Part shown: piece after piece, positions 1-64,000 of the stretch
Layout: each line of letters begins with the position of its first letter
Numbering within the stretch: the stretch's first letter is position 1
Source of the DNA: Anaerococcus jeddahensis
GTDB lineage: Bacteria; Bacillota; Clostridia; Tissierellales; Peptoniphilaceae
Assembly (NCBI RefSeq): GCF_001182725.1
Contig: NZ_CWHU01000005.1
Span: 372,001-436,000, forward strand
DNA length: 64,000 bases
Direction of reading: 5' to 3'
The notes under the pieces: generated by a model
The model's input: the letters and a program-made list of their open reading frames with translations, nothing else
What the model was told of the DNA's origin: nothing
Databases searched by the model: none
Translations under genes and position numbers: made by a program

Positions 1-2
1 CT

Positions 3-743
3 ATGGCAGAAGGTGAAACTGTAATTGAAAACGCAGCGAAAGAGCCGGAAATTGTAGACCTTGCTTCATTTTTATCAAAAATGGGAGCAAGTATAATTGG
101 GGCTGGAACATCTAATATTACTATTAAAGGTGTAGAAAAATTAAGAGGAACAAGACACACCATAGTTCCAGATAGGATTGAGGCTGCAACTTATATGCTT
201 GCAGCAGCTATTACTGGTGGAGATATTTTGGTGAAAAATGTATTAGGTTCCCATATCAGACCTATTATTGCAAAATTAATTGAAATGGGTGCACAAGTTG
301 AAGAAATTGAAGATGAAGATATGATTAGGGTAAAGGCTAATGGAAAATTAAAATCTACAAATATTAAAACCCTTCCTTATCCAGGTTTTCCTACAGATGC
401 TCAATCTCAATTTATGGCTTTAATGACAGTTTGTAAAGGTGAATCATCAGTTGTAGAAACTGTTTTTGAAAATAGGTTTATGCACGTTGATGAGCTTAAA
501 AAAATGGGAGCTGCAATAATTACTGAAGGAAACAGGGCAGCAATTGTTGGAGTTGATAAACTTCATGGAGCTGAAGTAAAAGCTACAGATTTAAGAGCAG
601 GAGCAGCTTTAATTCTTGCAGGCCTTGTAGCAGATGGAGAAACAAAAATCTCTGATATTTATCATATCGATAGGGGATATAGTTATCTAATTGAAAAGTT
701 TACAAAACTTGGAGCTCTTATTGAAAGAAAACAGGTAAATTAA
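3..743 (+). CDS. murA: UDP-N-acetylglucosamine 1-carboxyvinyltransferase (MurA), 3' part
   Basis: MurA transfers enolpyruvate from PEP to UDP-GlcNAc, the first committed step of peptidoglycan synthesis, in the cytoplasm. The reading frame is open to the left edge, so this is only the C-terminal 246 or so residues of a protein usually about 420 long; the first ATG ([20 protein letters not shown] follows) is internal. That segment, the later [13 protein letters not shown] and [16 protein letters not shown], and the closing [15 protein letters not shown] are typical of the EPT-family fold. The active-site Cys loop lies in the missing part. It ends 2 nt before recD2, so the two are probably co-transcribed. 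Confidence 0.95.
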
Positions 744-745
744 TA

Positions 746-2899
746 ATGAAATTTGAAGGCATAATTAAAAGTATAATTTATAGAAATGAAGAAAATGGAT
801 ACACAGTTTTATCCTTAGAAACTTCTGATTCACCTATAACTTGTACTGGTATTATGCCTTTTTTTAATGAAAATGATCAAATTATTCTTGAAGGGGAATT
901 AATTTATCATGATAAATATGGAGAACAAATTAATGTAGAAAATGCCAGAATAAAAAAGCCTTCTGGTAAAAAAGCAATTATTTCCTATCTTTCTAGTGGA
1001 AATATTGATTCAATTGGCAAAAAAACTGCTGAATTAATTTATGAAAAATTTGGTGACCAAGCAATCGACATTGTTTTTAATAATCCTAGTAAACTTTTAT
1101 CTATTCAAGGAATTGGAAAGAAAAAACTTGAAAAAATAAAAGAATCTACACTTGAAGCTAAAGATAGCAGAGAAGCTTTACTATATCTTCAAGGTCTAAA
1201 TATTTCGTTTAATTTGGCAAATAAAATTTATAAGGCCTATGGCGATAATACAATTTCTATTGTAAAAACAAATCCTTATAAATTATCTGAAGATATTTCT
1301 GGAATTGGTTTTGTAATGGCTGATAATATTGCAATAAATATGCAAATGAAAAATGATTCTAAATTTAGAATTTCAGCAGCTATTTCCTATATTTTAAAAA
1401 ATGATGCAGAAATGAGCGGGTCTTGTGCCATTAAAAAAGAAGATTTGATAAATAAAACTTTTGACTTGATAAAAGTCGATAAAAATAAAATAAATGAACA
1501 AATTAATGAAGATCTTTTAAAATCAAAAATTCAAATAATAAAAATTGCTGAAGACGAGTTTGTTTATGATAAGGATATTTACAAGGCAGAAAAATCTACA
1601 GCAATTAATCTTTCTAGACTTCAAAATGAAAAATATATATTTGATATAGAAATTAATGAAGATTTGGATGCTTTTTCAAAAGAACAAGAAATTGCCATTA
1701 AAGAGGCATTTAATAATATGCTTTTGGTAATTACTGGAGGTCCAGGAACTGGAAAAACCACAATTATTAAGGCGATTTGTAATATTTTGGATGAAAATGG
1801 ACTAAAATTTAATCTTGCAGCTCCAACTGGAAGGGCTGCAAAAAGAATGCAAGAATCTACAGAAAATTCTGCTCTTACAATTCATAGACTTATTGGAATT
1901 AAACCAGACAGCTCAATCCCAGAATACAATGAAGAAAATCCTTTGGAATGTGATTATGTAATTGTCGATGAGGCATCAATGATTGATATAAAATTAATGA
2001 ACAAATTATTAAAATCTTTGTCAACTAATACAGCCTTAATTTTGGTTGGAGATCACAATCAACTTCCAAGTGTTGGACCTGGAAATGTCTTAAAAGATAT
2101 TTTGGATACGGATATAAAATCTGTTAGACTTAAAAAAATATTTAGACAGGCCAAGGAAAGCAATATTGTTGTAAATGCTCACAGGATAAATGATGGTTTG
2201 TATCCAATTTTAAACCAAAAAAATAAGGATTTTTTCTTTATAGATTCAAATACTAAAAATTTTGAAAAAAATTTGCTTGATTTGGTTAAGTTTAGGCTTC
2301 CAAATTATTATAAGCTTGACCCAATTAATGATATTCAAATTCTTGCTCCAGGTAAAAAATCTTTGTGGGGTGTGGTAAATATTAATGATCTTTGCCAAAA
2401 TGAATTAAATAAAAATCCAAATTCTATTAAAATTAATAATAAAATTTTCAAATTAAATGATAAGGTAATGCAGGTTAGAAATAATTATGATTTAATAAGT
2501 CTTGATCCTGGAAATTTTGAAGATGGGGTTTACAATGGAGACATTGGAAGAATTATTGATATTGATAAGGATAGAGAAGAATTGAAAGTTGAATTTTATG
2601 ATGGAAATATTGTATCTTACAAAAAAGAAGATATTAAGGATTTAGATTTGTCTTATGCAATTACTATTCATAAATCTCAAGGATCTGAATTTGATTGTGT
2701 TTTAATTCCAATGATGAGTGCAGCCTATATGCTTTTAAATAGAAATTTATTGTATACAGCTATTACAAGAGCGAAAAAATTGGTGATTTTGCTGGGAGAA
2801 AAAAGAATTTTAAAACAAATGGTAAGAAATAATAATGAGTCAAAAAGATTAACTAATTTGAGTTTTTGGATAAAAGAATTGTCAGAGGCCTTAAAATGA
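746..2899 (+). CDS. recD2: RecD2-type ATP-dependent DNA helicase
   Basis: A 717-residue superfamily 1B 5'-3' DNA helicase of the RecD2 (RecD/TraA) type, the stand-alone form found in bacteria without RecBC and linked to DNA repair. The N-terminal third holds an OB-like segment and helix-hairpin-helix stretches (SIQGIGKKKLEKI). Walker A TGGPGTGKTT is near residue 333, Walker B is VIVDEASMID, and the C-terminal motif YAITIHKSQGSEFD is the UvrD/RecD motif. The length fits the family. It starts 2 nt after murA and its stop overlaps the start of the ComF gene as ATGA, so the three form one transcription unit. Confidence 0.93.
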   Translation: MKFEGIIKSIIYRNEENGYTVLSLETSDSPITCTGIMPFFNENDQIILEGELIYHDKYGEQINVENARIKKPSGKKAIISYLSSGNIDSIGKKTAELIYEKFGDQAIDIVFNNPSKLLSIQGIGKKKLEKIKESTLEAKDSREALLYLQGLNISFNLANKIYKAYGDNTISIVKTNPYKLSEDISGIGFVMADNIAINMQMKNDSKFRISAAISYILKNDAEMSGSCAIKKEDLINKTFDLIKVDKNKINEQINEDLLKSKIQIIKIAEDEFVYDKDIYKAEKSTAINLSRLQNEKYIFDIEINEDLDAFSKEQEIAIKEAFNNMLLVITGGPGTGKTTIIKAICNILDENGLKFNLAAPTGRAAKRMQESTENSALTIHRLIGIKPDSSIPEYNEENPLECDYVIVDEASMIDIKLMNKLLKSLSTNTALILVGDHNQLPSVGPGNVLKDILDTDIKSVRLKKIFRQAKESNIVVNAHRINDGLYPILNQKNKDFFFIDSNTKNFEKNLLDLVKFRLPNYYKLDPINDIQILAPGKKSLWGVVNINDLCQNELNKNPNSIKINNKIFKLNDKVMQVRNNYDLISLDPGNFEDGVYNGDIGRIIDIDKDREELKVEFYDGNIVSYKKEDIKDLDLSYAITIHKSQGSEFDCVLIPMMSAAYMLLNRNLLYTAITRAKKLVILLGEKRILKQMVRNNNESKRLTNLSFWIKELSEALK

Positions 2900-3528
2900 T
2901 TGATGATTTATTATTTTTGGATGATAATTTGTGCCTTTTTTGCAAGGAAGAGGAGAGGAAAAAATTTTTCTTGTGTGAAAATTGCCTTTCAAAACTTGAT
3001 TATGTTGACAATGAATTTGAAATTTTAAAATATAAGGCTAGGGCCTTATATTTTTATAATTCTTTTATAGCCCACTTAATTTCTGATTATAAATTTAATA
3101 GAAATACTTCTTTGTATAAGGTTTTTGGTCAAATGCTTTATGAATTTTTAAAGGAGAAGAATATGGATGATTTTGATTATATTTTGACTTGTCCTTCATC
3201 AAATTCCGTTTTAAATTTAAGAGGTTTTGACCATATAAAATTAATCTGTGATTATTTTATAAAAGATACTAATATGACCTATCTTAAAGGTTTTAAAAAA
3301 ATTAAAAACACAAAAGCCCAACACAAATTATCCCTTGAAGATAGGGCAAAAAATTTGAGAAATTCTTTTGAATTTAGGGGAGATTTGACTGAAAAAAAGG
3401 TTTTAATTTTTGATGATATTATTACAAGCTCAAATACAGTAAAAGAAATTATAAGAACAATAGAAAAATCAAATCCAAAAAAAATTGAAGCTATCGCCAT
3501 AGCCTCAAGTCATAGGGTAAAAAAATAA
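2896..3528 (+). CDS. ComF family phosphoribosyltransferase-like protein
   Basis: ComF-family protein of 210 residues; relatives are competence-associated phosphoribosyltransferase-fold proteins. It begins with a small zinc ribbon (CLFC then CENC) and carries the PRPP-loop motif VLIFDDIITSSNTV near the C-terminus; the fold's CPSSNSVLNLRGFDH stretch is also present. I chose ATG 2896, which overlaps the recD2 stop as ATGA and has AGAGG upstream, over a TTG 30 nt earlier. The stop codon lies inside a bidirectional terminator shared with scfB. The exact biochemical role is unknown, and a role in DNA uptake is inferred from the family only. Confidence 0.85.
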   Translation: MIDDLLFLDDNLCLFCKEEERKKFFLCENCLSKLDYVDNEFEILKYKARALYFYNSFIAHLISDYKFNRNTSLYKVFGQMLYEFLKEKNMDDFDYILTCPSSNSVLNLRGFDHIKLICDYFIKDTNMTYLKGFKKIKNTKAQHKLSLEDRAKNLRNSFEFRGDLTEKKVLIFDDIITSSNTVKEIIRTIEKSNPKKIEAIAIASSHRVKK

Positions 3529-3551
3529 GGTGCGAAGACACCTTATTTTTT
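3521..3551. terminator. Bidirectional rho-independent terminator
   Basis: A perfect 12-bp stem AAAAATAAGGTG / CACCTTATTTTT with a six-base loop has A/T runs on both sides. It separates the convergent ComF gene (plus) and scfB (minus), and both stop codons lie in or beside the stem, so it can terminate transcription from either side. Confidence 0.85.
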
Positions 3552-4935
3552 ATGCATTTTCTTTTTCATTTTCTTTTAAAAATTCGTGGATTTTTACGGC
3601 TAGGGCCATTTCTATTCTTTTTTTGAAGACTTTACAACCATAATCGTAAATTTTATTTATATCGCCACCTGCATTATAATTATTTGCTGCGCAGCCTCCT
3701 GAACAATACATTTGTGCCCAGCAGTCCTTGCATTTTTCTTGGCTATATAAATTATTTTTCTTAAAGTCTTTGATTATTTCTGGTTTTTTAATTCCTTCAA
3801 AGACATTTCCTATTTTAAATTCATCGTTTCCAACAAATTGGTGGCAAGGGAAGAGGTCTCCTGTTGGAGTTACTGCCATGTATTCTGATCCTGATCCACA
3901 TCCAGAAATTCTCTTGTAAACGCAAGGACCATTGTTTAAATCTATCATATAATGATAGAAAATAAATTTATCATCCTTATCAATTGCATCAATCAACATA
4001 TCTGCAAGTTTTTCATATTCTTGGTAAATTCTTGGAAGGTGTTCTTCTTTTAAAGCATAATCTTCTTCATTATTTCCAACAACTGGTTCAAGTGATGTTC
4101 TTTTAAAGCCTAAATCTAAATAAGTTTTTATATCTTCAGTAAAATCTAAATTATTAGCAGTAAAGGTTCCTCTCATGTAATATTCCTTGTCCCCACGAGA
4201 TTTTACTAATTTTTGAAAATTTGGAACAATTTTATCGAAAGATCCTCTTCCATCAGCAGTTTTCCTAAACTCATCGTGTTTTTCCTTTCTTCCGTCAAGA
4301 GAAAGCACAACATTTTTCATATTTTCATTAAGATATTCAATTTTTTCATCATCCAAAAGCATTCCATTTGTGGTCAAAGTGAAATTAAAATGCTTATTAA
4401 ATTCTTTTTCTTTGCTTCTTGTATAATCAACGGTATTTTTTACCAAATCCCAATTTAAAAGGGGTTCTCCACCAAAAAAATCTATATCTAAATTATAGTG
4501 AGATCCAGAATTTTCCAAAAGAAAATCTATGGCTTTTTTTGAAACTTCTTCTGTCATGAATGCTTCAGGACCATGGTAACGACCTTCTTTTGCAAAGCAA
4601 TACTGGCAAGATAAATTACAAGTGTGACTTACATTTAAGCACATTGCCTTAAGGTAAGTTTTTCTTTTGTCCAAATCTATTGTCAAATCTTTAAAATCAT
4701 CTTCTGAAAATAAAACTTTCTCTGTTACTAAATTTTTAACCTCTTCAAAGGCTTCATCAAATTGTTCCTTATTTATTTTGTGAAGACCCATAATTTCTTT
4801 TTCAATTTCATCTTTTTCTATATTTTTATTTAAAAGGTCAATAATATCGTAGGAAATTTCATCAACCAAGTGAACTGATCCAGAATAAACATCCAAAACA
4901 ATATTGTAGCCCTTTGCCTTATATTGGTGTATCAT
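3550..4935 (-). CDS. scfB: SCIFF peptide radical SAM maturase
   Basis: Radical SAM enzyme (461 aa) expected to install thioether links in the SCIFF ranthipeptide encoded just upstream. The N-terminal 90 residues look like a peptide-binding RRE/PqqD-like segment (IVLDVYSGSVHLVDEISYDI). The cluster-binding motif CNLSCQYC uses Cys106, Cys110 and Cys113, followed by FFGGEPLLNW. The last ~120 residues form a Cys-rich SPASM-type region (CGSGSEYMAVTPTG, then CKDCWAQMYCSGGC and a final YGC) for auxiliary iron-sulfur clusters. Family and length match the six-Cys-in-45 modification enzymes. It lies 64 nt downstream of scfA, behind an intrinsic terminator, so its level may depend on read-through. Confidence 0.93.
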   Translation of the reverse strand: MIHQYKAKGYNIVLDVYSGSVHLVDEISYDIIDLLNKNIEKDEIEKEIMGLHKINKEQFDEAFEEVKNLVTEKVLFSEDDFKDLTIDLDKRKTYLKAMCLNVSHTCNLSCQYCFAKEGRYHGPEAFMTEEVSKKAIDFLLENSGSHYNLDIDFFGGEPLLNWDLVKNTVDYTRSKEKEFNKHFNFTLTTNGMLLDDEKIEYLNENMKNVVLSLDGRKEKHDEFRKTADGRGSFDKIVPNFQKLVKSRGDKEYYMRGTFTANNLDFTEDIKTYLDLGFKRTSLEPVVGNNEEDYALKEEHLPRIYQEYEKLADMLIDAIDKDDKFIFYHYMIDLNNGPCVYKRISGCGSGSEYMAVTPTGDLFPCHQFVGNDEFKIGNVFEGIKKPEIIKDFKKNNLYSQEKCKDCWAQMYCSGGCAANNYNAGGDINKIYDYGCKVFKKRIEMALAVKIHEFLKENEKENA

Positions 4936-4976
4936 TATCTCTCCTTAATTTATAGTAAAATAGTAAGAATTATCCA

Positions 4977-5005
4977 ATAAAAAAATAAGGGGCTTGCCCT
5001 TATTT
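4977..5005 (-). terminator. Terminator/attenuator between scfA and scfB
   Basis: Read on the minus strand, AATAAGGG pairs with CCCTTATT around a short GCAAG-type loop and is followed by seven T residues. The scfA stop codon sits next to the 5' arm. It should end most scfA transcripts and leave scfB at a lower level, which suits a small abundant precursor peptide and its enzyme. Confidence 0.75.
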
Positions 5006-5149
5006 ATTTTTTGTGTTAACACATTCTTGGTTAGCAACTCCACAAGATGTTTTGCAAGCTGATTGGCAAGATGTTTGACATTCGCCACAGCCGCCGTCTT
5101 TTTTGCTTTTGTGAAGATTTCTTGTATTCAAAGTAATAATTCTTTTCAT
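5000..5149 (-). CDS. scfA: SCIFF ranthipeptide precursor (six cysteines)
   Basis: A 49-residue peptide starting MKRIITLNTRNLHK and ending VNTKNK. Its core holds six cysteines at residues 21, 24, 28, 32, 36 and 43 (CGECQTSCQSACKTSC). This is the six-cysteines-in-forty-five pattern of the SCIFF family, conserved in clostridia and substrate of the adjacent radical SAM maturase. An AGGAGAT ribosome binding site precedes the ATG, and a strong promoter lies about 30 nt further upstream. Family knowledge says the Cys residues become donors of radical thioether bridges; export and function (a signalling role has been proposed in some clostridia) cannot be read here. Confidence 0.93.
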   Translation of the reverse strand: MKRIITLNTRNLHKSKKDGGCGECQTSCQSACKTSCGVANQECVNTKNK

Positions 5150-5176
5150 ATGTATCTCCTTTTTTTCTATAGATTT

Positions 5177-5205
5177 ATAATATCAAAAGAGGCCATTTTT
5201 GTCAA
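5177..5205 (-). promoter_or_regulatory. Promoter of scfA
   Basis: On the minus strand TTGACA (5205-5200) and TATTAT (5182-5177) are separated by exactly 17 nt, a near-consensus vegetative promoter. The -35 box overlaps the stop codon of the upstream decarboxylase gene, so scfA/scfB form a unit separate from it. Confidence 0.8.
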
Positions 5206-6542
5206 TTTATAAGAGGAATTGAAAAATCATCTAAAGATAGGTCAAAGCCAATGGAATCAAGGTATTTTATTTGGTCAATTATTTTTTGATTTATAATCTC
5301 GCCAGGAATTAAAAGAGGAATACCAGGCGGATAGGCGTAAACATATGCAGCTGAAATTTTCCCTTGAGATTTTTCTATCTTATCAAGATGATTTTCTTTT
5401 AAAAAACTTTCACTAATAGAATATTTTTTCTCGCATTCTACAAAGTCAAAAGAAAAATCAGATTTTTTGTACTTTATTCTTTTATCAATTTTTATAAGGG
5501 CATTTTTTAACCTGTCAAAACCTTCTTTTGTATCAAAAATACTGGAAATTAAAATCACATAGGTCGCACTTGCCATCTCAATTTCAATTTTTTCTTTATA
5601 TAATAAATCTGCAAGGTCATTTCCATTTATGTTTGTATTTTTGCAAGAAATAAGAATTTTTGAAATATCCTTACTTTTAAAATTTATAAATTTTAAATTT
5701 TTAAGCTTAGTTTGATACAAGGAATTTAAATTTACAACTAAGTCATCCCAAAGGTCAAAAAAACTTGGGAATTTATTAATCATATCATCAATTGACCCAC
5801 TTATAAGGTAAGATGGGGAAGATGTTTGAAAAATCGCCATATTTCTTCTGATTTCTTTTGTATCAATTTTTTTGTTTTTTATAATAATTCCACTTGCAGG
5901 AGTAAGGGCAGACAAATTTTTGTGAAAAGATGTAATGGCAAGGTCATAGGAAAAATTATCTTTATAAGCTGACAAAATTGTATGAGATCCGTGAGCCATA
6001 TCAATAATTAAAAAAATATTTTTATCCCCAATTATTTTTTTAAATTTTTTCAAATCGACCATATAGCCCTCATAGGAAGGAGAAGTTATAAAAATTAAAG
6101 AATAAGAATTTTTCTCAATTTTTTCCTTTAAATCTTCATAATCAATATCGTATGCCATATCATTTTCATCAATTTTTACTTTTATATAGTCAGGATCAAG
6201 ATCAAAAACCTCAATAGCATTAAAAACAGACTTGTGAGAATTTCTTTGGACAAGGATTTTTTTATTATTTTTTGTAAGTGCCCTAAGAGTTGCAAGAATT
6301 CCACAAGTTGAACCATTTGTTGAAATTATAAAATCATTAGCATCATAAATTTGGGCTAGCTTTTTTTCCATATTTTTAAAAAGACTTTTTGGATTATTTA
6401 AATTGTCAAAATCCCTAATTTCAGTAATATCCCTATCGTAAGAAATTTTTTTATTTAAAAATTTTTTATTTCTCTTATGACCTGGCATGGCAAAGGGATA
6501 ATAATCTTCTTTTATATATAAATCTAATTTTTCATTTAGCAT
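5202..6542 (-). CDS. PLP-dependent Orn/Lys/Arg decarboxylase family protein
   Basis: A 446-residue fold-type I PLP enzyme related to short Orn/Lys/Arg decarboxylases such as B. subtilis YaaO/SpeA. Seen: the substrate loop FAMPGHKRN, the conserved STNGSTCGILA, the cofactor stretch FLIIDMAHGSH, and the Schiff-base lysine in SFHKNLSALTPASG. The C-terminal decarboxylase domain (GEIINQKIIDQI) is present, whereas the N-terminal wing domain of the long inducible decarboxylases is absent, as usual for this subgroup. Which amino acid it decarboxylates cannot be decided; a polyamine role is inferred from the family. It is divergent from the sulfatase-fold gene to the right. Confidence 0.85.
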   Translation of the reverse strand: MLNEKLDLYIKEDYYPFAMPGHKRNKKFLNKKISYDRDITEIRDFDNLNNPKSLFKNMEKKLAQIYDANDFIISTNGSTCGILATLRALTKNNKKILVQRNSHKSVFNAIEVFDLDPDYIKVKIDENDMAYDIDYEDLKEKIEKNSYSLIFITSPSYEGYMVDLKKFKKIIGDKNIFLIIDMAHGSHTILSAYKDNFSYDLAITSFHKNLSALTPASGIIIKNKKIDTKEIRRNMAIFQTSSPSYLISGSIDDMINKFPSFFDLWDDLVVNLNSLYQTKLKNLKFINFKSKDISKILISCKNTNINGNDLADLLYKEKIEIEMASATYVILISSIFDTKEGFDRLKNALIKIDKRIKYKKSDFSFDFVECEKKYSISESFLKENHLDKIEKSQGKISAAYVYAYPPGIPLLIPGEIINQKIIDQIKYLDSIGFDLSLDDFSIPLIN

Positions 6543-6614
6543 TTTTTTATCCTTTCTATTAAAAATATTATACTACAAAAATTTTTTTAATTTTTTTAAA
6601 AAGAAGACATGATA

Positions 6615-6643
6615 TTTACATAATCAGTGATATAATGTATAAT
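6615..6643 (+). promoter_or_regulatory. Promoter of the LTA-synthase-like gene
   Basis: TTTACA (6615-6620) and a perfect TATAAT (6638-6643) are 17 nt apart, in the intergenic region between divergent genes. The transcript would have a leader of about 65 nt before the ATG at 6715. Confidence 0.7.
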
Positions 6644-6714
6644 TGTATCGAAAAAGTTAACATAAACTTAACATCTTATAAATACAAAATTAATATTAGA
6701 AAAGCGAGGAAAAA

Positions 6715-9276
6715 ATGAATAGAGACAAAAAATTGAAAATTTCTTCATTTGTCATATCTTTAATAATAATGCTTTTTATGCAAAGCTTTATAGAAGATTT
6801 CTCTTACAAAGTTTATACAAATGAAAATATAGAAATTAGTCAAATTGAACCTGTTAGCCAATATTCTGATAATTTTAAAATAAATTCTATTTATGTTGGC
6901 GACAAATTATTAGACCTTAATAAGGTTGATATAAAAGGTTGGACAAAAGCAAAAACTAAAACAGGTTATCCAATCCAAACAAATGGTTATAGCAAGGATA
7001 ATAAATTATCAATTAAACCAAGCCCAAGCTTGATGTTTAATAAGTTAAGCGTAAATTTTGAAACAAGCCCAAAATATTCTACAGCAGTTATGACTTATCT
7101 AAAAGATCATACAATGACAATGTATGCAAGCTCATCTGATAATAGATCATATGTAGATATAAATTACACAGACTTTATATCAATTCTTACACAAACATTG
7201 ATTTTTATCGGATCTATTATTCTATTTTCTTTCTTTATTTATAATTTAATGAGAAGAATAGAAGAAGCTTCTGATAAGAAAAAAGAAATTTTATACCTAG
7301 GAAAAGATTATATTTTAAACTTTATAATCTTGGGCGTATCTATTTTTGGACTTAGCAAATTAAAAGCTCACGTTCCAGACGAAGAATTTTTCACTTTCTT
7401 CAATGCCCCATATAGTTACCATGATTTAATTTCTTTTATTTCAATAGTATTTTTGGCATCACTTGGAATAAAAAGTATTTATAAAAGAAAATCTAATATC
7501 AAATCCCTTGATATTACAAATTGGATTTTATTTATCCTAAATCCATTTATGTCATTTTATATATTAGAATCTGCTTACAATCCAAATTTTGGATCAATGG
7601 AGCTTATTTATATTTTAATAAATGCCCTAATCCTATTTTTGATTCAAGTTTTAATATATATAGTAATCAGAAAAAAAAGATTATCAATGATTTTTATCTT
7701 GGTTTTATCAATTGCTTTTGGTATAGCAAATGATGCCTTATATATTTTGAGAGATTCACCACTTATTCCAGCCTTTTTGGGATCCCTTGGTGTAGCAGCA
7801 GATGTTGCAAAAGATACAGTAATCCAATTAAACGGTCATTCCTTAATGGCATTTTCACTAGCTAGTTTGTGGTTGTTAATAATTTCTTCAATAAATGAAG
7901 GAAAAATTAAAATTTCAAAATTATCTTATGTGAAACAATTGGCAGGATATTCTGCAATTTTTGCCTTAATTACAGTTGTTAGTGTAAATTATTTTATAAA
8001 ACAAAATGGTGTAGGAGTAAACTTGTGGAGACCATCTAGAACTTATTATGTGGAAGGTTCACCTTATAGTTTCTATAGAATATTAGCAAACCAAATTATA
8101 ACTGCTCCAAAAGGATTTGATGAAAAAGAAGTTGAAAATACACTTGAAGAATATTACAACAAAGACATAGGAACAAAAGACAATAAAAAACCAAATATTG
8201 TAATTATACAATCAGAAGCTCTAGCAGATTATTATGGAAAAGGAAATTTAAAATTAAGTGAAAACCCAATTGCCTTCCAAAGATCTCTTGATGAAAATGC
8301 AATTCAAGGAAATGCATATGTTTCAGTATTGGGTGGAGGAACAGTTAATTCAGAATATGAAACTTTAACTTCAGTTCCATTGACTTTCTTCCCGCTAGGA
8401 GCATATCCTTTCCAACAATACGTAAAAGAAGGACATACATCTGTTGCGAGAGTTTTAGAAGACCAAGGTTATCAAACATTTATTACTCATCCAAATAAAC
8501 CAACAAACTACTCAAGACAAGAAGCATGGCCAAATTTAGGATTTAAAAATATTGCATTTTTGGGTGACTATGATAATAGTCCAGAAAGTTTTGAACCAAC
8601 AAATGGCTTTATGAAAGATTCAGTAGCTTTTGATAAAATTAAAGAACAATTTGAAAAAAAACCTGCTGACACACCATTATTTGCTTATCTTGTTACAATG
8701 CAAAACCATGGTGGATATACTTCAAATGTTCCTGGTAAAATAAAAGTATTAAATGAAAACAATGGTGACGATCAAGGTGCAAGCCATTATGTTAATTTAT
8801 TAAAAAAATCCGATGAGGATTTAAAAAATCTTGTAGAATATTTCAAGTCCTACAAAGAGCCTACAATTATTTGTATTTTTGGTGATCACCAACCTCAAAA
8901 TTACGATGTGTTTATGAAATTGATAAAATCAAGTGATAATTATACGAATAAAGACGTATTTTATACTCCATTAACTATTTGGGCAAACTACGATATTGAT
9001 GAAGAAAAAGATGTGAATTTATCTGTTAATTACCTAACACCATACTTATTGGAAAAAGCTGGTGGAATTAAATTATCAGCTTATCAAAAATATATGTTAG
9101 ATATGCACAAGGACTACCCTATCATTTCAACAAAACAAATATTTAATAACGAAGGTCTTGAAGTAAGTAAAGATGAACAGTTCCAAAAAAGAAATAATAA
9201 ATTAAATTCATTAATTTATTATGAAATGAAGCAAGACTCAAAATCAGACAAATATTTTAATAAGGCTTCAAAATAA
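6715..9276 (+). CDS. LTA synthase family sulfatase-fold membrane protein
   Basis: An 853-residue membrane enzyme of the LtaS/phosphoglycerol transferase family. An N-terminal anchor, an extracytoplasmic segment (about residues 30-145) and several membrane helices up to about residue 430 precede a large extracellular sulfatase-type domain. That domain starts at KPNIVIIQSEALADYYG. The catalytic threonine is expected in GGGTVNSEYETLTS, and the metal-binding GDHQPQNYDV is near the end. Family members polymerise or transfer glycerol-phosphate units onto wall or membrane carriers. The extra N-terminal half makes it longer than typical LtaS (about 650), so the exact substrate is uncertain. It has its own promoter and terminator. 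Confidence 0.85.
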   Translation: MNRDKKLKISSFVISLIIMLFMQSFIEDFSYKVYTNENIEISQIEPVSQYSDNFKINSIYVGDKLLDLNKVDIKGWTKAKTKTGYPIQTNGYSKDNKLSIKPSPSLMFNKLSVNFETSPKYSTAVMTYLKDHTMTMYASSSDNRSYVDINYTDFISILTQTLIFIGSIILFSFFIYNLMRRIEEASDKKKEILYLGKDYILNFIILGVSIFGLSKLKAHVPDEEFFTFFNAPYSYHDLISFISIVFLASLGIKSIYKRKSNIKSLDITNWILFILNPFMSFYILESAYNPNFGSMELIYILINALILFLIQVLIYIVIRKKRLSMIFILVLSIAFGIANDALYILRDSPLIPAFLGSLGVAADVAKDTVIQLNGHSLMAFSLASLWLLIISSINEGKIKISKLSYVKQLAGYSAIFALITVVSVNYFIKQNGVGVNLWRPSRTYYVEGSPYSFYRILANQIITAPKGFDEKEVENTLEEYYNKDIGTKDNKKPNIVIIQSEALADYYGKGNLKLSENPIAFQRSLDENAIQGNAYVSVLGGGTVNSEYETLTSVPLTFFPLGAYPFQQYVKEGHTSVARVLEDQGYQTFITHPNKPTNYSRQEAWPNLGFKNIAFLGDYDNSPESFEPTNGFMKDSVAFDKIKEQFEKKPADTPLFAYLVTMQNHGGYTSNVPGKIKVLNENNGDDQGASHYVNLLKKSDEDLKNLVEYFKSYKEPTIICIFGDHQPQNYDVFMKLIKSSDNYTNKDVFYTPLTIWANYDIDEEKDVNLSVNYLTPYLLEKAGGIKLSAYQKYMLDMHKDYPIISTKQIFNNEGLEVSKDEQFQKRNNKLNSLIYYEMKQDSKSDKYFNKASK

Positions 9277-9282
9277 AATTTT

Positions 9283-9317
9283 CCGAAATCAAGTAAAACT
9301 TGGTTTCGGTTTTTTTG
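9283..9317 (+). terminator. Rho-independent terminator
   Basis: CCGAAATCAAG pairs with CTTGGTTTCGG (one G-T) around GTAAAA and is followed by eight T residues, just after the LTA-synthase-like gene. Confidence 0.85.
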
Positions 9318-9368
9318 TTGATCAAATAATGTGATATAATAATTACAAAAAGAAAAGAAGGGGAATTA

Positions 9369-9842
9369 ATGCAAAATCTAATAGATTTAATTAGATCGAC
9401 TTTTTCTAATGAGATAGCTTTATTAATTATTAGTATGCTACCATTAATTGAGCTTAAAGGTTCAATACCTATAGGACTTGCTATGGGATTTAAACCAATA
9501 AATGCTTATTTATATTCAATTATTGGATCAACAATACCTGCAATTTTTATTCTTTTGTGGATTATGCCAATTATTTCTTATATGAAAACAAAAGATAGTT
9601 TAAAAAAATTAGCAGGTTGGGCAGAAAAAAAAGCGAAAAAAAAAGAAGGAAATATAAAAAAATATGAATATTTAGGCTTGTTTTTATTTGTAGCCATTCC
9701 TTTACCAGGAACTGGAGTTTGGATGGGATCTTTAATTGCATCAATTCTTGGCTTAAATAAGAAAAAATCTTTACTTATAATAGCTTTAGGAAATCTAATA
9801 GCTGGCCTAATTATTTATACTTTTTCAAGTTTTTTCTTTTAA
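9369..9842 (+). CDS. Small multi-drug export family membrane protein (COG2426)
   Basis: A 157-residue integral membrane protein with four or five hydrophobic segments and a Lys-rich cytoplasmic loop near residues 75-100. The motif LIELKGSIPIGLAMG near the start and IPLPGTGVWMGSLIAS in the second half are hallmarks of the family annotated as small multi-drug export proteins. The two motifs look like related half-repeats, as in DedA-like folds. The transport function is a database label and has little direct support. It is 9 nt upstream of the LCP gene and probably co-transcribed with it and apt. Confidence 0.75.
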   Translation: MQNLIDLIRSTFSNEIALLIISMLPLIELKGSIPIGLAMGFKPINAYLYSIIGSTIPAIFILLWIMPIISYMKTKDSLKKLAGWAEKKAKKKEGNIKKYEYLGLFLFVAIPLPGTGVWMGSLIASILGLNKKKSLLIIALGNLIAGLIIYTFSSFFF

Positions 9843-9851
9843 GGAGAATAG

Positions 9852-10757
9852 ATGAAAATTAAAAAAATAATTTTAAAAGTACTATTAATCTTACTGATGA
9901 TAATTACAGTATTTGCTGCTTTTACACTAATCAAAGGATTTATTTCATCACAAGTTGTAAATGATGAAAATAAATTTAGCGGGAATGATCTTTCAAGTGG
10001 AAATAATATTAAACAAAAAAATAAGGATGAATTGTTATTTCTTTTTGCAGGGGTTGATTCAACAGGAGAAAAAGTAAATACGAGAACAGATACTCTCATG
10101 CTTGTTTTAATGAATAAAAGTAATAAAACCATAGATATAATTTCCATTCCAAGAGATACAAGGGTAAATGTTGATGGAAATCTTAATAAAATTAATGCAG
10201 CTCATTCCTACGGAGGAATGGGAGATACAATTAGAACTGTAAGAGATTTTTTGTATATAGATCTTGATTATTATGCAGAAATTAGTTTTAAGGCAGTAGA
10301 GGATGGAGTAGATAAATTGGGAGGAGTCGATATAGATGTCCCCGAACAAATTGCTGAGGCCCAAGAAATCGAGCCTGGCCTTCACCATTTCAATGGAAAA
10401 GAAGCTCTTGATTATTGTAGATTTAGAAAAGGCTATGCAAATGCAGATTTGGGTAGAATTTCTTGCCAACAAGATTTTGTCGTACAATTTATAAAAAATA
10501 TGACAAAAGTTAAAAATATAATTAAAATTCCAGGAGTAATTTCAAAGGTTAATGAAAATATGGATTCAAATATAAAAATGTCAACAATTTTATCTTTTGC
10601 TTGGGCTTTTAGAAATATTGATGATGCAGAAATAAATACTCAAACAATACCAGGTTATCCTGATATGATAGATGGAATTTCTTATTATATACCAGACAAT
10701 GAGGCGACTATAGATATTAGAAATAAAATATTGTACAATTATTTATTAGGAGAGTAA
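9852..10757 (+). CDS. LytR-CpsA-Psr (LCP) family wall glycopolymer ligase
   Basis: A 301-residue LCP-family protein with an N-terminal membrane anchor (residues 5-30) and an extracellular LCP domain. Diagnostic stretches are FAGVDSTGEKVNTRTDTLML, SIPRDTRVNV (the arginine that binds the pyrophosphate lipid), and HHFNGKEALDYCRFRKGYANADLGRI. Family members move teichoic acid or other glycopolymers from undecaprenyl pyrophosphate onto peptidoglycan. Its position two genes after an LTA-synthase-like enzyme suggests an envelope theme. It starts 9 nt after the preceding gene and ends 10 nt before apt. Confidence 0.88.
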   Translation: MKIKKIILKVLLILLMIITVFAAFTLIKGFISSQVVNDENKFSGNDLSSGNNIKQKNKDELLFLFAGVDSTGEKVNTRTDTLMLVLMNKSNKTIDIISIPRDTRVNVDGNLNKINAAHSYGGMGDTIRTVRDFLYIDLDYYAEISFKAVEDGVDKLGGVDIDVPEQIAEAQEIEPGLHHFNGKEALDYCRFRKGYANADLGRISCQQDFVVQFIKNMTKVKNIIKIPGVISKVNENMDSNIKMSTILSFAWAFRNIDDAEINTQTIPGYPDMIDGISYYIPDNEATIDIRNKILYNYLLGE

Positions 10758-10767
10758 AGGAGAAAAT

Positions 10768-11286
10768 ATGGATATCAAATCAACTATTAGAGTAATTGAA
10801 GATTACCCACAAGAAGGAATTTCGTTTAAAGACATAACAACCCTTCTAAAAAACAAAGAGGCTTACCAAGAAACTTTAGACCTTATGGAAGAAAAATTAA
10901 GAGATTTTGAATTTGATTATATTATTGGAATCGAATCAAGAGGATTTATTTTCGGAGCAGCTCTTGCAGATAGGTTAAATGTAGGATTTATTCCAGTAAG
11001 AAAACCAGGAAAACTTCCAGGAGAGATCAAATCTTTATCATATGATTTAGAATACGGTCAAAGCACAATAGAAATTCATGAAGATTCTTTAGAAAAAGGA
11101 GACAAGGTTGTAATAGTAGATGACTTAATTGCAACAGGAGGATCAGCAAAAGCTTGTGCTAATCTTGTAGAATCTCTAGGTGGAGAAGTTGTTTGCTTAG
11201 AATTTTTAATAGAACTTACAAGCCTTAAAGCTCGTGAAGAATTAAAAGATTATAAGGTAATTTCTATAATAGAATATGATCATTAA
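10768..11286 (+). CDS. apt: Adenine phosphoribosyltransferase
   Basis: A 172-residue enzyme that salvages adenine to AMP using PRPP. The length and sequence are typical: YPQEGISFKDITTLL at the start, GIESRGFIFGAALA, the hood residues VRKPGKLPGE, and the PRPP loop VVIVDDLIATGGSAKA. A good ribosome binding site (AAGGAG) precedes the ATG, 10 nt after the LCP gene. A terminator follows directly, so apt ends the operon. Confidence 0.96.
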   Translation: MDIKSTIRVIEDYPQEGISFKDITTLLKNKEAYQETLDLMEEKLRDFEFDYIIGIESRGFIFGAALADRLNVGFIPVRKPGKLPGEIKSLSYDLEYGQSTIEIHEDSLEKGDKVVIVDDLIATGGSAKACANLVESLGGEVVCLEFLIELTSLKAREELKDYKVISIIEYDH

Positions 11287-11290
11287 AATA

Positions 11291-11317
11291 AACCTTCATT
11301 AATTTGAAGGTTTTTTA
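11291..11317 (+). terminator. Rho-independent terminator after apt
   Basis: AACCTTC and GAAGGTT form a stem around ATTAATTT, followed by a short T run. Confidence 0.8.
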
Positions 11318-11374
11318 TTTTGAAAATTTTTAAAAAATTTTATTAAAATATTTTTAAAAATTAGTATAATTTCC

Positions 11375-11402
11375 TTGCAAAGTTAATTGAACTTAGTATA
11401 GT
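11375..11402 (+). promoter_or_regulatory. Promoter of the heat-shock operon
   Basis: TTGCAA (11375-11380) and TATAGT (11397-11402) are 16 nt apart, 40 nt upstream of the DnaJ-like gene and immediately upstream of the CtsR box. Confidence 0.6.
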
Positions 11403-11410
11403 AAGATTAA

Positions 11411-11427
11411 GGTCAAAGATGGTCAGA
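11411..11427 (+). promoter_or_regulatory. CtsR operator (tandem heptad repeat)
   Basis: GGTCAAA-GAT-GGTCAGA is the tandem heptad, 3-nt spaced operator recognised by the CtsR heat-shock repressor, with one mismatch in the second copy. It lies just downstream of the -10 box, a typical repressing position, and predicts heat induction of the DnaJ-like/clpB operon. Confidence 0.85.
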
Positions 11428-11443
11428 GAATGATGGAGGTTTT

Positions 11444-12397
11444 ATGAAATATCAAGATTATTACGAAATATTAGGTGTAGATAAAAAGGCAAATGCCGAT
11501 CAAATTAAAAAAGCTTATAGAAAGCTTGCGAAAAAATACCACCCTGACCTTCATCCTGATGATAAAGAAGCCAGCAAAAAATTTGCGAAAATAAATGAAG
11601 CTTATGAAGTTTTATCTGATGAAAATAAGAGAAAACAATACGATATGTTTGGTCAAAGTGGAAACTTTAGCCAAGGTCAAAATTTTGATCCATCTCAATA
11701 TGGTTTTTCAGATATATTTTCAAATTTTGGAGTTGGAAACGGATCTTATACCTACACAAGTAGCACTGGAGGATCCTCTGGATTTTCAGATTTTTTTGAA
11801 ACCTTGTTTGGAGGAGCAAGATCTTCTTCAAGGTCTTCTTCCACAAATTTTGGAGGATTCGGATCAAGTTTTAAAAATGGATTTACAAAAGCAAAAAAAT
11901 CAAAAATTAAAGCTAAGGTTAACATATCACTAGATGAAGCAATGAGTGGTGCGTCTAGGACACTCAAATTAAAAGATAAAGAAACAAATTCTATAAAAGA
12001 AATTAATATCAATATACCAAGCGGAATGACAAGTGGAAAAAATTTAAAAATTGATGGTTCAAAATATAATTTGAATGCTGATATTTATGTTAAAGTAGAA
12101 ATTGAGCCAGATTCAACTTACAGGCTAGAAGGACTAGATATTATAAAAAGAGAAAGAATTTCTCCTTGGGATGCCTACTTTGGCGAAAAAATTACTGTCG
12201 ATAGTCCAAATGGAAAATTTAAAATAAATATTCCTGAAAAAATTGAAGCAGGAAACAAAATTAGGATTAAGGGTAAGGGATATAAGGATTTAAAAGGAAA
12301 AACTGGAGATCTTTATATAGAAATTCTTATCGATAATCCAAAAAATTTAAGCGAAGATCAAATTGACCTATACAAAAAATTAAAGGAATTAAATTAG
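11444..12397 (+). CDS. DnaJ-like (CbpA-type) co-chaperone
   Basis: A 317-residue J-domain protein. The J domain (residues 3-68) has [20 protein letters not shown] and the invariant HPD in [11 protein letters not shown] Gly/Phe/Ser-rich linker (about 75-145) is followed by a two-lobe C-terminal substrate-binding domain ([18 protein letters not shown], then GKNLKIDG and [20 protein letters not shown]). There are no CXXCXGXG zinc repeats, so it is a class II/CbpA-type rather than canonical DnaJ. It is 9 nt upstream of clpB behind a CtsR box, linking Hsp70 and Hsp100 disaggregation in one operon. Confidence 0.88.
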
Positions 12398-12406
12398 GAG
12401 GACACT

Positions 12407-14986
12407 ATGGATTTTAACAAATTTACTCAAAAATCAACAGAAGCTATTAATGAAGCAAGTCAACTTGCTATAAAAAATGCCAACCCAGAAGTTGGCATAA
12501 TCCACCTAGCTTATGCCTTGGTTGAAGATTCAAATTCTTTCGTAAGCCAAGTTTTAGCTAATATGGGCTTGTACAAAAAAGTACTTAACAAAATGGAAGA
12601 AAAATTGGAAAATTTGCCAAGCCAATCTGGTTCAGCAAATATTTATCCAAACACAATTTTTCAAAGAATTTTACTAAAAAGTGAAGATTGCGCAAAGAAA
12701 ATGGGAGATTCTTTCATCTCAACTGAACACATCTTCTTAACTATTTTAAATGAAAATACAGAACTAAGCGATTATTTTAAGGAAATTGGATTAAACGCCA
12801 AAAATTTCTCAAATGAACTTAAAAAGGTCAGAAATGGTCAAAAAGTTACCAATGATAATCCAGAAGAAACAAATAATCCTTTGGAAAAATATGGTAGAAA
12901 TTTGACCAAAGAGGCAAGAGAAGGAAAAATAGATCCAGTTATTGGACGTGATACTGAAATTAGAAATTGCCAAAGAATTCTTTCAAGAAGAAAGAAAAAC
13001 AATCCAGTTTTGATTGGTCAACCTGGAGTTGGTAAAACTGCAATTGTAGAAGGCCTTGCCCAAAGAATTGTAAATAAAGATGTACCAGAACCACTTCAAG
13101 GAAGAACAATTTTTGCCCTTGATATGGCAAGCTTAGTTGCAGGAGCAAAATACAGGGGACAATTTGAAGAAAGATTAAAGTCAGTTATAGATGAAGTAAA
13201 AAAATCTGAAGGACAAATAATAATGTTTATCGATGAGCTTCACACAATTGTTGGAGCTGGTAAAACTGAAGGTTCAATGGATGCTTCAAATATAATGAAA
13301 CCAATGCTTGCTCGTGGAGAAATTAAAGTAATAGGAGCAACAACCTTAAATGAATACAGAGAATACATTGAAAAAGATGGAGCTCTTGAAAGAAGATTTC
13401 AAAAAGTTTTAGTTGCTGAACCAAGTGTTGAAGATACAATTTCAATTTTAAGGGGAATCAAGGATAAATATGAAATTTATCATGGAATAAGAATTCAAGA
13501 CCAAGCAGTAATAGCTGCAGCTGAGCTTTCAAACCGCTATATAACTGACAGATTTTTACCAGATAAGGCCATAGATTTGATGGATGAAGCTTGCGCAACT
13601 GTAAGAACTGAAATTGATACAATGCCAGAATATTTGGATGAAGAAAAAAGAAGAATTTTACAAGTTCAAATTGAAATTGCAGCTCTTAAAAAAGAAGATG
13701 ATGAAAAGAGCAAGAAAAGACTCGAATCATTGGAAAAAGAATTGGCAGATGCCAATGAAAGATATAAGGCTGATTTTAATAAATGGAAAAGTCAAAAAGA
13801 TTCTATAAATTCTGTAAAAGATATTAAAGAAGAGATTGACAAGGTAAAAGTAGAAATTGAAAAAGCTGAAAGAAATTACGATTTTGAAAAATTATCTGAG
13901 CTTAAATATGGAAAACTTACAGAACTTGAAAAAAAATTAAAGGAAAAAGAAAAAGACCAAGAAAATAATTCTTCTATAAAAGAAGAAGTTACTGATGAAG
14001 ACATTGCTGATGTTGTTTCAAATTGGACAAATATTCCAGTAAATAAACTTGTAGAAAGTGAAAGAAGTAAGATTTTGGGACTTTCTGAAAAGTTACACGA
14101 GAGAGTTATTGGACAAGATGAAGCAGTAGATAGCGTATCAGATGCAATAATAAGGGCAAGATCTGGACTTAAAGATATAAATAAACCAATCGGTTCATTC
14201 ATCTTCCTTGGACCTACTGGAGTTGGTAAAACTGAGCTTGCAAAATCACTTGCTGAAGCTATGTTTGATAGCGAAAAAAATATGATTAGGATTGATATGT
14301 CAGAATATATGGAAAAATATTCTGTATCAAGATTAATCGGTGCAGCACCAGGTTATGTTGGTTACGAAGAAGGTGGACAATTGACTGAGGCTGTAAGACG
14401 CAATCCTTATTCAGTAATTTTATTTGACGAAATTGAAAAAGCTCACCCAGATGTTTTCAATATTTTATTACAAGTTTTGGATGATGGAAGACTTACAGAT
14501 AGTCAAGGAAGAACAGTTAATTTCAAAAATACAATTATAATTATGACTTCAAATATTGGTTCAACTTATTTGATAGATGGACTAAAAGAAGATGGAACAA
14601 TTGATGAAGAAAACAAAAAGCTTGTTGATTCTGCACTAAGAAGTTCTTTCAAACCAGAATTTTTAAATAGAATTGATGACATAGTTATGTTTAAGCCACT
14701 AACAAGTGATCAAATATTTAAAATTATTGACCTATTAATTGCAGATATTTCAAAAAGACTTGAAGACCGTGATATTACAATTGAGCTTACTAAAAAGGCC
14801 CATGAATATATTCTTGATAAATCCTATGATGTAGAATATGGTGCAAGACCAATAAAAAGATTCTTGCAAGCAAATATTGAAACAAATCTAGGAAGAAAAA
14901 TTATCGAAGGAAATATCATGGAAGGAGATCATGTCATTATAGATTTAGATAAAAATAATGATTTGGTATATGAAGTTAAAAATTAA
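12407..14986 (+). CDS. clpB: ATP-dependent chaperone ClpB
   Basis: An 859-residue Hsp100 disaggregase. It has an N-terminal double Clp-N domain (about 1-145), AAA module 1 with Walker [14 protein letters not shown] and Walker [12 protein letters not shown], a coiled-coil middle domain (about 400-525) that contacts DnaK, and AAA module 2 with [13 protein letters not shown] and [13 protein letters not shown]. The C-terminal [11 protein letters not shown] is the typical D2-small segment. The presence of the M-domain and absence of the ClpP-binding loop agree with ClpB rather than ClpC. It is regulated with the DnaJ-like gene by the upstream CtsR box. Confidence 0.96.
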
Positions 14987-14999
14987 AGAATAAATATAA

Positions 15000-15037
15000 A
15001 AAGAGAAAATTTCTTTTTGAGATTTTCTCTTTTTCTT
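15000..15037 (+). terminator. Rho-independent terminator after clpB
   Basis: AAAGAGAAAAT and GATTTTCTCTTT form a stem around a T-rich loop, with further T residues after it. The remaining bases up to the NrdR region show no gene. Confidence 0.7.
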
Positions 15038-15154
15038 TGTCTTTAAATCGGGAAAATTTATTTTTAAAAATTATTTTTCAAATTATATTTATACAAAGAC
15101 CTAGGAAAAATCCCAAAGATTGGAAAGAAATATACAGACAAAAAAACTAAAAAA

Positions 15155-15199
15155 CACAATATATAGTACTATCTTGTTTTAATATATCTATATATGGTA
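15155..15199 (+). promoter_or_regulatory. Pair of NrdR boxes in the nrdD promoter
   Basis: Box 1 CACAATATATAGTA (15155-15168) and box 2 ATCTATATATGGTA (15186-15199) both fit the NrdR consensus, and their starts are 31 nt apart, about three helical turns, as expected for cooperative NrdR binding. Box 2 overlaps the spacer and -10 element of the promoter, so NrdR with bound (d)ATP would repress nrdD. Confidence 0.85.
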
Positions 15200-15203
15200 T
15201 ACT
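15174..15203 (+). promoter_or_regulatory. Promoter of nrdD
   Basis: TTGTTT (15174-15179) and TATACT (15198-15203) are 18 nt apart, with TGG just before the -10, an extended -10-like feature. It is overlapped by the second NrdR box. Confidence 0.65.
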
Positions 15204-15230
15204 AGAAGAGTATTAAAAAAGGAGTGCTAT

Positions 15231-17351
15231 ATGGTTAAAGTTGTTAAAAGAAATGGTCAAAAAGCAGATTTTGATAAAGATAAAATAAAAATAGCTATAG
15301 AAAAAGCTATGAACTCACCAAATGGTGTTTATATTGAAAATCAGGCAGAAGAAATTGCAAATGAAATAGAAGACAGAGCCAAAGATAAAAGAGAAATTTC
15401 AATTTATCAAATTGAAGATCAAGTTTATTACAAACTAATTGATAAGAAAAATCCTGCAACAGCAAAATCATACGAGGCTTATAGGTCAGTTCAAGCCTAC
15501 AAAAGAGCAGCAAATACAACAGACGATGACATAATAGGTTTACTTGAAAGAACAAACATTGATGTAATGGATGAAAATTCCAATAAAAATCCATTGATTG
15601 CTTCAACCCAAAGAGATTTGATAGCAGGAGAAGTGTCAAAAGATTTGGCAAAAAGAAAATTAATTGATGCAGACCTTGTAGAAGCTCACGAAAATGGAGC
15701 AATCCATATCCACGATCTTGATTATTTAATCCAACCAATTTTTAATTGTTGCTTGGTAAATATGAAAGATATGCTCGATAAGGGAACAGTTATAAACGGA
15801 AAGACAATTGAAACGCCTAAATCTTTCCAAGTAGCTTGTAATGTTATGACCCAAATTATTGCCCAAATTGCCTCAAACCAATACGGAGGTCAATCTATAA
15901 ATATTTCATGTCTTTCAAAATATTTGGAAGTTTCTTACAAGAAAAATTACAAATTGGCAAAAGAAATTTTATCAAGTGAAGAAGAAATAAAGGCTATGGC
16001 TGAAAAACTTACCCAAAGAGATTTGGAATCTGGAATTCAAACTATCCAATACCAAATAAATACTCTTATGACCTCAAACGGTCAAGCGCCTTTTGTTACC
16101 TTGTTTATGCACACAGATGAAAACGACCCATACTTGGACCAAACCGTAAGAATAATTGAAGAAATTTTAAAACAAAGACTTGAAGGAATAAAAAACGAAG
16201 CAGGGGTTTATGTTACACCAGCTTTCCCAAAATTAATTTATGTTTTGGATGAAAATAATGTAAAAAAGGGTAGCAAATATCACTATCTTACAGAATTATC
16301 TATAAAATGTACAGCTAAAAGAATGTATCCAGATTATATCTCAGCCAAAAAAATGAGAGAAAATTACGAGGGAAATGTTTTTTCTCCAATGGGATGCAGG
16401 GCATTTTTGCCACCATATAAGGATGAAAATGGGAATTATAAATTTGATGGCAGATTTAATATAGGAGTTTGTACAATAAATCTTCCACAAATTGGAATTC
16501 TTGCAAAAAATGATGAGGAAAAATTCTTTGAAATTTTAAATAAAAGAATGGATCTTGTAAAAAGAGTTGGGATTTTGAGATATGAGCACCTAAAAGATGT
16601 AACAAGCGACTCATCACCAATCCATTTTCAACACGGAGCAATAGCAAGACTTAAACCTCACCAAAGAATAGAACCACTTTTAAAAAATGCCTACGCAACA
16701 GTTACAATTGGATATATTGGAATTTATGAAGCATGTAAACTTGTAAAAGGAGTAAGTCATACAAGTAAAGAAGGAAAAGAATTTGCCTTTAAAATAATGG
16801 ACTTATTAAATAAGAAAAAAGAAGAATGGATAAAAGAAACCGGACTTCAATTTGCAGTTTACGGAACTCCAGCAGAAAATCTTACAAATAGGTTTGCTTC
16901 AATCGATAGAAAAAGATTTGGAGAGATTGAAGATGTAACTGACAAGGGATATTACACAAATTCTTTCCACGTTGATGTAAGAGAAAATATTTCTGCTTTT
17001 GAAAAATTTGATTTTGAATCAAAATTTCAAGATATGTCATCAGGTGGTTGTATTTCCTATGTAGAAATTCCAAATATGGCAAATAACTTAAAAGCTCTTG
17101 GAACAATTGTTGAATATATTTATGACCATATCCAATATGCAGAATTTAATACAAAATCTGACTATTGCTCAGAATGTGGTTATGATGGAGAAATGCTTTT
17201 AAATGACAACAATCAATGGTATTGTCCACAATGTGGAAATAAAGAAAGATCAAAACTTACAGTAGTAAGAAGAACTTGCGGATATTTGGGAGAAAATTTC
17301 TGGAACGAAGGAAGAACCAAAGAAATAAAAGCAAGAGTTTTGCATATATAA
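15231..17351 (+). CDS. nrdD: Anaerobic ribonucleoside-triphosphate reductase
   Basis: The class III reductase converts NTPs to dNTPs under anoxia. At 706 residues it has an N-terminal ATP-cone (VKRNGQKADFDKDKIKIAIEKAM) for allosteric control, the central glycyl-radical barrel, a C-terminal zinc site (CSECGYDGEM and CPQCG), and the radical motif RRTCGYLGENFW, whose glycine becomes the radical after activation by NrdG. A strong ribosome binding site (AAGGAG) precedes the ATG. Expression is under paired NrdR boxes. nrdG lies downstream but is separated by about 430 nt of repeats instead of the usual close spacing. Confidence 0.97.
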   Translation: MVKVVKRNGQKADFDKDKIKIAIEKAMNSPNGVYIENQAEEIANEIEDRAKDKREISIYQIEDQVYYKLIDKKNPATAKSYEAYRSVQAYKRAANTTDDDIIGLLERTNIDVMDENSNKNPLIASTQRDLIAGEVSKDLAKRKLIDADLVEAHENGAIHIHDLDYLIQPIFNCCLVNMKDMLDKGTVINGKTIETPKSFQVACNVMTQIIAQIASNQYGGQSINISCLSKYLEVSYKKNYKLAKEILSSEEEIKAMAEKLTQRDLESGIQTIQYQINTLMTSNGQAPFVTLFMHTDENDPYLDQTVRIIEEILKQRLEGIKNEAGVYVTPAFPKLIYVLDENNVKKGSKYHYLTELSIKCTAKRMYPDYISAKKMRENYEGNVFSPMGCRAFLPPYKDENGNYKFDGRFNIGVCTINLPQIGILAKNDEEKFFEILNKRMDLVKRVGILRYEHLKDVTSDSSPIHFQHGAIARLKPHQRIEPLLKNAYATVTIGYIGIYEACKLVKGVSHTSKEGKEFAFKIMDLLNKKKEEWIKETGLQFAVYGTPAENLTNRFASIDRKRFGEIEDVTDKGYYTNSFHVDVRENISAFEKFDFESKFQDMSSGGCISYVEIPNMANNLKALGTIVEYIYDHIQYAEFNTKSDYCSECGYDGEMLLNDNNQWYCPQCGNKERSKLTVVRRTCGYLGENFWNEGRTKEIKARVLHI

Positions 17352-17428
17352 TAAAAGTCTACGGTAGTTTACTTAGATTGTAGATAAAGTTTAAATTCAA
17401 ATGGATTTTATTTTGAAATAAACCTAAA

Positions 17429-17495
17429 CCCATCTCGACCGACTGAAAGGAGTGGAGAGATCTCATGAGATCTCTCGACTACGCTCGAGATGTGG
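17429..17495. repeat. Palindromic intergenic repeat, copy A
   Basis: The outer arms CATCTCGA and TCGAGATG flank a perfect inner palindrome AGAGATCTCATGAGATCTCT (17456-17475). The same core recurs at 17669-17695 and 21608-21647, which marks it as a dispersed repeat family. Confidence 0.75.
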
Positions 17496-17634
17496 CATAT
17501 CGTAATCTTATTTATAATAATTAATAAATTACAGAATCTATTTTGATAACAGCTAAGTCTACATTAATAGACTCAGAGCGTAGACAAAGTCAGTTTAATA
17601 ATTCATTAATAATTCAAAAACAAATTACGCTAAA

Positions 17635-17718
17635 ACCCATCTCGACTAAGTGAGTGAAACGAACGCATGGAGAGATCTCATGAGATTTCTCGACTCACTA
17701 CGTTCGCTCGAAATGGGT
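17635..17718. repeat. Palindromic intergenic repeat, copy B
   Basis: The outer arms ACCCATCTCGA and TCGAAATGGGT enclose inner arms AGAGATCTC / GAGATTTCT and further complementary stretches (GAACG / CGTTC). Its centre matches copy A with one change. The whole unit can fold into one long cruciform. Confidence 0.75.
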
Positions 17719-17753
17719 GAAAATTGAGTTTGTCAACAGTCTGAGCCTACATT

Positions 17754-17767
17754 AGTAGACTTTTTTT
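17754..17767 (+). terminator. Possible terminator before nrdG
   Basis: AGCCTAC and GTAGACT (17744-17761, one mismatch) form a short stem around ATTA, followed by seven T residues ending only 11 nt before the nrdG start. It could attenuate read-through from nrdD. Confidence 0.45.
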
Positions 17768-17778
17768 ATGGAGGATTT

Positions 17779-18279
17779 ATGAGATACGGGCAAATTAGAA
17801 AATATGATGTGGCAAATGGTCCGGGGATTAGGACTTCATTTTTTGTCACAGGCTGTCATGCAAATTGCAAAAATTGTTTTAATGAAGAATATATGAATCC
17901 AAATTTTGGAAATTTGTGGACAGATAAACAAACTCAAGAAATTATTTCATATTTAAAAAAAGATGAGATAGAGGGACTCACCATTTTGGGAGGAGAGCCT
18001 TTTGAATCTACAGAAGATTTAATACAAATCGTAAAAAAAATCAAAAAAGAATCGGACAAGTCAATTTGGATTTTTTCTGGATTTTTATATGAAATTTTGG
18101 TAAATATTGAAAATGCAAAAGATCTTTTGTCAATGTGTGATGTTTTGGTTGATGGACTTTTTGTAGAAGAATTAAAGGATTTAAGATTAAAATTCAAGGG
18201 CTCGTCAAACCAAAGGACCATAGATATTAAAAAATCTTTAGAAAGTGGAAAAGTAATCCTTTTAGATGGGTATAATTAG
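17779..18279 (+). CDS. nrdG: Anaerobic ribonucleotide reductase-activating protein
   Basis: A 166-residue radical SAM activase that abstracts hydrogen from the NrdD glycine. The [4Fe-4S] motif GCHANCKNC (C-x3-C-x2-C) follows GPGIRTSFFVT, and the SAM-binding GGEPF appears near residue 73. Length and motifs are standard. The start ATG has GGAGG seven nt upstream. Because a terminator-like hairpin and repeats separate it from nrdD, it may use a promoter within the repeat-rich spacer; I did not find a convincing one. Confidence 0.95.
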   Translation: MRYGQIRKYDVANGPGIRTSFFVTGCHANCKNCFNEEYMNPNFGNLWTDKQTQEIISYLKKDEIEGLTILGGEPFESTEDLIQIVKKIKKESDKSIWIFSGFLYEILVNIENAKDLLSMCDVLVDGLFVEELKDLRLKFKGSSNQRTIDIKKSLESGKVILLDGYN

Positions 18280-18305
18280 AATAGAAAAAAAATTAGGAGG
18301 ATTAA

Positions 18306-18893
18306 ATGGAAATAAATAAAAAAAGAAAAGGTCTAAGTGGAACTGTTATTGCAATAGTTGCAATAATTGCTCTAGCAATAATAATTTTGGTTCCATCATA
18401 CAATGGACTTGTAAAACAAAAAGAGCAACTTGATGAATCATACGCACAAGTGCAAAATGTTGTTCAAAGAAGAGCAGACTTAATTCCAAATCTTGTAAAT
18501 ACTGTAAAAGGATATTCAAAACATGAAAAAGATACTTTAACAGAAGTAACAAATGCAAGAGCAGGAATAAAAAATGCAAAAGGCCCAAAAGAATTGGCTG
18601 AAGCAAATGAGCAAATGTCTCAAGCTATAAGAAATATTAATGTAGTTGCTGAAGCCTATCCAGATTTAAAGGCAGATACGCAATTTACTCGACTAATGGA
18701 TGAGCTTGCTGGAACTGAAAATAGAATTTCTGTAGAAAGAAAAAATTATAACTCAGAAGTTAAGGCTTACAATACAAAAGTTAAATCATTTCCTACAAGT
18801 ATTTTTGCATCAATGATGGGATTTGATAAGGCAGAATATTTTGAAGCTGATCAGTCAGCTCAAGATGCCCCACAAGTAAATTTTGGTAGCTAG
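18306..18893 (+). CDS. LemA family membrane protein
   Basis: A 195-residue LemA-family protein. A single N-terminal membrane helix (about residues 13-32) is followed by a long helical region with the family signature YNGLVKQKEQLDESYAQVQNV and RRADLIPNLVNTVKGY. The C-terminal stretch VKSFPTSIFASMMGFDKAEYFE is also conserved in LemA. The function is poorly defined. LemA genes are very often paired with TPM-domain (YgcG-type) genes, as here with a 7-nt gap. Confidence 0.92.
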   Translation: MEINKKRKGLSGTVIAIVAIIALAIIILVPSYNGLVKQKEQLDESYAQVQNVVQRRADLIPNLVNTVKGYSKHEKDTLTEVTNARAGIKNAKGPKELAEANEQMSQAIRNINVVAEAYPDLKADTQFTRLMDELAGTENRISVERKNYNSEVKAYNTKVKSFPTSIFASMMGFDKAEYFEADQSAQDAPQVNFGS

Positions 18894-18900
18894 GTAGACT

Positions 18901-19707
18901 ATGAGAAAAAGAAAGAATATAATAGTAACTATTTTATTTGCCTTTATTCTTCTTTTTCTACCTCAAAGATCTTTCGCAGATGATTTGCCAGAATCACCAA
19001 AGACTTACTACTACGACGAACTCAATTTAATAAACCAAGAAACCAAGGACCATCTTACAAAAGTAAACAAAGAACTTGAGCAAAAAACAGGAGCTCAAGT
19101 AATCTATGTTTCACTAAAAGATGTAGAAGACCAACCCATGCAAGTTGGAACCGATCTTTTAAATAAATGGAAAATTGGAGATAAGGAAAAAGAAAATGGA
19201 GTTTTGATTTTAATCTCCCAAAGAAAAGGCCAAGATAAAAAAGATATTTCAATTATCACAGGCTATGGAATAGAGGGAAGATTAAATGATGGTAAGGTTG
19301 GAAGAATTATCGACGAATATATGCTAGATTATATGAGAGCGGGTGATTTTTCCAAAGGAATTACAGAAGGCTTCAATGCCATTGTTTCTCAAATTCTTGA
19401 AGAATACCAAGTAGAATTGACAGGTGATTATGACGAATATGCTAAAAGGCTAAGAGAAGATGAAGACGATGAAATAGATTTAAGAACTTTAATAATAATA
19501 TTTATAATTTTTATCATATTCTCAAGACTTTTCTCAGGAAAAGGAGGCTTTAGAAGCGGAGGATATGGAGGCTTCGGCGGTGGATTCGGGGGCTTTGGAG
19601 GAGGATCTTTTGGAGGATTTTCCGGAGGCTTTGGCGGATTTTCTGGAGGAGGTTTCTCCGGTGGAGGAGGATCATCCGGAGGCGGCGGAGCTAGCAGAGG
19701 AATATAG
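18901..19707 (+). CDS. TPM domain protein (YgcG-type) with Gly-rich tail
   Basis: A 268-residue exported protein. A signal peptide (residues 1-26, ending FADDLP) is followed by a TPM domain (about 35-170, with LEQKTGAQVIYVSLKD and ITGYGIEGRLNDGKVGRII). After it come one membrane helix (TLIIIFIIFIIFSRLF) and a C-terminal run of Gly/Phe/Ser repeats (GGFGG, SGGGG). This is the usual architecture of the LemA partner. No proven enzymatic role is known for the domain in bacteria; membrane or envelope maintenance is often suggested. It is co-transcribed with lemA. Confidence 0.88.
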   Translation: MRKRKNIIVTILFAFILLFLPQRSFADDLPESPKTYYYDELNLINQETKDHLTKVNKELEQKTGAQVIYVSLKDVEDQPMQVGTDLLNKWKIGDKEKENGVLILISQRKGQDKKDISIITGYGIEGRLNDGKVGRIIDEYMLDYMRAGDFSKGITEGFNAIVSQILEEYQVELTGDYDEYAKRLREDEDDEIDLRTLIIIFIIFIIFSRLFSGKGGFRSGGYGGFGGGFGGFGGGSFGGFSGGFGGFSGGGFSGGGGSSGGGGASRGI

Positions 19708-19825
19708 ATATTTATATTAATTGGTAAATTTGCAAAATAAGCAAAATAATATAAAAATCTATTGGAAATTATATTAAAATTCTAATAAATATATTCCAAA
19801 AAAAGTATATTTTAGACATAATTAC

Positions 19826-19854
19826 TTGACTTTAACACAACAACAATATACAAT
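19826..19854 (+). promoter_or_regulatory. Promoter of the GA-module surface protein
   Basis: TTGACT (19826-19831) and TACAAT (19849-19854) are 17 nt apart, 32 nt upstream of the start codon, and an AAGGAG ribosome binding site follows. This is close to consensus and fits an abundant surface protein. Confidence 0.75.
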
Positions 19855-19886
19855 GTAAATATAAAAATAATATTAAGGAGTAAAAT

Positions 19887-21272
19887 ATGAAAAATAATAA
19901 GAAACTTGTATTGGGTTCAGTTGTAGCCCTAGCATTATCAGTTGGTGTTCTTGCACCTAACTTTACAAAAGCTGAAGAAGCAGCACCAGCAAAACAAGCT
20001 ACTCAATCAGTTGGAACAAATGATGCACCTGGAAAAACAGATGCACAAAAAATTAGTGAAGCACAAGCAATAGCTAAAAAGAAATTAACTGATGCTGGCG
20101 TACCATTTGATAAACAAAAAGATGTACTAGCATCTTCTAACAATGTATATAACATTGAGCAAAAAACAAATGAAATTTTAGCTGCAAAAGCAAAAGAAGA
20201 TAAAGAATTAGCTAAAACACCTTTAGGAAAAGCAAAATTAGCTGCTAAGGCTGAGCTTAAGGCAAAAGGATTTCAATTAGCTTATTATAATGATAAAATA
20301 GATGCTGCTCAAGATTTATATTCATTAGAACAAGCTAAAGGAGAAGTACTTAAACAAGCAGAAAAAGACGGTTTATTAAATTTAGATGCTTATAATAAAA
20401 AAGAAGCAGATGCAAAAGCAAAAGAAGAAGCTGCAAAAAAACCTTTGGCAGATGCAAAAGCTTCAGCATTAGCTGAACTTAAAAAAGCTGGACTTGGTAA
20501 CAATAAAAATGAATTCGTAAAAAGAGTTAATGAAGCTACAACTCCTTACGATGTAGAACAAGCTAAAGAAGCTGGTCTTGAATGGGCAAAAGAAAATCTA
20601 ACAACAATAGATGATTGGAATGAAAAAGAAGCTTCAAAAACAAGAAAATTAACAATTGATGAGTGGTTAGCTTTACAAGCTAAAAAAGAAGGCAAAAAAC
20701 CTGAAGAAGGCAAAAAACCTGAAGAAGGTAAAAAACCTGAAGAAGGCAAAAAACCTGAAGAAGGTAAAAAACCTGAAGAAGGCAAAAAACCTGAAGAAGG
20801 TAAAAAACCTGAAGAAGGCAAAAAACCTGAAGAAGGCAAAAAACCTGAAAAACCTGAAGAAGGTAAAAAACCTGAAGAAGGCAAAAAACCTGAAGAAGGT
20901 AAAAAACCTGAAGAAGGCAAAAAACCTGAAGAAGGCAAAAAACCTGAAGAAGGTAAAAAACCTGAAGAAGGTAAAAAACCTGAAGAAGGTAAAAAACCTG
21001 AAGAAGGTAAAAAACCTGAAGAAGGCAAAAAACCTGAAAAAGACAAAAAAGGCGCAGGAGCTGGTGAAGGTCAAGGCGAAAAAGACAAAAAAGGTGCAGG
21101 AGCTGGACAAGGTGAAGGAAAAGAAGACACCAAAAAGACAAAAGTTGCAAGCACAGTTAAAACTGTAGTTAAAAAAGCTAACAACGTTCAAACAGGTGTA
21201 GCAGGACTTACAGGCGTTGTAGCAACACTTGCAGCAGCATCAGCAGCACTTTTCAAATCAAAAAGAAAATAA
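19887..21272 (+). CDS. Surface protein with three GA-like modules and EGKKPE repeats
   Basis: A 461-residue secreted wall protein. A signal peptide (1-29) leads into three three-helix modules at about 55-105, 113-160 and 187-236 (for example LADAKASALAELKKAGLG...YDVEQAKEAG). They resemble the GA albumin-binding modules of Finegoldia/Streptococcus surface proteins. Residues 268-384 are 19 EGKKPE hexapeptides with one extra KPE, a likely wall-spanning rod. A Gly/Lys region and a C-terminal sorting-type signal follow: NVQTG, a hydrophobic stretch and FKSKRK, in place of LPXTG. Albumin binding is inferred, not shown. It has its own promoter and terminator and may help host colonisation. Confidence 0.8.
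   Translation: MKNNKKLVLGSVVALALSVGVLAPNFTKAEEAAPAKQATQSVGTNDAPGKTDAQKISEAQAIAKKKLTDAGVPFDKQKDVLASSNNVYNIEQKTNEILAAKAKEDKELAKTPLGKAKLAAKAELKAKGFQLAYYNDKIDAAQDLYSLEQAKGEVLKQAEKDGLLNLDAYNKKEADAKAKEEAAKKPLADAKASALAELKKAGLGNNKNEFVKRVNEATTPYDVEQAKEAGLEWAKENLTTIDDWNEKEASKTRKLTIDEWLALQAKKEGKKPEEGKKPEEGKKPEEGKKPEEGKKPEEGKKPEEGKKPEEGKKPEEGKKPEKPEEGKKPEEGKKPEEGKKPEEGKKPEEGKKPEEGKKPEEGKKPEEGKKPEEGKKPEEGKKPEKDKKGAGAGEGQGEKDKKGAGAGQGEGKEDTKKTKVASTVKTVVKKANNVQTGVAGLTGVVATLAAASAALFKSKRK
20688..21038 (+). repeat. Coding tandem repeat, 18-bp unit (EGKKPE)
   Basis: Nineteen near-identical 18-bp units of the form GAAGGCAAAAAACCTGAA occur, nine before and ten after a single 9-bp KPE insertion at 20850-20858. 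Variation is almost only GGC/GGT in the glycine codon, so the array expanded recently. Copy number changes would keep the frame. Confidence 0.95.
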
Positions 21273-21291
21273 TTTATTTTAAATAAAAATT

Positions 21292-21332
21292 ATATCTCTC
21301 TCAAGAAAATATCCTGAGAGGGATATTTTTTT
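21292..21332 (+). terminator. Rho-independent terminator of the surface protein gene
   Basis: ATATCTCTCTCA pairs with TGAGAGGGATAT around a 12-nt loop, followed by eight T residues. Confidence 0.8.
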
Positions 21333-21421
21333 GTGCTTTTTTATTTCTTATCAAAAAAAATTATGAAAAATCAAATAATACTATATAAAAATAAAACTAT
21401 GCTACGTATCATCTTGACTAG

Positions 21422-21497
21422 ATGATTGTGCCTTGATTTGGCACAATCATCCCTAATACTAGTGCAGATTTATAACCGTTGATTTCGGTTATAAATC
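21422..21497. repeat. Two perfect hairpins sharing loop TTGATTT
   Basis: Hairpin 1: ATGATTGTGCC (21422-21432), loop TTGATTT, GGCACAATCAT (21440-21450). Hairpin 2: GATTTATAACCG (21467-21478), loop TTGATTT, CGGTTATAAATC (21486-21497). The stems differ but the seven-base loops are identical. Hairpin 2 lies between ACTAGTGC direct repeats at 21458 and 21504. Confidence 0.8.
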
Positions 21498-21607
21498 CTG
21501 AAAACTAGTGCGAGAGCACGGAAGAATTTACGCAGTAAATGAGTTTTCATAAGCACGGAGAAGTTTGCGAAGCAAAAGTGTTTTAGTAGGAGCGAAGCGA
21601 CTGCACG

Positions 21608-21647
21608 GAGAGATCTCAAGATATCTCTCGACTACGTCCGAGATGGG
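21608..21647. repeat. Palindromic intergenic repeat, copy C
   Basis: GGAGAGATCT...ATCTCTCGACTACG followed by CGAGATGGG matches copies A and B about 4 kb upstream. Its 5' half is fused to the GCACGGA-type hairpin modules, so the family is modular. Confidence 0.7.
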
Positions 21648-21775
21648 GGCGAAGATTTTTTATGTCAATATAATAAAATCTTCTAATATTAATAATTTTC
21701 ATAATTTTATTTTTAAATTTTCCTTTGATTTCAAATTATTATATTAAAAATGTTATAATAAATTAAGGTGATTAA

Positions 21776-24106
21776 ATGCATATAAAAACTTCTGTTAGAA
21801 AACTTATAGAATTTGTTATGAGAAGTGGGGATATTGATAATTCTTTTAGGGACAATAATAGGATGGTCGAAGGAATCAAAGCTCATCAAAAAATTCAAAA
21901 ATCTTATGATAAAAACTACCAAGCTGAATTTTATTTAAAAAATATTACTAAAATTGATGATATGGAATTTCACGTTGAGGGTAGGGCTGATGGTCTTTTA
22001 AAAAAGAAAGGCAAAATAATTATTGATGAAATAAAATCTACCACAAGAGATCTCGACAAATTGGATGATTCAAATAAACTACACTGGGCTCAGGCTTTTT
22101 GCTATGGGTATTTTTATGGTGTAAAAAATGATTTGAAAAATATTACTATAAGACTTACTTATGTTTCATTAGATGATTACAAGACAAAAACTTTTGAAAA
22201 GGAAAAAAGTCTTGACGAGCTTTACGAATTTTACATAAATTTATTAAAAGAATATATTAATTTCTCAAAAATTTTATCCCAAAATCTTGAAAAAAGAAAT
22301 ATCAGTGCAAATAATTTGACTTTTCCCTACGATGGCTACAGAAAAGGACAAAGAAAAATGGCGGTTGCTGTTTATAGGGCAATTCTTGATAAGAAAAAAC
22401 TTTTTGTTGATGCTCCGACTGGAACTGGAAAGACAATTTCTACGATTTTTCCTGGAGTAAAATCTTTGGGAGAAGGCTTGACTGATAAAATTTTCTACCT
22501 TACTTCAAAAAATACAACTGCAAAAGAAGCCTTAAAATCCTTGTATTTGTTGAAAGAAAAAAATCTATCGATTAAGGCTGTTTCAATTACAAGCAAGGAG
22601 AAAATTTGCTTAAATGATGAAATTTCCTGCAATCCCGAGGATTGTCCTTTTGCAAGGGGGCATTTTGATAGGGTTAATGATGGTTTAAAAGATATTTTGG
22701 AAAATGAAGACATAATGGACTATGATATCATCACTTCCTATTCAGAAAAACACAGGCTTTGTCCCCTTGAATTTGAGCTTGACATAGCCCTTTATTCTGA
22801 CCTTATAATTTGCGATTATAATTATGTTTTCGATCCAAATGTTTATTTGAGAAGATTTTTTGATGAAAATGTTGATGAGTATTTGTTTTTAATTGATGAG
22901 GCTCATAATCTTTTGGAAAGGTCAAGAAGTATGTTTTCTCACACTTTTGTTGATTCTAATTTTAAAGAATTAAGAAGTTCCATGGATTTAAAAAAGGACT
23001 TAAAAATCATTAAATCAATTGACTCAATTTTGGATGAATTTGAAAAGATGTATAAAAATTATGGGAAAAAATTATTTTATTATTCGACTGATAATAATGA
23101 TGATTTTGACAAAAAACTTATGACTTTATCAAAAAAATTGGAAAAAGTTTTGATCAAGGATAAAAAAAGAGCAGATTATGATAAAATAGAAGATATGTTT
23201 TTTGAAATAAACCATCATTTAAAAATTTCTGATAATTTTATGGAGGGATTTTATCAAACCTTGACCTATGATGAAAATTCTATGGAAAAAATTTATGAAA
23301 TTAAGTGTATTGATCCTTCGAAAGTTTTAAAAGAAAAGTATAAACTTGCAAGGTCAAGTATATTTTTTTCAGCAACCCTATCTCCAATGAATTTTTACAG
23401 AAAAATGCTTGGAGCTTGTGATAGTTTGAAAGTTCATTTAGATTTGCCCTTTGATAAGAAAAATTTTGCTCTTTTGGCAAGCCCAATTTCTACAAGATAT
23501 AAGGACAGGAATAATAATTTGATGGATATAGCAGATTTAATTCACGAATTTATCAGTGCAAAAAAGGGAAATTATTTTATATTTTTCCCTTCATTTTCCT
23601 ATCTAACGGATGTTTATGAATATTACAAGGAAAATTATAATGATGATATTTTAGTTCAAGAAAGATCTATGACCCCAATAGAAAGGCACAAATTTTTGCA
23701 AAATTTTACCTATGAAAGTCAAAAGACTGCATTTTTGGTTTTGGGTGGAATATTTTCTGAAGGAGTCGACCTAAAAGGAGATAGGCTAATTGGCTCAATG
23801 GTGATTTCGGTTGGAATGCCAGGAGTAAGTGATGAGAGAAACCTTATAAAAAATCATTTTGATCAAATATCCCACAACGGTTTTGATTATTCCTACACCT
23901 ATCCGGGCCTTAATAAAATTTTCCAAGCAGCTGGAAGGTTAATAAGAGGTGAAAAGGACAGGGGAATAATTTATTTGGTTGATGATAGGTTTTTGTGGGA
24001 TAAGTACAGAAGACTATATCCAAGACATTGGTCAAATATAAGAGAAGTAAAAGATAAGAAAGAATTAAAAATCTTGGTTGAAAGATTTTGGAATAGAGGA
24101 GAATAG
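21776..24106 (+). CDS. PD-(D/E)XK nuclease fused to XPD/DinG-type Fe-S helicase
   Basis: A 776-residue two-part enzyme. The N-terminal ~190 residues look like a RecB/Cas4-type PD-(D/E)XK nuclease: EGIKAHQKIQ, then VEGRADGLLKKKGKIIIDEIKS with the D...D-E-x-K pattern, and a QAFCYGYFY motif. The rest is an XPD/DinG-like superfamily 2 helicase. Walker A is APTGTGKT (near 213), an iron-sulfur cluster region has cysteines in KICLNDEISCNPEDCPF and RLCPLE, and the DEAH box is in LIDEAHNLL. The C-terminal helicase motif is FQAAGRLIRGEKDRG. A role in processing branched or flapped DNA is inferred. It abuts the methyltransferase gene without a gap. Confidence 0.85.
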   Translation: MHIKTSVRKLIEFVMRSGDIDNSFRDNNRMVEGIKAHQKIQKSYDKNYQAEFYLKNITKIDDMEFHVEGRADGLLKKKGKIIIDEIKSTTRDLDKLDDSNKLHWAQAFCYGYFYGVKNDLKNITIRLTYVSLDDYKTKTFEKEKSLDELYEFYINLLKEYINFSKILSQNLEKRNISANNLTFPYDGYRKGQRKMAVAVYRAILDKKKLFVDAPTGTGKTISTIFPGVKSLGEGLTDKIFYLTSKNTTAKEALKSLYLLKEKNLSIKAVSITSKEKICLNDEISCNPEDCPFARGHFDRVNDGLKDILENEDIMDYDIITSYSEKHRLCPLEFELDIALYSDLIICDYNYVFDPNVYLRRFFDENVDEYLFLIDEAHNLLERSRSMFSHTFVDSNFKELRSSMDLKKDLKIIKSIDSILDEFEKMYKNYGKKLFYYSTDNNDDFDKKLMTLSKKLEKVLIKDKKRADYDKIEDMFFEINHHLKISDNFMEGFYQTLTYDENSMEKIYEIKCIDPSKVLKEKYKLARSSIFFSATLSPMNFYRKMLGACDSLKVHLDLPFDKKNFALLASPISTRYKDRNNNLMDIADLIHEFISAKKGNYFIFFPSFSYLTDVYEYYKENYNDDILVQERSMTPIERHKFLQNFTYESQKTAFLVLGGIFSEGVDLKGDRLIGSMVISVGMPGVSDERNLIKNHFDQISHNGFDYSYTYPGLNKIFQAAGRLIRGEKDRGIIYLVDDRFLWDKYRRLYPRHWSNIREVKDKKELKILVERFWNRGE

Positions 24107-25474
24107 ATGAGAGAAAAAGCGATAAAAGATGTAGAAATAATTGATATGTCTTACCCAAATATTTCTATAGGAAAAATTGATGAAGAAAAAACAGTCCAAT
24201 TTAAGGGCGGAGTTTTGGGACAAAAAGTAAGGGTAAAAATCACTAAAAACAGGGGAAAAAATAAAAAAGGAAAATTTATGGAAGTTTTGGAAGAATCAAA
24301 AATAGAAAATTCCAAAGAATTTTGCTCTCATGCAGGAATTTGTGGTGGATGCTCTTACCAAAAAATGGGATATGAAACAGAACTTTTATTAAAGCATAAC
24401 ATGATAAAAAAACTTTTGAAAAATTCTCACATAGATATTTCAGATTTATCCATTGTTAGAAGCCCCAAAATCAAAGAATACAGAAATAAAATGGAATATA
24501 CCTTTGGGGACTCCTATAAGGACGGACCACTTGTTTTGGGACTTCATAGGCAAAATAGATTTTATGAAATTGTCGATACAGATGGGTGTAATATTGTAGA
24601 TAGTGATTTTGAATCAATTAGAAAATTTGTACAAGAATATTTTCGAAAAAGAAATGCAAGTTTTTACCATAAAAAATCTCACACAGGCCTTCTAAGAAAT
24701 TTAATAATAAGAAAAGCTATGCATACTGGAGAAATAATGGTAATACTTGTGACAAGTTCAGATAAGTCCTTTGATCCAATGAGAAGAGATTTATTTGCCA
24801 ATGGTCTTTTAAATGCAAAAACCAAGGGAAGAATTGTTTCAATTTATCATGTAATAAACGACAGTTTATCAGATGCAGTAAAAGTAGATTCAATGGAGCT
24901 TTTATTTGGAAAAAAATACATAGAAGAAAAAATGAACGATTTGAAATTTCAAATTTCCCCATTTTCATTTTTCCAACCAAATGTTTATACAGCAGAAAAA
25001 ATTTACCAAAAAGCCATAGAATTATCGAGCCTAGATAAAAATAAAAACGTCTTAGATCTATATTCAGGAACAGGAACCATAACCCAACTATTTGCAAAAG
25101 CCGCAAACAAAGCAATGGGAATTGAAATTGTAGAAGAAGCAGTAGAAAAAGCCTTCGACAATGCAAAAGAAAACCAAATCGAAAATATAGACTTCATTGC
25201 AGGAGATGTTTTAGAAAAAATCGATCAAGTAAAAGGAAAATACGAAATAGTAGTTCTAGACCCACCAAGAGAAGGCATAAATCCAAAAGCAATCAAAAAA
25301 ATAATGGACTTAGAACCAGAAGAATTTATCTACATCTCATGTAATCCCAAAACCCAAGTAAGAGATTTAGAAATTTTCATAGAAAACGGCTACAAAATAA
25401 AAAACTACCAAGCCTTCGATCAATTTCCTAGGTCAAGGCATGTGGAGACTATAGCGTTGATGTCAAGGAAATAG
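24107..25474 (+). CDS. rlmD: 23S rRNA (uracil-5-)-methyltransferase, RlmD/RlmCD type
   Basis: A 455-residue class I SAM methyltransferase. An N-terminal TRAM domain (about 1-65) is followed by the Fe-S motif CSHAGICGGCSYQ, the SAM site VLDLYSGTGTITQLFA, the catalytic VLDPPREGINPKAI, and the nucleophile Cys in ISCNPKTQVRDL. The family makes m5U in 23S rRNA. In Firmicutes one enzyme (RlmCD) may modify both U747 and U1939, so the rlmD symbol names the family only. The ATG follows the upstream TAG directly. It is the last chromosomal gene before the prophage. Confidence 0.92.
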   Translation: MREKAIKDVEIIDMSYPNISIGKIDEEKTVQFKGGVLGQKVRVKITKNRGKNKKGKFMEVLEESKIENSKEFCSHAGICGGCSYQKMGYETELLLKHNMIKKLLKNSHIDISDLSIVRSPKIKEYRNKMEYTFGDSYKDGPLVLGLHRQNRFYEIVDTDGCNIVDSDFESIRKFVQEYFRKRNASFYHKKSHTGLLRNLIIRKAMHTGEIMVILVTSSDKSFDPMRRDLFANGLLNAKTKGRIVSIYHVINDSLSDAVKVDSMELLFGKKYIEEKMNDLKFQISPFSFFQPNVYTAEKIYQKAIELSSLDKNKNVLDLYSGTGTITQLFAKAANKAMGIEIVEEAVEKAFDNAKENQIENIDFIAGDVLEKIDQVKGKYEIVVLDPPREGINPKAIKKIMDLEPEEFIYISCNPKTQVRDLEIFIENGYKIKNYQAFDQFPRSRHVETIALMSRK

Positions 25475-25505
25475 AATAACAAGCTATAAAAGTGCTGAAA
25501 TCAAT

Positions 25506-25545
25506 GGCTTTTAGGATTTTAGAAGAAATCTTAAAAGCCATTTTT
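25506..25545 (+). terminator. Hairpin terminator after the rRNA methyltransferase gene
   Basis: GGCTTTTAGGATTT and AAATCTTAAAAGCC form a 14-bp stem (one G-T) around TAGAAG, followed by ATTTTTC. Confidence 0.75.
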
Positions 25546-25603
25546 CAATTAGAAAAACACCTTGTGGGAACATATCAATAGTAAAAATCGTAGGGGTGTG
25601 TAG

Positions 25604-25647
25604 ACAGAATAGATATTTATAGGGAGAGTGAACAGAATAGATATATA
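25604..25647. repeat. Direct repeat at the prophage left edge
   Basis: ACAGAATAGATAT occurs twice, starting at 25604 and 25632, 28 nt apart, in the non-coding stretch between the methyltransferase terminator and the first prophage gene. It could be an arm-type recombination or excision site. That is only a guess from position. Confidence 0.4.
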
Positions 25648-25661
25648 AAATATATTAAAAA

Positions 25662-25695
25662 AAGAGCTAGCCAAAAATAAATAGGCTAGTTCTTT
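25662..25695 (-). terminator. Terminator of the lysogeny operon
   Basis: On the minus strand AGAACTAGCC pairs with GGCTAGCTCT around an AT-rich loop and is followed by a run of T. It directly follows the ImmA-like gene. Confidence 0.8.
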
Positions 25696-25698
25696 TAG

Positions 25699-26994
25699 TT
25701 AGAAAGGAATCTGATCATCACTTGGAAAATCAAATCCTGAATTAGAATCATCAGTAAAATCTTTATTGTATTCACTGTGGTCGCATAAGATTCCATCTAT
25801 AAAAAATCTTGTTTTAGCCCCACATGTTTCGCAGTATCTGGCATTACTTGGGTTATGATGTATTTCACCAATATCATCAAAGCCATTAAAATTCTGAGTA
25901 TGAATTCCTTCGCAATCATTATATAAGTTCGTCCCACATATTTTGCAAAATAATGCATCATCACTAAATTCTTCGTTTCTACATTTAGGACAAATTTTTA
26001 CTTTCATTGTTGATTCATCAAATTCTACACCATCTTCATAAAGCATATCTCTTTCACCTCTTTTTTCTGTAATCTCTTTAATATAATCTTTCATTGTAGT
26101 GGGACTTCCACATGTTGAGCAGTAATAATCAGTTAATTTAACATCATGATCCTTGTTATCAGAACAAGAGTTATATATAGGAACCCCGCATATAGGACAA
26201 AATTTTGCATGACGGTTAAAGTTATTATGGCCACATATAATACAAGTACTATACTTAATAGAATTGTTACTATCAGATAAACGCTTATATTTAAATCCAA
26301 AAGCTAAAGATTTAGAACCACAATTAGCACAATAGTCTGTTCCTTTTTCGTGTTCAACACCACATTCAGGACAATATATACTGAGAGGATTAAATGTGTT
26401 TTTAAAGAAAGAAAGCATAGAATTAGAAAAATCTCTTAAGTCTCTTGAAATATATTGTAATCTAACCTCAGCGGCTGGGACAGTTATGCTAAATAAATCA
26501 GATAGTGTGCTAGGATTTTTCTTTTTTTCAAACACAACAACTTGTTCAGCAAGAGGGGCAGGTGATAATAGATTCCTAGCAAAATTATTTGCTTCTTTTT
26601 CAAGTTCTTCATATTTATGTTTATCAACACCTTTTCTGGATAGAACATCAACACCATACATTTGGTGATGACCAATAAAAATATGCCCTAGTTCATGAGC
26701 GATAGTAAATCTAATCCAGTTATCAGTTTTATCTATGTCATTATAATAAATAATATACTTATTTGTATCGGGTCTATAACTACAAGCGCCTAAATCACTA
26801 TCGAAAAAATCAATCACATCTTGTAAAGAACAGTTAGCATAATTCATATATTCAGAGTAAGTTTTTACACTGATTTCATTGCTAAAGCAATCAATAATTT
26901 TATTTAAATCAATAGGAATTTCAGAGATTTCGGCATCTTCCAATAATTCATATGATTTCTCTAGGGAAATCTTATAATCTGGAGCATACCTCAC
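25699..26994 (-). CDS. ImmA/IrrE-type metallopeptidase with C-terminal zinc ribbons
   Basis: A 431-residue protein. The N-terminal ~190 residues are an ImmA/IrrE (COG2856) domain with the zinc protease motif HELGHIFIGHH. Such enzymes cleave or antagonise the adjacent XRE repressor to induce mobile elements. The remaining ~230 residues carry a series of CxxC pairs (CPECG/CANCG, CIICG/CPICG, CSTCG, CPKC/CKICG, CETCG) forming about four to five zinc ribbons, which most ImmA proteins lack. The ribbons may bind DNA, RNA or a partner. Its start is 2 nt from the repressor stop, so both form a leftward operon. Confidence 0.85.
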   Translation of the reverse strand: MRYAPDYKISLEKSYELLEDAEISEIPIDLNKIIDCFSNEISVKTYSEYMNYANCSLQDVIDFFDSDLGACSYRPDTNKYIIYYNDIDKTDNWIRFTIAHELGHIFIGHHQMYGVDVLSRKGVDKHKYEELEKEANNFARNLLSPAPLAEQVVVFEKKKNPSTLSDLFSITVPAAEVRLQYISRDLRDFSNSMLSFFKNTFNPLSIYCPECGVEHEKGTDYCANCGSKSLAFGFKYKRLSDSNNSIKYSTCIICGHNNFNRHAKFCPICGVPIYNSCSDNKDHDVKLTDYYCSTCGSPTTMKDYIKEITEKRGERDMLYEDGVEFDESTMKVKICPKCRNEEFSDDALFCKICGTNLYNDCEGIHTQNFNGFDDIGEIHHNPSNARYCETCGAKTRFFIDGILCDHSEYNKDFTDDSNSGFDFPSDDQIPF

Positions 26995-26996
26995 TA

Positions 26997-27341
26997 TTAT
27001 ATATCTCCATTTGCATCGCCGAATTCTTCTTCAAAATGCTTCTTTAATACCTTTAACATCTCTTCTTTTTTTCCTTGATCCATGTTTCTTGCTGCTCTTT
27101 GAATAATACGAATTTCTGGTTCATCATCTATTTGCTTATTTAAGGCAAGCAGATAGTTATAGTCGACTTGTAGAACTTCAGATATAGCCTTAAGAGTGTT
27201 ATTATCTGGAGTTATCTTATCGTCGTTTTCAATTCTTGAAACTGTAGAATTACTAATTTTTACTTTTTTTGCCAATTCACGCTGAGAGATTCCTAGTTCT
27301 TCACGTCTATTGGATATAACCTTTCCCAAAGTATCTTTCAT
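26997..27341 (-). CDS. XRE-family phage repressor
   Basis: A 114-residue HTH_3 regulator. The helix-turn-helix is ISQRELAKKVKISNSTVSRIEN near residues 18-40, followed by a short C-terminal helix region. I start it at ATG 27341, which has AAGGAGG upstream, instead of an earlier in-frame ATG without a site and within the operator. It is probably the lysogeny repressor and binds the palindrome in the divergent promoter region. The ImmA-like protease downstream is its likely antagonist. Confidence 0.85.
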   Translation of the reverse strand: MKDTLGKVISNRREELGISQRELAKKVKISNSTVSRIENDDKITPDNNTLKAISEVLQVDYNYLLALNKQIDDEPEIRIIQRAARNMDQGKKEEMLKVLKKHFEEEFGDANGDI

Positions 27342-27361
27342 AAAACTTCCTCCTTGTAATA

Positions 27362-27409
27362 AAATTATACCACAAGTGTTGCACGCAATCAACACTTGTG
27401 GTATAATTT
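27362..27409. promoter_or_regulatory. Symmetric divergent promoter-operator
   Basis: A perfect 20-bp inverted repeat (left arm 27362-27381, right arm 27390-27409) surrounds CACGCAAT. Each arm carries an outward TATAAT. Rightward: TTGCAC (27379-27384), 17 nt, TATAAT (27402-27407). Leftward: TTGATT (27392-27387), 17 nt, TATAAT (27369-27364). The two -35 regions overlap, so the lysogenic and early promoters compete, and one dimeric repressor could cover both. Confidence 0.88.
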
Positions 27410-27523
27410 ATGTTGAATAGATGGAACGAGATAACTTCTATATTTTTTTAAGTTGAGCGTTCCATTAAATCAACAATAAGGAAGAAGTTATTCTATCACA
27501 AGCTAAAATATAAAGAAAGGAAG

Positions 27524-27748
27524 ATGCCTATTAAAGAAATTCAAGAAGTAAAAGATGCAAATAATAAACTTATTTGTAAAATTGAAGCAGAAACTGGGAT
27601 ATTACAAAATATCTATAAAAAACAAGAAATTAAAGTTAGACTTGAAGTCGGACAAAGTATTCAACTAGCTAGAGGTGGATGTATCACCTTAGTTAAAAGA
27701 ATAGATAAAACAGAGTACGACATAAAGAGTTACAAAAAATCAGCATAA
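27524..27748 (+). CDS. Small hypothetical protein, first early gene
   Basis: A 74-residue protein that I do not recognise (MPIKEIQEVKDANNKLICKI...). It is mostly beta-strand-like with a basic C-terminus and no helix-turn-helix that I can see, so it is not an obvious Cro. It is the first gene after the rightward promoter, behind a 110-nt leader with inverted repeats (TGGAACG/CGTTCCA), and is followed by a strong terminator. It may therefore be expressed even when the rest of the early region is off. Confidence 0.65.
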   Translation: MPIKEIQEVKDANNKLICKIEAETGILQNIYKKQEIKVRLEVGQSIQLARGGCITLVKRIDKTEYDIKSYKKSA

Positions 27749-27769
27749 ATTTTTAAGAGCTGCAAGACG

Positions 27770-27807
27770 GCCTAATTTATCTTAACGGATGAATTAGGCT
27801 TTTTTTA
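27770..27807 (+). terminator. Strong terminator inside the early region
   Basis: GCCTAATT and AATTAGGC form a stem around a 14-nt loop, followed by eight T residues. It lies between the first early gene and the sigma-like gene, so downstream early genes need antitermination or a second promoter. Confidence 0.85.
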
Positions 27808-27809
27808 TT

Positions 27810-28004
27810 ACAAATTATATCAACCCTGATTAGCTATAAGGGCGTGAGATACACATATAAACTAATTTCAATCAATATTGAAAGAAGTATATGGAGTACC
27901 TCTAGTTTCTTATAGCCTTTTTTAGGTGAAAGACAACTATGCTCCATAAACTGTAGGTAAAATTTGTATTTCTCGCTCCTTGCTATCAGGCAAGAAAGCG
28001 AGGA
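27810..28004 (+). ncRNA. Structured leader RNA candidate
   Basis: A 195-nt gene-free stretch is rich in complementary segments: CTATAAG/CTTATAG (about 27834 and 27920), TTTCAAT-CAAT-ATTGAAA (27867-27884), ATGGAG/CTCCAT (about 27891 and 27951), and a hairpin CTCGCT-C-CTTGC / GCAAG-A-AGCGAG (about 27972-28002) that ends in the GAGGAG ribosome binding site of the next gene. Alternative pairings look possible. No known riboswitch class was recognised. Confidence 0.45.
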
Positions 28005-28009
28005 GTATT

Positions 28010-28597
28010 TTGAAAATTAGAAAGACTAGAGCGTACGAAAGAACCACGTATGTTTATAGGTTTGCAGATGAAACAAAAGTGGAATTAAAGCCAGGAAAAG
28101 ATGGGATAACAGAAGTAGACATTAAAAAACTACATGCTTTAGACGACAGTGAAGTTTACTATAACAACAAGAATCTAAGACCTGAACGAACTAAAGAAGA
28201 GAAAGCTGAAATAGATGCGTGGAAACAAGAATTTATAAGCGACTTTAAAAAGAGTCATGGATATGAACCTAATGAGGATTTGTTAAAAGGAGAAGTAGAG
28301 GAAAGATTCCCAAGAAACTATAATTTATCTCTTGATTTCGATAACGATGGGGATATTGATCCAGATAAAAGATTAATAGCAACTATTAAATCTAAATACT
28401 TGAATGAAAAATTTGAATGGTCGGAGCATATGGAAGATATACTTTCTTTATTAACGGATAAACAGCGATTAGTAATCAAGTTGATGTATGTAGACGGATA
28501 CAAGCAGTCAGAAATTGCAGATTTAATGAACATATCTTCAGCTGCGGTTAAGAAACATTTGGATAAGGCAAAAGAAACAATCAAAAATAATTTTTAA
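28010..28597 (+). CDS. Sigma-70 region 4-like regulator
   Basis: A 195-residue protein whose C-terminal ~65 residues are a sigma-70 region 4-type helix-turn-helix (LTDKQRLVIKLMYVDGYKQSEIADLMNISSAAVKKHLDKAKETI is spread over residues 150-192). The N-terminal part (RKTRAYERTTYVYRFADE) resembles proteins of this type found in Firmicutes prophages and conjugative elements. I chose TTG 28010, placed after GAGGAG, over an upstream in-frame TTG (27980) inside the hairpin. The ribosome binding site is partly sequestered by that hairpin. It probably controls early or late phage transcription. Confidence 0.75.
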   Translation: MKIRKTRAYERTTYVYRFADETKVELKPGKDGITEVDIKKLHALDDSEVYYNNKNLRPERTKEEKAEIDAWKQEFISDFKKSHGYEPNEDLLKGEVEERFPRNYNLSLDFDNDGDIDPDKRLIATIKSKYLNEKFEWSEHMEDILSLLTDKQRLVIKLMYVDGYKQSEIADLMNISSAAVKKHLDKAKETIKNNF

Positions 28598-28682
28598 ATA
28601 TTTTAGGACGAGGTTAAAAACTCGTCCTTTTTCTTTGCCTGTGATTTGTAAGGGAGATGACCCTTTCAGAAAGGAGGCAAAC

Positions 28683-28934
28683 ATGAGGCACAAAATAATC
28701 ATCAATGTAACAAATGAGAAAGGACAAAAAACAAATGTCCTTAAAGGTGCAGTCGGGAAAATTCCAAACAGATTAATAAAATTTTTGTTTGGAGATTACA
28801 GACAAATTTATCTATTAGACCCTGGTATGACAGTTGATTCAGTGGATGTTAGAGAAATCGAGAAAGGAGAAAAAAGTGTCAAGAATAAAGCTACTAATGG
28901 AAATCAAAGAAGATGCAGAGAATCTTGCATCTAG
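28683..28934 (+). CDS. Small phage protein, unknown function
   Basis: An 83-residue protein (MRHKIIINVTNEKGQKTNVL...). The start was chosen at 28683 because AAAGGAGG lies just upstream; an earlier ATG has no site. The sequence KIPNRLIKFLFGDYRQIYLLDPG has no recognised domain. Its 3' end overlaps the next gene by about 59 nt, typical of dense phage operons. Confidence 0.6.
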   Translation: MRHKIIINVTNEKGQKTNVLKGAVGKIPNRLIKFLFGDYRQIYLLDPGMTVDSVDVREIEKGEKSVKNKATNGNQRRCRESCI

Positions 28935-29175
28935 TATAGGTGTCCTTCTCACAGCTTTAGAAAGTGATGAGGAAGTTCCTAAAAAGGAAGAAAAAGTAAA
29001 TCAGAACGAAAAGATTTATGAGATTGAAGATGTTAGAAAGATACTAGCCGACAAATCAAGATTAGGTCATACAGCAAAGATAAGAGAACTCTTAGAAAAG
29101 TATGGGGCTAAAAAATTATCTGAGATTGATCCAAGTAACTATAAAGACTTGGTAGCAGATGTGGAGAAGTTGTAA
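28876..29175 (+). CDS. Small phage protein with C-terminal helical domain
   Basis: A 99-residue protein with GTG start 28876 preceded by AAAGGAG. The C-terminal half (VRKILADKSRLGHTAKIREL then YGAKKLSEIDPSNYKDLVADVE) matches a domain that I recall from many Firmicutes phage replication-region proteins, often labelled by chance as rrp5. Its stop overlaps the next start as TAATG. A role near DNA replication or recombination is inferred from position only. Confidence 0.65.
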   Translation: MSRIKLLMEIKEDAENLASSIGVLLTALESDEEVPKKEEKVNQNEKIYEIEDVRKILADKSRLGHTAKIRELLEKYGAKKLSEIDPSNYKDLVADVEKL

Positions 29176-30287
29176 TGGGCGCTCACGCTATTTTATCAGC
29201 ATCATCTTCTAATAGATGGATTCACTGTCCGCCAAGCGTTAGGCTCTCTCAAAAATATGAAGATGAGGTTAGTCCTTATGCACTTGAAGGTACCTCAGCT
29301 CATGCCTTAGCAGAATATAAACTAAAGAAGTTATTAGGTTTAGATACTAAAGACCCGACAGAGGATTTAGATTTTTATGATGAAGAAATGGATGAGCTAA
29401 CTGAGGGATATGCTTCATATGTAACTGAAGTAATAAGTAGGTACGAAAGCCCAGCCGTCTTTGTGGAAGAAAGACTTGACCTATCAGAATATGTTAAGGA
29501 GTCTTTTGGTACAGCTGACTGTGTAGTTGTTGGAGGAAAAGAACTTCATGTAATAGATCTAAAGTATGGTCAGGGAGTTTTAGTAGATGCTAAAGAAAAC
29601 ACACAACTCATGTTATATGGTCTTGGTGCTCTAATTCTCTTTGATGGAATTTATGATATTGAGAAAGTAATTCTTCATATCTATCAACCAAGAAGGTGTA
29701 ATATATCAACTTATGAAATCAATAAGATAGAACTTTATGAGTGGGGAGAATCCGTACGAGAGATTGCTGAGAAAGCATATAAAGGAGAAGGGGAATTCTA
29801 TTGTGGAGAATGGTGCATATTCTGTAAAGCGAAGAATAAATGCAGGAAAAGAGCAGAAGAAAATCTAAAACTAGCACAAGAAGAATTTACCCTACCACCA
29901 GAACTATCGGATGATGAAATTGAAGAGATTCTACCAAAACTAGACGAACTGGAACAATGGGTCAAAGATATCAAAACCTATGCTTTAGAAAGAGCAATGA
30001 AGGGCCATAGGTGGAAGGGCCTAAAACTTGTCGAAGGTAGGTCAAATAGAAAATACGTAGATGAAGATGAAGTCGTAAAAAAAGTAAAAGAACTGGGATT
30101 CAATCCCTTTGAAGAAAAGTTACTTGGCATCACAGCTATGACTAAGTTACTAGGTAAGAAAGTCTTTGATGAAAATATCAGCGACTTATTAGAAAAACCA
30201 AAAGGAAAGTTAACCCTAGTTAGCATTAGAGACACACGAGAAGAAGTAAAATTTGACAATGTTAAAGAAGAATTCGGAGGTAAATAA
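29175..30287 (+). CDS. DUF2800 RecB/Cas4-like phage nuclease
   Basis: A 370-residue PD-(D/E)XK-superfamily protein of the DUF2800 type. It starts AHAILSASSSNRWIHCPPS, with EGTSAHALAE as the GxxxH-like element. The nuclease core is FGTADCVVV...HVIDLKYGQG with D and D-x-K, and QLMLYG is the QxxxY-type motif. The cysteines YCGEWCIFCKAKNKC, together with Cys18, form a Cas4/AddB-like iron-sulfur cluster. It precedes a DUF2815 protein, the usual pairing in such phages, and likely acts as an exonuclease in replication or recombination. Confidence 0.82.
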   Translation: MGAHAILSASSSNRWIHCPPSVRLSQKYEDEVSPYALEGTSAHALAEYKLKKLLGLDTKDPTEDLDFYDEEMDELTEGYASYVTEVISRYESPAVFVEERLDLSEYVKESFGTADCVVVGGKELHVIDLKYGQGVLVDAKENTQLMLYGLGALILFDGIYDIEKVILHIYQPRRCNISTYEINKIELYEWGESVREIAEKAYKGEGEFYCGEWCIFCKAKNKCRKRAEENLKLAQEEFTLPPELSDDEIEEILPKLDELEQWVKDIKTYALERAMKGHRWKGLKLVEGRSNRKYVDEDEVVKKVKELGFNPFEEKLLGITAMTKLLGKKVFDENISDLLEKPKGKLTLVSIRDTREEVKFDNVKEEFGGK

Positions 30288-30288
30288 T

Positions 30289-30840
30289 ATGTCAAATATG
30301 AATAAAACAAAAGTAATTACAGGTGAAGTTAGATTAAGCTATGCAAATGTATGGGAACCAAAGTCAATCAATGGTGGTAAAGAAAGGTACTCAGTATCTG
30401 TCATTATCCCAAAGAGCGACCAAAAGACAATTGAGAAGATTGAAAAGGCAGTAGATGCTGCCATTGATGAAGGACTTTCTAAATTCAATGGAAAAAAACC
30501 TAATAAGAAAGCTATCAAACTTCCATTAAGAGATGGTGACACAGAAAAAGATGATGAGGCATATGCTGATGCATACTTCTTAAATGCTAACTCTATGACA
30601 GCACCTCAAATTGTAGATAGAAACGTAGAACCTATTCTTGATAGAAGTGAAGTTTACTCAGGAGTTTATGCAAGAGTATCTCTTAATTTCTATGCTTACA
30701 ATGTAAATGGCAATAAAGGCGTAGCGGTTGGGCTAGGGAATATTCAAAAACTAAGAGATGGTCAACCTCTAGGAAATAGGTCTAACGCAGCAGATGACTT
30801 CGATGCTATGGACGATGATGACGAAGATTTCTTAGCATAG
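30289..30840 (+). CDS. DUF2815 phage ssDNA-binding-like protein
   Basis: A 183-residue DUF2815 protein (TGEVRLSYANVWEPKSINGGKERYSVSVIIPKSD is its N-terminal region). It has a beta-rich middle and an acidic tail (DDFDAMDDDDEDFLA) like that of single-stranded DNA-binding proteins that recruit partners. The start at 30289 follows GGAGG. Genomic placement between a RecB-like nuclease and a DNA polymerase supports a ssDNA-binding role. The DUF has no formal function in my memory. Confidence 0.78.
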   Translation: MSNMNKTKVITGEVRLSYANVWEPKSINGGKERYSVSVIIPKSDQKTIEKIEKAVDAAIDEGLSKFNGKKPNKKAIKLPLRDGDTEKDDEAYADAYFLNANSMTAPQIVDRNVEPILDRSEVYSGVYARVSLNFYAYNVNGNKGVAVGLGNIQKLRDGQPLGNRSNAADDFDAMDDDDEDFLA

Positions 30841-30849
30841 GAGGTAGAA

Positions 30850-31071
30850 ATGGAATATTTTATAACAGCGTCTATATTAGGAATTTGGGCATTTGTTTGG
30901 TACAAGTTTGGTTATGTTCAAGCTGAGTTAAAAGAATCAAACACAAGAATTAGAGAAATATATAGAAAAATTCAATTTGGTATAGAAGATATTAAACGTG
31001 AAGTTAAGGAATGCAAAAGGCTATTAGAAGAATTAAGTGATAACTATGAAGAGAATATCAATAGACCTTGA
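30850..31071 (+). CDS. Small membrane-anchored coiled-coil protein
   Basis: A 73-residue protein with an N-terminal hydrophobic helix (EYFITASILGIWAFVWYKFG) and a charged coiled-coil remainder (ELKESNTRIREIYRKIQ). The ribosome binding site AGGAGG is good. Its 3' end overlaps the DNA polymerase start. The function is unknown; it might hold replication proteins at the membrane. Confidence 0.6.
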   Translation: MEYFITASILGIWAFVWYKFGYVQAELKESNTRIREIYRKIQFGIEDIKREVKECKRLLEELSDNYEENINRP

Positions 31072-32977
31072 AACCTATTCTTCAGTTGATTTAGGTAAAA
31101 GTGGTGTATATAAATATGCCGAGAGTGAGGATTTTGAAATCCTCCTCTTTGCATATTCATTAAATGATGAGAAAGTACAAGTTATTGATTTAGCAAGTGG
31201 AGAGATTATTCCTAAAGAAATATTATCAGCACTTAGTGATAAAAGTATAGAAAAGTGGGCCTTTAATGCAAACTTTGAAAGGGTGTGTCTATCTAGGTTT
31301 TTAGGTAAGAGGCTAAATCCAAAAGGCTGGTACTGCACCATGATTTGGTCAGCCTATCTAGGGTTACCTCTATCGCTTGAAAAAGTCGGAGAGGTTTTAA
31401 AACTAGATAAGCAAAAGATGAATGAAGGCAAGGCTCTTATAAGATATTTTTCTATTCCATGTAAACCTACTAAGACCAATGGTATGAGGACAAGAAATTT
31501 ACCACATCATGATTTAGAAAAGTGGTCTACCTTTAAGGAATATAACCAAAGAGATGTGGAAACAGAAATGGCTATTAAGAAAAAGCTATCAGCATTTCCT
31601 ATTCCTCAATCAGAATGGGAAAACTACTGGATAGACCAAAATATTAACGACAGAGGAATTTTAATTGATGAAATTTTAGTTGATTCGGCTATTAAATTTG
31701 ATGAAATTTTACGAGAAGAAAATATGGACAGAGCCATAGGATTAACTGGTCTTGAGAATCCAAACTCTCCCTTACAGCTTAAAGAATGGTTAAATAAGAA
31801 AGGTTTAGAGATAGATTCCTTAGCTAAAAAGGATGTAGAGTCTGCTCTTAAAAACGCTGAAGGTGATATTAAAGAAGTCTTGGAACTTAGACAAGAATTA
31901 TCTAAGTCTTCAGTTAGAAAATATGATGCTATGAAAAATGTAAAAGGAATAGACAATCGAGTAAGAGGTCTGATCCAATTTTATGGAGCAAATAGAACTG
32001 GAAGGTATTCAGGAAGGCTTATTCAAGTTCAGAACTTAAGAAGAAACAATCTAAAAGATTTAGAACTAGCAAGGAGTCTTGTAAAAAATAGAGATTTCGA
32101 AACTATGGAAATTCTCTATGAATCTCCTTCTGATATTTTATCCCAACTAATAAGGACAGCCTTTATAGCAAAAGAAGGCACCAGGTTTATTATTTCTGAC
32201 TTTTCAGCAATAGAGGCCCGTGTCCTTGCATGGCTTGCAGGAGAAAAATGGGTACTGGATGCCTTTGAAAATGGAGAAGATATCTATTGCAGAACAGCAT
32301 CGAGGATGTTTGGAGTGCCAGTTGAAAAGCATGGAGTAAATGGTCATCTTAGACAAAAAGGAAAGATAGCGACGTTAGCCTGCGGTTATCAAGGGGCATT
32401 GGGAGCTCTTAAAGCAATGGGTGGAATTGAGATGGGTTTATCTGAAGATGAACTTCAATCAATAGTCGATTCTTGGAGAGAGGCTAATCCTAACATCGTA
32501 AGCTTGTGGTGGGATATAGATTCTGTCGTAAAAAGAGTTGTAAAGACTAGAAGTAAAGAAGAATACAAGAACCTAGTTATTAGCTATGAAAAAGGCATTC
32601 TTTTTATAGAACTTCCTTCAAAAAGAAGACTTGCTTATCCAAAAGCAAAAATCGGGATGAATCGATTTGGTGGAGAATCAATTGTCTATGAGGGAATCGT
32701 AGTAGGAAACAAGTGGGACAAGATTGAATCCTATGGTGGAAAATTTGTAGAAAACATAGTTCAAGCCATCGCAAGAGATATTTTAGCTGAGACTATGATG
32801 AGACTTGAGAAAAAAGAATTTAATATCGTCATGCATATCCATGACGAAGTTGTAATAGAAAGTGATTCATCAAGCATAGAAGAAATAAATGAAATCATGT
32901 CCATAGTTCCTAGCTGGGCACCTGGACTTATTCTCGATGCAGATGGATTTGAAAGTGAATTTTATAAGAAAGACTAA
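31046..32977 (+). CDS. Phage DNA polymerase, family A
   Basis: A 643-residue DNA polymerase I-like enzyme. The N-terminal 3'-5' exonuclease domain begins ISIDLETYSSVDL with the DxE metal pair. The polymerase motifs are A: SDFSAIEARVLAWLAG, B: KIATLACGYQGALGALKAMG, and C: MHIHDEVVIES, all with catalytic residues present. I start at ATG 31046, as in relatives that begin MKR.SIDLET; a GTG at 31037 is the alternative. It overlaps the preceding small gene by 26 nt. It is the replicative polymerase of the element. Confidence 0.93.
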   Translation: MKRISIDLETYSSVDLGKSGVYKYAESEDFEILLFAYSLNDEKVQVIDLASGEIIPKEILSALSDKSIEKWAFNANFERVCLSRFLGKRLNPKGWYCTMIWSAYLGLPLSLEKVGEVLKLDKQKMNEGKALIRYFSIPCKPTKTNGMRTRNLPHHDLEKWSTFKEYNQRDVETEMAIKKKLSAFPIPQSEWENYWIDQNINDRGILIDEILVDSAIKFDEILREENMDRAIGLTGLENPNSPLQLKEWLNKKGLEIDSLAKKDVESALKNAEGDIKEVLELRQELSKSSVRKYDAMKNVKGIDNRVRGLIQFYGANRTGRYSGRLIQVQNLRRNNLKDLELARSLVKNRDFETMEILYESPSDILSQLIRTAFIAKEGTRFIISDFSAIEARVLAWLAGEKWVLDAFENGEDIYCRTASRMFGVPVEKHGVNGHLRQKGKIATLACGYQGALGALKAMGGIEMGLSEDELQSIVDSWREANPNIVSLWWDIDSVVKRVVKTRSKEEYKNLVISYEKGILFIELPSKRRLAYPKAKIGMNRFGGESIVYEGIVVGNKWDKIESYGGKFVENIVQAIARDILAETMMRLEKKEFNIVMHIHDEVVIESDSSSIEEINEIMSIVPSWAPGLILDADGFESEFYKKD

Positions 32978-32987
32978 GGAGGTATTT

Positions 32988-33776
32988 ATGAACATAGAAA
33001 TTTTTAGAAATAGCGAATTTAAAGATATAAGAACAATGGTAATGAATGGAGAGCCATGGTTTGTAGGTAAAGATATAGCTGAAAATCTTGGTTACAGTAA
33101 CTCAAGCAAAGCAGTTATAAATCATGTTGAGACAGAGGATAAACAATTTATAATGTTAGACTTAGCAGATTCCCAAAATGGGAATGTGCCTAAAGGACAA
33201 ACTAAAACAGCTGTTATAAATGAATCTGGTCTATATAGTCTAATTCTATCTAGCAAATTACCTCAAGCGAAAAAATTTAAAAGATGGGTTACAAGCGAAG
33301 TTTTACCAAGTATTAGAGGACATGGGATGTATGCTACAGATGAACTTTTAGACAACCCAGATCTATTCATCTTAGTACTTGAAGAATTAAAAAGAGAAAG
33401 GCAAGAAAAGCTAATTCTAAAGCAACAGAATTTAGAGATGAAACCAAAGGCGTCCTATTACGATATTGTCTTATCCTGTAAAGAGGCTGTAGCAATAACA
33501 GTAATTGCCAAAGACTATGGTTGGTCTGCCAGAAAAATGAATAAGAAACTTCATGAGTTGGGGGTTCAGTTCAAGCAAGGCAATATTTGGCTTTTATATC
33601 AAGATTATGCTGAAGAAGGATATACTTGTACAAAAACTTATCCATTCAATAAAGAAAATGGAGAGATTGGTACAAAAATTCACACTTACTGGACTCAAAA
33701 AGGCAGACTGTTTATTTACAATCTTTTAAAATCAGAAGGTTATGTTCCTTTAATTGAAATTAAGGAGGCAGCCTAA
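32988..33776 (+). CDS. Bro-N/KilAC antirepressor
   Basis: A 262-residue phage antirepressor. The N-terminal Bro domain (about 1-100) has VMNGEPWFVGKDIAENLGYSN and KFKRWVTSEVLPSIRGHGMY. The C-terminal ANT/KilAC domain (about 140-250) contains ITVIAKDYGWSARKMNKKLHELGVQF. The start was chosen at 32988 behind AAGGAGG. Such proteins bind and inactivate repressors during induction, though this one sits far from the repressor, among replication genes. Confidence 0.88.
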   Translation: MNIEIFRNSEFKDIRTMVMNGEPWFVGKDIAENLGYSNSSKAVINHVETEDKQFIMLDLADSQNGNVPKGQTKTAVINESGLYSLILSSKLPQAKKFKRWVTSEVLPSIRGHGMYATDELLDNPDLFILVLEELKRERQEKLILKQQNLEMKPKASYYDIVLSCKEAVAITVIAKDYGWSARKMNKKLHELGVQFKQGNIWLLYQDYAEEGYTCTKTYPFNKENGEIGTKIHTYWTQKGRLFIYNLLKSEGYVPLIEIKEAA

Positions 33777-34162
33777 TGAATAAAGAATTATACAACGGGA
33801 GTGGGTGCAAGAATCCCACTCCTTATCAAGCAATTAAAAATGCAGAGAAGAGATACTATCCCTTGGTATATATCTGCAGTTCATTTTCTGGAGATGTTGA
33901 AAATAATGTAATTAAGGCAAGAACTTATTCTCGCTATGCTTTGGATAAAGGAAATATACCCATAGCACCACATCTTTTATTTCCTCAATTTATGAGTGAT
34001 GAAAGTGAGAGAAAACTTGCCATGCATTTTAATTATGTTCTTTTAGGAAAATGTGAAGAAGTCTGGGTCTTTGGTGACTATATAAGCACTGGAATGTCAG
34101 AAGAAATAAAGATTGCTGAGAAGAGAAAAATGAAGATTCGCTATATAAAGGAGGTATCCTAA
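33776..34162 (+). CDS. DUF4406-like nucleoside deoxyribosyltransferase-fold protein
   Basis: A 128-residue protein of the nucleoside 2-deoxyribosyltransferase fold. Seen: PLVYICSSFSGDVENN at the N-terminus, DKGNIPIAPHLLFPQF, and VWVFGDYISTGMSEEIKIAEK, where Asp and Glu fit the active-site pattern. In phages such proteins are annotated DUF4406/DUF7768 and may process nucleotides. Its ATG overlaps the antirepressor stop (TAATG). The reaction is unproven. Confidence 0.75.
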   Translation: MNKELYNGSGCKNPTPYQAIKNAEKRYYPLVYICSSFSGDVENNVIKARTYSRYALDKGNIPIAPHLLFPQFMSDESERKLAMHFNYVLLGKCEEVWVFGDYISTGMSEEIKIAEKRKMKIRYIKEVS

Positions 34163-36391
34163 TTGAAAATATATACCTCAAATTTAATAGGAGTGGAGTC
34201 AAACTGTATTTATCCAAATGAGGTTAATGCAGTTGATGTAAGGTCTTTTGAGAAAGCTGCAAGTTTTGACCATGTAATGGCTAAGTATAAAAACTCCTAC
34301 AGGTCCAATGATAATTTTATAGAGTCAGAATGCATTCCCATGGATATTGACAACGACCATTCAGAAAATCCAGATGATTGGATTTCGGCTAATGATTTAA
34401 AGAGAATATTTGACGGAGTTAAATTTGCCATAGTTTACAGCAGAAACCATAGAAAAGAAAAAAATGGGAAAGCTGCAAGACCGAGGATGCACATATATTT
34501 TCCAATTCCTAAGGTCACAAATTTAGATGAATATGTAGGTATAAAAGAAAGCTTGGCAGAGACTTATACTTTCTTTGATGGTAATGCTCTAGATGGGGCG
34601 AGATTTTTCTTTGGAGTTAAGAATCCTGCTGTTGAAATAGTTAGGGGAAGGAAATATATAACTGATATTCTAAAAGATGACTTTGAGGATTTTGACAACT
34701 CTCAAGACTTGATTCAGCAAGGCTCTAGAAACTCAACTATGAACCATTTTGCAGGTAGGGTTCTAATTCGATATGGAAATACAGATGAGGCGAGAGAACT
34801 ATTCGATAAAAAAGCTAGTCTTTGCTCACCACCACTTCCAGATGATGAACTAGAACAAATATGGAGGTCTGCTTGCAAATTCTATAAAAAGGTGGCGGCA
34901 AGTGAAGATTATGTTCCACCTGAAGAATATACTGAAGGCATAAATTTAAGGCCTTCTGAATTATCAGATATTGGGCAAGCAGAAGTTTTTGTTAGAGAAT
35001 ACCAAGACAGAATTCGATTTTCTCCTTCTACAGGCTTTCTTGTTTATAACAACTCTTATTGGGAGGAATCTGAACTAAAAGCACAAGGATATTCTCAAGA
35101 TTTAGTGTTAAAACAACTAGAAGAAATAGACAATGAGTTTCTAAAAATGGAAGAAGAAATAAAGAAATCAGGTGTTAGAGAAGCAATGTCTTCTATGAGT
35201 GAGAAAAAAGCCTTGGCATCCTTTAATGACAATCAGAAATCTCTATACTATAAGCTCATATTCTTAGAAGCATATAAGAAATATGCTGTAAAACGAGGAG
35301 ACACCAGAGCCATCCATGCAACTTTAAAAGAATCAAAACCCATGCTTGAAATAGACCAAAGAGAACTTGATACAGACGAATTCTTGTTAAACACTCCGTC
35401 ATTTACAGTAAATTTGAAAACTGGAGAATGCAGAGACCATAAGGCAGATGACTATATAACCAAAGAAACCTCTGTAGACCCTAGTAATGAAAATATGGAT
35501 ATATGGCTTGATGCCCTAGACACTTTTTTTGTAAAAGATAGTGAACTTATAGAATATGTGCAGAAAGTTGCAGGGATTTCTCTAATCGGAAAGGTCTATA
35601 TCGAGGCTCTAATTATAGCCTATGGCGATGGTAGAAATGGTAAGTCTACTTTTTGGAATACTATCTCAAGAGTTCTAAATCTATATAGTGGGTCAATCTC
35701 AGCAGATATTCTTACAGTAAATTCTAAAAGAAATGCTAAGCCAGAACTTGCTGAAACAAGAGGTAAAAGACTTTTAATTGCAGCTGAACTTCAAGAAGGA
35801 TTAAGGCTAAATACTTCAAATGTAAAACAGCTTTGTTCTACAGATGAAATTGTAGCAGAGAAAAAATATCGAGATCCATTTAAATTCATACCTTCTCATA
35901 CCCTTGTCCTATATACTAACCACCTACCAAAGGTGGGTGCTTTAGATGAAGGAACTTGGAGGAGACTTATTGTAATTCCTTTTGAGGCAAAGATAGAGGG
36001 TTCTAGTGATATTAAAAACTATACTGATTATTTAGTAGATAAGGCTGGGGGAGCAGTTCTCAAGTGGTTAATCGAAGGCGCTAAAAAGGCTATTGATGAA
36101 GATTTTAAATTCAGCTTACCTAAAAAAGTGGCTGATGCCATCAATGAATATAAGGAATCAAATAACTGGTTCAAGCATTTCTTAAGTGAGTGTTGTGAGA
36201 TTGATTCATCATTTGAAGAGAAGTCTGGAGAAGTCTATCAAGAATATAGAGCCTATTGTTTAAGAACTGGAGAATATGTAAGATCTACAACTGATTTTTA
36301 TTCTGCTATTTCATCTAATGGATTTAATAGGGTGAAACTACGAGACGGGATTAAGATTCAAGGACTAAAATTAAAAAGTGACTTTGTGTAA
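34163..36391 (+). CDS. P4/D5-type phage primase-helicase
   Basis: A 742-residue primase-helicase. The N-terminal ~230 residues resemble an AEP-type primase (IPMDIDNDHSENPDDW with the D-x-D pair and RPRMHIYFPIP). A D5_N-like region and a superfamily 3 helicase follow, with Walker A GDGRNGKSTFWN and Walker B-type LLIAAEL, and VLYTNHLPKVGALDEGTWRRLIVIPF. It starts with TTG immediately after the previous stop, eight nt behind AGGAGG. A long inverted repeat lies right downstream and may be its origin. Confidence 0.88.
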   Translation: MKIYTSNLIGVESNCIYPNEVNAVDVRSFEKAASFDHVMAKYKNSYRSNDNFIESECIPMDIDNDHSENPDDWISANDLKRIFDGVKFAIVYSRNHRKEKNGKAARPRMHIYFPIPKVTNLDEYVGIKESLAETYTFFDGNALDGARFFFGVKNPAVEIVRGRKYITDILKDDFEDFDNSQDLIQQGSRNSTMNHFAGRVLIRYGNTDEARELFDKKASLCSPPLPDDELEQIWRSACKFYKKVAASEDYVPPEEYTEGINLRPSELSDIGQAEVFVREYQDRIRFSPSTGFLVYNNSYWEESELKAQGYSQDLVLKQLEEIDNEFLKMEEEIKKSGVREAMSSMSEKKALASFNDNQKSLYYKLIFLEAYKKYAVKRGDTRAIHATLKESKPMLEIDQRELDTDEFLLNTPSFTVNLKTGECRDHKADDYITKETSVDPSNENMDIWLDALDTFFVKDSELIEYVQKVAGISLIGKVYIEALIIAYGDGRNGKSTFWNTISRVLNLYSGSISADILTVNSKRNAKPELAETRGKRLLIAAELQEGLRLNTSNVKQLCSTDEIVAEKKYRDPFKFIPSHTLVLYTNHLPKVGALDEGTWRRLIVIPFEAKIEGSSDIKNYTDYLVDKAGGAVLKWLIEGAKKAIDEDFKFSLPKKVADAINEYKESNNWFKHFLSECCEIDSSFEEKSGEVYQEYRAYCLRTGEYVRSTTDFYSAISSNGFNRVKLRDGIKIQGLKLKSDFV

Positions 36392-36400
36392 ATTTAGCCA

Positions 36401-36504
36401 TTGTGCAAGTCTCGAAGGTCATATATATAACTTTTATATAGTAATAAAATTAAAATTAGTATATATATAAAGGTTATAGAAGAGACCTTCGAGACCTTCA
36501 CACA
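36401..36504. repeat. 104-bp imperfect palindrome behind the primase gene
   Basis: The outer arms 36401-36420 and 36483-36504 share TCTCGAAGGTC / GACCTTCGAGA plus TTGTG / CACAA. Inner arms ATAACTTTTATATA (36428-36441) and TATATATAAAGGTTAT pair as well, leaving a central AT-only stretch. The right arm also contains the direct repeat GAGACCTTC twice in tandem. It is a candidate replication origin of the element or an unusually long terminator. Confidence 0.8.
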
Positions 36505-36528
36505 ATCACTAGAAAGGTTGAAATATCA

Positions 36529-36810
36529 ATGCTAGAAAACGAAATAGAAAAAGCCTTAGTTGACAAGGTAAAACTTCATGGAGGCTTTTGTCTTAAATTT
36601 ACATCTCCTTCAATGACGGGAATACCAGATAGGATAATACTTCTACCTAAAGGAAAGATAGGATTTGTTGAAACAAAAAGACCTGGAGGTGAACCTAGAC
36701 CAATCCAGAAAAAGAGAATAAGGCAATTTAAGAACTTAGGTTTTAAAGTTTATGTTCTTGACTCAAAAGAAAACATTGATGAAATAATAAAGAGGATTGG
36801 AGGTGACTAA
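36529..36810 (+). CDS. VRR-NUC domain nuclease
   Basis: A 93-residue stand-alone VRR-NUC (PD-(D/E)XK superfamily) protein. It has ENEIEKALVDKVKLHGG at the start, the core GIPDRIILLPKGKIGFVETKRPGG with D and E-x-K, and IQKKRIRQFKNLGFKVYVLDS. Small proteins of this kind occur next to phage SNF2 helicases and are thought to resolve DNA structures. It lies directly after the long palindrome. Confidence 0.9.
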   Translation: MLENEIEKALVDKVKLHGGFCLKFTSPSMTGIPDRIILLPKGKIGFVETKRPGGEPRPIQKKRIRQFKNLGFKVYVLDSKENIDEIIKRIGGD

Positions 36811-38154
<1,344 letters not shown>

Positions 38155-38201
38155 GTAGAGGTTCTATAGAGAACTTACCTCAAAACTTATGGAGGTAAGA
38201 A

Positions 38202-38630
38202 ATGAACGCAAAAGAATATTTAAAGCAAGCTTTTTATTTAGACAAGAGAATTAACAGTAAGCTAGAGCAAGTTGAAAGTTTAAATGCCTTAGCTACAAAA
38301 GCTACATCGACCTTATCAGATATGCCCAAGAGTCCTAGTAGAGGAACATCTAAACTTGAAGATACTATTGTTAAGATTGTAGATCTTCAAGAAGAGATTA
38401 ATAGGGATATAGATAAACTTGTAGATTTGAAAGCAGAGATGGTTGGAACAATTAAACAAATTCAAAACAAGGAACTTCAAGTCATTCTTGAAAAAAGATA
38501 TCTTTGCTTTGAGACTTGGGAGAAGATAGCAGTTGATATGAATTATGATATTAGACATATTCATAGACTTCACAATCTGGGGTTAAAAGAAACTTCAAAG
38601 CTAATCAAATCCTGTCATGAAATGTCATAG
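38202..38630 (+). CDS. DUF1492-type phage regulator
   Basis: A 142-residue protein of the DUF1492/ArpU-like group. An N-terminal helical part with a predicted coiled coil is followed by a C-terminal sigma-like helix-turn-helix (VILEKRYLCFETWEKIAVDMNY and HIHRLHNLGLKETSKLI). Such proteins are placed just before packaging genes and probably switch on late transcription. The ribosome binding site GGAGGT precedes the ATG. Confidence 0.8.
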   Translation: MNAKEYLKQAFYLDKRINSKLEQVESLNALATKATSTLSDMPKSPSRGTSKLEDTIVKIVDLQEEINRDIDKLVDLKAEMVGTIKQIQNKELQVILEKRYLCFETWEKIAVDMNYDIRHIHRLHNLGLKETSKLIKSCHEMS

Positions 38631-38679
38631 AATGTCACTATGGAGTTGTAGTATTATTAAAATAGCAAAAGAATAATTA

Positions 38680-38716
38680 AAAGAGCCTTGGAGATTTAAT
38701 CTTCAGGGCTTTCTTT
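38680..38716 (+). terminator. Weak hairpin terminator before the packaging genes
   Basis: GAGCCTTGGAGA and TCTTCAGGGCTT pair with some G-T pairs around TTTAA, followed by a T-rich stretch. It lies between the DUF1492 gene and the HNH gene. Confidence 0.5.
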
Positions 38717-38729
38717 ATGGAGTGATAAA

Positions 38730-39086
38730 GTGCCGAGAAAACCTAAGAGACCATGTTCACATCCAGGTTGTCCTGAATTAGTTGATGGACGATTCTGCAA
38801 GAAACATGAGATAGAATACAACAGAAACTATGAAAAATATAAAAGAGATCCTAAAACTCATAAGCGTTATGGAAAAGCATGGAGACTTATACGAAAAAGA
38901 TATGTAGCAGAGCATCCACTTTGTGAGATGTGTTTAAAAGAAAATAAAATGACAAAGGTAGAGGAAGTACATCACATACTTCCTCTTTCTCGTGGTGGAA
39001 CTAATGACGAAGACAATCTTATGAGTCTTTGTAAATCTTGTCACTCAAAGATTCATGCAAAGAGCGGAGATAGGTTTGGAGGATAG
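38730..39086 (+). CDS. HNH endonuclease
   Basis: A 118-residue HNH nuclease with an N-terminal Cys motif (CSHPGCPELVDGRFCKKH) and the core CEMC, VHHILPLSRGGTNDEDNL, CKSCHSKIH. It starts at GTG with GGAG upstream. HNH proteins beside the terminase genes are needed for cos cleavage in several HK97-like phages, and this placement directly before the small terminase gene fits. Confidence 0.9.
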   Translation: MPRKPKRPCSHPGCPELVDGRFCKKHEIEYNRNYEKYKRDPKTHKRYGKAWRLIRKRYVAEHPLCEMCLKENKMTKVEEVHHILPLSRGGTNDEDNLMSLCKSCHSKIHAKSGDRFGG

Positions 39087-39138
39087 TTTACGTGGGGAGG
39101 GGGAGTCTTAATCTCTACGACTGACTTCCCTACCAACG

Positions 39139-39786
39139 GTGCCGCCCTCTCACGCACAAAAAAACGGGTTCAAAGGCCCTATTAAAGAAGATGATAAATT
39201 AGGAGGTGATACTATCGCTAAAGACGGAACATACAGAGGTGGAAGAAGAGTAAAAGCAGGAGGTAAACCACAGCCTGCTGCTGAAAAAATAGAAAAAGGT
39301 AAAAAAGTAGAGATACTAATGAATGATATTCCAACATTCACTCCAGAAGAAATAGACGCAGTTGACTTACCAGACGGAGCAGTTCTTGATGGAACTGATA
39401 TGCCAACACCTAGTGACTATCTATCTGCAAAACAAAAGAATGGTATACCACTTGGTGCTGATGAAATATACAAAGAGACTTGGGGATGGTTAAAACAGAG
39501 AAACTGTGAGAATTTGGTAAATCCAAGATTATTAGAATCCTACTCTCAGGCTTTTGCAAGATATATTCAATGTGAAGAAGCAATAAGTCAATTTGGACTA
39601 TTAGGAAAGCATCCTACTACTGGTGGAGTTATTGCATCTCCATTCGTACAGATGTCTAGTCAGTTTCAAAAGACAGCTAATCTTTTATGGTACGAGATTT
39701 ATGACATAGTTAAAGAAAACTGCACTGAAGTTTATGAAGACTACGGAGAAGATATGATGGAAAAATTACTAAGACAGAGGAGGTAG
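39139..39786 (+). CDS. Terminase small subunit, P27 family
   Basis: The small terminase of the P27 family (up to 215 residues), which recognises the packaging site. Typical stretches are KDGTYRGGRRVKAGGKPQPA, PSDYLSAKQKNGIPLGADEIYKETWGWLKQRNCENLV and GKHPTTGGVIASPFVQMSSQFQKTA. Start choice is unclear. The frame is open to a GTG at 39139 with no good site, but a perfect Shine-Dalgarno AGGAGGTGAT (39201-39210) sits before ATC 39214, from which the protein would begin IAKDGTYRGG as family members do. I give the longest form. Confidence 0.82.
   Translation: MPPSHAQKNGFKGPIKEDDKLGGDTIAKDGTYRGGRRVKAGGKPQPAAEKIEKGKKVEILMNDIPTFTPEEIDAVDLPDGAVLDGTDMPTPSDYLSAKQKNGIPLGADEIYKETWGWLKQRNCENLVNPRLLESYSQAFARYIQCEEAISQFGLLGKHPTTGGVIASPFVQMSSQFQKTANLLWYEIYDIVKENCTEVYEDYGEDMMEKLLRQRR
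39201..39216 (+). promoter_or_regulatory. Perfect ribosome binding site before an ATC codon
   Basis: AGGAGGTGAT is fully complementary to the 16S rRNA 3' tail. The next suitably spaced in-frame codon is ATC at 39214-39216; no ATG, GTG or TTG is in range. This suggests initiation of the small terminase at a non-canonical codon. Confidence 0.6.
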
Positions 39787-39789
39787 AAA

Positions 39790-40572
39790 ATGTTTGAAAA
39801 AGTAAATCCAAAGCATCCAGATAAAATCGCAGATTGTATTGCTGGTGCAATTGTAGATTTAGCATATAAAGAAAAAGATAATCCTAAAATAGCAGTTGAA
39901 GTTTTACTGGGGCATGGAGACTGTCATGTGATTATTGAAACGGACTGCAATCTAAATAAAAAAGAAATTGAAACAGCAATTAAGAGGATAGCTGGAGATG
40001 TCGTAGTAGATACTAAAATCGTAGAACAGGATATTCATCTATTAAATAATCAAAAAGAAAAGATAAGATGTGGTGATAATGGAATCTTTAAGGGAGTACC
40101 TACTTCAGACGAAGAAAAGAAACTATCTTTAATTGCTCGTGAAATCTATTCTAATTATCCCTACGATGGGAAATACATTCTTGATGGGGATAAACTTATT
40201 ATTTGCCAATCAAATGTATCTACAAAAATTTTAAAATCGATTTATCCAAGAGCAATTGTAAATCCATTAGGAGATTGGACTGGAGGGTTTAATGTCGATA
40301 CAGGAGCAACTAATAGAAAACTCGGTTCTGATATGGGAAGAGCAGTAACTGGTGGGGGTCTTCATGGTAAAGACCTATCCAAGGCTGATGTATCAATTAA
40401 TATTTATGCCCACCTAAAGGCACAAGAAGAAAAAAGAGAGATTGAATTATCCTGTGCAATCGGGGATGAAACTGTTGATGGTAGACCATATTCAGAAATT
40501 GTAGAAATTGCTAGAAACTACATTAACTCTATTGGTGGTTTTGAAGAATTTGCAAAGTGGGGGCTAATATGA
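39790..40572 (+). CDS. Phage S-adenosylmethionine synthetase-like protein
   Basis: A 260-residue protein clearly related to methionine adenosyltransferase but a third shorter than the usual ~390. Conserved pieces are NPKHPDKIADCIAGAIVDLA (MetK His/Asp region), NPLGDWTGGFNVDTGATNRKL and DMGRAVTGGGLHGKDLSKAD (the GGGAFSGKD-like P-loop). It lies directly before the DNA methylase and overlaps it as ATGA, so it may supply or sense SAM for that enzyme. Whether it keeps full activity is unknown. Confidence 0.85.
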   Translation: MFEKVNPKHPDKIADCIAGAIVDLAYKEKDNPKIAVEVLLGHGDCHVIIETDCNLNKKEIETAIKRIAGDVVVDTKIVEQDIHLLNNQKEKIRCGDNGIFKGVPTSDEEKKLSLIAREIYSNYPYDGKYILDGDKLIICQSNVSTKILKSIYPRAIVNPLGDWTGGFNVDTGATNRKLGSDMGRAVTGGGLHGKDLSKADVSINIYAHLKAQEEKREIELSCAIGDETVDGRPYSEIVEIARNYINSIGGFEEFAKWGLI

Positions 40573-41816
40573 TTACAACAAAAGAAATGAAATTAGTGGA
40601 TATCGAAAAACTTGTTCCCTATGTAAATAATGCAAGAACTCACTCACAAGACCAGATTAATAAACTACGATCATCAATTAGAGAGTTTGGTTTCATCAAT
40701 CCAGTTATTATTGATAAAGACTATGGAGTTATTGCTGGGCATGGAAGAATTATGGCAGCAAAGGAAGAAGGGATAAAAGAAGTACCTTGTGTCTTTGCAG
40801 ACCATCTAAATGAGGCACAGAAGAAAGCCTATATCTTAGCTGATAACAGAATGGCTCTTGATGCTGGTTGGGATGAAGAACTACTAAGAGTAGAAATTGA
40901 GTCCCTGGAAGATTATGGTTTTAATGTAGAACTTACTGGGTTTTCACCAGATGAACTATCTAATATTTTTGACCTTGGTGTAGAGGCTGAAGAAGATGAC
41001 TTTGATGTTGAAGAAGAACTAAAAAAGCCTACTTTTTCAAAGACTGGAGATATTTGGACTTTAGGTAGTCATAAAGTTATTTGCGGTGATTCTACTCAAT
41101 GGGAGACTTTTGAAAAGTTATTAAATGATACAAAGGTTAATCTGGTCTGTACCGATGCACCCTATTTTGTAGATTTGAAAAACAAATCGGGAACAATCAA
41201 AAATGACAATCTTAATGATGAGGAAGCCTATGAATTTTTAATGAAGGTCTTCACAAATTTTAAAGAGGCAATGGCCAAAGATGCATCTATTTATGAATTC
41301 TATGCAACAATGAAAGCGAGAGTATTCTATGATGCCTTTGAAGATGCAGGTTTTAAAGTTGGTGCAGGACTTATTTGGAAAAAGCCTAGAGCTCCTTTTA
41401 TGAGGACAGATTGGAAATTTAATATGGAGCCTATTATTTTTGGTTGGAGAAAAGATGGAAAGCATAACTGGTATGGAGATCAAAAACAAACAGCAGTCTT
41501 TGAATTCGATGGAATTAAAGATTCAGAAAAAGAAGGATGTGGTCATCCATCATCAAAACCAGTACCTCTCATTGCCTACCTAATTAAACAATCTACACAA
41601 ACGAATGGCTTAGTCCTTGATGGATTTTTAGGAAGTGCATCGACTCTGATTGCCTGTGAAGAACTTAATCGAATCTGCTATGGAATAGAGATAGAGCCAA
41701 AATTTGTTGATGTAGCAGTTAAAAGATATTTGAATTTAGTAGGTAGTGATGAGGAGATAAACTTATTAAGGGATGGCAAAGAGTATAAGTATAAAGATGT
41801 TATTAATCTGACTTGA
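40569..41816 (+). CDS. ParB-domain DNA methyltransferase with altered motifs
   Basis: A 415-residue protein. The N-terminal ParB/Srx-like nuclease domain (about 1-110) is LVPYVNNARTHSQDQINKLR, FGFINPVIID and IAGHGRIMAAKEEG. A beta-class amino-DNA methylase follows. The catalytic motif IV reads TDAPYFV in place of DPPY (near residue 195), and the SAM motif I reads DGFLGSASTL in place of FxGxG, so activity may be changed or lost. The start ATG overlaps the SAM-synthetase-like stop as ATGA, supporting translational coupling. It probably modifies phage DNA against host restriction, if active. Confidence 0.87.
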   Translation: MITTKEMKLVDIEKLVPYVNNARTHSQDQINKLRSSIREFGFINPVIIDKDYGVIAGHGRIMAAKEEGIKEVPCVFADHLNEAQKKAYILADNRMALDAGWDEELLRVEIESLEDYGFNVELTGFSPDELSNIFDLGVEAEEDDFDVEEELKKPTFSKTGDIWTLGSHKVICGDSTQWETFEKLLNDTKVNLVCTDAPYFVDLKNKSGTIKNDNLNDEEAYEFLMKVFTNFKEAMAKDASIYEFYATMKARVFYDAFEDAGFKVGAGLIWKKPRAPFMRTDWKFNMEPIIFGWRKDGKHNWYGDQKQTAVFEFDGIKDSEKEGCGHPSSKPVPLIAYLIKQSTQTNGLVLDGFLGSASTLIACEELNRICYGIEIEPKFVDVAVKRYLNLVGSDEEINLLRDGKEYKYKDVINLT

Positions 41817-41859
41817 TATAAATCAGTATTTGAGTGATGTATGTTTATGAGGTGATTAG

Positions 41860-42084
41860 ATGATTTCAAGGGAAATTATACAAAAATTAAAAGAAACTTA
41901 TCCTGTAGGTACAAGAGTAAAACTAATCCAAATGGAAGATGACCAAGCACCTCCAGCTGGAACTTTAGGCACAGTTTATGGGGTGGATGCCATTGGATCA
42001 ATCCTAGTAAAATGGGATAATGGCTCAACATTAAATGTAATTTTCAGAGTGGATAGAATAGGAAAAATATCGAGTAAAGGTTGA
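41860..42084 (+). CDS. DUF4314 small protein
   Basis: A 74-residue DUF4314 protein (YPVGTRVKLIQMEDDQAPPAGTLGTVYGVDAIGSILVKWDNGSTLNVI), an SH3-like beta-barrel family common in Firmicutes phages and conjugative elements. A good site, GAGGTGATTAG, precedes the ATG. The function is unknown. Confidence 0.85.
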   Translation: MISREIIQKLKETYPVGTRVKLIQMEDDQAPPAGTLGTVYGVDAIGSILVKWDNGSTLNVIFRVDRIGKISSKG

Positions 42085-42112
42085 AATATAGCCATTATAT
42101 CCCTTAATTAAC

Positions 42113-42141
42113 TTGACTTATTTTTGACAGTACGGTTATAT
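42113..42141 (+). promoter_or_regulatory. Promoter of twin cassette 1
   Basis: TTGACT (42113-42118), 17 nt, TTATAT (42136-42141). The box set with TACGG before the -10 and ATATGTRTAC around it is repeated at 42516-42544. Confidence 0.65.
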
Positions 42142-42171
42142 GTACATACAAAAAAAGATAAGGAGAAAAAT

Positions 42172-42477
42172 ATGGCATACAAATACATGAAAACACAGGA
42201 AGATTTAAATGAGTTAATCGGCTCTTCAGCAATTACAATGCTTGGACTTTATGAAGGAGAAAATGGAGACTTAGCTTTCCAAGATTATTTAAAAGACTAC
42301 CTTGAAGATGACACTATTTACATCACAATGGGAAAAACAATTAACGAATTTTACGAAACTAACCTTCCTGAAGATTTAAGAATAGTAAGTTTAAAATACA
42401 ATAAGCTTGGAAGACTTCCAATGATAAGGCTTGAGATTGGAGCAAAGTGGTTTGACGACTTTATAGATAATCTTTAA
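42172..42477 (+). CDS. Small acidic phage protein, unknown
   Basis: A 101-residue acidic protein (MAYKYMKTQEDLNELIGSSAITMLGLY...), with start ATG 42172 behind AAGGAG. No domain was recognised. It has its own promoter, nearly the same as that of the next gene, while neighbours on both sides are packaging genes. Expression independent of the late program suggests a host-interaction or anti-defence role, which is only inferred. Confidence 0.65.
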   Translation: MAYKYMKTQEDLNELIGSSAITMLGLYEGENGDLAFQDYLKDYLEDDTIYITMGKTINEFYETNLPEDLRIVSLKYNKLGRLPMIRLEIGAKWFDDFIDNL

Positions 42478-42515
42478 AAAGATTGAAAAATAGCCGATTT
42501 ATAGGCATAAAAGAC

Positions 42516-42544
42516 TTGACTAATACTCTTCTATACGGGAATAT
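42516..42544 (+). promoter_or_regulatory. Promoter of twin cassette 2
   Basis: TTGACT (42516-42521), 17 nt, GAATAT (42539-42544), with the same upstream leader TTGAAA.ATAGCC and the same TACGG..ATATG context as cassette 1. Confidence 0.65.
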
Positions 42545-42575
42545 GTGTACAACAAAAGAAAAGGAGAGCATTACC

Positions 42576-42863
42576 ATGAAAAAAGACCTTTTAGAAAGAT
42601 TAGAAGCAGAAGTTAAAGCTTACAAAAGATACGCAGAAAACTCAATAAAAAAATCAAAAGAAGGCAAGATTGGAGCAGCTATTAACCTTTTAGACATAGC
42701 AGGAACGGCAAAGAAATGTGCAGACCAAGTTCATGAAGAACTTTGGAAAGAGTCACAAGGAAACCTAAACGAAGAAGAATTTGAATTATTTTGTGAATCA
42801 GAAACACTAGAAAGAGAACTTAAGAAAGCATACAAAGAATTAAACATAGCAAGACAAAGATAA
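42576..42863 (+). CDS. Small helical phage protein, unknown
   Basis: A 95-residue, highly charged, all-helical protein (MKKDLLERLEAEVKAYKRYAENSIKKSKEG...) starting at 42576 behind AAGGAG. No domain was recognised. Like the gene before it, it has its own copy of a TTGACT promoter. It lies between the DUF4314 gene and the large terminase gene. Confidence 0.65.
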   Translation: MKKDLLERLEAEVKAYKRYAENSIKKSKEGKIGAAINLLDIAGTAKKCADQVHEELWKESQGNLNEEEFELFCESETLERELKKAYKELNIARQR

Positions 42864-42960
42864 AATAAAAATCCAAATAGGGTTTAGGCTCTATTTGTCG
42901 TAGTAGAAGTCACAATAAGGTGGCTATTTTTTATGCCCATTTTTAAAGAAAGGAGGTTAA

Positions 42961-44550
42961 ATGAAATATAAACCAACAAAATTTATGCTACCTACATCTC
43001 ACTATGATAAAAACAAAGCAGACTATGCTGTCACCTTTATAGAATGTCTAAAACACACAAAAGGTAGATGGGCAGGTAAAGACTTCAAGCTTATTGATTG
43101 GCAAGAAGAAATCATAAGAGACTTATTTGGCATTGTAAAAGATACAGGATATCGACAATTTAATACAGCATATATTGAAATACCAAAGAAGATGGGAAAA
43201 TCTGAACTTGCAGCTGCTGTAGCACTTCTTCTCACTTGTGGTGATGGAGAAGAAAGAGCAGAAGTTTATGGATGCGCAGCCGATAGACAACAAGCAACTA
43301 TAGTTTTTGATGTTGCAGCTGATATGGTAAGAATGAGTCCAGCCCTTTCTAAAAGAGTAAAGATACTAGCATCTCAAAAGAGAATGATTTATAAGCCGAC
43401 TAATTCTTTCTACCAAGTCTTATCTGCAGAGGCTTATTCCAAACACGGATTTAATATTCATGGTGTTGTCTTTGACGAACTTCATACTCAACCCAACAGA
43501 AAATTATTTGATGTTATGACAAAAGGTTCAGGAGATGCAAGAACTCAACCTTTATATTTTCTTATAACAACTGCAGGAACAGATACCAAATCAATCTGTT
43601 ATGAGACGCATCAAAAGGCAGTGGACATACTTGAAGGGAGAAAAACTGATCCAACTTTCTATCCTGTAATCTATGGAGCAGATAGAGAAGACGATTGGAC
43701 AGATGAAAAAGTATGGCATAAAGCAAATCCGTCTCTTGGAATTACAGTTCCTATAGAAAAAGTAAGACAAGCCTGTGAATCGGCTAAGCAAAACCCAACT
43801 GAAGAAAATGCTTTCAGACAGTTAAGATTAAATCAGTGGGTCAAACAAGCAATTAGATGGATGCCTATGGAAAAATGGGACCTATGTAATTTTGCTGTTA
43901 ATGAAGAAGAACTAAAAGGCAGAGTTTGTTATGGAGGTCTTGACCTTTCATCTACAACAGATATTACAGCCTTTGTTTTAGTCTTTCCTCCAATAGATGA
44001 AGATGATAAATATCAAATACTTCCTTACTTTTGGTTGCCAGAAGATAATCTCGACCTAAGAGTAAAAAGAGACCATGTAAATTATGACCTATGGCATAAG
44101 CAAGGCTATATTCAGACAACAGAAGGCAATGTAGTTCATTATGGTTTTATTGAAAAATTTATAGAAGATTTAGGTGATATATATAACATCCGAGAAATTG
44201 CCTTTGACAGATGGGGAGCAGTTCAGATGGTACAAAACTTAGAAGGAATGGGTTTCACAGTTGTTCCTTTTGGTCAAGGATTTAAAGACATGTCTCCACC
44301 AACAAAAGAATTAATGAAACTAACTCTCGAAAGAAAAATAGCCCATGGAGGTCATCCAGTTCTAAGGTGGATGATGGATAATATCTTTATTCGAACAGAT
44401 CCCGCTGGAAACATTAAGGCAGATAAAGAAAAATCTACAGAAAAGATAGATGGGGTTATTGCTACAATCATGGCTCTTGATAGGGCTATAAGGTGTGGCA
44501 ATGATACTAGTGAGTCGGTTTATGATGATAGGGGATTGATTATTTTTTAA
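42961..44550 (+). CDS. Terminase large subunit
   Basis: A 529-residue packaging motor. The ATPase domain has a Walker A-like IEIPKKMGKSELAAA and Walker B GVVFDELHTQ, and LITTAGTDTKS is the coupling region. The C-terminal RNase H-like nuclease starts CYGGLDLSSTTDITAF, with later acidic residues (AFDRWGA). It is related to HK97-type TerL proteins. A strong AAAGGAGG site precedes the ATG. The next structural gene, portal, is separated by a DUF3800 gene on the other strand. Confidence 0.95.
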   Translation: MKYKPTKFMLPTSHYDKNKADYAVTFIECLKHTKGRWAGKDFKLIDWQEEIIRDLFGIVKDTGYRQFNTAYIEIPKKMGKSELAAAVALLLTCGDGEERAEVYGCAADRQQATIVFDVAADMVRMSPALSKRVKILASQKRMIYKPTNSFYQVLSAEAYSKHGFNIHGVVFDELHTQPNRKLFDVMTKGSGDARTQPLYFLITTAGTDTKSICYETHQKAVDILEGRKTDPTFYPVIYGADREDDWTDEKVWHKANPSLGITVPIEKVRQACESAKQNPTEENAFRQLRLNQWVKQAIRWMPMEKWDLCNFAVNEEELKGRVCYGGLDLSSTTDITAFVLVFPPIDEDDKYQILPYFWLPEDNLDLRVKRDHVNYDLWHKQGYIQTTEGNVVHYGFIEKFIEDLGDIYNIREIAFDRWGAVQMVQNLEGMGFTVVPFGQGFKDMSPPTKELMKLTLERKIAHGGHPVLRWMMDNIFIRTDPAGNIKADKEKSTEKIDGVIATIMALDRAIRCGNDTSESVYDDRGLIIF

Positions 44551-44622
44551 TCTCTCTATTTTTGATTTATCATAGCCAAATTTAGAAAAGTGGCGAGATT
44601 TAGAGTTAAGTAAAAATGCACG

Positions 44623-44646
44623 AAAAAAGCCACCATATAGGTGGCT
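44623..44646 (-). terminator. Terminator of the DUF3800 gene
   Basis: AGCCACC and GGTGGCT form a seven-bp stem around ATATA. On the minus strand the stem is followed by six T residues, so it ends the leftward transcript. Confidence 0.7.
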
Positions 44647-44770
44647 AGAATATGTATACCAATTGCTTATGAGTGACGATAACACATATCGCTTACCTAG
44701 ATAATGGCACTTGAATAAGACTTACTGTTGGTATAATCATGATACTTTAAAAATAGAAAAAAGTCAAGTT

Positions 44771-45442
44771 TTATAGGGGAAATTCAAAAATATATTTTAA
44801 GATACCATTGTCTCTTAAAGTTTTAAACTCATCTGCGTAATTACCTGTTTTAAGATGAGAATACAAGATATTTGAGAAAACATCAGCGATTTGAATATTT
44901 GAGTTATTGGCAGAGTCAAAATATGAAACCACAAAATTTCCTTGATTAATCCCAGTTATGCAAAGTTCAGTGTTTAAATAGTCCTCAAGAAAGAATCTCG
45001 ATTCGGTTCTTTCATTTCTTTCATCAAGTTGTAAAAGATGATTCTCACTTGGTATGTAATTATTTCTTATGAAGTAGTCCAGTGATATTTTTAATAGGTA
45101 ATTGAAAACTCTAGATGTATTTGAACAAAAAGTATCTTTGAGTCTTGAATTGTCAACTTTTAAATAGAAAAGACTGAAGTTGCTTTTTCTGGCAAAGAAG
45201 TTTATAAATTTTTGTTTCATGGGTCTATCAAAAGCAGAACCTTTTAACTCATGAAATGTTCCATTTAAAAACATTTTTTGCCTATTGTCTATTCTTTTAA
45301 GCTCTTCAAGATTAGATGCTACAAAACGTTTATAGGATCTTTTTAAAGCATTAGAATTATCTGGAATAATTAACGTGATAATGAAGTATTCATTTTTAAG
45401 TTGATTATTAATTGTTCCTGATTCGTCGATATATATGTTCAT
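44771..45442 (-). CDS. DUF3800 family protein
   Basis: A 223-residue DUF3800 protein with an RNase H-like fold. The N-terminal MNIYIDESGTI has the family's D-E-S-G, and IQIADVFSNILYSHLK matches the C-terminal Q-x-A-D helix. I chose the start at 45442 with GGAAGG upstream on the minus strand. It is inserted against the direction of the late operon, between TerL and portal, with its own terminator. Such passenger genes often act in the lysogen. DUF3800 proteins are found in defence-rich regions, but no activity is established. Confidence 0.82.
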   Translation of the reverse strand: MNIYIDESGTINNQLKNEYFIITLIIPDNSNALKRSYKRFVASNLEELKRIDNRQKMFLNGTFHELKGSAFDRPMKQKFINFFARKSNFSLFYLKVDNSRLKDTFCSNTSRVFNYLLKISLDYFIRNNYIPSENHLLQLDERNERTESRFFLEDYLNTELCITGINQGNFVVSYFDSANNSNIQIADVFSNILYSHLKTGNYADEFKTLRDNGILKYIFEFPL

Positions 45443-45509
45443 AGTTTGTCCTTCCAGTAAATATATTAACATTATATCACAAATGATTAAAATTTTAGGA
45501 GGTGGTAAT

Positions 45510-46751
45510 ATAAACATTTTAAACTTAATATTCAAGTCGAGAGACAAACCTAAAGACGGGGAGAGGATATCTTCATCGTCTTTTTTATTTGGGAGAACAA
45601 CAGCAGGAAGGAATGTCAACGAATTTACTGCCATGCAAATGACGGCAGTTTATTCATGTGTGAGAGTTCTTGCTGAAACCTTAGCAGGACTTCCACTTCA
45701 TCTATATAAAAGAGGGGATTCAAACTCAAAAGAAAAAGCTAAAGATCACGCCATATATTTTCTTTTGCACGATGAACCAAATACTGAAATGACTTCATTT
45801 GTTTTTAGAGAAACACTAATGACCCACCTTTTATTGTGGGGTAATGCCTATGCTCAGATTATTCGTAATGGAAGAAATGAGGTCATTGAACTTTATCCAT
45901 TAATGCCAAACAAGATGACTGTTATGAGAAGTGAAGATGGAGAAATCTTCTATAAATACAATCACAAATCAGAAGAAGTTTATCTTTTAAAAGAAGATGT
46001 TCTTCACATACCAGGACTTGGTTTTGATGGACTCATAGGATACTCGCCAATCACCATGGCTAAAAATGCAATTGGAATGGCTATGGCTTGTGAAGATTAT
46101 GGTGCATCATTCTTTCAAAATGGAGCACAACCAGGTGGGGTTTTAGAGCATCCAGGAGTTATTAAAGATCCAGAAAGAGTTAGAGCGTCATGGAATGCAG
46201 CCTTTCAGGGGCCTAAGAACGCCAACAAAGTGGCTGTACTTGAAGAAGGGATGAAATACCAACCCATAGCCATAGCACCAAGTGAGGCCCAATTTTTGGA
46301 AACAAGAAAGTTTCAGTTAAATGAGATAGCAAGAATATTCAGAATACCACCTCATATGATTGGCGACTTGGAGAAGTCGTCATTTTCAAATATAGAACAA
46401 CAGTCACTTGAATTTGTTAAATACACTCTTGATCCTTGGATTGTTCGTTGGGAGCAATCCTTAGAAAGAGCACTACTAACAAAGAAAGAAAAGGAATCCT
46501 ACTTTATTAAATTCAACCTTGACGGACTTCTAAGAGGAGACTATGAATCAAGAATGAATGGATATGCTGTAGGAAGACAGAATGGGTGGATGAGTGCAAA
46601 TGACATAAGAGAATTAGAAAACCTAGATAGGATATCAGCTGAAGAAGGTGGAGACCTATATCTTGTAAATGGAAATATGCTACCACTTGATAAAGCTGGT
46701 AGTTTTTATCAGCAGAAAGGAGAAGAAATAAATCCTAATGAAGAACAATAA
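45510..46751 (+). CDS. Phage portal protein, HK97 family
   Basis: A portal protein of about 413 residues: NEFTAMQMTAVYSCVRVLAETLAGLPLHLYKR, HLLLWGNAYAQIIRNG, FNLDGLLRGDYESRMNGYAVGRQNGWMSANDIRELENL. The start is unusual. AGGAGGTG (45497-45504) is seven nt before ATA 45510, from which the protein begins like relatives (x-NILNLIFKSRDK). An ATG at 45483 is in frame but has no ribosome binding site. It overlaps the protease gene by 14 nt. Confidence 0.9.
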   Translation: MNILNLIFKSRDKPKDGERISSSSFLFGRTTAGRNVNEFTAMQMTAVYSCVRVLAETLAGLPLHLYKRGDSNSKEKAKDHAIYFLLHDEPNTEMTSFVFRETLMTHLLLWGNAYAQIIRNGRNEVIELYPLMPNKMTVMRSEDGEIFYKYNHKSEEVYLLKEDVLHIPGLGFDGLIGYSPITMAKNAIGMAMACEDYGASFFQNGAQPGGVLEHPGVIKDPERVRASWNAAFQGPKNANKVAVLEEGMKYQPIAIAPSEAQFLETRKFQLNEIARIFRIPPHMIGDLEKSSFSNIEQQSLEFVKYTLDPWIVRWEQSLERALLTKKEKESYFIKFNLDGLLRGDYESRMNGYAVGRQNGWMSANDIRELENLDRISAEEGGDLYLVNGNMLPLDKAGSFYQQKGEEINPNEEQ

Positions 46752-47424
46752 AATATTTTGGAATTGGAATAAGGATTCAAATGAACTTTATATAGATGGA
46801 GTTATTGCAGAAGAGTCTTGGTTTGATGATGAAATCACTCCAAGGCTCTTTTTTGAAGAATTAAAAAACAAAAGTGGAGATATAACTGTGTGGATCAACT
46901 CCCCTGGTGGAGATTGTATAGCTGCATCGAGAATTTACACCATGCTTTTGGAGCACAAGGGAAATGTGACCATTAAGATTGATGGGCTTGCAGCATCAGC
47001 AGCATCAGTCATTGCCATGGCAGGAACTGAAGTATTGATGAGTCCTACTTCATTAATGATGATTCACAATCCCTTAACTGTGGCAATTGGCGACTCAAAA
47101 GAGATGCAAAAAGCCATAGATATGTTAAAGGAAGTTAAGGAATCAATCATCAATGCTTATGAGATTAAGACAGGTTTATCCAGAGAAGAGATTTCTAATC
47201 TAATGGATGGGGAGACTTGGTTTGATAAGAATAAGGCTATTGAGATGGGTTTTTGTGATGGAACTCTTACTGACAAAAGAAAAGATGAGAAAGTTACGAA
47301 CATGGTCTTTTCAAGGCGAGCAGTTACAAATTCACTTTTAACAAAGATAAATAAAGAAGTAAAGACTCATTCAATGAGTGAGGTAGAAGAAAGATTAAAC
47401 AAAATTAAAAATACTTGGAGGTAA
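46738..47424 (+). CDS. ClpP-like head maturation protease
   Basis: A 228-residue serine protease of the ClpP/S14 class. It has WINSPGGDCIAASRIYTML, the nucleophile region DGLAASAASVIAMAG, and the catalytic His in LMMIHNPLT; a catalytic Asp is expected near ETWFDKNKAIEMGFCD. It trims the capsid precursor during prohead assembly. It starts inside the portal gene end, and the capsid gene follows 4 nt later. Confidence 0.93.
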   Translation: MKNNKIFWNWNKDSNELYIDGVIAEESWFDDEITPRLFFEELKNKSGDITVWINSPGGDCIAASRIYTMLLEHKGNVTIKIDGLAASAASVIAMAGTEVLMSPTSLMMIHNPLTVAIGDSKEMQKAIDMLKEVKESIINAYEIKTGLSREEISNLMDGETWFDKNKAIEMGFCDGTLTDKRKDEKVTNMVFSRRAVTNSLLTKINKEVKTHSMSEVEERLNKIKNTWR

Positions 47425-47428
47425 TTAT

Positions 47429-48619
47429 ATGAACTTAAAAGAACTAATGGAAAAGAGAACTAAAGCTTGGGATGAGGCAAAAGCATTTGCTGAATCTAAA
47501 AAAGATGAAAAGGGTCTAATGTCTGATGAAGACTTTAAGACATATGAAGAGATGGAAAGAACTATCGAGAATTACACTCGTGAAATGGAAAGAAAGAAGA
47601 GGGAAGAAGAAATGGATAAATCCTTGGAAAAACCTACTACTCAAGCACTAACAAATGAGCCCGCTACATTTAATGAAGAAGATAAACCAATGAGAGCTAG
47701 AAATGTCTATAAGAAGTCTATGATGAAAGCATTAAGAACTAACTTTAGAGATATTTCAAATGAATTAAAAGTAGGTACAGATGAAAGTGGTGGATATTTA
47801 GTTCCAGAAGAAATGGAAACAGATATTGTAAATGGTCTTGAAAATGAAAATATTGTAAGAAAATTAGCTACAAAAGTTCAAACTTCAGGACTTCATAAAA
47901 TCAATATTGCAGCTACAAAGCCAGCAGCCCTATGGGTTGAAGAAGGTGGCCAACTTACATTTGGAGATGGTACATTTGATCAAGTATCTCTTGATGCACA
48001 CAAACTCCATGTTGGTATTAAAGTTACTGAAGAACTTCTATATGATGCAGCCTTTAATTTAGAAAAATACATCACTGAAGAATTTACTAGAGCACTAGCT
48101 AATGCTGAAGAAGATGCTTTCTTAAATGGAGATGGAGTAAATAAGCCTACAGGAATTTTTGACTCTAAAAAGGGTGGAGAACTTGGTGTAACAACAAAGG
48201 CTCAAACAATTACTGCAGATGAATTAATTGACTTAGTTTACTCTCTAGATAGACCATATAGAAAGAAAGCAGCTTTCATTTTAAATGATGCAACAGTTGC
48301 TCAGATTAGAAAGCTTAAGGACGTTAATGGTGCATATATTTGGCAACCATCACTTAAAGATGGAGAACCAGATAGACTTTTAGGATATCCTGCTTACACA
48401 TCTGCCTTTGCTCCAAAAGCTGAAAAAGGGAAACTTGCAGTAGCCTTTGGCGATTTTTCTTATTACAAGATTGGAGATAGAGGGAATAGATCTTTCCAAG
48501 ACTTAAAGGAACTATTTGCAGGCAATGGCATGGTTGGTTTCTTAGGCAAAGAAAGAGTAGATGGAATCCTTGTTTTAAGAGAAGCAGTTAAACTATTAAA
48601 AATCGGTGCTACTGCCTAG
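47429..48619 (+). CDS. Major capsid protein, HK97 fold
   Basis: A 396-residue capsid precursor. The N-terminal ~105 residues are a charged, coiled-coil delta domain (ELMEKRTKAWDEAKAF...). After it comes the HK97-fold core, with ELKVGTDESGGYLVPEEMETDI, GINKPTG-type GDGVNKPTGIF and LLGYPAYTSAFAP. The protease is expected to remove the delta domain. It lies in the standard portal-protease-capsid order. Confidence 0.94.
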   Translation: MNLKELMEKRTKAWDEAKAFAESKKDEKGLMSDEDFKTYEEMERTIENYTREMERKKREEEMDKSLEKPTTQALTNEPATFNEEDKPMRARNVYKKSMMKALRTNFRDISNELKVGTDESGGYLVPEEMETDIVNGLENENIVRKLATKVQTSGLHKINIAATKPAALWVEEGGQLTFGDGTFDQVSLDAHKLHVGIKVTEELLYDAAFNLEKYITEEFTRALANAEEDAFLNGDGVNKPTGIFDSKKGGELGVTTKAQTITADELIDLVYSLDRPYRKKAAFILNDATVAQIRKLKDVNGAYIWQPSLKDGEPDRLLGYPAYTSAFAPKAEKGKLAVAFGDFSYYKIGDRGNRSFQDLKELFAGNGMVGFLGKERVDGILVLREAVKLLKIGATA

Positions 48620-48629
48620 GGAGTAAACT

Positions 48630-48902
48630 ATGATTACTCTTGAAGAGGCAAAGTCCTATTTAAGGGTGGATTTTGATGATGAGGATGAGATGATTAATTC
48701 TCTCATCCAATCATCAATAAAGCACTCCATGGATGTAGCCAGGGTTAATAGCGAAGAAGATCTTTCTAAAAATCCAAATGGAAAGATAGCCGTCCTCTAT
48801 ATGACAGCTTATCTTTATGAACATAGGGAAGAGGCAGATTATTCTGAATTAAACTTAACTCTAAGGGCTTTATTATTTGGAATGAGAAAGGCTGAGTTCT
48901 AA
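48630..48902 (+). CDS. Head-tail connector protein (gp6-like)
   Basis: A 90-residue helical connector of the HK97 gp6/YqbG type (ITLEEAKSYLRVDFDDEDEMINSLIQSSI), which docks under the portal. Its stop overlaps the next start (TAATG). The order capsid, connector, head closure, gp10 supports the assignment. Confidence 0.85.
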   Translation: MITLEEAKSYLRVDFDDEDEMINSLIQSSIKHSMDVARVNSEEDLSKNPNGKIAVLYMTAYLYEHREEADYSELNLTLRALLFGMRKAEF

Positions 48903-49234
48903 TGAGGATATCGGATTTAAACAGAAAAATAACCTTTCAAAATAAAAATGTTGAGGTAGATGAAATTGGTAACCATAAATCAGTATGGATGGACTATCTA
49001 ACAACATCAGCCTATATATCTTTTCAAGGTAAAGGCGAAGAAGTTTTTCTTGGGATGGAAGTAGACAGGTCAGATATTTCTTTTACTGTAAGATTTCAAA
49101 ATAGGTTGAAGAATATTAACACTTCAGAGTACAGGATTCTATTTGAAGATGAAAAGTACAATATCATCTCGATTGATTTTATGAACTACAAGAACAAATA
49201 TATAAAGTTTAGGTGTAGGAAGGTGAGTAGGTGA
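48902..49234 (+). CDS. Phage head closure protein
   Basis: A 110-residue beta-rich protein of the SPP1 gp16-like head closure group (RISDLNRKITFQNKNVEVDEIGNHKSVW). It starts at the last base of the upstream stop codon. Position and size fit the stopper protein of siphoviruses. Confidence 0.8.
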   Translation: MRISDLNRKITFQNKNVEVDEIGNHKSVWMDYLTTSAYISFQGKGEEVFLGMEVDRSDISFTVRFQNRLKNINTSEYRILFEDEKYNIISIDFMNYKNKYIKFRCRKVSR

Positions 49235-49611
49235 ACGTAAAAATTGAAAACCTCGCCAGTGAAATAATGAAAGGCTTAGAAGAATATTCTGATATGGCAA
49301 CAGATGAAGTCAAAAAGGAAGTCAAAAAGGCTGGTAGCAATATTAGAAAAGACATACAAGAAAATGCACCTGTAGGAGAAACAAAGAAATATTCTAAATC
49401 TTGGTCAGTAAAAACTATAAAAGAATCTTCGAACTCAATAGAACTTGTGGTCCATTCAAGAAATAGATACCAACTGGCTCATCTACTTGAGAAAGGCCAT
49501 GTTCTTAGGCAGGGAGGAAGAGTGTCTGCTAAGCCTCATATTGGACCAGCTGAGGAGAAAGGAATCAGAGAATTGGAAGAAAATATAATGAGGAAATTAC
49601 AAGATGGATAG
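49231..49611 (+). CDS. HK97 gp10-type tail-connector protein
   Basis: A 126-residue protein of the HK97-gp10 family (KVKKAGSNIRKDIQENAPVGETKKYSKSWSVK-like middle, then LLEKGHVLRQGGRVSAKPHIGPA). It starts with GTG overlapping the head closure stop (GTGA). It probably forms part of the tail completion complex. Confidence 0.85.
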   Translation: MNVKIENLASEIMKGLEEYSDMATDEVKKEVKKAGSNIRKDIQENAPVGETKKYSKSWSVKTIKESSNSIELVVHSRNRYQLAHLLEKGHVLRQGGRVSAKPHIGPAEEKGIRELEENIMRKLQDG

Positions 49612-49930
49612 GCTATTAAAAATAATTGAAGAGATTGGACTTCCCTTTGCATACTCGCACTTTGCTGAAGGAGAAAGTCCAGACCCACCATTTTTGGTTT
49701 ATCTATTTCCAAAGAATAAACACTTTGGTGCAGATGGAGTAGTTTTCTATAAAAATACTCAGATAGACTTAGAACTTTACACTGATAAGAAAGATTTAAA
49801 ATTAGAAGAAAAGATAGAAGAGATACTTGATAGAGAAAAAATCTATTATGAAAAATCTGAAGTTTGGATTGAATCAGAAAGATTTTATGAAGTTCTCTAT
49901 GAATTTACTATGGAGGTAAAAAATGGCTAA
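49604..49930 (+). CDS. Tail completion-like protein
   Basis: A 108-residue protein (LLKIIEEIGLPFAYSHFAEGESPDPPFLVYLFP...) in the position of the tail terminator protein of siphoviruses, just before the major tail gene. The DPPFLVYLFP stretch is common in such small proteins. It overlaps the gp10-like gene by 8 nt, and its last codons overlap a partial copy of the major tail start. Confidence 0.72.
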   Translation: MDRLLKIIEEIGLPFAYSHFAEGESPDPPFLVYLFPKNKHFGADGVVFYKNTQIDLELYTDKKDLKLEEKIEEILDREKIYYEKSEVWIESERFYEVLYEFTMEVKNG

Positions 49931-50102
49931 TAAAGTTAAATTTAATATTTGTAATGTTAATGACCTAACCCCACGAGCATTGCGAGTGGAAGGTAGGTCA
50001 GATGTCACGCAATCCAATTCTCTGCGACTGATAAGGAGCGAAGAGAATTGTGATGGAGCTGACTCACTACAATTTATGGGAGGTAACAATTATGGCAAAT
50101 AA
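49923..50102 (+). pseudogene. Truncated extra copy of the major tail protein start
   Basis: A 59-codon open frame begins MANKVKFNICNV, the same first 12 residues as the real major tail gene at 50092, then runs into unrelated sequence (NDLTPRALRVEGRSD...) and stops inside the second copy. It has its own GGAGG site. The 12 shared codons differ at five third positions, all synonymous. Either it is a decayed duplicate or a short leader peptide is still made. Confidence 0.65.
49965..50073. other. Compositionally distinct insert between tail gene starts
   Basis: About 109 nt between the two copies of the tail gene start look less AT-rich (roughly half G+C by eye) than their surroundings. They contain complementary arms CAATTCTCT / AGAGAATTG and CCAC / GTGG. 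No tRNA or known element was recognised. Confidence 0.55.
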
Positions 50103-50688
50103 GGTAAAGTTTAATATTTGTAATGTACACTACGCTCTCTTCGATAAAGCTGAAGAGGGCGTTATTAAATATAAGACACCAGTTCCAATGCCTGGTGCTG
50201 TTTCAATTTCATTAGATCCAAATGGAGAGCCTGAAAGCTTTTATGCAGATGGAATTGAATACTACACTATTTCAAACAATATGGGATATGACGGAGATTT
50301 AGAAATCGCCCTTATTCCAGAATCCTTTAGGACTGATGTTTTGATGGAAAAATCAGATTCTAACAAAGTTCTTATTGAGTCTTCAAATTCTGAAACTGCA
50401 AACTTTGCACTGTTATTTGAGTTTGATGGTGACCAAAAGAAAATCCGTCATGTCATGTATAACTGCTCAGCAGCAAGACCTACTCTTGAAGGAGAAACCA
50501 ACGAGGAATCAAGAGAAGTTCAACCAGAAACCTTATCTATTCAAGCAAGACCACTTCCAAATGGAAATGTAAAGGCTAGAACAGGTGAAGAAACTACGAA
50601 GGAAACTTACGATGGTTGGTATAAGTCAGTCTATATGCCAACAGAAACGACAGTAACACCTTCAAGAGCAAGTGTTGGAGGTAAATAA
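50092..50688 (+). CDS. Major tail protein, phi13 type
   Basis: A 198-residue major tail tube protein of the phi13 family (MANKVKFNICNVHYALFD, PVPMPGAVSISLDPNGEPESFYADGIEYYTI, GYDGDLEIALIPESF). The start ATG 50092 has GGGAGG eight nt upstream. An in-frame GTG-ATG at 50050 behind AAGGAG could give a form with 14 more residues. The chaperone gene follows in 2 nt. Confidence 0.9.
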   Translation: MANKVKFNICNVHYALFDKAEEGVIKYKTPVPMPGAVSISLDPNGEPESFYADGIEYYTISNNMGYDGDLEIALIPESFRTDVLMEKSDSNKVLIESSNSETANFALLFEFDGDQKKIRHVMYNCSAARPTLEGETNEESREVQPETLSIQARPLPNGNVKARTGEETTKETYDGWYKSVYMPTETTVTPSRASVGGK

Positions 50689-50690
50689 AT

Positions 50691-51047
50691 ATGGCACTAA
50701 CCAAGAAAATTCAAATCGATGGGAAAGAAGTTGTTTTCCGTGCATCAGCAGCTATCCCAAGAATCTATAGATTAAAGTTTGGTCGAGATATCTTCAAAGA
50801 CTTAATGGAACTTGAAAAATCCATGAAGAACAATGATGAAGACAAATCTAATCTTGACATAGGTTCACTTGAGTTGTTTGAAAATATAGCCTATGTAATG
50901 GCAAAGCATGGAGATAAATCTGTGCCAGATAGTCCTGAAGAATGGTTGGATAATTTCTCAACCTTTTCAATTTACCAAATTCTACCTCAGTTAATTGAGT
51001 TATGGGGACTTAACATCAAGTCGGAAGAAGTTCCTAAAAAAAAGTAA
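50691..51047 (+). CDS. Tail assembly chaperone (gpG-like)
   Basis: A 118-residue gpG-type chaperone that coats the tape measure protein during tail assembly (KKIQIDGKEVVFRASAAIPRIYRLKFGRDIFKDLMELEK and LIELWGLNIKSEEVPKKK). The gene ends in CCT-AAA-AAA-AAG-TAA, which contains the slippery heptamer A-AAA-AAG just before the stop, so part of the ribosomes should shift -1 and make the longer gpGT form. Confidence 0.88.
   Translation: MALTKKIQIDGKEVVFRASAAIPRIYRLKFGRDIFKDLMELEKSMKNNDEDKSNLDIGSLELFENIAYVMAKHGDKSVPDSPEEWLDNFSTFSIYQILPQLIELWGLNIKSEEVPKKK
51038..51044 (+). promoter_or_regulatory. -1 ribosomal frameshift site A-AAA-AAG
   Basis: The heptamer is in the zero-frame register X-XXY-YYZ, identical to the efficient dnaX signal, and is followed at once by the zero-frame UAA. 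The -1 frame stays open for 61 codons. Confidence 0.85.
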
Positions 51048-51229
51048 GACCAACAGAAAGACCAATGACTACACCCTTGTTTCTATTAAGGGCTGTAGAA
51101 TTAGGTCTTTCTGTTTCTGATTTATCCCTACTAACAATTGGACTTGTAAATGATATGTTCACAGAAAAGAATAACGATGACTATAAATACAAAGAAGTAG
51201 CTACGCAAGAAGACTTCGATAAATTTTAA
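51044..51229 (+). CDS. gpT-like extension reached by -1 frameshift
   Basis: A 61-codon open frame (VRPTERPMTTPLFLLRAVELGLSVSDLSLLTIGLVNDMF...DFDKF) has no ribosome binding site of its own and continues the gpG frame after a -1 shift, giving a fusion of about 179 residues. LSVSDLSLLTIGLVNDMF is typical of gpT-like tail chaperone extensions. Its stop TAA overlaps the stop codon of the convergent toxin gene. Confidence 0.82.
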   Translation, partial: VRPTERPMTTPLFLLRAVELGLSVSDLSLLTIGLVNDMFTEKNNDDYKYKEVATQEDFDKF

Positions 51230-51555
51230 TCCTCAAGCTTAGCTACTCTTTTTTCAGCATCTTTATAGACTTTGGATTCCGCTCTTGCACCGATAATAAT
51301 GACAAGAACTTCATCATCTGATTTTTCCAATTTATAAACGATCCTAAGACCTGAACTCTTAAGTTTAATTTTCATAAGACCAGCAAGCTTAGAATCAGAT
51401 AGGTTAGAAAGAGGCTTGCCATAGCCACCTTCGGTATTAGGAAGAGGATTTATTAAGATCCTCTTAAGTGCTTTATCGACAATTTTTCTTTGAGATCCAT
51501 CTAAGGCTTTATAGTCTTGGATGGCTTCTTTTATAAAGGATAGTTTGTAGTTCAT
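51226..51555 (-). CDS. RelE/ParE-type toxin
   Basis: A 109-residue RelE/ParE superfamily toxin: MNYKLSFIKEAIQDYKALDGSQRKIVDKAL, then GGYGKPLSNL..LAGLMKIKLKSSGLRIVYKLE and IGARAESKVYKDAEKR. RelE-type members cut mRNA on the ribosome, whereas ParE-type members poison gyrase; which applies cannot be said. Its start overlaps the antitoxin stop by 4 nt. It is convergent with the gpGT extension, sharing the stop region. Confidence 0.85.
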   Translation of the reverse strand: MNYKLSFIKEAIQDYKALDGSQRKIVDKALKRILINPLPNTEGGYGKPLSNLSDSKLAGLMKIKLKSSGLRIVYKLEKSDDEVLVIIIGARAESKVYKDAEKRVAKLED

Positions 51556-51875
51556 TCGATTTCGTCCTCATCAAGAGGAGAGACTTCATTTAAATCGATA
51601 TGAAAGGCTTCTTCAAATTCATCTTGAGAAATTAAATCGGATTTATCCATTGATGACATCCTAGTATTGGCAAGCATAAGATCTCTTGCATCTTCGAGCT
51701 CATCAATGAGTTTCGTATATTCATCAGGGGAAACAAGAATGCACTCAGGAGTGTTGTTCTTTAATACGACCTTAGAACCGTTCACTTTGACATCATCAAA
51801 AATACGTCCGGCTAGGCCTCGATTAAATTCAGAAATGGATACAGTCTTGTTGGATAATTCTTTTACAAAATTCAT
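51552..51875 (-). CDS. Phd/YefM-type antitoxin
   Basis: A 107-residue antitoxin with an N-terminal Phd/YefM DNA-binding domain (KTVSISEFNRGLAGRIFDDV, VVLKNNTPECILVSPDEYTKLIDELED) and an acidic C-terminal tail that should bind the toxin. The start was chosen at 51875 behind GAGGTGATAA on the minus strand. It lies directly next to the tape measure start, divergent from it, so autoregulation at its promoter could affect that region. Confidence 0.85.
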   Translation of the reverse strand: MNFVKELSNKTVSISEFNRGLAGRIFDDVKVNGSKVVLKNNTPECILVSPDEYTKLIDELEDARDLMLANTRMSSMDKSDLISQDEFEEAFHIDLNEVSPLDEDEIE

Positions 51876-51964
51876 ACTTATCACCTCAAGATAAGTATAG
51901 CAGAAATCGATAAAAACATCAATAAAAATACTGATAAATATATCTTTAAAAAGGCGGTGAGATA

Positions 51965-54900
51965 TTGGCAAATAGAATAAAAGGGATAACTGTTGAGATT
52001 GGTGGGGATACTACCAAATTACAGACTGCACTAAAACAAGTAAATACTGAAATAAAACATACTCAATCGGAACTGCGTGATGTCAATAAACTTCTAAAAC
52101 TTGACCCTGGAAATACAGAACTTATCTCCCAAAAGCATAAGCTATTAGGACAGACCTTAGAAGAGACAAAGAATAAATTAACCTCTTTAAAAGAGGCACA
52201 AAAACAAGCTGAACAGGCTCTCGCAGAAGGAAAGATTTCCCAAGAACAATATGATGCCCTTAAACGAGAGATTATTGAAACAGAACAAGCCCTTAAATCT
52301 CTAGAAAGGCAAGGGGCAACCACAAATCAGACTCTTCAAAACATAGCTATTACTGGAGAAAAATGGCAAAACACAGGGCAAAATATAGAAAACGTGGGAA
52401 GAAAAATGATGCCAGTATCTCTTGCAGTAGCAGGTCTTGGAGTAGCAGCTGTAAAGACTGCATCAGATTTTGATTCTGGTATGGCAAAGGTAAAAGCAGT
52501 ATCTGGTGCAACAGGGTCCGACTTTGACGCTCTGAGAGAAAAGGCTCGTGAAATGGGAGCCAAGACCAAGTTCTCAGCATCTGAAGCGGCAGAAGCTATG
52601 AACTATATGGCCATGGCTGGTTGGAAAAGTAAAGATATGATTAGTGGTATTGAAGGAGTCATGAACCTTGCTGCAGCTAGTGGTGAGGATCTAGCTACTA
52701 CTTCAGATATTGTCACAGATGCCCTTACAGCCTTTGGTTTAAAAGCAGAAGACTCTTCTCATTTTGCTGATGTTCTTGCTGCTGCATCATCTAATGCCAA
52801 TACCAATGTTTCACTAATGGGTGAGACCTTTAAATATGCTGCACCTATTGCTGGGACACTTGGATATTCAGTTGAAGATACGGCAGTTGCTATTGGTTTA
52901 ATGGCTAACGCAGGAATTAAAGGTTCACAAGCAGGTACAGCTCTAAGAGCTGGACTAACAAGACTCGCATCACCAACTAAAGAAGTTATGAACGGGATGT
53001 CCATGTTAGGCTTATCTATTGAAGATGTACAGGGGCTTTCACTTGATGAGACTCTAAGCACTTTTAGAGTAGCCTTTGCCAATTTAGACGGAACTCAAAA
53101 AGCACAAGCAGCATCCATGATATTTGGTAAAAATGCCATGTCTGGAATGTTGGCAATTATAAATGCCAGTGAGAAAGACTACAACAGTTTGAGTGATGCC
53201 ATATATAACGCAGATGGAACAGCAGAAAAAATGGCTGCTACTATGCAGGATAACCTAGCTGGTCAATTAAAGATCCTACAATCTGCCTTAGAAGAATTAG
53301 CTATATCCTTTGGAGAACTTTTAATGCCTGCTGTTAGAAAAGCAGTAGATATATTAACGAAACTGGTAAATGGACTTAATGCACTTCCAGGACCAGTAAA
53401 AGGTATTATTGCAGGTATCGCCCTTTTTATAGCTGCTCTTGGTCCAGTTCTTATGATTGTAGGAAAACTTATCTGGTCAATAGGAACTATTATGACCAAA
53501 GGACCCCTAATAGTAGGAGGAATTACAAAGATAGTTGGAATCTTTACAGGTACACTTATACCAGCAATCACTGCAGTAGTATCAGCCATTGGTATAGTTC
53601 CTATTGCTATTGGTGCAGTAATAGCTGGACTTGTTCTTTTATGGAAGAAATGTGACTGGTTTAGAGAAGGGGTCATCTCCATATGGGAAACTATTAAGGA
53701 ATCAACTGTTGCCATTTGGAATGGAATAAAAGAATTCTTCGCCAATCTATGGCAAGGAATATCAGAATCTTGGACAAGCACCTGGACTGAAATCACAAGT
53801 TTTCTATCGGAATTTTGGACTGGATTTATTGAAGGGGTGAAGACTACTTGGAAAGGTATCAAGGACTTCTTTGCCAACCTATGGAATGGACTTGCTGAAG
53901 GATGGAATACTATCTGGACATCTATAACAACTTTTCTAACTGAATCTTGGAATACCTTTATTGAGGGAGCCAAGAGTCTATGGCAAAGTTTAGGAGAATT
54001 CTTTACAAGCCTCTGGACGGGAATTCAAACTACTTTTACAAATATATGGACAGCTATTTCAACTACAACTACAGAAGTATTTACAGCAGTTGGTGAGTTT
54101 ATCAGGATTACTTGGGAAGGTGTTAAGACTTTAATTTCAACAGTTCTTGATGCAATCAAAGTAAAAGTTGAAACCATTTGGAATGGACTAAAAGAGTTTT
54201 TAACAACAATCATTACTGCCATTGGAGAATTTATTTCTACATCCTGGACCAATATAAAAACTACAATTGAGACTATCTTGACTTCTATTAAGACAGTCCT
54301 TGAATCAATCTGGAATGGGATAAAGACCTTTATCTCATCAACAATGAATAATATTAAATCCTTTGTTTCATCTGGTTGGAATTCCATAAAGTCGACTATT
54401 TCATCTGCAGTAAATACCGCGAAGTCAGCCGTATCGTCTGCCTTTAATTCTATGAGATCAAGCATTTCATCGACCATGTCAAATATTCAGTCCACTATTA
54501 GAAATGGATTTAATAATGCGGTTAATCATATTAAGAATTTGGCGTCTCAAGCTTATACATGGGGAGCCGATATGATTAACGGAATTGCAAGAGGAATTAG
54601 AAGTGCGATTAGCAATGTGACATCTGCTGTATCTAATGTAGCATCAACTATTAGGTCTTACTTGCACTTCTCTGTACCAGATGTTGGCCCACTTACCGAC
54701 TATGAATCATGGATGCCAGACTTTATGGAAGGTTTATCTAAGGGAATAGAAAAGAGCAGAAGATTGGTCCAATCTTCTATGAAGAATGTAGCAAGCGATA
54801 TGGTTTTAAATCCAAATATATCAACTGTTAGTATGGGTGGACATGATAAAGAATCAGCTATAAATGGAATTGATATAGGTAGACAAATATCCGATGCACT

Positions 54901-55030
54901 TGCAAACATCAATTTAAAATCGGAAAATTCTGGAGATATAGTCATACCAGTTTATCTGGGAGGGACTCTTCTCGATGAAGTTATTGTTAATGCATCTATG
55001 CGTAAGAATTTAAGGAGTGGAGGTAGGTAA
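51965..55030 (+). CDS. Tail tape measure protein, TP901 type
   Basis: A 1021-residue tape measure protein that sets tail length. A coiled-coil N-terminus (about 20-130), a TP901-type core (about 150-470, with AAEAMNYMAMAGWKSKDM and GIKGSQAGTALRAGL), hydrophobic segments (about 465-560), and Trp-rich helical repeats (WNGIKEFFANLWQGI-like, 570-800) follow each other. The start is TTG behind GGCGGTGA. It is the largest late gene. Confidence 0.93.
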   Translation: MANRIKGITVEIGGDTTKLQTALKQVNTEIKHTQSELRDVNKLLKLDPGNTELISQKHKLLGQTLEETKNKLTSLKEAQKQAEQALAEGKISQEQYDALKREIIETEQALKSLERQGATTNQTLQNIAITGEKWQNTGQNIENVGRKMMPVSLAVAGLGVAAVKTASDFDSGMAKVKAVSGATGSDFDALREKAREMGAKTKFSASEAAEAMNYMAMAGWKSKDMISGIEGVMNLAAASGEDLATTSDIVTDALTAFGLKAEDSSHFADVLAAASSNANTNVSLMGETFKYAAPIAGTLGYSVEDTAVAIGLMANAGIKGSQAGTALRAGLTRLASPTKEVMNGMSMLGLSIEDVQGLSLDETLSTFRVAFANLDGTQKAQAASMIFGKNAMSGMLAIINASEKDYNSLSDAIYNADGTAEKMAATMQDNLAGQLKILQSALEELAISFGELLMPAVRKAVDILTKLVNGLNALPGPVKGIIAGIALFIAALGPVLMIVGKLIWSIGTIMTKGPLIVGGITKIVGIFTGTLIPAITAVVSAIGIVPIAIGAVIAGLVLLWKKCDWFREGVISIWETIKESTVAIWNGIKEFFANLWQGISESWTSTWTEITSFLSEFWTGFIEGVKTTWKGIKDFFANLWNGLAEGWNTIWTSITTFLTESWNTFIEGAKSLWQSLGEFFTSLWTGIQTTFTNIWTAISTTTTEVFTAVGEFIRITWEGVKTLISTVLDAIKVKVETIWNGLKEFLTTIITAIGEFISTSWTNIKTTIETILTSIKTVLESIWNGIKTFISSTMNNIKSFVSSGWNSIKSTISSAVNTAKSAVSSAFNSMRSSISSTMSNIQSTIRNGFNNAVNHIKNLASQAYTWGADMINGIARGIRSAISNVTSAVSNVASTIRSYLHFSVPDVGPLTDYESWMPDFMEGLSKGIEKSRRLVQSSMKNVASDMVLNPNISTVSMGGHDKESAINGIDIGRQISDALANINLKSENSGDIVIPVYLGGTLLDEVIVNASMRKNLRSGGR

Positions 55031-55392
55031 TGAAGTATCAGTCATATTTAATTATTGAAGGAATAGACCTACCTCTACCAAACACTTATGATTTGGAGTT
55101 TAGAGATATAGAGGCAGATACTGGAGGAGAGACAGAGGCAGGAACTATTCAGAGAGATATTGTTAGAAACAAAGTAGCAAGTATTTCTGTAGGTTTTTCT
55201 TGTAGTCCTAAACTTGTGAAGATATTGAGTGGTCTTGCTAACAAGTCTAATCTTAAAGTTAAATTCTTAGATACAGAAACGTTGGAACTAAAAGAGACAC
55301 AAATGTATATGGACAAGTTTCAAGTCAAATTAATAAAAGATACTTCTTATAAAGGATTGTGGGAAGTATCTTTTTCATTGGAGGAGTATTGA
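55030..55392 (+). CDS. Small phage tail protein after the tape measure
   Basis: A 120-residue beta-rich protein (YQSYLIIEGIDLPLPNTYDLEFRDIEADTGGETEAG). It resembles DUF6711-type tail proteins and lies at the position of a tail tip or distal tail component. The start overlaps the tape measure stop, and the stop overlaps the next start. Confidence 0.75.
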   Translation: MKYQSYLIIEGIDLPLPNTYDLEFRDIEADTGGETEAGTIQRDIVRNKVASISVGFSCSPKLVKILSGLANKSNLKVKFLDTETLELKETQMYMDKFQVKLIKDTSYKGLWEVSFSLEEY

Positions 55393-57266
55393 TGTATCCA
55401 ATAAGCAATGAATATAAAACAGTTATAAAAAAGAACTCTCGTAAATTTTACTGGACTGGAAATATCATCTTAAAAGATGAAAATACTATCCCCTTTACCA
55501 ATAAAGATATTCTTAAAGGGTCTGGGTACATCCATCGTTCCTGCTCTGGATCTTCTGAACTTGAAATAGGGACAGTTTATGCTGGAGAATTTGGAATTAG
55601 TCTTTTTTCAGATATTGACAGATATTCTTTAGAGGATTCAAAGCTAGAACTTTTTTACCATCAAGAATTAGAAAATAAAAAGATAGAAACCATACCAATG
55701 GGAATATTTGATGTCACTGAAGCAAATAGGTCTAAGAAGATTTTAGAACTAAAAGGCTATGACTATATGCTTAGGTTTGATAAGAACTTCCCAGTAACAG
55801 ATACCTTTGGTACAGCCTTTGAACTACTAAGTCTTTCATGTGAGAAGTGCAAGGTAGAACTAGGCATGACAGAAGATGAGGTAAAAGCTTTTGTAAATGG
55901 AGAGGAAGTTTTGGCAATTTATCAAGACCATGATATAGAAACTTACAGGGACTTTATTCACTATATAGCATCGACCCTTGGTGCTTTTGCTGGGGTCTCT
56001 CGTGATGGAAAATTAATTTTAAAGAAGTATGCAGAAAGCATATCAACTGAAATTAAAACGAGAGAAAGATTTTCTTCATCTATATCAGATTTTAAGACAA
56101 GATATACAGCCATCAACTCAACAAATGCAAAGACTAAAATAGCTGAATACTACTCTTTAGAAAATGACGATGGCCTAACTATGAATCTTGGAATAAATCC
56201 ATTGATGCAGTTAGGACTTCCAGAGAAAAGAAAAAGAATGTGTGAGGCTCTTCTTACTGAAATTTGCAAAATTCATCACACACCTTTTGATATGGTAACA
56301 ATAGGAGACCCAAGTCTTGATGTAGGAGACAGAATAGCTATTTCTTATGAAGAAGAAAAGATTGAAGGACTTATCACTGACATAGAATATAAAATAAATA
56401 GCAAGCATAGAATTCTTGGTGTAGGAAAAAATCCCTATTTATCTAAAGCTAAGAGTAAGAATGATAAGAATATAGTAGGACTGTTAAATCAAATTGAATC
56501 TGAAAAGTTAGTAGTTCATGCTTACTCAAATTACTCTGCTTTTAATCTTTCCACAACAGACACGCCGATAATTCGTATAGAATTTGCCTCCAATAAAGAA
56601 ACGGAGGCAATTTTTAATGCATCTATCTTGTTAAATATCATCTGTGATACTGAAGAAAAAACAAGAAAGATATCTAGAAAGGTCAAGAAACAAGTAGAGG
56701 TTTTAAATAATGATGGAAAATCCTATAATCCTCCAAAGTTTGAAGAAAAAGAAGAAGTAGAGGAATTAGACTTTATTGAAAATATAGAAATACCAACAAG
56801 GCTAGTTATTACCTATGTTTTTAATGATACGAAAATAGAACATCACATTCCAAAAGAAACCTACCTAAGTGGTGATCACATTTTAAATCTTTTTTATCCA
56901 CTAACTAAACTTCAGGAAAAGACGATGAACAATTTTTCAGTTTTAATACGACTTGAGTCTGGTCAAGCAATGATTGGAAAAGATAATGCTATCGCAGCTA
57001 TATCTGGTCAGTCTCTTGGTTCTACAGAGGCTTGGGATGGAAAGCTTAAGATTGATGAATCCTGGAAGAGAATAGAACTTAGTCATTCATTTCTGCTTAG
57101 GAAATTGAATGCTGAATACAAAGTAGAAAGACAAGTACCAAGACCACTAGTATTTGATGAAAAGGTAGGAAGATTTAAATATCAAGGATTGATGCTAGGA
57201 AAATATAAAGAAGAAATAACTACAGAATTTAAAGATAAGGAGGAAGAAGAAAATGCTCAAGGGTAA
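55392..57266 (+). CDS. Tail tip/baseplate hub protein
   Basis: A 624-residue tail protein. The N-terminal ~350 residues resemble the Tal/gp27-like hub proteins of siphoviruses (IPMGIFDVTEANRSKKILELKGYDYMLRFDK, IHYIASTLGAFAGVSRDGKL). The C-terminal part is variable (RLVITYVFNDTKIEHHIP) and may contact fibre proteins. No catalytic peptidase motif was identified. The start 55392 overlaps the upstream stop as ATG within TGATG. Confidence 0.78.
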   Translation: MYPISNEYKTVIKKNSRKFYWTGNIILKDENTIPFTNKDILKGSGYIHRSCSGSSELEIGTVYAGEFGISLFSDIDRYSLEDSKLELFYHQELENKKIETIPMGIFDVTEANRSKKILELKGYDYMLRFDKNFPVTDTFGTAFELLSLSCEKCKVELGMTEDEVKAFVNGEEVLAIYQDHDIETYRDFIHYIASTLGAFAGVSRDGKLILKKYAESISTEIKTRERFSSSISDFKTRYTAINSTNAKTKIAEYYSLENDDGLTMNLGINPLMQLGLPEKRKRMCEALLTEICKIHHTPFDMVTIGDPSLDVGDRIAISYEEEKIEGLITDIEYKINSKHRILGVGKNPYLSKAKSKNDKNIVGLLNQIESEKLVVHAYSNYSAFNLSTTDTPIIRIEFASNKETEAIFNASILLNIICDTEEKTRKISRKVKKQVEVLNNDGKSYNPPKFEEKEEVEELDFIENIEIPTRLVITYVFNDTKIEHHIPKETYLSGDHILNLFYPLTKLQEKTMNNFSVLIRLESGQAMIGKDNAIAAISGQSLGSTEAWDGKLKIDESWKRIELSHSFLLRKLNAEYKVERQVPRPLVFDEKVGRFKYQGLMLGKYKEEITTEFKDKEEEENAQG

Positions 57267-58632
57267 ATCAGTCATTGAACTAACTGATGTGAGGACAAAT
57301 ACGAAGGAGATATATGAAGATGAAAACTTAATAACGAATGCAGTCCCAGATTTATTAAGACTCAATCCTATGGGGTTAATGTACCCTATGGGTGATTCGA
57401 GAATTACTCAATATGAAAAAGAAATATTTCCTATAGCAACTAAATGTTATGGTGGGATCCTTTTATTTGAGGATAAATTAGAGGAAGATCCAAATAAAAT
57501 ATTTGCTCCTTCTAATAATCAAATCATAGGCTATGCATCCAATGATGTAAATTCAACGGATGCACCAAGAAGAGGTTCAGCTAATCTTAATGAATCAACC
57601 CCTCTTGAAAATGGATACAAGTTTGTCTGGGATTTCTCTACATCACAGGGAAACGGAAGAATCTCTTCATTGGCATTAACACATTATAGAGGAGGGAAAC
57701 ATTTTTATGGAGACACTCATGGTAAAGATCCCTTCCTATTATTAAATAAAATTAGCTTATGGAAAAACAGAGAAGTCTCGGACGCATATAACGGATGTGT
57801 TGAAATAGACGTTGAAAACAACACCTTGGTTTCAATATGGCCTTTAGACAACAAATCAATAGAATTAGTAAAACTTAAGGAACCATTTACGAGTATAGGT
57901 TTAAATGATCCAATTTACACTAAAGGATATAAAAATGAGGAAAGGATAACAATTGATGTATCAGAATTTTTTAGTAAATTGAGTACTTGGAACGAATGTT
58001 GTTTTTATGACGGAGAAGATGGGAATTGGTATGGCTTTGGAACTTACAGAGATAAGCTAATAAGAATAAAAATAAATAAAAATGATTACTCAACGAAAAT
58101 AGATGAGTGGGCATTAAATGAAATAAGATTAGGTAAATTAGGAAGTTACTATGAAAAAAATAGAAGTTACTGTCATAGATATGTATATAGCTGTATTAAA
58201 GATGGCTACCTATATTCGATAAATTCATATAGTGCGGATAAAATCTATAAAATTAATATCAATAATCCTGTAGATATTTCTGTTATAGAATTAGGTAAAG
58301 AAGTTAGGACTTCGAAATATGGGGGAGAATACTGTTACCTATATAAGTGGGGAGACTATATATTAGGTTATGAATTTGCAATTGATAAAAAAGACCAAGT
58401 CATAGTAAACAGTGTTTCTGATTATAGCGGAGAGGGAATACCAAATTTAATGATGGATCCAAAGACAATCGGGCCATTGGTCATTGGATTTGGAGGTTAT
58501 GAGGAGAGGTTTTACAAACTTTTATTTCTTCATACTCCATATCTTGGAACAATTAACAACCTATCAAGTCCAATATTAAAAACGGCAGATAAGACAATGA
58601 AAATAACATATACCTTAACAGAGGAGGAATAA
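57253..58632 (+). CDS. Putative receptor-binding/baseplate protein
   Basis: A 459-residue protein in the place of the receptor-binding or tail fibre protein. It overlaps the hub gene by 14 nt and precedes the holin. The first residues (LKGKSVIELTDVRTNTKEIYEDENLITNAVPDLL) form a beta strand-rich attachment region. The middle has repeated beta segments suggestive of a propeller (KDGYLYSINSYSADKIYKIN). No database family is recognised with certainty. It is Cys-richer than the other tail genes. Confidence 0.65.
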   Translation: MLKGKSVIELTDVRTNTKEIYEDENLITNAVPDLLRLNPMGLMYPMGDSRITQYEKEIFPIATKCYGGILLFEDKLEEDPNKIFAPSNNQIIGYASNDVNSTDAPRRGSANLNESTPLENGYKFVWDFSTSQGNGRISSLALTHYRGGKHFYGDTHGKDPFLLLNKISLWKNREVSDAYNGCVEIDVENNTLVSIWPLDNKSIELVKLKEPFTSIGLNDPIYTKGYKNEERITIDVSEFFSKLSTWNECCFYDGEDGNWYGFGTYRDKLIRIKINKNDYSTKIDEWALNEIRLGKLGSYYEKNRSYCHRYVYSCIKDGYLYSINSYSADKIYKININNPVDISVIELGKEVRTSKYGGEYCYLYKWGDYILGYEFAIDKKDQVIVNSVSDYSGEGIPNLMMDPKTIGPLVIGFGGYEERFYKLLFLHTPYLGTINNLSSPILKTADKTMKITYTLTEEE

Positions 58633-58633
58633 A

Positions 58634-59035
58634 ATGAATAAGTTTTTAGAAATACTAAAAGTATGTTTTACAGCTATCGGAGGATGGTTGGGATTTTATC
58701 TTGGAAGTGTAGATGCTTTTATTTACACACTTCTTGCTTTTGTTATTGCAGACTATTTGACAGGAGTTTTAAGAGCAGGGGTCGAAAGAAAGCTATCCTC
58801 ATCCATAGGATTTAAAGGGATAGCAAAAAAGATTATGATTTTTATAGTTGTAGGTATCGCAAACCTATGTGATGTAAATTTAATTAAAGGTGATGGGACA
58901 ATGATAAGAACAGCCATCATATTTTTTTATATAGCAAATGAAGGGCTCTCTATTTTGGAAAACTCTGTAGCACTAGGCTTGCCAGTACCAGAAAAACTAA
59001 AGGCGATTTTAAAACAATTCAAGGAGGAAAAATAA
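58634..59035 (+). CDS. Phage holin
   Basis: A 133-residue membrane protein with three hydrophobic segments, of the phage holin/toxin secretion family (VKVCFTAIGGWLGFYLGSVDAFIYTLLAFVIADYLTGVLRA is spread over residues 9-50, with LSSSIGFKGIAKKIMIFIVVGIAN later). It permeabilises the membrane at lysis. The endolysin gene starts at the next base. Confidence 0.9.
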   Translation: MNKFLEILKVCFTAIGGWLGFYLGSVDAFIYTLLAFVIADYLTGVLRAGVERKLSSSIGFKGIAKKIMIFIVVGIANLCDVNLIKGDGTMIRTAIIFFYIANEGLSILENSVALGLPVPEKLKAILKQFKEEK

Positions 59036-59845
59036 ATGAGCAACAGTTTATTAGTACAAGCAACAATTCTCTCACCTAACCATAGTGGAAGAAGGAATCA
59101 AAAGATTACTAAAATAGCTATCCACCACGCAGCTGGAGTTATAAATGGTAGAAATCTTGCTGGAGTATTTGTGCCAAGGTCAAGACGAGCATCAGCTAAC
59201 TATAATTTAGGATCTGACGGAGTTATTGTTTTAGGAGTTGATGAAGCCAATAGAGCCTGGACAACCTCATCTTCCTGGTGTGACAACCGAGCAGTCACAA
59301 TTGAAGTAGGAAACTCTACGAGGGGACCTCAGTGGTTAGTTTCTGATTATGTTTTAAATAGACTAATTGATTTGGCGACAGACATCTGCAGAAGAAATGG
59401 AATCTATCCTTGTACCTATACTGGAGGCAAAGATGGTGTCCTTCAAAAACACGAATGGTATAAAAACACTAACTGTCCTGGTCCATATCTTGGCAGCAAG
59501 TTCCCATATATAGCAAGTGAAGTAAATAAAAGACTAAGAGGCGATAAGACTGTTAGCAAACCAACAAGTGCACTATATAGAGTTAGAAAATCCTGGTCTG
59601 ATATAAAAAGCCAGAAAGGTGCATTTAAGAATTTAGAAAATGCCAAAAGATGTGCCGATAGATTTGGATTAAAAGTATTCGATGCAAATGGCAAGATAGT
59701 ATATCCAGTTGGAAAGACAATCGACCAATTAGCCAGAGAAGTTATAAGTGGAAAATGGGGAAATGGAGAAGAAAGAAAAAGAAGGTTAACTCAAGCTGGA
59801 TATGATTATAAAGAAGTTCAGAGAAGAGTAAATCAATTAGTTTAA
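59036..59845 (+). CDS. N-acetylmuramoyl-L-alanine amidase endolysin with Cpl-7 repeat
   Basis: A 269-residue endolysin. The N-terminal amidase_2/PGRP-like domain (about 5-175) has zinc ligands in IAIHHAAG and QKHEWYKNTNCPGPYLG. A linker region (ALYRVRKSWSDIKSQKGAFK) looks SPOR-like. The C-terminal 42 residues are a Cpl-7 wall-binding repeat (IDQLAREVISGKWGNGEERKRRL, GYDYKEVQRRVNQL). It has no signal peptide, so it needs the holin. A terminator follows, which closes the phage late operon. Confidence 0.92.
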   Translation: MSNSLLVQATILSPNHSGRRNQKITKIAIHHAAGVINGRNLAGVFVPRSRRASANYNLGSDGVIVLGVDEANRAWTTSSSWCDNRAVTIEVGNSTRGPQWLVSDYVLNRLIDLATDICRRNGIYPCTYTGGKDGVLQKHEWYKNTNCPGPYLGSKFPYIASEVNKRLRGDKTVSKPTSALYRVRKSWSDIKSQKGAFKNLENAKRCADRFGLKVFDANGKIVYPVGKTIDQLAREVISGKWGNGEERKRRLTQAGYDYKEVQRRVNQLV

Positions 59846-59859
59846 TAGTAAATAGATAA

Positions 59860-59896
59860 AAGCCTGTGCTATTTTTATGGTTCAGGCTTATTTTTT
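59860..59896 (+). terminator. Terminator of the phage late operon
   Basis: AAGCCTG and CAGGCTT pair around a 16-nt loop, followed by A and six T residues. Confidence 0.8.
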
Positions 59897-59958
59897 ATAT
59901 TTAAATTAAGGTAAACGATACATAACAAAGTGTGAATATATTTATTTGATAGCGATTA

Positions 59959-59988
59959 TTGACTTCATTAGTTTCTTTATGCTAAAAT
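59959..59988 (+). promoter_or_regulatory. Promoter of the TetR gene
   Basis: TTGACT (59959-59964), 18 nt, TAAAAT (59983-59988) preceded by TGC. GTAAACG follows at 59992 and also occurs at 59911, with a related GTAAAC at 60714, so these may be TetR-binding half-sites. Confidence 0.6.
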
Positions 59989-60028
59989 AAAGTAAACGGT
60001 GTTATCTTAATTTGGGAGGTGAAACTTA

Positions 60029-60640
60029 CTGAGAGACAAAGATGTTACAATAAAGAAAATATTAAAAAGTGCAAAAAGCGAGTTTACAGAGCATGGATTC
60101 GAAGAGGCTTCTATTCGCACTATTGCTAAAAATGCAGGAATTACACCTGGTGCAATATATAAGCATTTTAAATCTAAAGAAGATATTTTTAAGGTACTTG
60201 TAAGTCCTATACTTAATCACTTATACAGAAGAAGTAAAGAATTGACAAATCAAGCGATTGAAGAAATTAAAGTAAATGGTTTACAAGCTTTTGGAGAAAA
60301 ATCTGATGATAGTAATAGGGAATTATTGGAATTTATTTACCAAAACGATCCTATAGTTAATCTTTTGTTTAACTGTTCTCAGGGTACGGAATTTGAATCA
60401 ATTCGTCATGATTTAGTGAATCTTGAAGTGCAGGGTGCTAAGAAATTGATCGAGGTTCTTAAAGAAAAAAAGATTGAAGTAAATGATTTGAATGATGATG
60501 AACTTCATGTTCTTTATACAATGGCATGTACACCTTTATTTGAGGTAATCACACATAGGTATTCATATAATGAAGCCTTGAATTTTATCGATATGATGGA
60601 GGCAGCAATGAATTTTGGTTGGAGGAGGATTATTAAATGA
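60029..60640 (+). CDS. TetR/AcrR family regulator (CTG start)
   Basis: A 203-residue TetR-family regulator. The HTH (FTEHGFEEASIRTIAKNAG, ITPGAIYKHFKSKEDIF) lies at residues ~20-58. The N-terminal domain is complete only if translation begins at CTG 60029, which follows GGGAGGTGA (60014-60022) at a normal distance. There is an in-frame stop at 60020, and no ATG, GTG or TTG occurs in frame before TTG 60242, which would delete the DNA-binding part. It probably controls the downstream ECF/ABC cassette. Confidence 0.82.
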   Translation: MRDKDVTIKKILKSAKSEFTEHGFEEASIRTIAKNAGITPGAIYKHFKSKEDIFKVLVSPILNHLYRRSKELTNQAIEEIKVNGLQAFGEKSDDSNRELLEFIYQNDPIVNLLFNCSQGTEFESIRHDLVNLEVQGAKKLIEVLKEKKIEVNDLNDDELHVLYTMACTPLFEVITHRYSYNEALNFIDMMEAAMNFGWRRIIK

Positions 60641-60675
60641 AAACATAATATAAAATTAAAAAATAATAAATTTTG

Positions 60676-60699
60676 AAATCGGGTTAATCCCGATTTTCT
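60676..60699 (+). terminator. Terminator after the TetR gene
   Basis: AAATCGGG and CCCGATTT form a perfect eight-bp stem around TTAAT, followed by TCTG, a weak T run. Confidence 0.6.
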
Positions 60700-60733
60700 G
60701 CGTTTTATGGAAAGTAAACAAAAATAAGAAAAA

Positions 60734-60780
60734 TTTACCAGTAAAGATTATTTTGAATCAATCATATTGTAACTGGTAAA
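60734..60780. promoter_or_regulatory. Inverted repeat before the ECF cassette
   Basis: TTTACCAGT (60734-60742) and ACTGGTAAA (60772-60780) are perfect nine-bp arms 29 nt apart, just upstream of the S-component gene. They are likely operator halves for the TetR regulator. Confidence 0.5.
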
Positions 60781-60811
60781 TAAATATAAAAATTTAAATG
60801 GAGGTATTCAA

Positions 60812-61405
60812 ATGAATGAATCAAAATTAAAAACAAAAGATTTAGTTAACATCGGCATTTTTTCAGTGATTTATATGGCGTTATCCATGGCGGTAATGTT
60901 TATTCCTGTGTTTTCTCCGATACTTTGGTTATTATGGCCAGCAATGACAGGCATAATATGTAATTTTATTTACATGTTGTTGGTCTCTAAGGTGCCAAAA
61001 CCAGGAACGGCTTTACTTTTGATAGCAATTACAGGGATTATATATTTTGCTATAGGAGAATGCACTTTTACAATTGTCATAACTTGCGTTATTGCAGGGG
61101 TTTTAGCAGAAATTACTAGAAAAATTTTGGGATATAAAAGTCAAAAAAGCGTAATAGTATCTTCAGGATTGATTTGCATTGGGTTGATTGGCTCACCATT
61201 GCCTATGTGGTTGTTCCAAGAATCTTATATGAAGTCTATTATTAAAATGGGAATGAGTCCAGAATATGTAAATAAATTACAAACTTTAATTTCAATTCCA
61301 ACACTTATCGGGATGATCATTACTGCATTTATTGGAGGAGTCATTGGTGCATATATAGGTAAAACAATGTTCAAAAAACGTTTTGAGAAAGCTGGAATTA
61401 TGTAA
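60812..61405 (+). CDS. ECF-type S component, Trep_Strep/MptD family
   Basis: A 197-residue integral membrane protein with about five or six helices (LVNIGIFSVIYMALSMAVMFIPVFSPILWLLWPAM...). It matches the Trep_Strep/MptD group of substrate-binding S components of energy-coupling factor transporters. The substrate is unknown. It starts the cassette behind a GGAGGT site and abuts the EcfT gene (stop then ATG). Confidence 0.82.
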   Translation: MNESKLKTKDLVNIGIFSVIYMALSMAVMFIPVFSPILWLLWPAMTGIICNFIYMLLVSKVPKPGTALLLIAITGIIYFAIGECTFTIVITCVIAGVLAEITRKILGYKSQKSVIVSSGLICIGLIGSPLPMWLFQESYMKSIIKMGMSPEYVNKLQTLISIPTLIGMIITAFIGGVIGAYIGKTMFKKRFEKAGIM

Positions 61406-62092
61406 ATGGAGGGTATTGTAAGAGGCATTATAAAGCTAAATCCACTAACTGAAATCATTTTTTTGATTTCAGTTAGTATTATTAGCTTTGCAAATAATAG
61501 CTTAAAATTAGATTTTTTTATTCTTTTAATTGTTGCTATTATAGCCTTATTTATGGGACTTGTTAAAATATCTTTAAAGGCATTATCTATGTTTGTATTA
61601 TTACAGGGATTGAAATATTTTGTTTTGCCGATTCTACCAGATGTCATATCAGCACATTTTGGATTATTGGTGATTCATGCTCCTAAGTTAATACCGATTT
61701 TTTTAGTTGGTCAAATTCTTGTAAAAACTAATCCTATACGAAATATTATGTATGCCTTAAAAATGATGCATTTTCCAAAAAGCCTAATTATTTCTCTAGC
61801 AATAGGCATCAGATATTTTCCATCTTTAAGAGAAGAAAAAATATTAATCTCAGATGCAATAAAAATAAGAGGCGTGACTGGATTTAAAAAGATACAATTA
61901 GGACTAATATCATTAATAGTTACAGCTTCTAATACCGCAGATGAATTAGCTCAGGCTATTACAGTAAGAGGGATAGAAAATCCTGCAAGAAAGACTTTTA
62001 TGGATGATGCAGGATTTAACATTTGGGATCTAATAATTATTCTATTATGCATTCTGATGTTCTTTAATTTAAAGTTCAAGTTATTTTTATAA
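61406..62092 (+). CDS. ECF transporter transmembrane subunit (EcfT)
   Basis: A 228-residue EcfT/CbiQ-type subunit with about five helices and the family coupling region (LREEKILISDAIKIRGV and AITVRGIENPARKT, carrying the A-R-G-type motifs that contact the ATPases). It couples ATP hydrolysis by the EcfA-type protein to transport through the S component. It has no gap from the S gene. Confidence 0.87.
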   Translation: MEGIVRGIIKLNPLTEIIFLISVSIISFANNSLKLDFFILLIVAIIALFMGLVKISLKALSMFVLLQGLKYFVLPILPDVISAHFGLLVIHAPKLIPIFLVGQILVKTNPIRNIMYALKMMHFPKSLIISLAIGIRYFPSLREEKILISDAIKIRGVTGFKKIQLGLISLIVTASNTADELAQAITVRGIENPARKTFMDDAGFNIWDLIIILLCILMFFNLKFKLFL

Positions 62093-62104
62093 GAGGTACG
62101 AAAC

Positions 62105-63520
62105 ATGATTAATATAAATGAAGCTTCATATTCCTATAAGAGAAGCTTAGAAGAACAGTTAAAGAAAATTTCAATAAAGATTAATCAAGGAGAAGTTATC
62201 TTATTATGCGGAAAATCTGGTTCTGGGAAAACAACTATAACAAAATTAATCAATGGATTGATTCCTCATTTTTTAGAGGGAAATTTATTAGGAAATATTT
62301 TTATAAATGGGATAAACACAAAACAAATGAAGATATATGAAATTTCTGAAAAAGTGGGAACAATTTTTCAAAACCCCAAAACACAGTTTTTTAATTTAGA
62401 TTCAGATAGTGAACTAACATTTGGATTAGAAAATTTAGGTGAAAACCCTGATAAAATAAAAAGACAAGTTTTTAAAGTGGTACGTGATTTGGGAATTGAA
62501 AGATTAAAAAACAGAAATGTTTTTATGATGTCAGGTGGAGAAAAACAATTACTTGCTATTGCATCTATTTATGTTACCAATCCAGATGTATATGTGTTTG
62601 ATGAACCTTCTGCAAATATTGATGAGTATGGCATTGAAAGAATAAGAGAGATGCTTATAAATCTTAAAGCTCAGGGCAAGACAATTATTATTTCTGAACA
62701 TAGACTCTATTATTTAATGGATTTAATTGATAGAGCTATTTATTTACAAGACGGAAAAATAAAATATGTTTTTTCAAATGTGGAATTTTCTTCAATTACT
62801 GACGAATCACGAAAGAAACTGGGACTTAGAACTTTTGTAAGAAAGAAAAATGATGATTTTACAAATCCTGTCACATTTTGTGAATCTGATGACTTTGTAG
62901 TTTCAAATTTAGAATATGAAAATAAGAAACAAAAAATTTTAGATAAGATAAATATTTCCGGAAACAAGGGAGATATTATTGCAATAACTGGTAAAAATGG
63001 TCAAGGAAAAACAACATTAATGAGAATTTTATGTGGACTGTTGAAAGAAAACGAAGGAAAAATAAACTATAAAGGAAGTCCCATAAAATATAAAAAACGA
63101 AGAGAACTTTGTTATATGGTTATGCAAGATGTAATTCACCAGTTTTTTTCTGAATCTGTAAGAGATGAATTTAGTTTATTTGATTCTAAAATAGATGAAA
63201 AGCAAATAGATAATATTCTAGAAAAATTAGATCTTAAAAAATTAGATAATCGTCATCCTATGTGCTTATCAGGAGGTCAAATGCAGAGACTTTCTGTAGC
63301 ATTGGGGATGTTAATGGATAGAGAAATTATTATTTTGGACGAACCAACGAGTGGACTTGATTATACAAATATGCTCGAAATAAGCAAAGTCATTAAAGAA
63401 TTTTCAAATAATAAAATTATATTTATTGTTACGCATGATAATGAATTGATTGATAGTACATGTAATAAATTATTGGAGATTTGCGATGGCAGAATAAAAA
63501 GATTTTATGAAAGAAGGTAA
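62105..63520 (+). CDS. Double-ATPase ECF subunit (EcfA-type fusion)
   Basis: A 471-residue protein with two fused ABC ATPase domains. Domain 1 has Walker A CGKSGSGKTTI, signature MSGGEKQLL and Walker B VYVFDEPSANID. Domain 2 has TGKNGQGKTTLM, LSGGQMQRLS and IIILDEPTSGLD. Both sites look complete, including switch His residues (SEHRL, VTHDN). It replaces the usual EcfA1/EcfA2 pair. It is 12 nt after EcfT. Confidence 0.9.
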   Translation: MININEASYSYKRSLEEQLKKISIKINQGEVILLCGKSGSGKTTITKLINGLIPHFLEGNLLGNIFINGINTKQMKIYEISEKVGTIFQNPKTQFFNLDSDSELTFGLENLGENPDKIKRQVFKVVRDLGIERLKNRNVFMMSGGEKQLLAIASIYVTNPDVYVFDEPSANIDEYGIERIREMLINLKAQGKTIIISEHRLYYLMDLIDRAIYLQDGKIKYVFSNVEFSSITDESRKKLGLRTFVRKKNDDFTNPVTFCESDDFVVSNLEYENKKQKILDKINISGNKGDIIAITGKNGQGKTTLMRILCGLLKENEGKINYKGSPIKYKKRRELCYMVMQDVIHQFFSESVRDEFSLFDSKIDEKQIDNILEKLDLKKLDNRHPMCLSGGQMQRLSVALGMLMDREIIILDEPTSGLDYTNMLEISKVIKEFSNNKIIFIVTHDNELIDSTCNKLLEICDGRIKRFYERR

Positions 63521-63523
63521 AAG

Positions 63524-64000
63524 ATGGATATTTTAAAGGGACATAAAAGCAAGATTTTCGCAGCTGTATTCATTGCGATAATAGGAGTAGGATTTGGTGT
63601 AATACCTTATTTTTCTGTAGCAGCCATTATTAATAACTTGGTTGCAAAAAATACAAATTTAAATAATTATTATCCATATATTTTTGCTATATTTCTGGGA
63701 TTTATGGCAAGTATATTATTTCATGAAATATCTACTATTATTTCTCATAATCTTGCCTACAGGATTATTGAAGATAAAAGAAAGTTATTAGCTGACAAAT
63801 TAAGTAAAATTTCTATGGGAGAAGTTGAAAGAAAAAGCAGCGGACAGTGGTCTCAATTTATGGTGGAAACACTTGATAAAATGGAAAAACCGATTGCTCA
63901 TGTGATTCCAGAAGTTATTGCTAATATATTCATTCCTATAGTATTGATCATAACAATTTTTATAATGGACTGGAGAATAGGAATTGCAAATTTACTTACA
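63524..64000 (+). CDS. ABC exporter permease/ATPase subunit, 5' part
   Basis: An open frame of 159 codons cut by the window edge, starting MDILKGHKSKIFAAVFIAIIG three nt after the ECF ATPase gene with AAGAAGG upstream. It shows the membrane helices of a type I ABC exporter half (GVGFGVIPYFSVAAIINNLV, YPYIFAIFLGFMASILFHEI, RIIEDKRKLLADKLSKISMG). In cassettes of this kind, two ABC exporter genes follow the ECF genes; here only the beginning is visible. Confidence 0.8.
   Translation, partial: MDILKGHKSKIFAAVFIAIIGVGFGVIPYFSVAAIINNLVAKNTNLNNYYPYIFAIFLGFMASILFHEISTIISHNLAYRIIEDKRKLLADKLSKISMGEVERKSSGQWSQFMVETLDKMEKPIAHVIPEVIANIFIPIVLIITIFIMDWRIGIANLLT

Follow-up and report, generated by a model that had tools for sequence, protein, structure and literature searches.

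A dispersed two-hairpin repeat inside the major tail protein gene of a phage of Anaerococcus/Peptoniphilus-type bacteria, followed by a second gene head

Why does a phage structural gene begin twice? In the 64,000-nucleotide stretch of the Anaerococcus jeddahensis genome analyzed here (contig NZ_CWHU01000005.1, positions 372,001 to 436,000; hereafter the window), the major tail protein (MTP) gene opens at 49923 with 35 nt that are repeated 169 bp downstream, at 50092, with 89% identity. An initial annotation had described this duplication and had stated that the coding copies differ only at third positions; both statements hold, the four differences being GCT/GCA, AAA/AAG, GTT/GTA and AAA/AAG. 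A ribosome-binding site lies upstream of each start (GGAGG for the first and GGGAGG for the second). The gene belongs to a tailed phage of Anaerococcus/Peptoniphilus-type bacteria. On balance, we lean toward the view that a small, non-autonomous two-hairpin repeat inserted into the MTP gene together with a tandem duplication of the target head, which then diverged.

Empty and filled alleles of the MTP gene

The features of the locus are as follows.
49604..49930, + strand: tail terminator gene, overlapping the first MTP head (phrog_78, E = 3.8e-17)
49912..49916, + strand: native ribosome-binding site GGAGG of the first copy (from sequence; identical in the empty alleles L165, L169 and L174)
49923..49958, + strand: first (native) MTP head, codons 1–12, interrupted by the insert (matches empty L165, L169 and L174 up to AATGTT)
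49923..50102, + strand: 59-codon open reading frame made of the native head, the element and the beginning of the second head (open in the filled loci matched)
49959..50064, + strand: inserted two-hairpin repeat element (bounds from the empty site; match to covariance model R1 at 49958–50065 with 118.4 bits, the window copy being one of the seven sequences used to build that model)
49961..50000, + strand: hairpin 1, TGACCTAACCC ... GGTAGGTCA (fold, covariation)
50001..50065, + strand: hairpin 2, arms CAATTCTCT / AGAGAATTG (fold, covariation)
50065..50070, + strand: native remnant CACTAC, codons 13–14 of the first copy (comparison with empty alleles)
50071..50091, + strand: 5′ flank of the second copy, with ribosome-binding site GGGAGG at 50078–50083 (from sequence; by eye it resembles the native AATTTACTATGGAGG upstream of the first copy)
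50092..50688, + strand: functional MTP gene, 198 codons plus stop, with a recoded head followed by the native body (phrog_88, E = 2.6e-60; divergence profile)

The 28 closest MTP relatives in viral contigs (L164–L191, with 90–100% identical protein) comprise 20 empty alleles, seven with the same arrangement and one, L187, with another insertion. Near-identical prophages include empty alleles as well. Among 199 genomes, six including the window’s own carry the MTP insert at 99–100% identity over a 146-nt query. Empty L165, L169 and L174 read ..GTAATGTT|CACTACGC.., and the filled allele reads ..GTAATGTT[AATGACC....GCTGACT]CACTAC, followed by AATTTATGGGAGGTAACAATTATGGCA. Because the two kinds of allele align in this way, with a clean left junction, the insert is placed at 49959–50064 and CACTAC is assigned to the native gene. 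The insert of ~109 bp proposed initially is thus real, with its length refined to 106 bp; it splits the gene after codon 12 and is followed by the six native bases (50065–50070) and, from 50071, by the second start region. Judged by these alignments, the first head is the native allele and the second, with its ATG at 50092, is synonymously recoded. The initial annotation had named the same arrangement in related phages, with an annotated gene, as counting against its reading; seven of the 28 relatives do carry it, but presence there does not explain the arrangement away. L187 (MTP at 2001) has a different member of the repeat family at the end of the tail terminator gene, directly upstream of the MTP ribosome-binding site, and its MTP start is not duplicated.

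The spacer between the two starts forms two predicted hairpins and folds better than its shuffles (z = −4.05, with 1 of 200 shuffles equally good). The complementary arms noticed earlier, CAATTCTCT / AGAGAATTG, are indeed present within a 12-nt, 92% inverted repeat. The description of the insert as less AT-rich applies relative to the bases just upstream, with a G+C content of 0.46 at 49950–50049 vs 0.23–0.28 in four 100-base windows from 49700 to 49949, but the value is not unique: 49450–49549 likewise has 0.46, and the MTP gene body downstream has 0.33–0.41. The repeat element itself has a G+C content of 0.49. No tRNA or tmRNA was found in the window.

Two other ways of reading the gene were considered. 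A start at GTG 50050, giving 212 codons, is disfavored because close relatives start with MANKVKF after a ribosome-binding site. Ribosomal bypass or splicing is disfavored by the second copy with its own ribosome-binding site and start, by the 169-nt spacing, which shifts the frame, and by the remnant of a filled protease gene (below), which stops within the element.

A dispersed, covarying repeat family

The insert belongs to a family of dispersed two-hairpin repeats with strong covariation. At E ≤ 0.001, a covariance model matched 58 of 121 genomes, the window’s own included, with from one to at least 31 matches each. Seven diverse copies share 35 predicted pairs, 18 of which have changes on both sides. 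Over 81 fetched sources, the model yielded 126 matches, 122 of them distinct; in an alignment of these 122 that was fitted to the model, 33 of the 35 pairs had double changes and 92.3% of cells were paired, a proportion reached by none of 500 shuffles. Compensatory base changes of this kind characterize a structured hairpin element. Double-change cells (579) far exceed one-sided ones among the 122 sequences, an excess which suggests that the hairpins may be kept at the DNA level.

A strict pattern retrieved 25 viral stretches and at least 119 genome stretches, including those of Peptoniphilus, Anaerococcus, Sedimentibacter, Tissierella and Clostridium aminobutyricum. A DNA search of the genomes at E up to 10 matched 186 of 199, mostly by chance, and this tally was not used. 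The search of the insert against genomes that had been proposed at the outset did find relatives in other genomes by DNA similarity, and the “small mobile insert” suggested there is supported by these relatives in phages and chromosomes and by the empty and filled alleles. The insert region alone gave only weak matches, in eight records, against annotated phages. Rfam gave no match at the gathering score over the whole window and none, group II introns included, at E up to 5 over 49850–50200. No description of the family was found in the open-licence papers searched, and it is apparently an undescribed small mobile DNA repeat.

Besides the seven MTP stretches, 18 viral loci hold 22 copies: 10 at the TMP/next-gene junction, three at the following junction, three in the prohead protease gene, two in the terminase leader and four elsewhere. 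At the first four of these sites, the window carries no copy. Where the terminase leader is occupied, the element lies within the T-tract of a terminator-like hairpin, the empty window reading TTTTTTATGCCC and the filled locus TTTTTT[ATGACC..GCGACT]ATGCCC. Close relatives are polymorphic for presence of the element at the same site in MTP, protease, tRNA-Glu and the terminase leader. By eye, other copies adjoin tRNA or rRNA genes.

The element-rich genome G155 displays two further peculiarities. Some of its copies (L060, L063, L067, L069, L079, L082 and L085) have, by eye, an extra module of ~43 nt (..AACCCTGTTGTAGGTTTATGATAGGAGTGTCC..) that separates the two hairpins, an arrangement that brings modular BOX elements to mind. 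It also holds tandem arrays (L065, L066, L071, L072 and L073) with a period of ~121 bp; by eye, all five end in a copy shortened at the 3′ side, at varying points.

Origin of the second head

Four genes, namely those for MTP, prohead protease, tRNA-Glu and tRNA-Asp, have the same anatomy of a gene head, the repeat, 6–8 native bases and a complete second copy. The right end of the element (..GACT, ..GACTT or ..GACA) precedes a native remnant of 6 nt in MTP, 8 nt in the protease gene (3/3 loci compared), 6–7 nt in tRNA-Glu (4/4 genomes given, at a D-loop site) and 7–8 nt in tRNA-Asp (two loci, L307 and L284, by eye). The four tRNA-Glu cases are probably one ancestral event. In both tRNA-Asp loci the element is antisense to the gene, and the order in the gene’s direction, partly read by eye, is again head, element, 7–8 bases and full copy.

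The native protease gene contains a terminator-like hairpin and six T, and the element follows directly after them; then come native GAAGAATT, a second ribosome-binding site and the complete gene. Measured against the closest of 13 empty alleles, the second protease head has 33–36 changes in 117 bases. This divergence runs to +2 from the site of insertion, and beyond that the first base to differ from the window is at +14; in the same comparison, L434 has a second divergent patch in the last bin (16/100).

In Anaerococcus, the element in the tRNA-Glu D-loop is followed by AAGACAY and an intact tRNA-Glu, whose 5′ flank, for example in L044, also resembles the native flank. One tRNA-Glu(ttc) is present in each of eight element-free cluster loci (L519, L521, L522, L523, L525, L535, L537 and L538), with Glu(ctc) beside it in four, and in all four filled loci examined an intact Glu(ttc) accompanies a truncated head. 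The pattern was matched in 16 of the 20 genomes searched, the four without a match falling outside the count. In tRNA-Glu, filler sequence follows some of the remnants. G046 is a weaker fifth case, whose remnant has one mismatch in eight by eye and 3 nt by exact search. Length alone makes a 6-nt remnant weak evidence, since 89 of 2000 random tails matched 6 nt at some point within the 80 nt searched; what counts is its fixed position after the element end. Flank-to-flank similarity exceeded the 95th percentile of the control in 39 of 194 element contexts, tandem arrays and neighboring tRNA genes included, and 15 were inspected; the other contexts have no such duplication.

We propose the following route to this arrangement. 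The element would insert after MTP codon 12 by way of a staggered break, with one nick 6–8 nt beyond the insertion and a second before the start of the gene, and fill-in and joining would leave a tandem duplicate of the head (~66 bp by eye, from ~24 nt before the ATG to codon 14). The element would then sit inside the first copy, 6 bp from its end, and the downstream copy, translated from ATG 50092, would keep the MTP gene working. Flanking repeats that stayed identical would lead to loss of the element, and exchange with native heads would make a diverged second head identical again, so the second heads that survive would be the diverged ones. The native remnant led us to drop a target-site duplication ending exactly at the insertion point. 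That regenerated genes are the ones seen can be ascribed to selection, which does not account for the 6–8 base remnant in the four better cases.

In our reading, insertion and duplication arose in a single event, although they may have occurred separately. This coupling is weakened by L517, L522 and L528, in which a short duplicated tRNA-Glu head (GGCCCTATGGTC..) stands before the intact gene with no element within. Such heads may be what lost insertions left behind, or duplications that arose in another way; they are cut at another base, so they may be unrelated to insertion. The most general form of the scheme, in which a tiny mobile element targets a hairpin plus T-tract, inserts via a long staggered break and copies its victim’s own head, which is then recoded, is in our estimate unlikely to hold in full.

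The pattern of divergence bears on a second explanation, which we regard as possible, albeit doubtful: a diverged phage, perhaps carrying the element upstream of its own MTP gene, served as template for the head when the broken MTP gene was repaired, and the result spread by recombination. Compared with 8 of the 20 empty alleles, the private bases of filled MTP alleles stop at or before +12 in 7 of 10 cases, and L168, L175 and L147 have further private bases between +13 and +78. In L178, L190 and L145, divergence extends to +12, beyond the 6-nt remnant, which pure duplication without linkage does not predict. Repair from a diverged phage accounts directly for the recoding and for a first head that matches the empty alleles beside a second that is recoded, and copying from the break end would likewise set the boundary of divergence where the element inserted. 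Between L178 and empty L165, 10 of the first 16 codons are changed by 11 synonymous substitutions, and codons 17–20 are identical; eight filled alleles fully match some empty allele in bases 61–90; and L187 offers an instance of an element just upstream of the MTP ribosome-binding site. However, no donor emerged from two pattern scans of viral contigs, in which every recoded head came with the arrangement. More distant protease heads gave a mixed picture and do not clearly side with copy 2: among 51 distinct heads compared at seven informative positions, 24 were nearer the native head and 13 nearer copy 2, with 14 ties. The tRNA cases need no foreign donor. The “recombination scar” envisaged initially is thus partly right, in that the second head is either a tandem duplicate or a copied-in head.

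Mobility, alternative roles and related repeats

A further question is how the repeat moves. One answer, which we consider improbable, is that it moves as group IIC introns or other single-strand, replication-linked elements do, served by an enzyme in trans, with a terminator hairpin plus T-tract as its target and no target duplication. Group IIC introns insert just after intrinsic terminators, and one phage case has been reported (PMC4424553, PMC12350094). Their targets are terminator motifs (PMC4424553); among the copies here, such positions are frequent in four genomes but not in the rest. A terminator junction, defined as at least five T in seven bases plus an upstream hairpin, was scored on all 126 copies. 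Twenty-three copies follow another copy in tandem, and 41 of the 103 non-tandem copies have such a junction. Four element-rich genomes account for 37 copies that begin at the T-tract of a terminator-like hairpin, out of 62 non-tandem ones (G155, 18/31; G127, 7/11; G143, 7/13; G139, 5/7), but the frequency elsewhere is only 4/41 (G150, 1/6; G061, 0/12; others, 3/23). For comparison, T-rich positions make up 5.15% of the A-ending positions in loci of G155, G127 and G143, and a terminator-like hairpin accompanies 7.3% (124/1704) of a sample of these T-rich positions; this control takes in coding sequence, and its loci come from the top of the search list rather than at random.

Orientation also fits replication-linked movement, since 45 of 50 G155 loci agree with one switch per replichore (boundaries chosen by eye), but it is confounded with gene direction: for 49 of 61 first copies in the four genomes, the nearest upstream gene feature is a same-strand gene end. 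At the MTP, protease, tRNA-Glu and terminase junctions, a target duplication would amount to 0–2 T at most. Against movement of this type stand the position of the remnant at the opposite element end in tRNA-Asp, the lack of any match to a group II intron or other Rfam family, and RVT_1 genes, which were not found in 3 of 12 element-bearing genomes searched. The ~106-bp element also differs from a ribozyme in size, and is too short to encode a reverse transcriptase; we therefore rejected a group IIC intron proper. Group IIC introns usually come with a reverse transcriptase.

None of four candidate mobilizer families is present in every element-bearing genome searched. Y1 was found in 10 of 12 and RVT_1 in 9 of 12, and IS110 and IS630-type DDE_3 were found in 6 and 2 of 10, respectively, one of the latter two over the cut-off. 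All four are missing from G150 despite its nine listed copies, and G127 (24 listed copies) likewise has no Y1 match. No model match was found in 29 Y1 (HUH) transposase loci fetched or in 23 loci with IS110 or DDE_3, which are part of all matches to these families. Weak element matches occur in 2 of 24 RVT_1 loci. We did not accept as linkage either the 35.5-bit match of L433, which lies ~1.4 kb from the gene at the edge of the locus, or that of L413, with 26.5 bits for hairpin 2 only and nothing at the same place in L420 and L426 of the same genome.

In the broad, MITE-like sense, the family qualifies as a small interspersed mobile repeat, with many dispersed non-coding copies under ~300 bp. 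It is not a canonical MITE. The element ends read (A)ATGACC... and ...GACT in the MTP, protease, tRNA-Glu and terminase copies, and terminal inverted repeats are not the rule: an inverted right end was present in 1 of 14 loci (L017) and, by exact pattern, in 0 of 126 model matches. Target site duplication is likewise not seen beyond those 0–2 T, with two phage stop/start sites ambiguous. A REP/RAYT assignment was rejected because none of the 29 Y1 loci fetched holds an element, and derivation from IS110 or IS630 because no matching transposase element turned up in the 23 loci fetched and neither family is present in all 10 genomes searched. The L017 copy stands apart from the other 13 loci of the first set, in that its inverted right end (GGTTAGGTCATTA) matches the left end.

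The nearest known kinds are the BOX, RUP and SPRITE repeats and the bcr repeats and, for target choice, group IIC introns. BOX, RUP and SPRITE of Streptococcus pneumoniae are described as parasitic, small dispersed structured repeats, over-represented between convergent genes; BOX modules occur in tandem and can create reading frames (PMC3049150). Compared by description rather than sequence, the family here is likewise small, dispersed and structured, but as far as that account goes it differs in that terminator T-tracts are the starting point of many copies, the head is regenerated in some target genes and most copies have no terminal inverted repeats. The bcr1 and other repeats of Bacillus cereus are 100–400 bp long and have many copies, mobile features and a T-rich TTTAT motif; a possible recombination-like mechanism is mentioned, and the first BCR was reported as restricted to the B. 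cereus group (PMC6542083). Unlike bcr1 as characterized there, the family has no TTTAT duplication at readable junctions. REP/BIME repeats with RAYT transposases are described as palindromic and sometimes arrayed (PMC2817692, PMC3733652), as are the repeats here, but none of the 29 Y1 loci fetched had an element alongside.

Copies of the family are numerous in Tissierellia-type bacteria and their phages, at transcript ends and at tRNA and phage structural genes, and it offers several before/after insertion pairs. If the 6–8 base remnant and the regenerated head belong to the insertion chemistry, they would constitute a way into essential genes; to our knowledge, such head-regenerating insertion has no counterpart among described bacterial repeats. 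If the staggered-break reading is true, the insertion event repairs its own victim gene. At the least, the family explains the duplicated MTP start and some odd tRNA fragments in these genomes, and it adds a structured family absent from Rfam as searched.

The insertion also creates the 59-codon frame, which runs from the first head through the element and ends 11 nt inside the MTP start. It is open in the nine filled loci matched, of 10 given, one being the window’s own genome; the nine are nearly identical in sequence, so this openness says little about conservation. Judging by its sequence, the frame is probably translated and may be coupled to MTP translation. A good ribosome-binding site, the open frame, the 11-nt overlap and stable hairpins upstream of a tail structural gene could suggest a regulatory leader, akin to the “leader peptide system” named initially, in which the frame and hairpins control MTP translation or transcript processing and persist for that reason. 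We think this quite unlikely, since 20 of the 28 close relatives manage without the arrangement, the protease remnant meets a stop almost at once inside the element (frame by eye), and copies lie at many unrelated genes and terminators. Finally, short direct repeats can be misassembled, but an assembly error, which the initial annotation had raised against itself, is very unlikely, to the point of being negligible, because the same junctions recur in six genomes and seven viral contigs, some of which may derive from the same isolates.

Two minor observations concern the region downstream. The frame at 50691–51047 after MTP ends near an A-rich run (CCTAAAAAAAAGTAA) and is followed by a second short frame, in a region extending to 51229; tail assembly chaperone genes typically have a programmed frameshift at such a position. 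Inside the tail module, 51226–51971 on the − strand holds two small overlapping opposite-strand genes, which resemble those for a RelE-type toxin and a Phd/YefM-type antitoxin.
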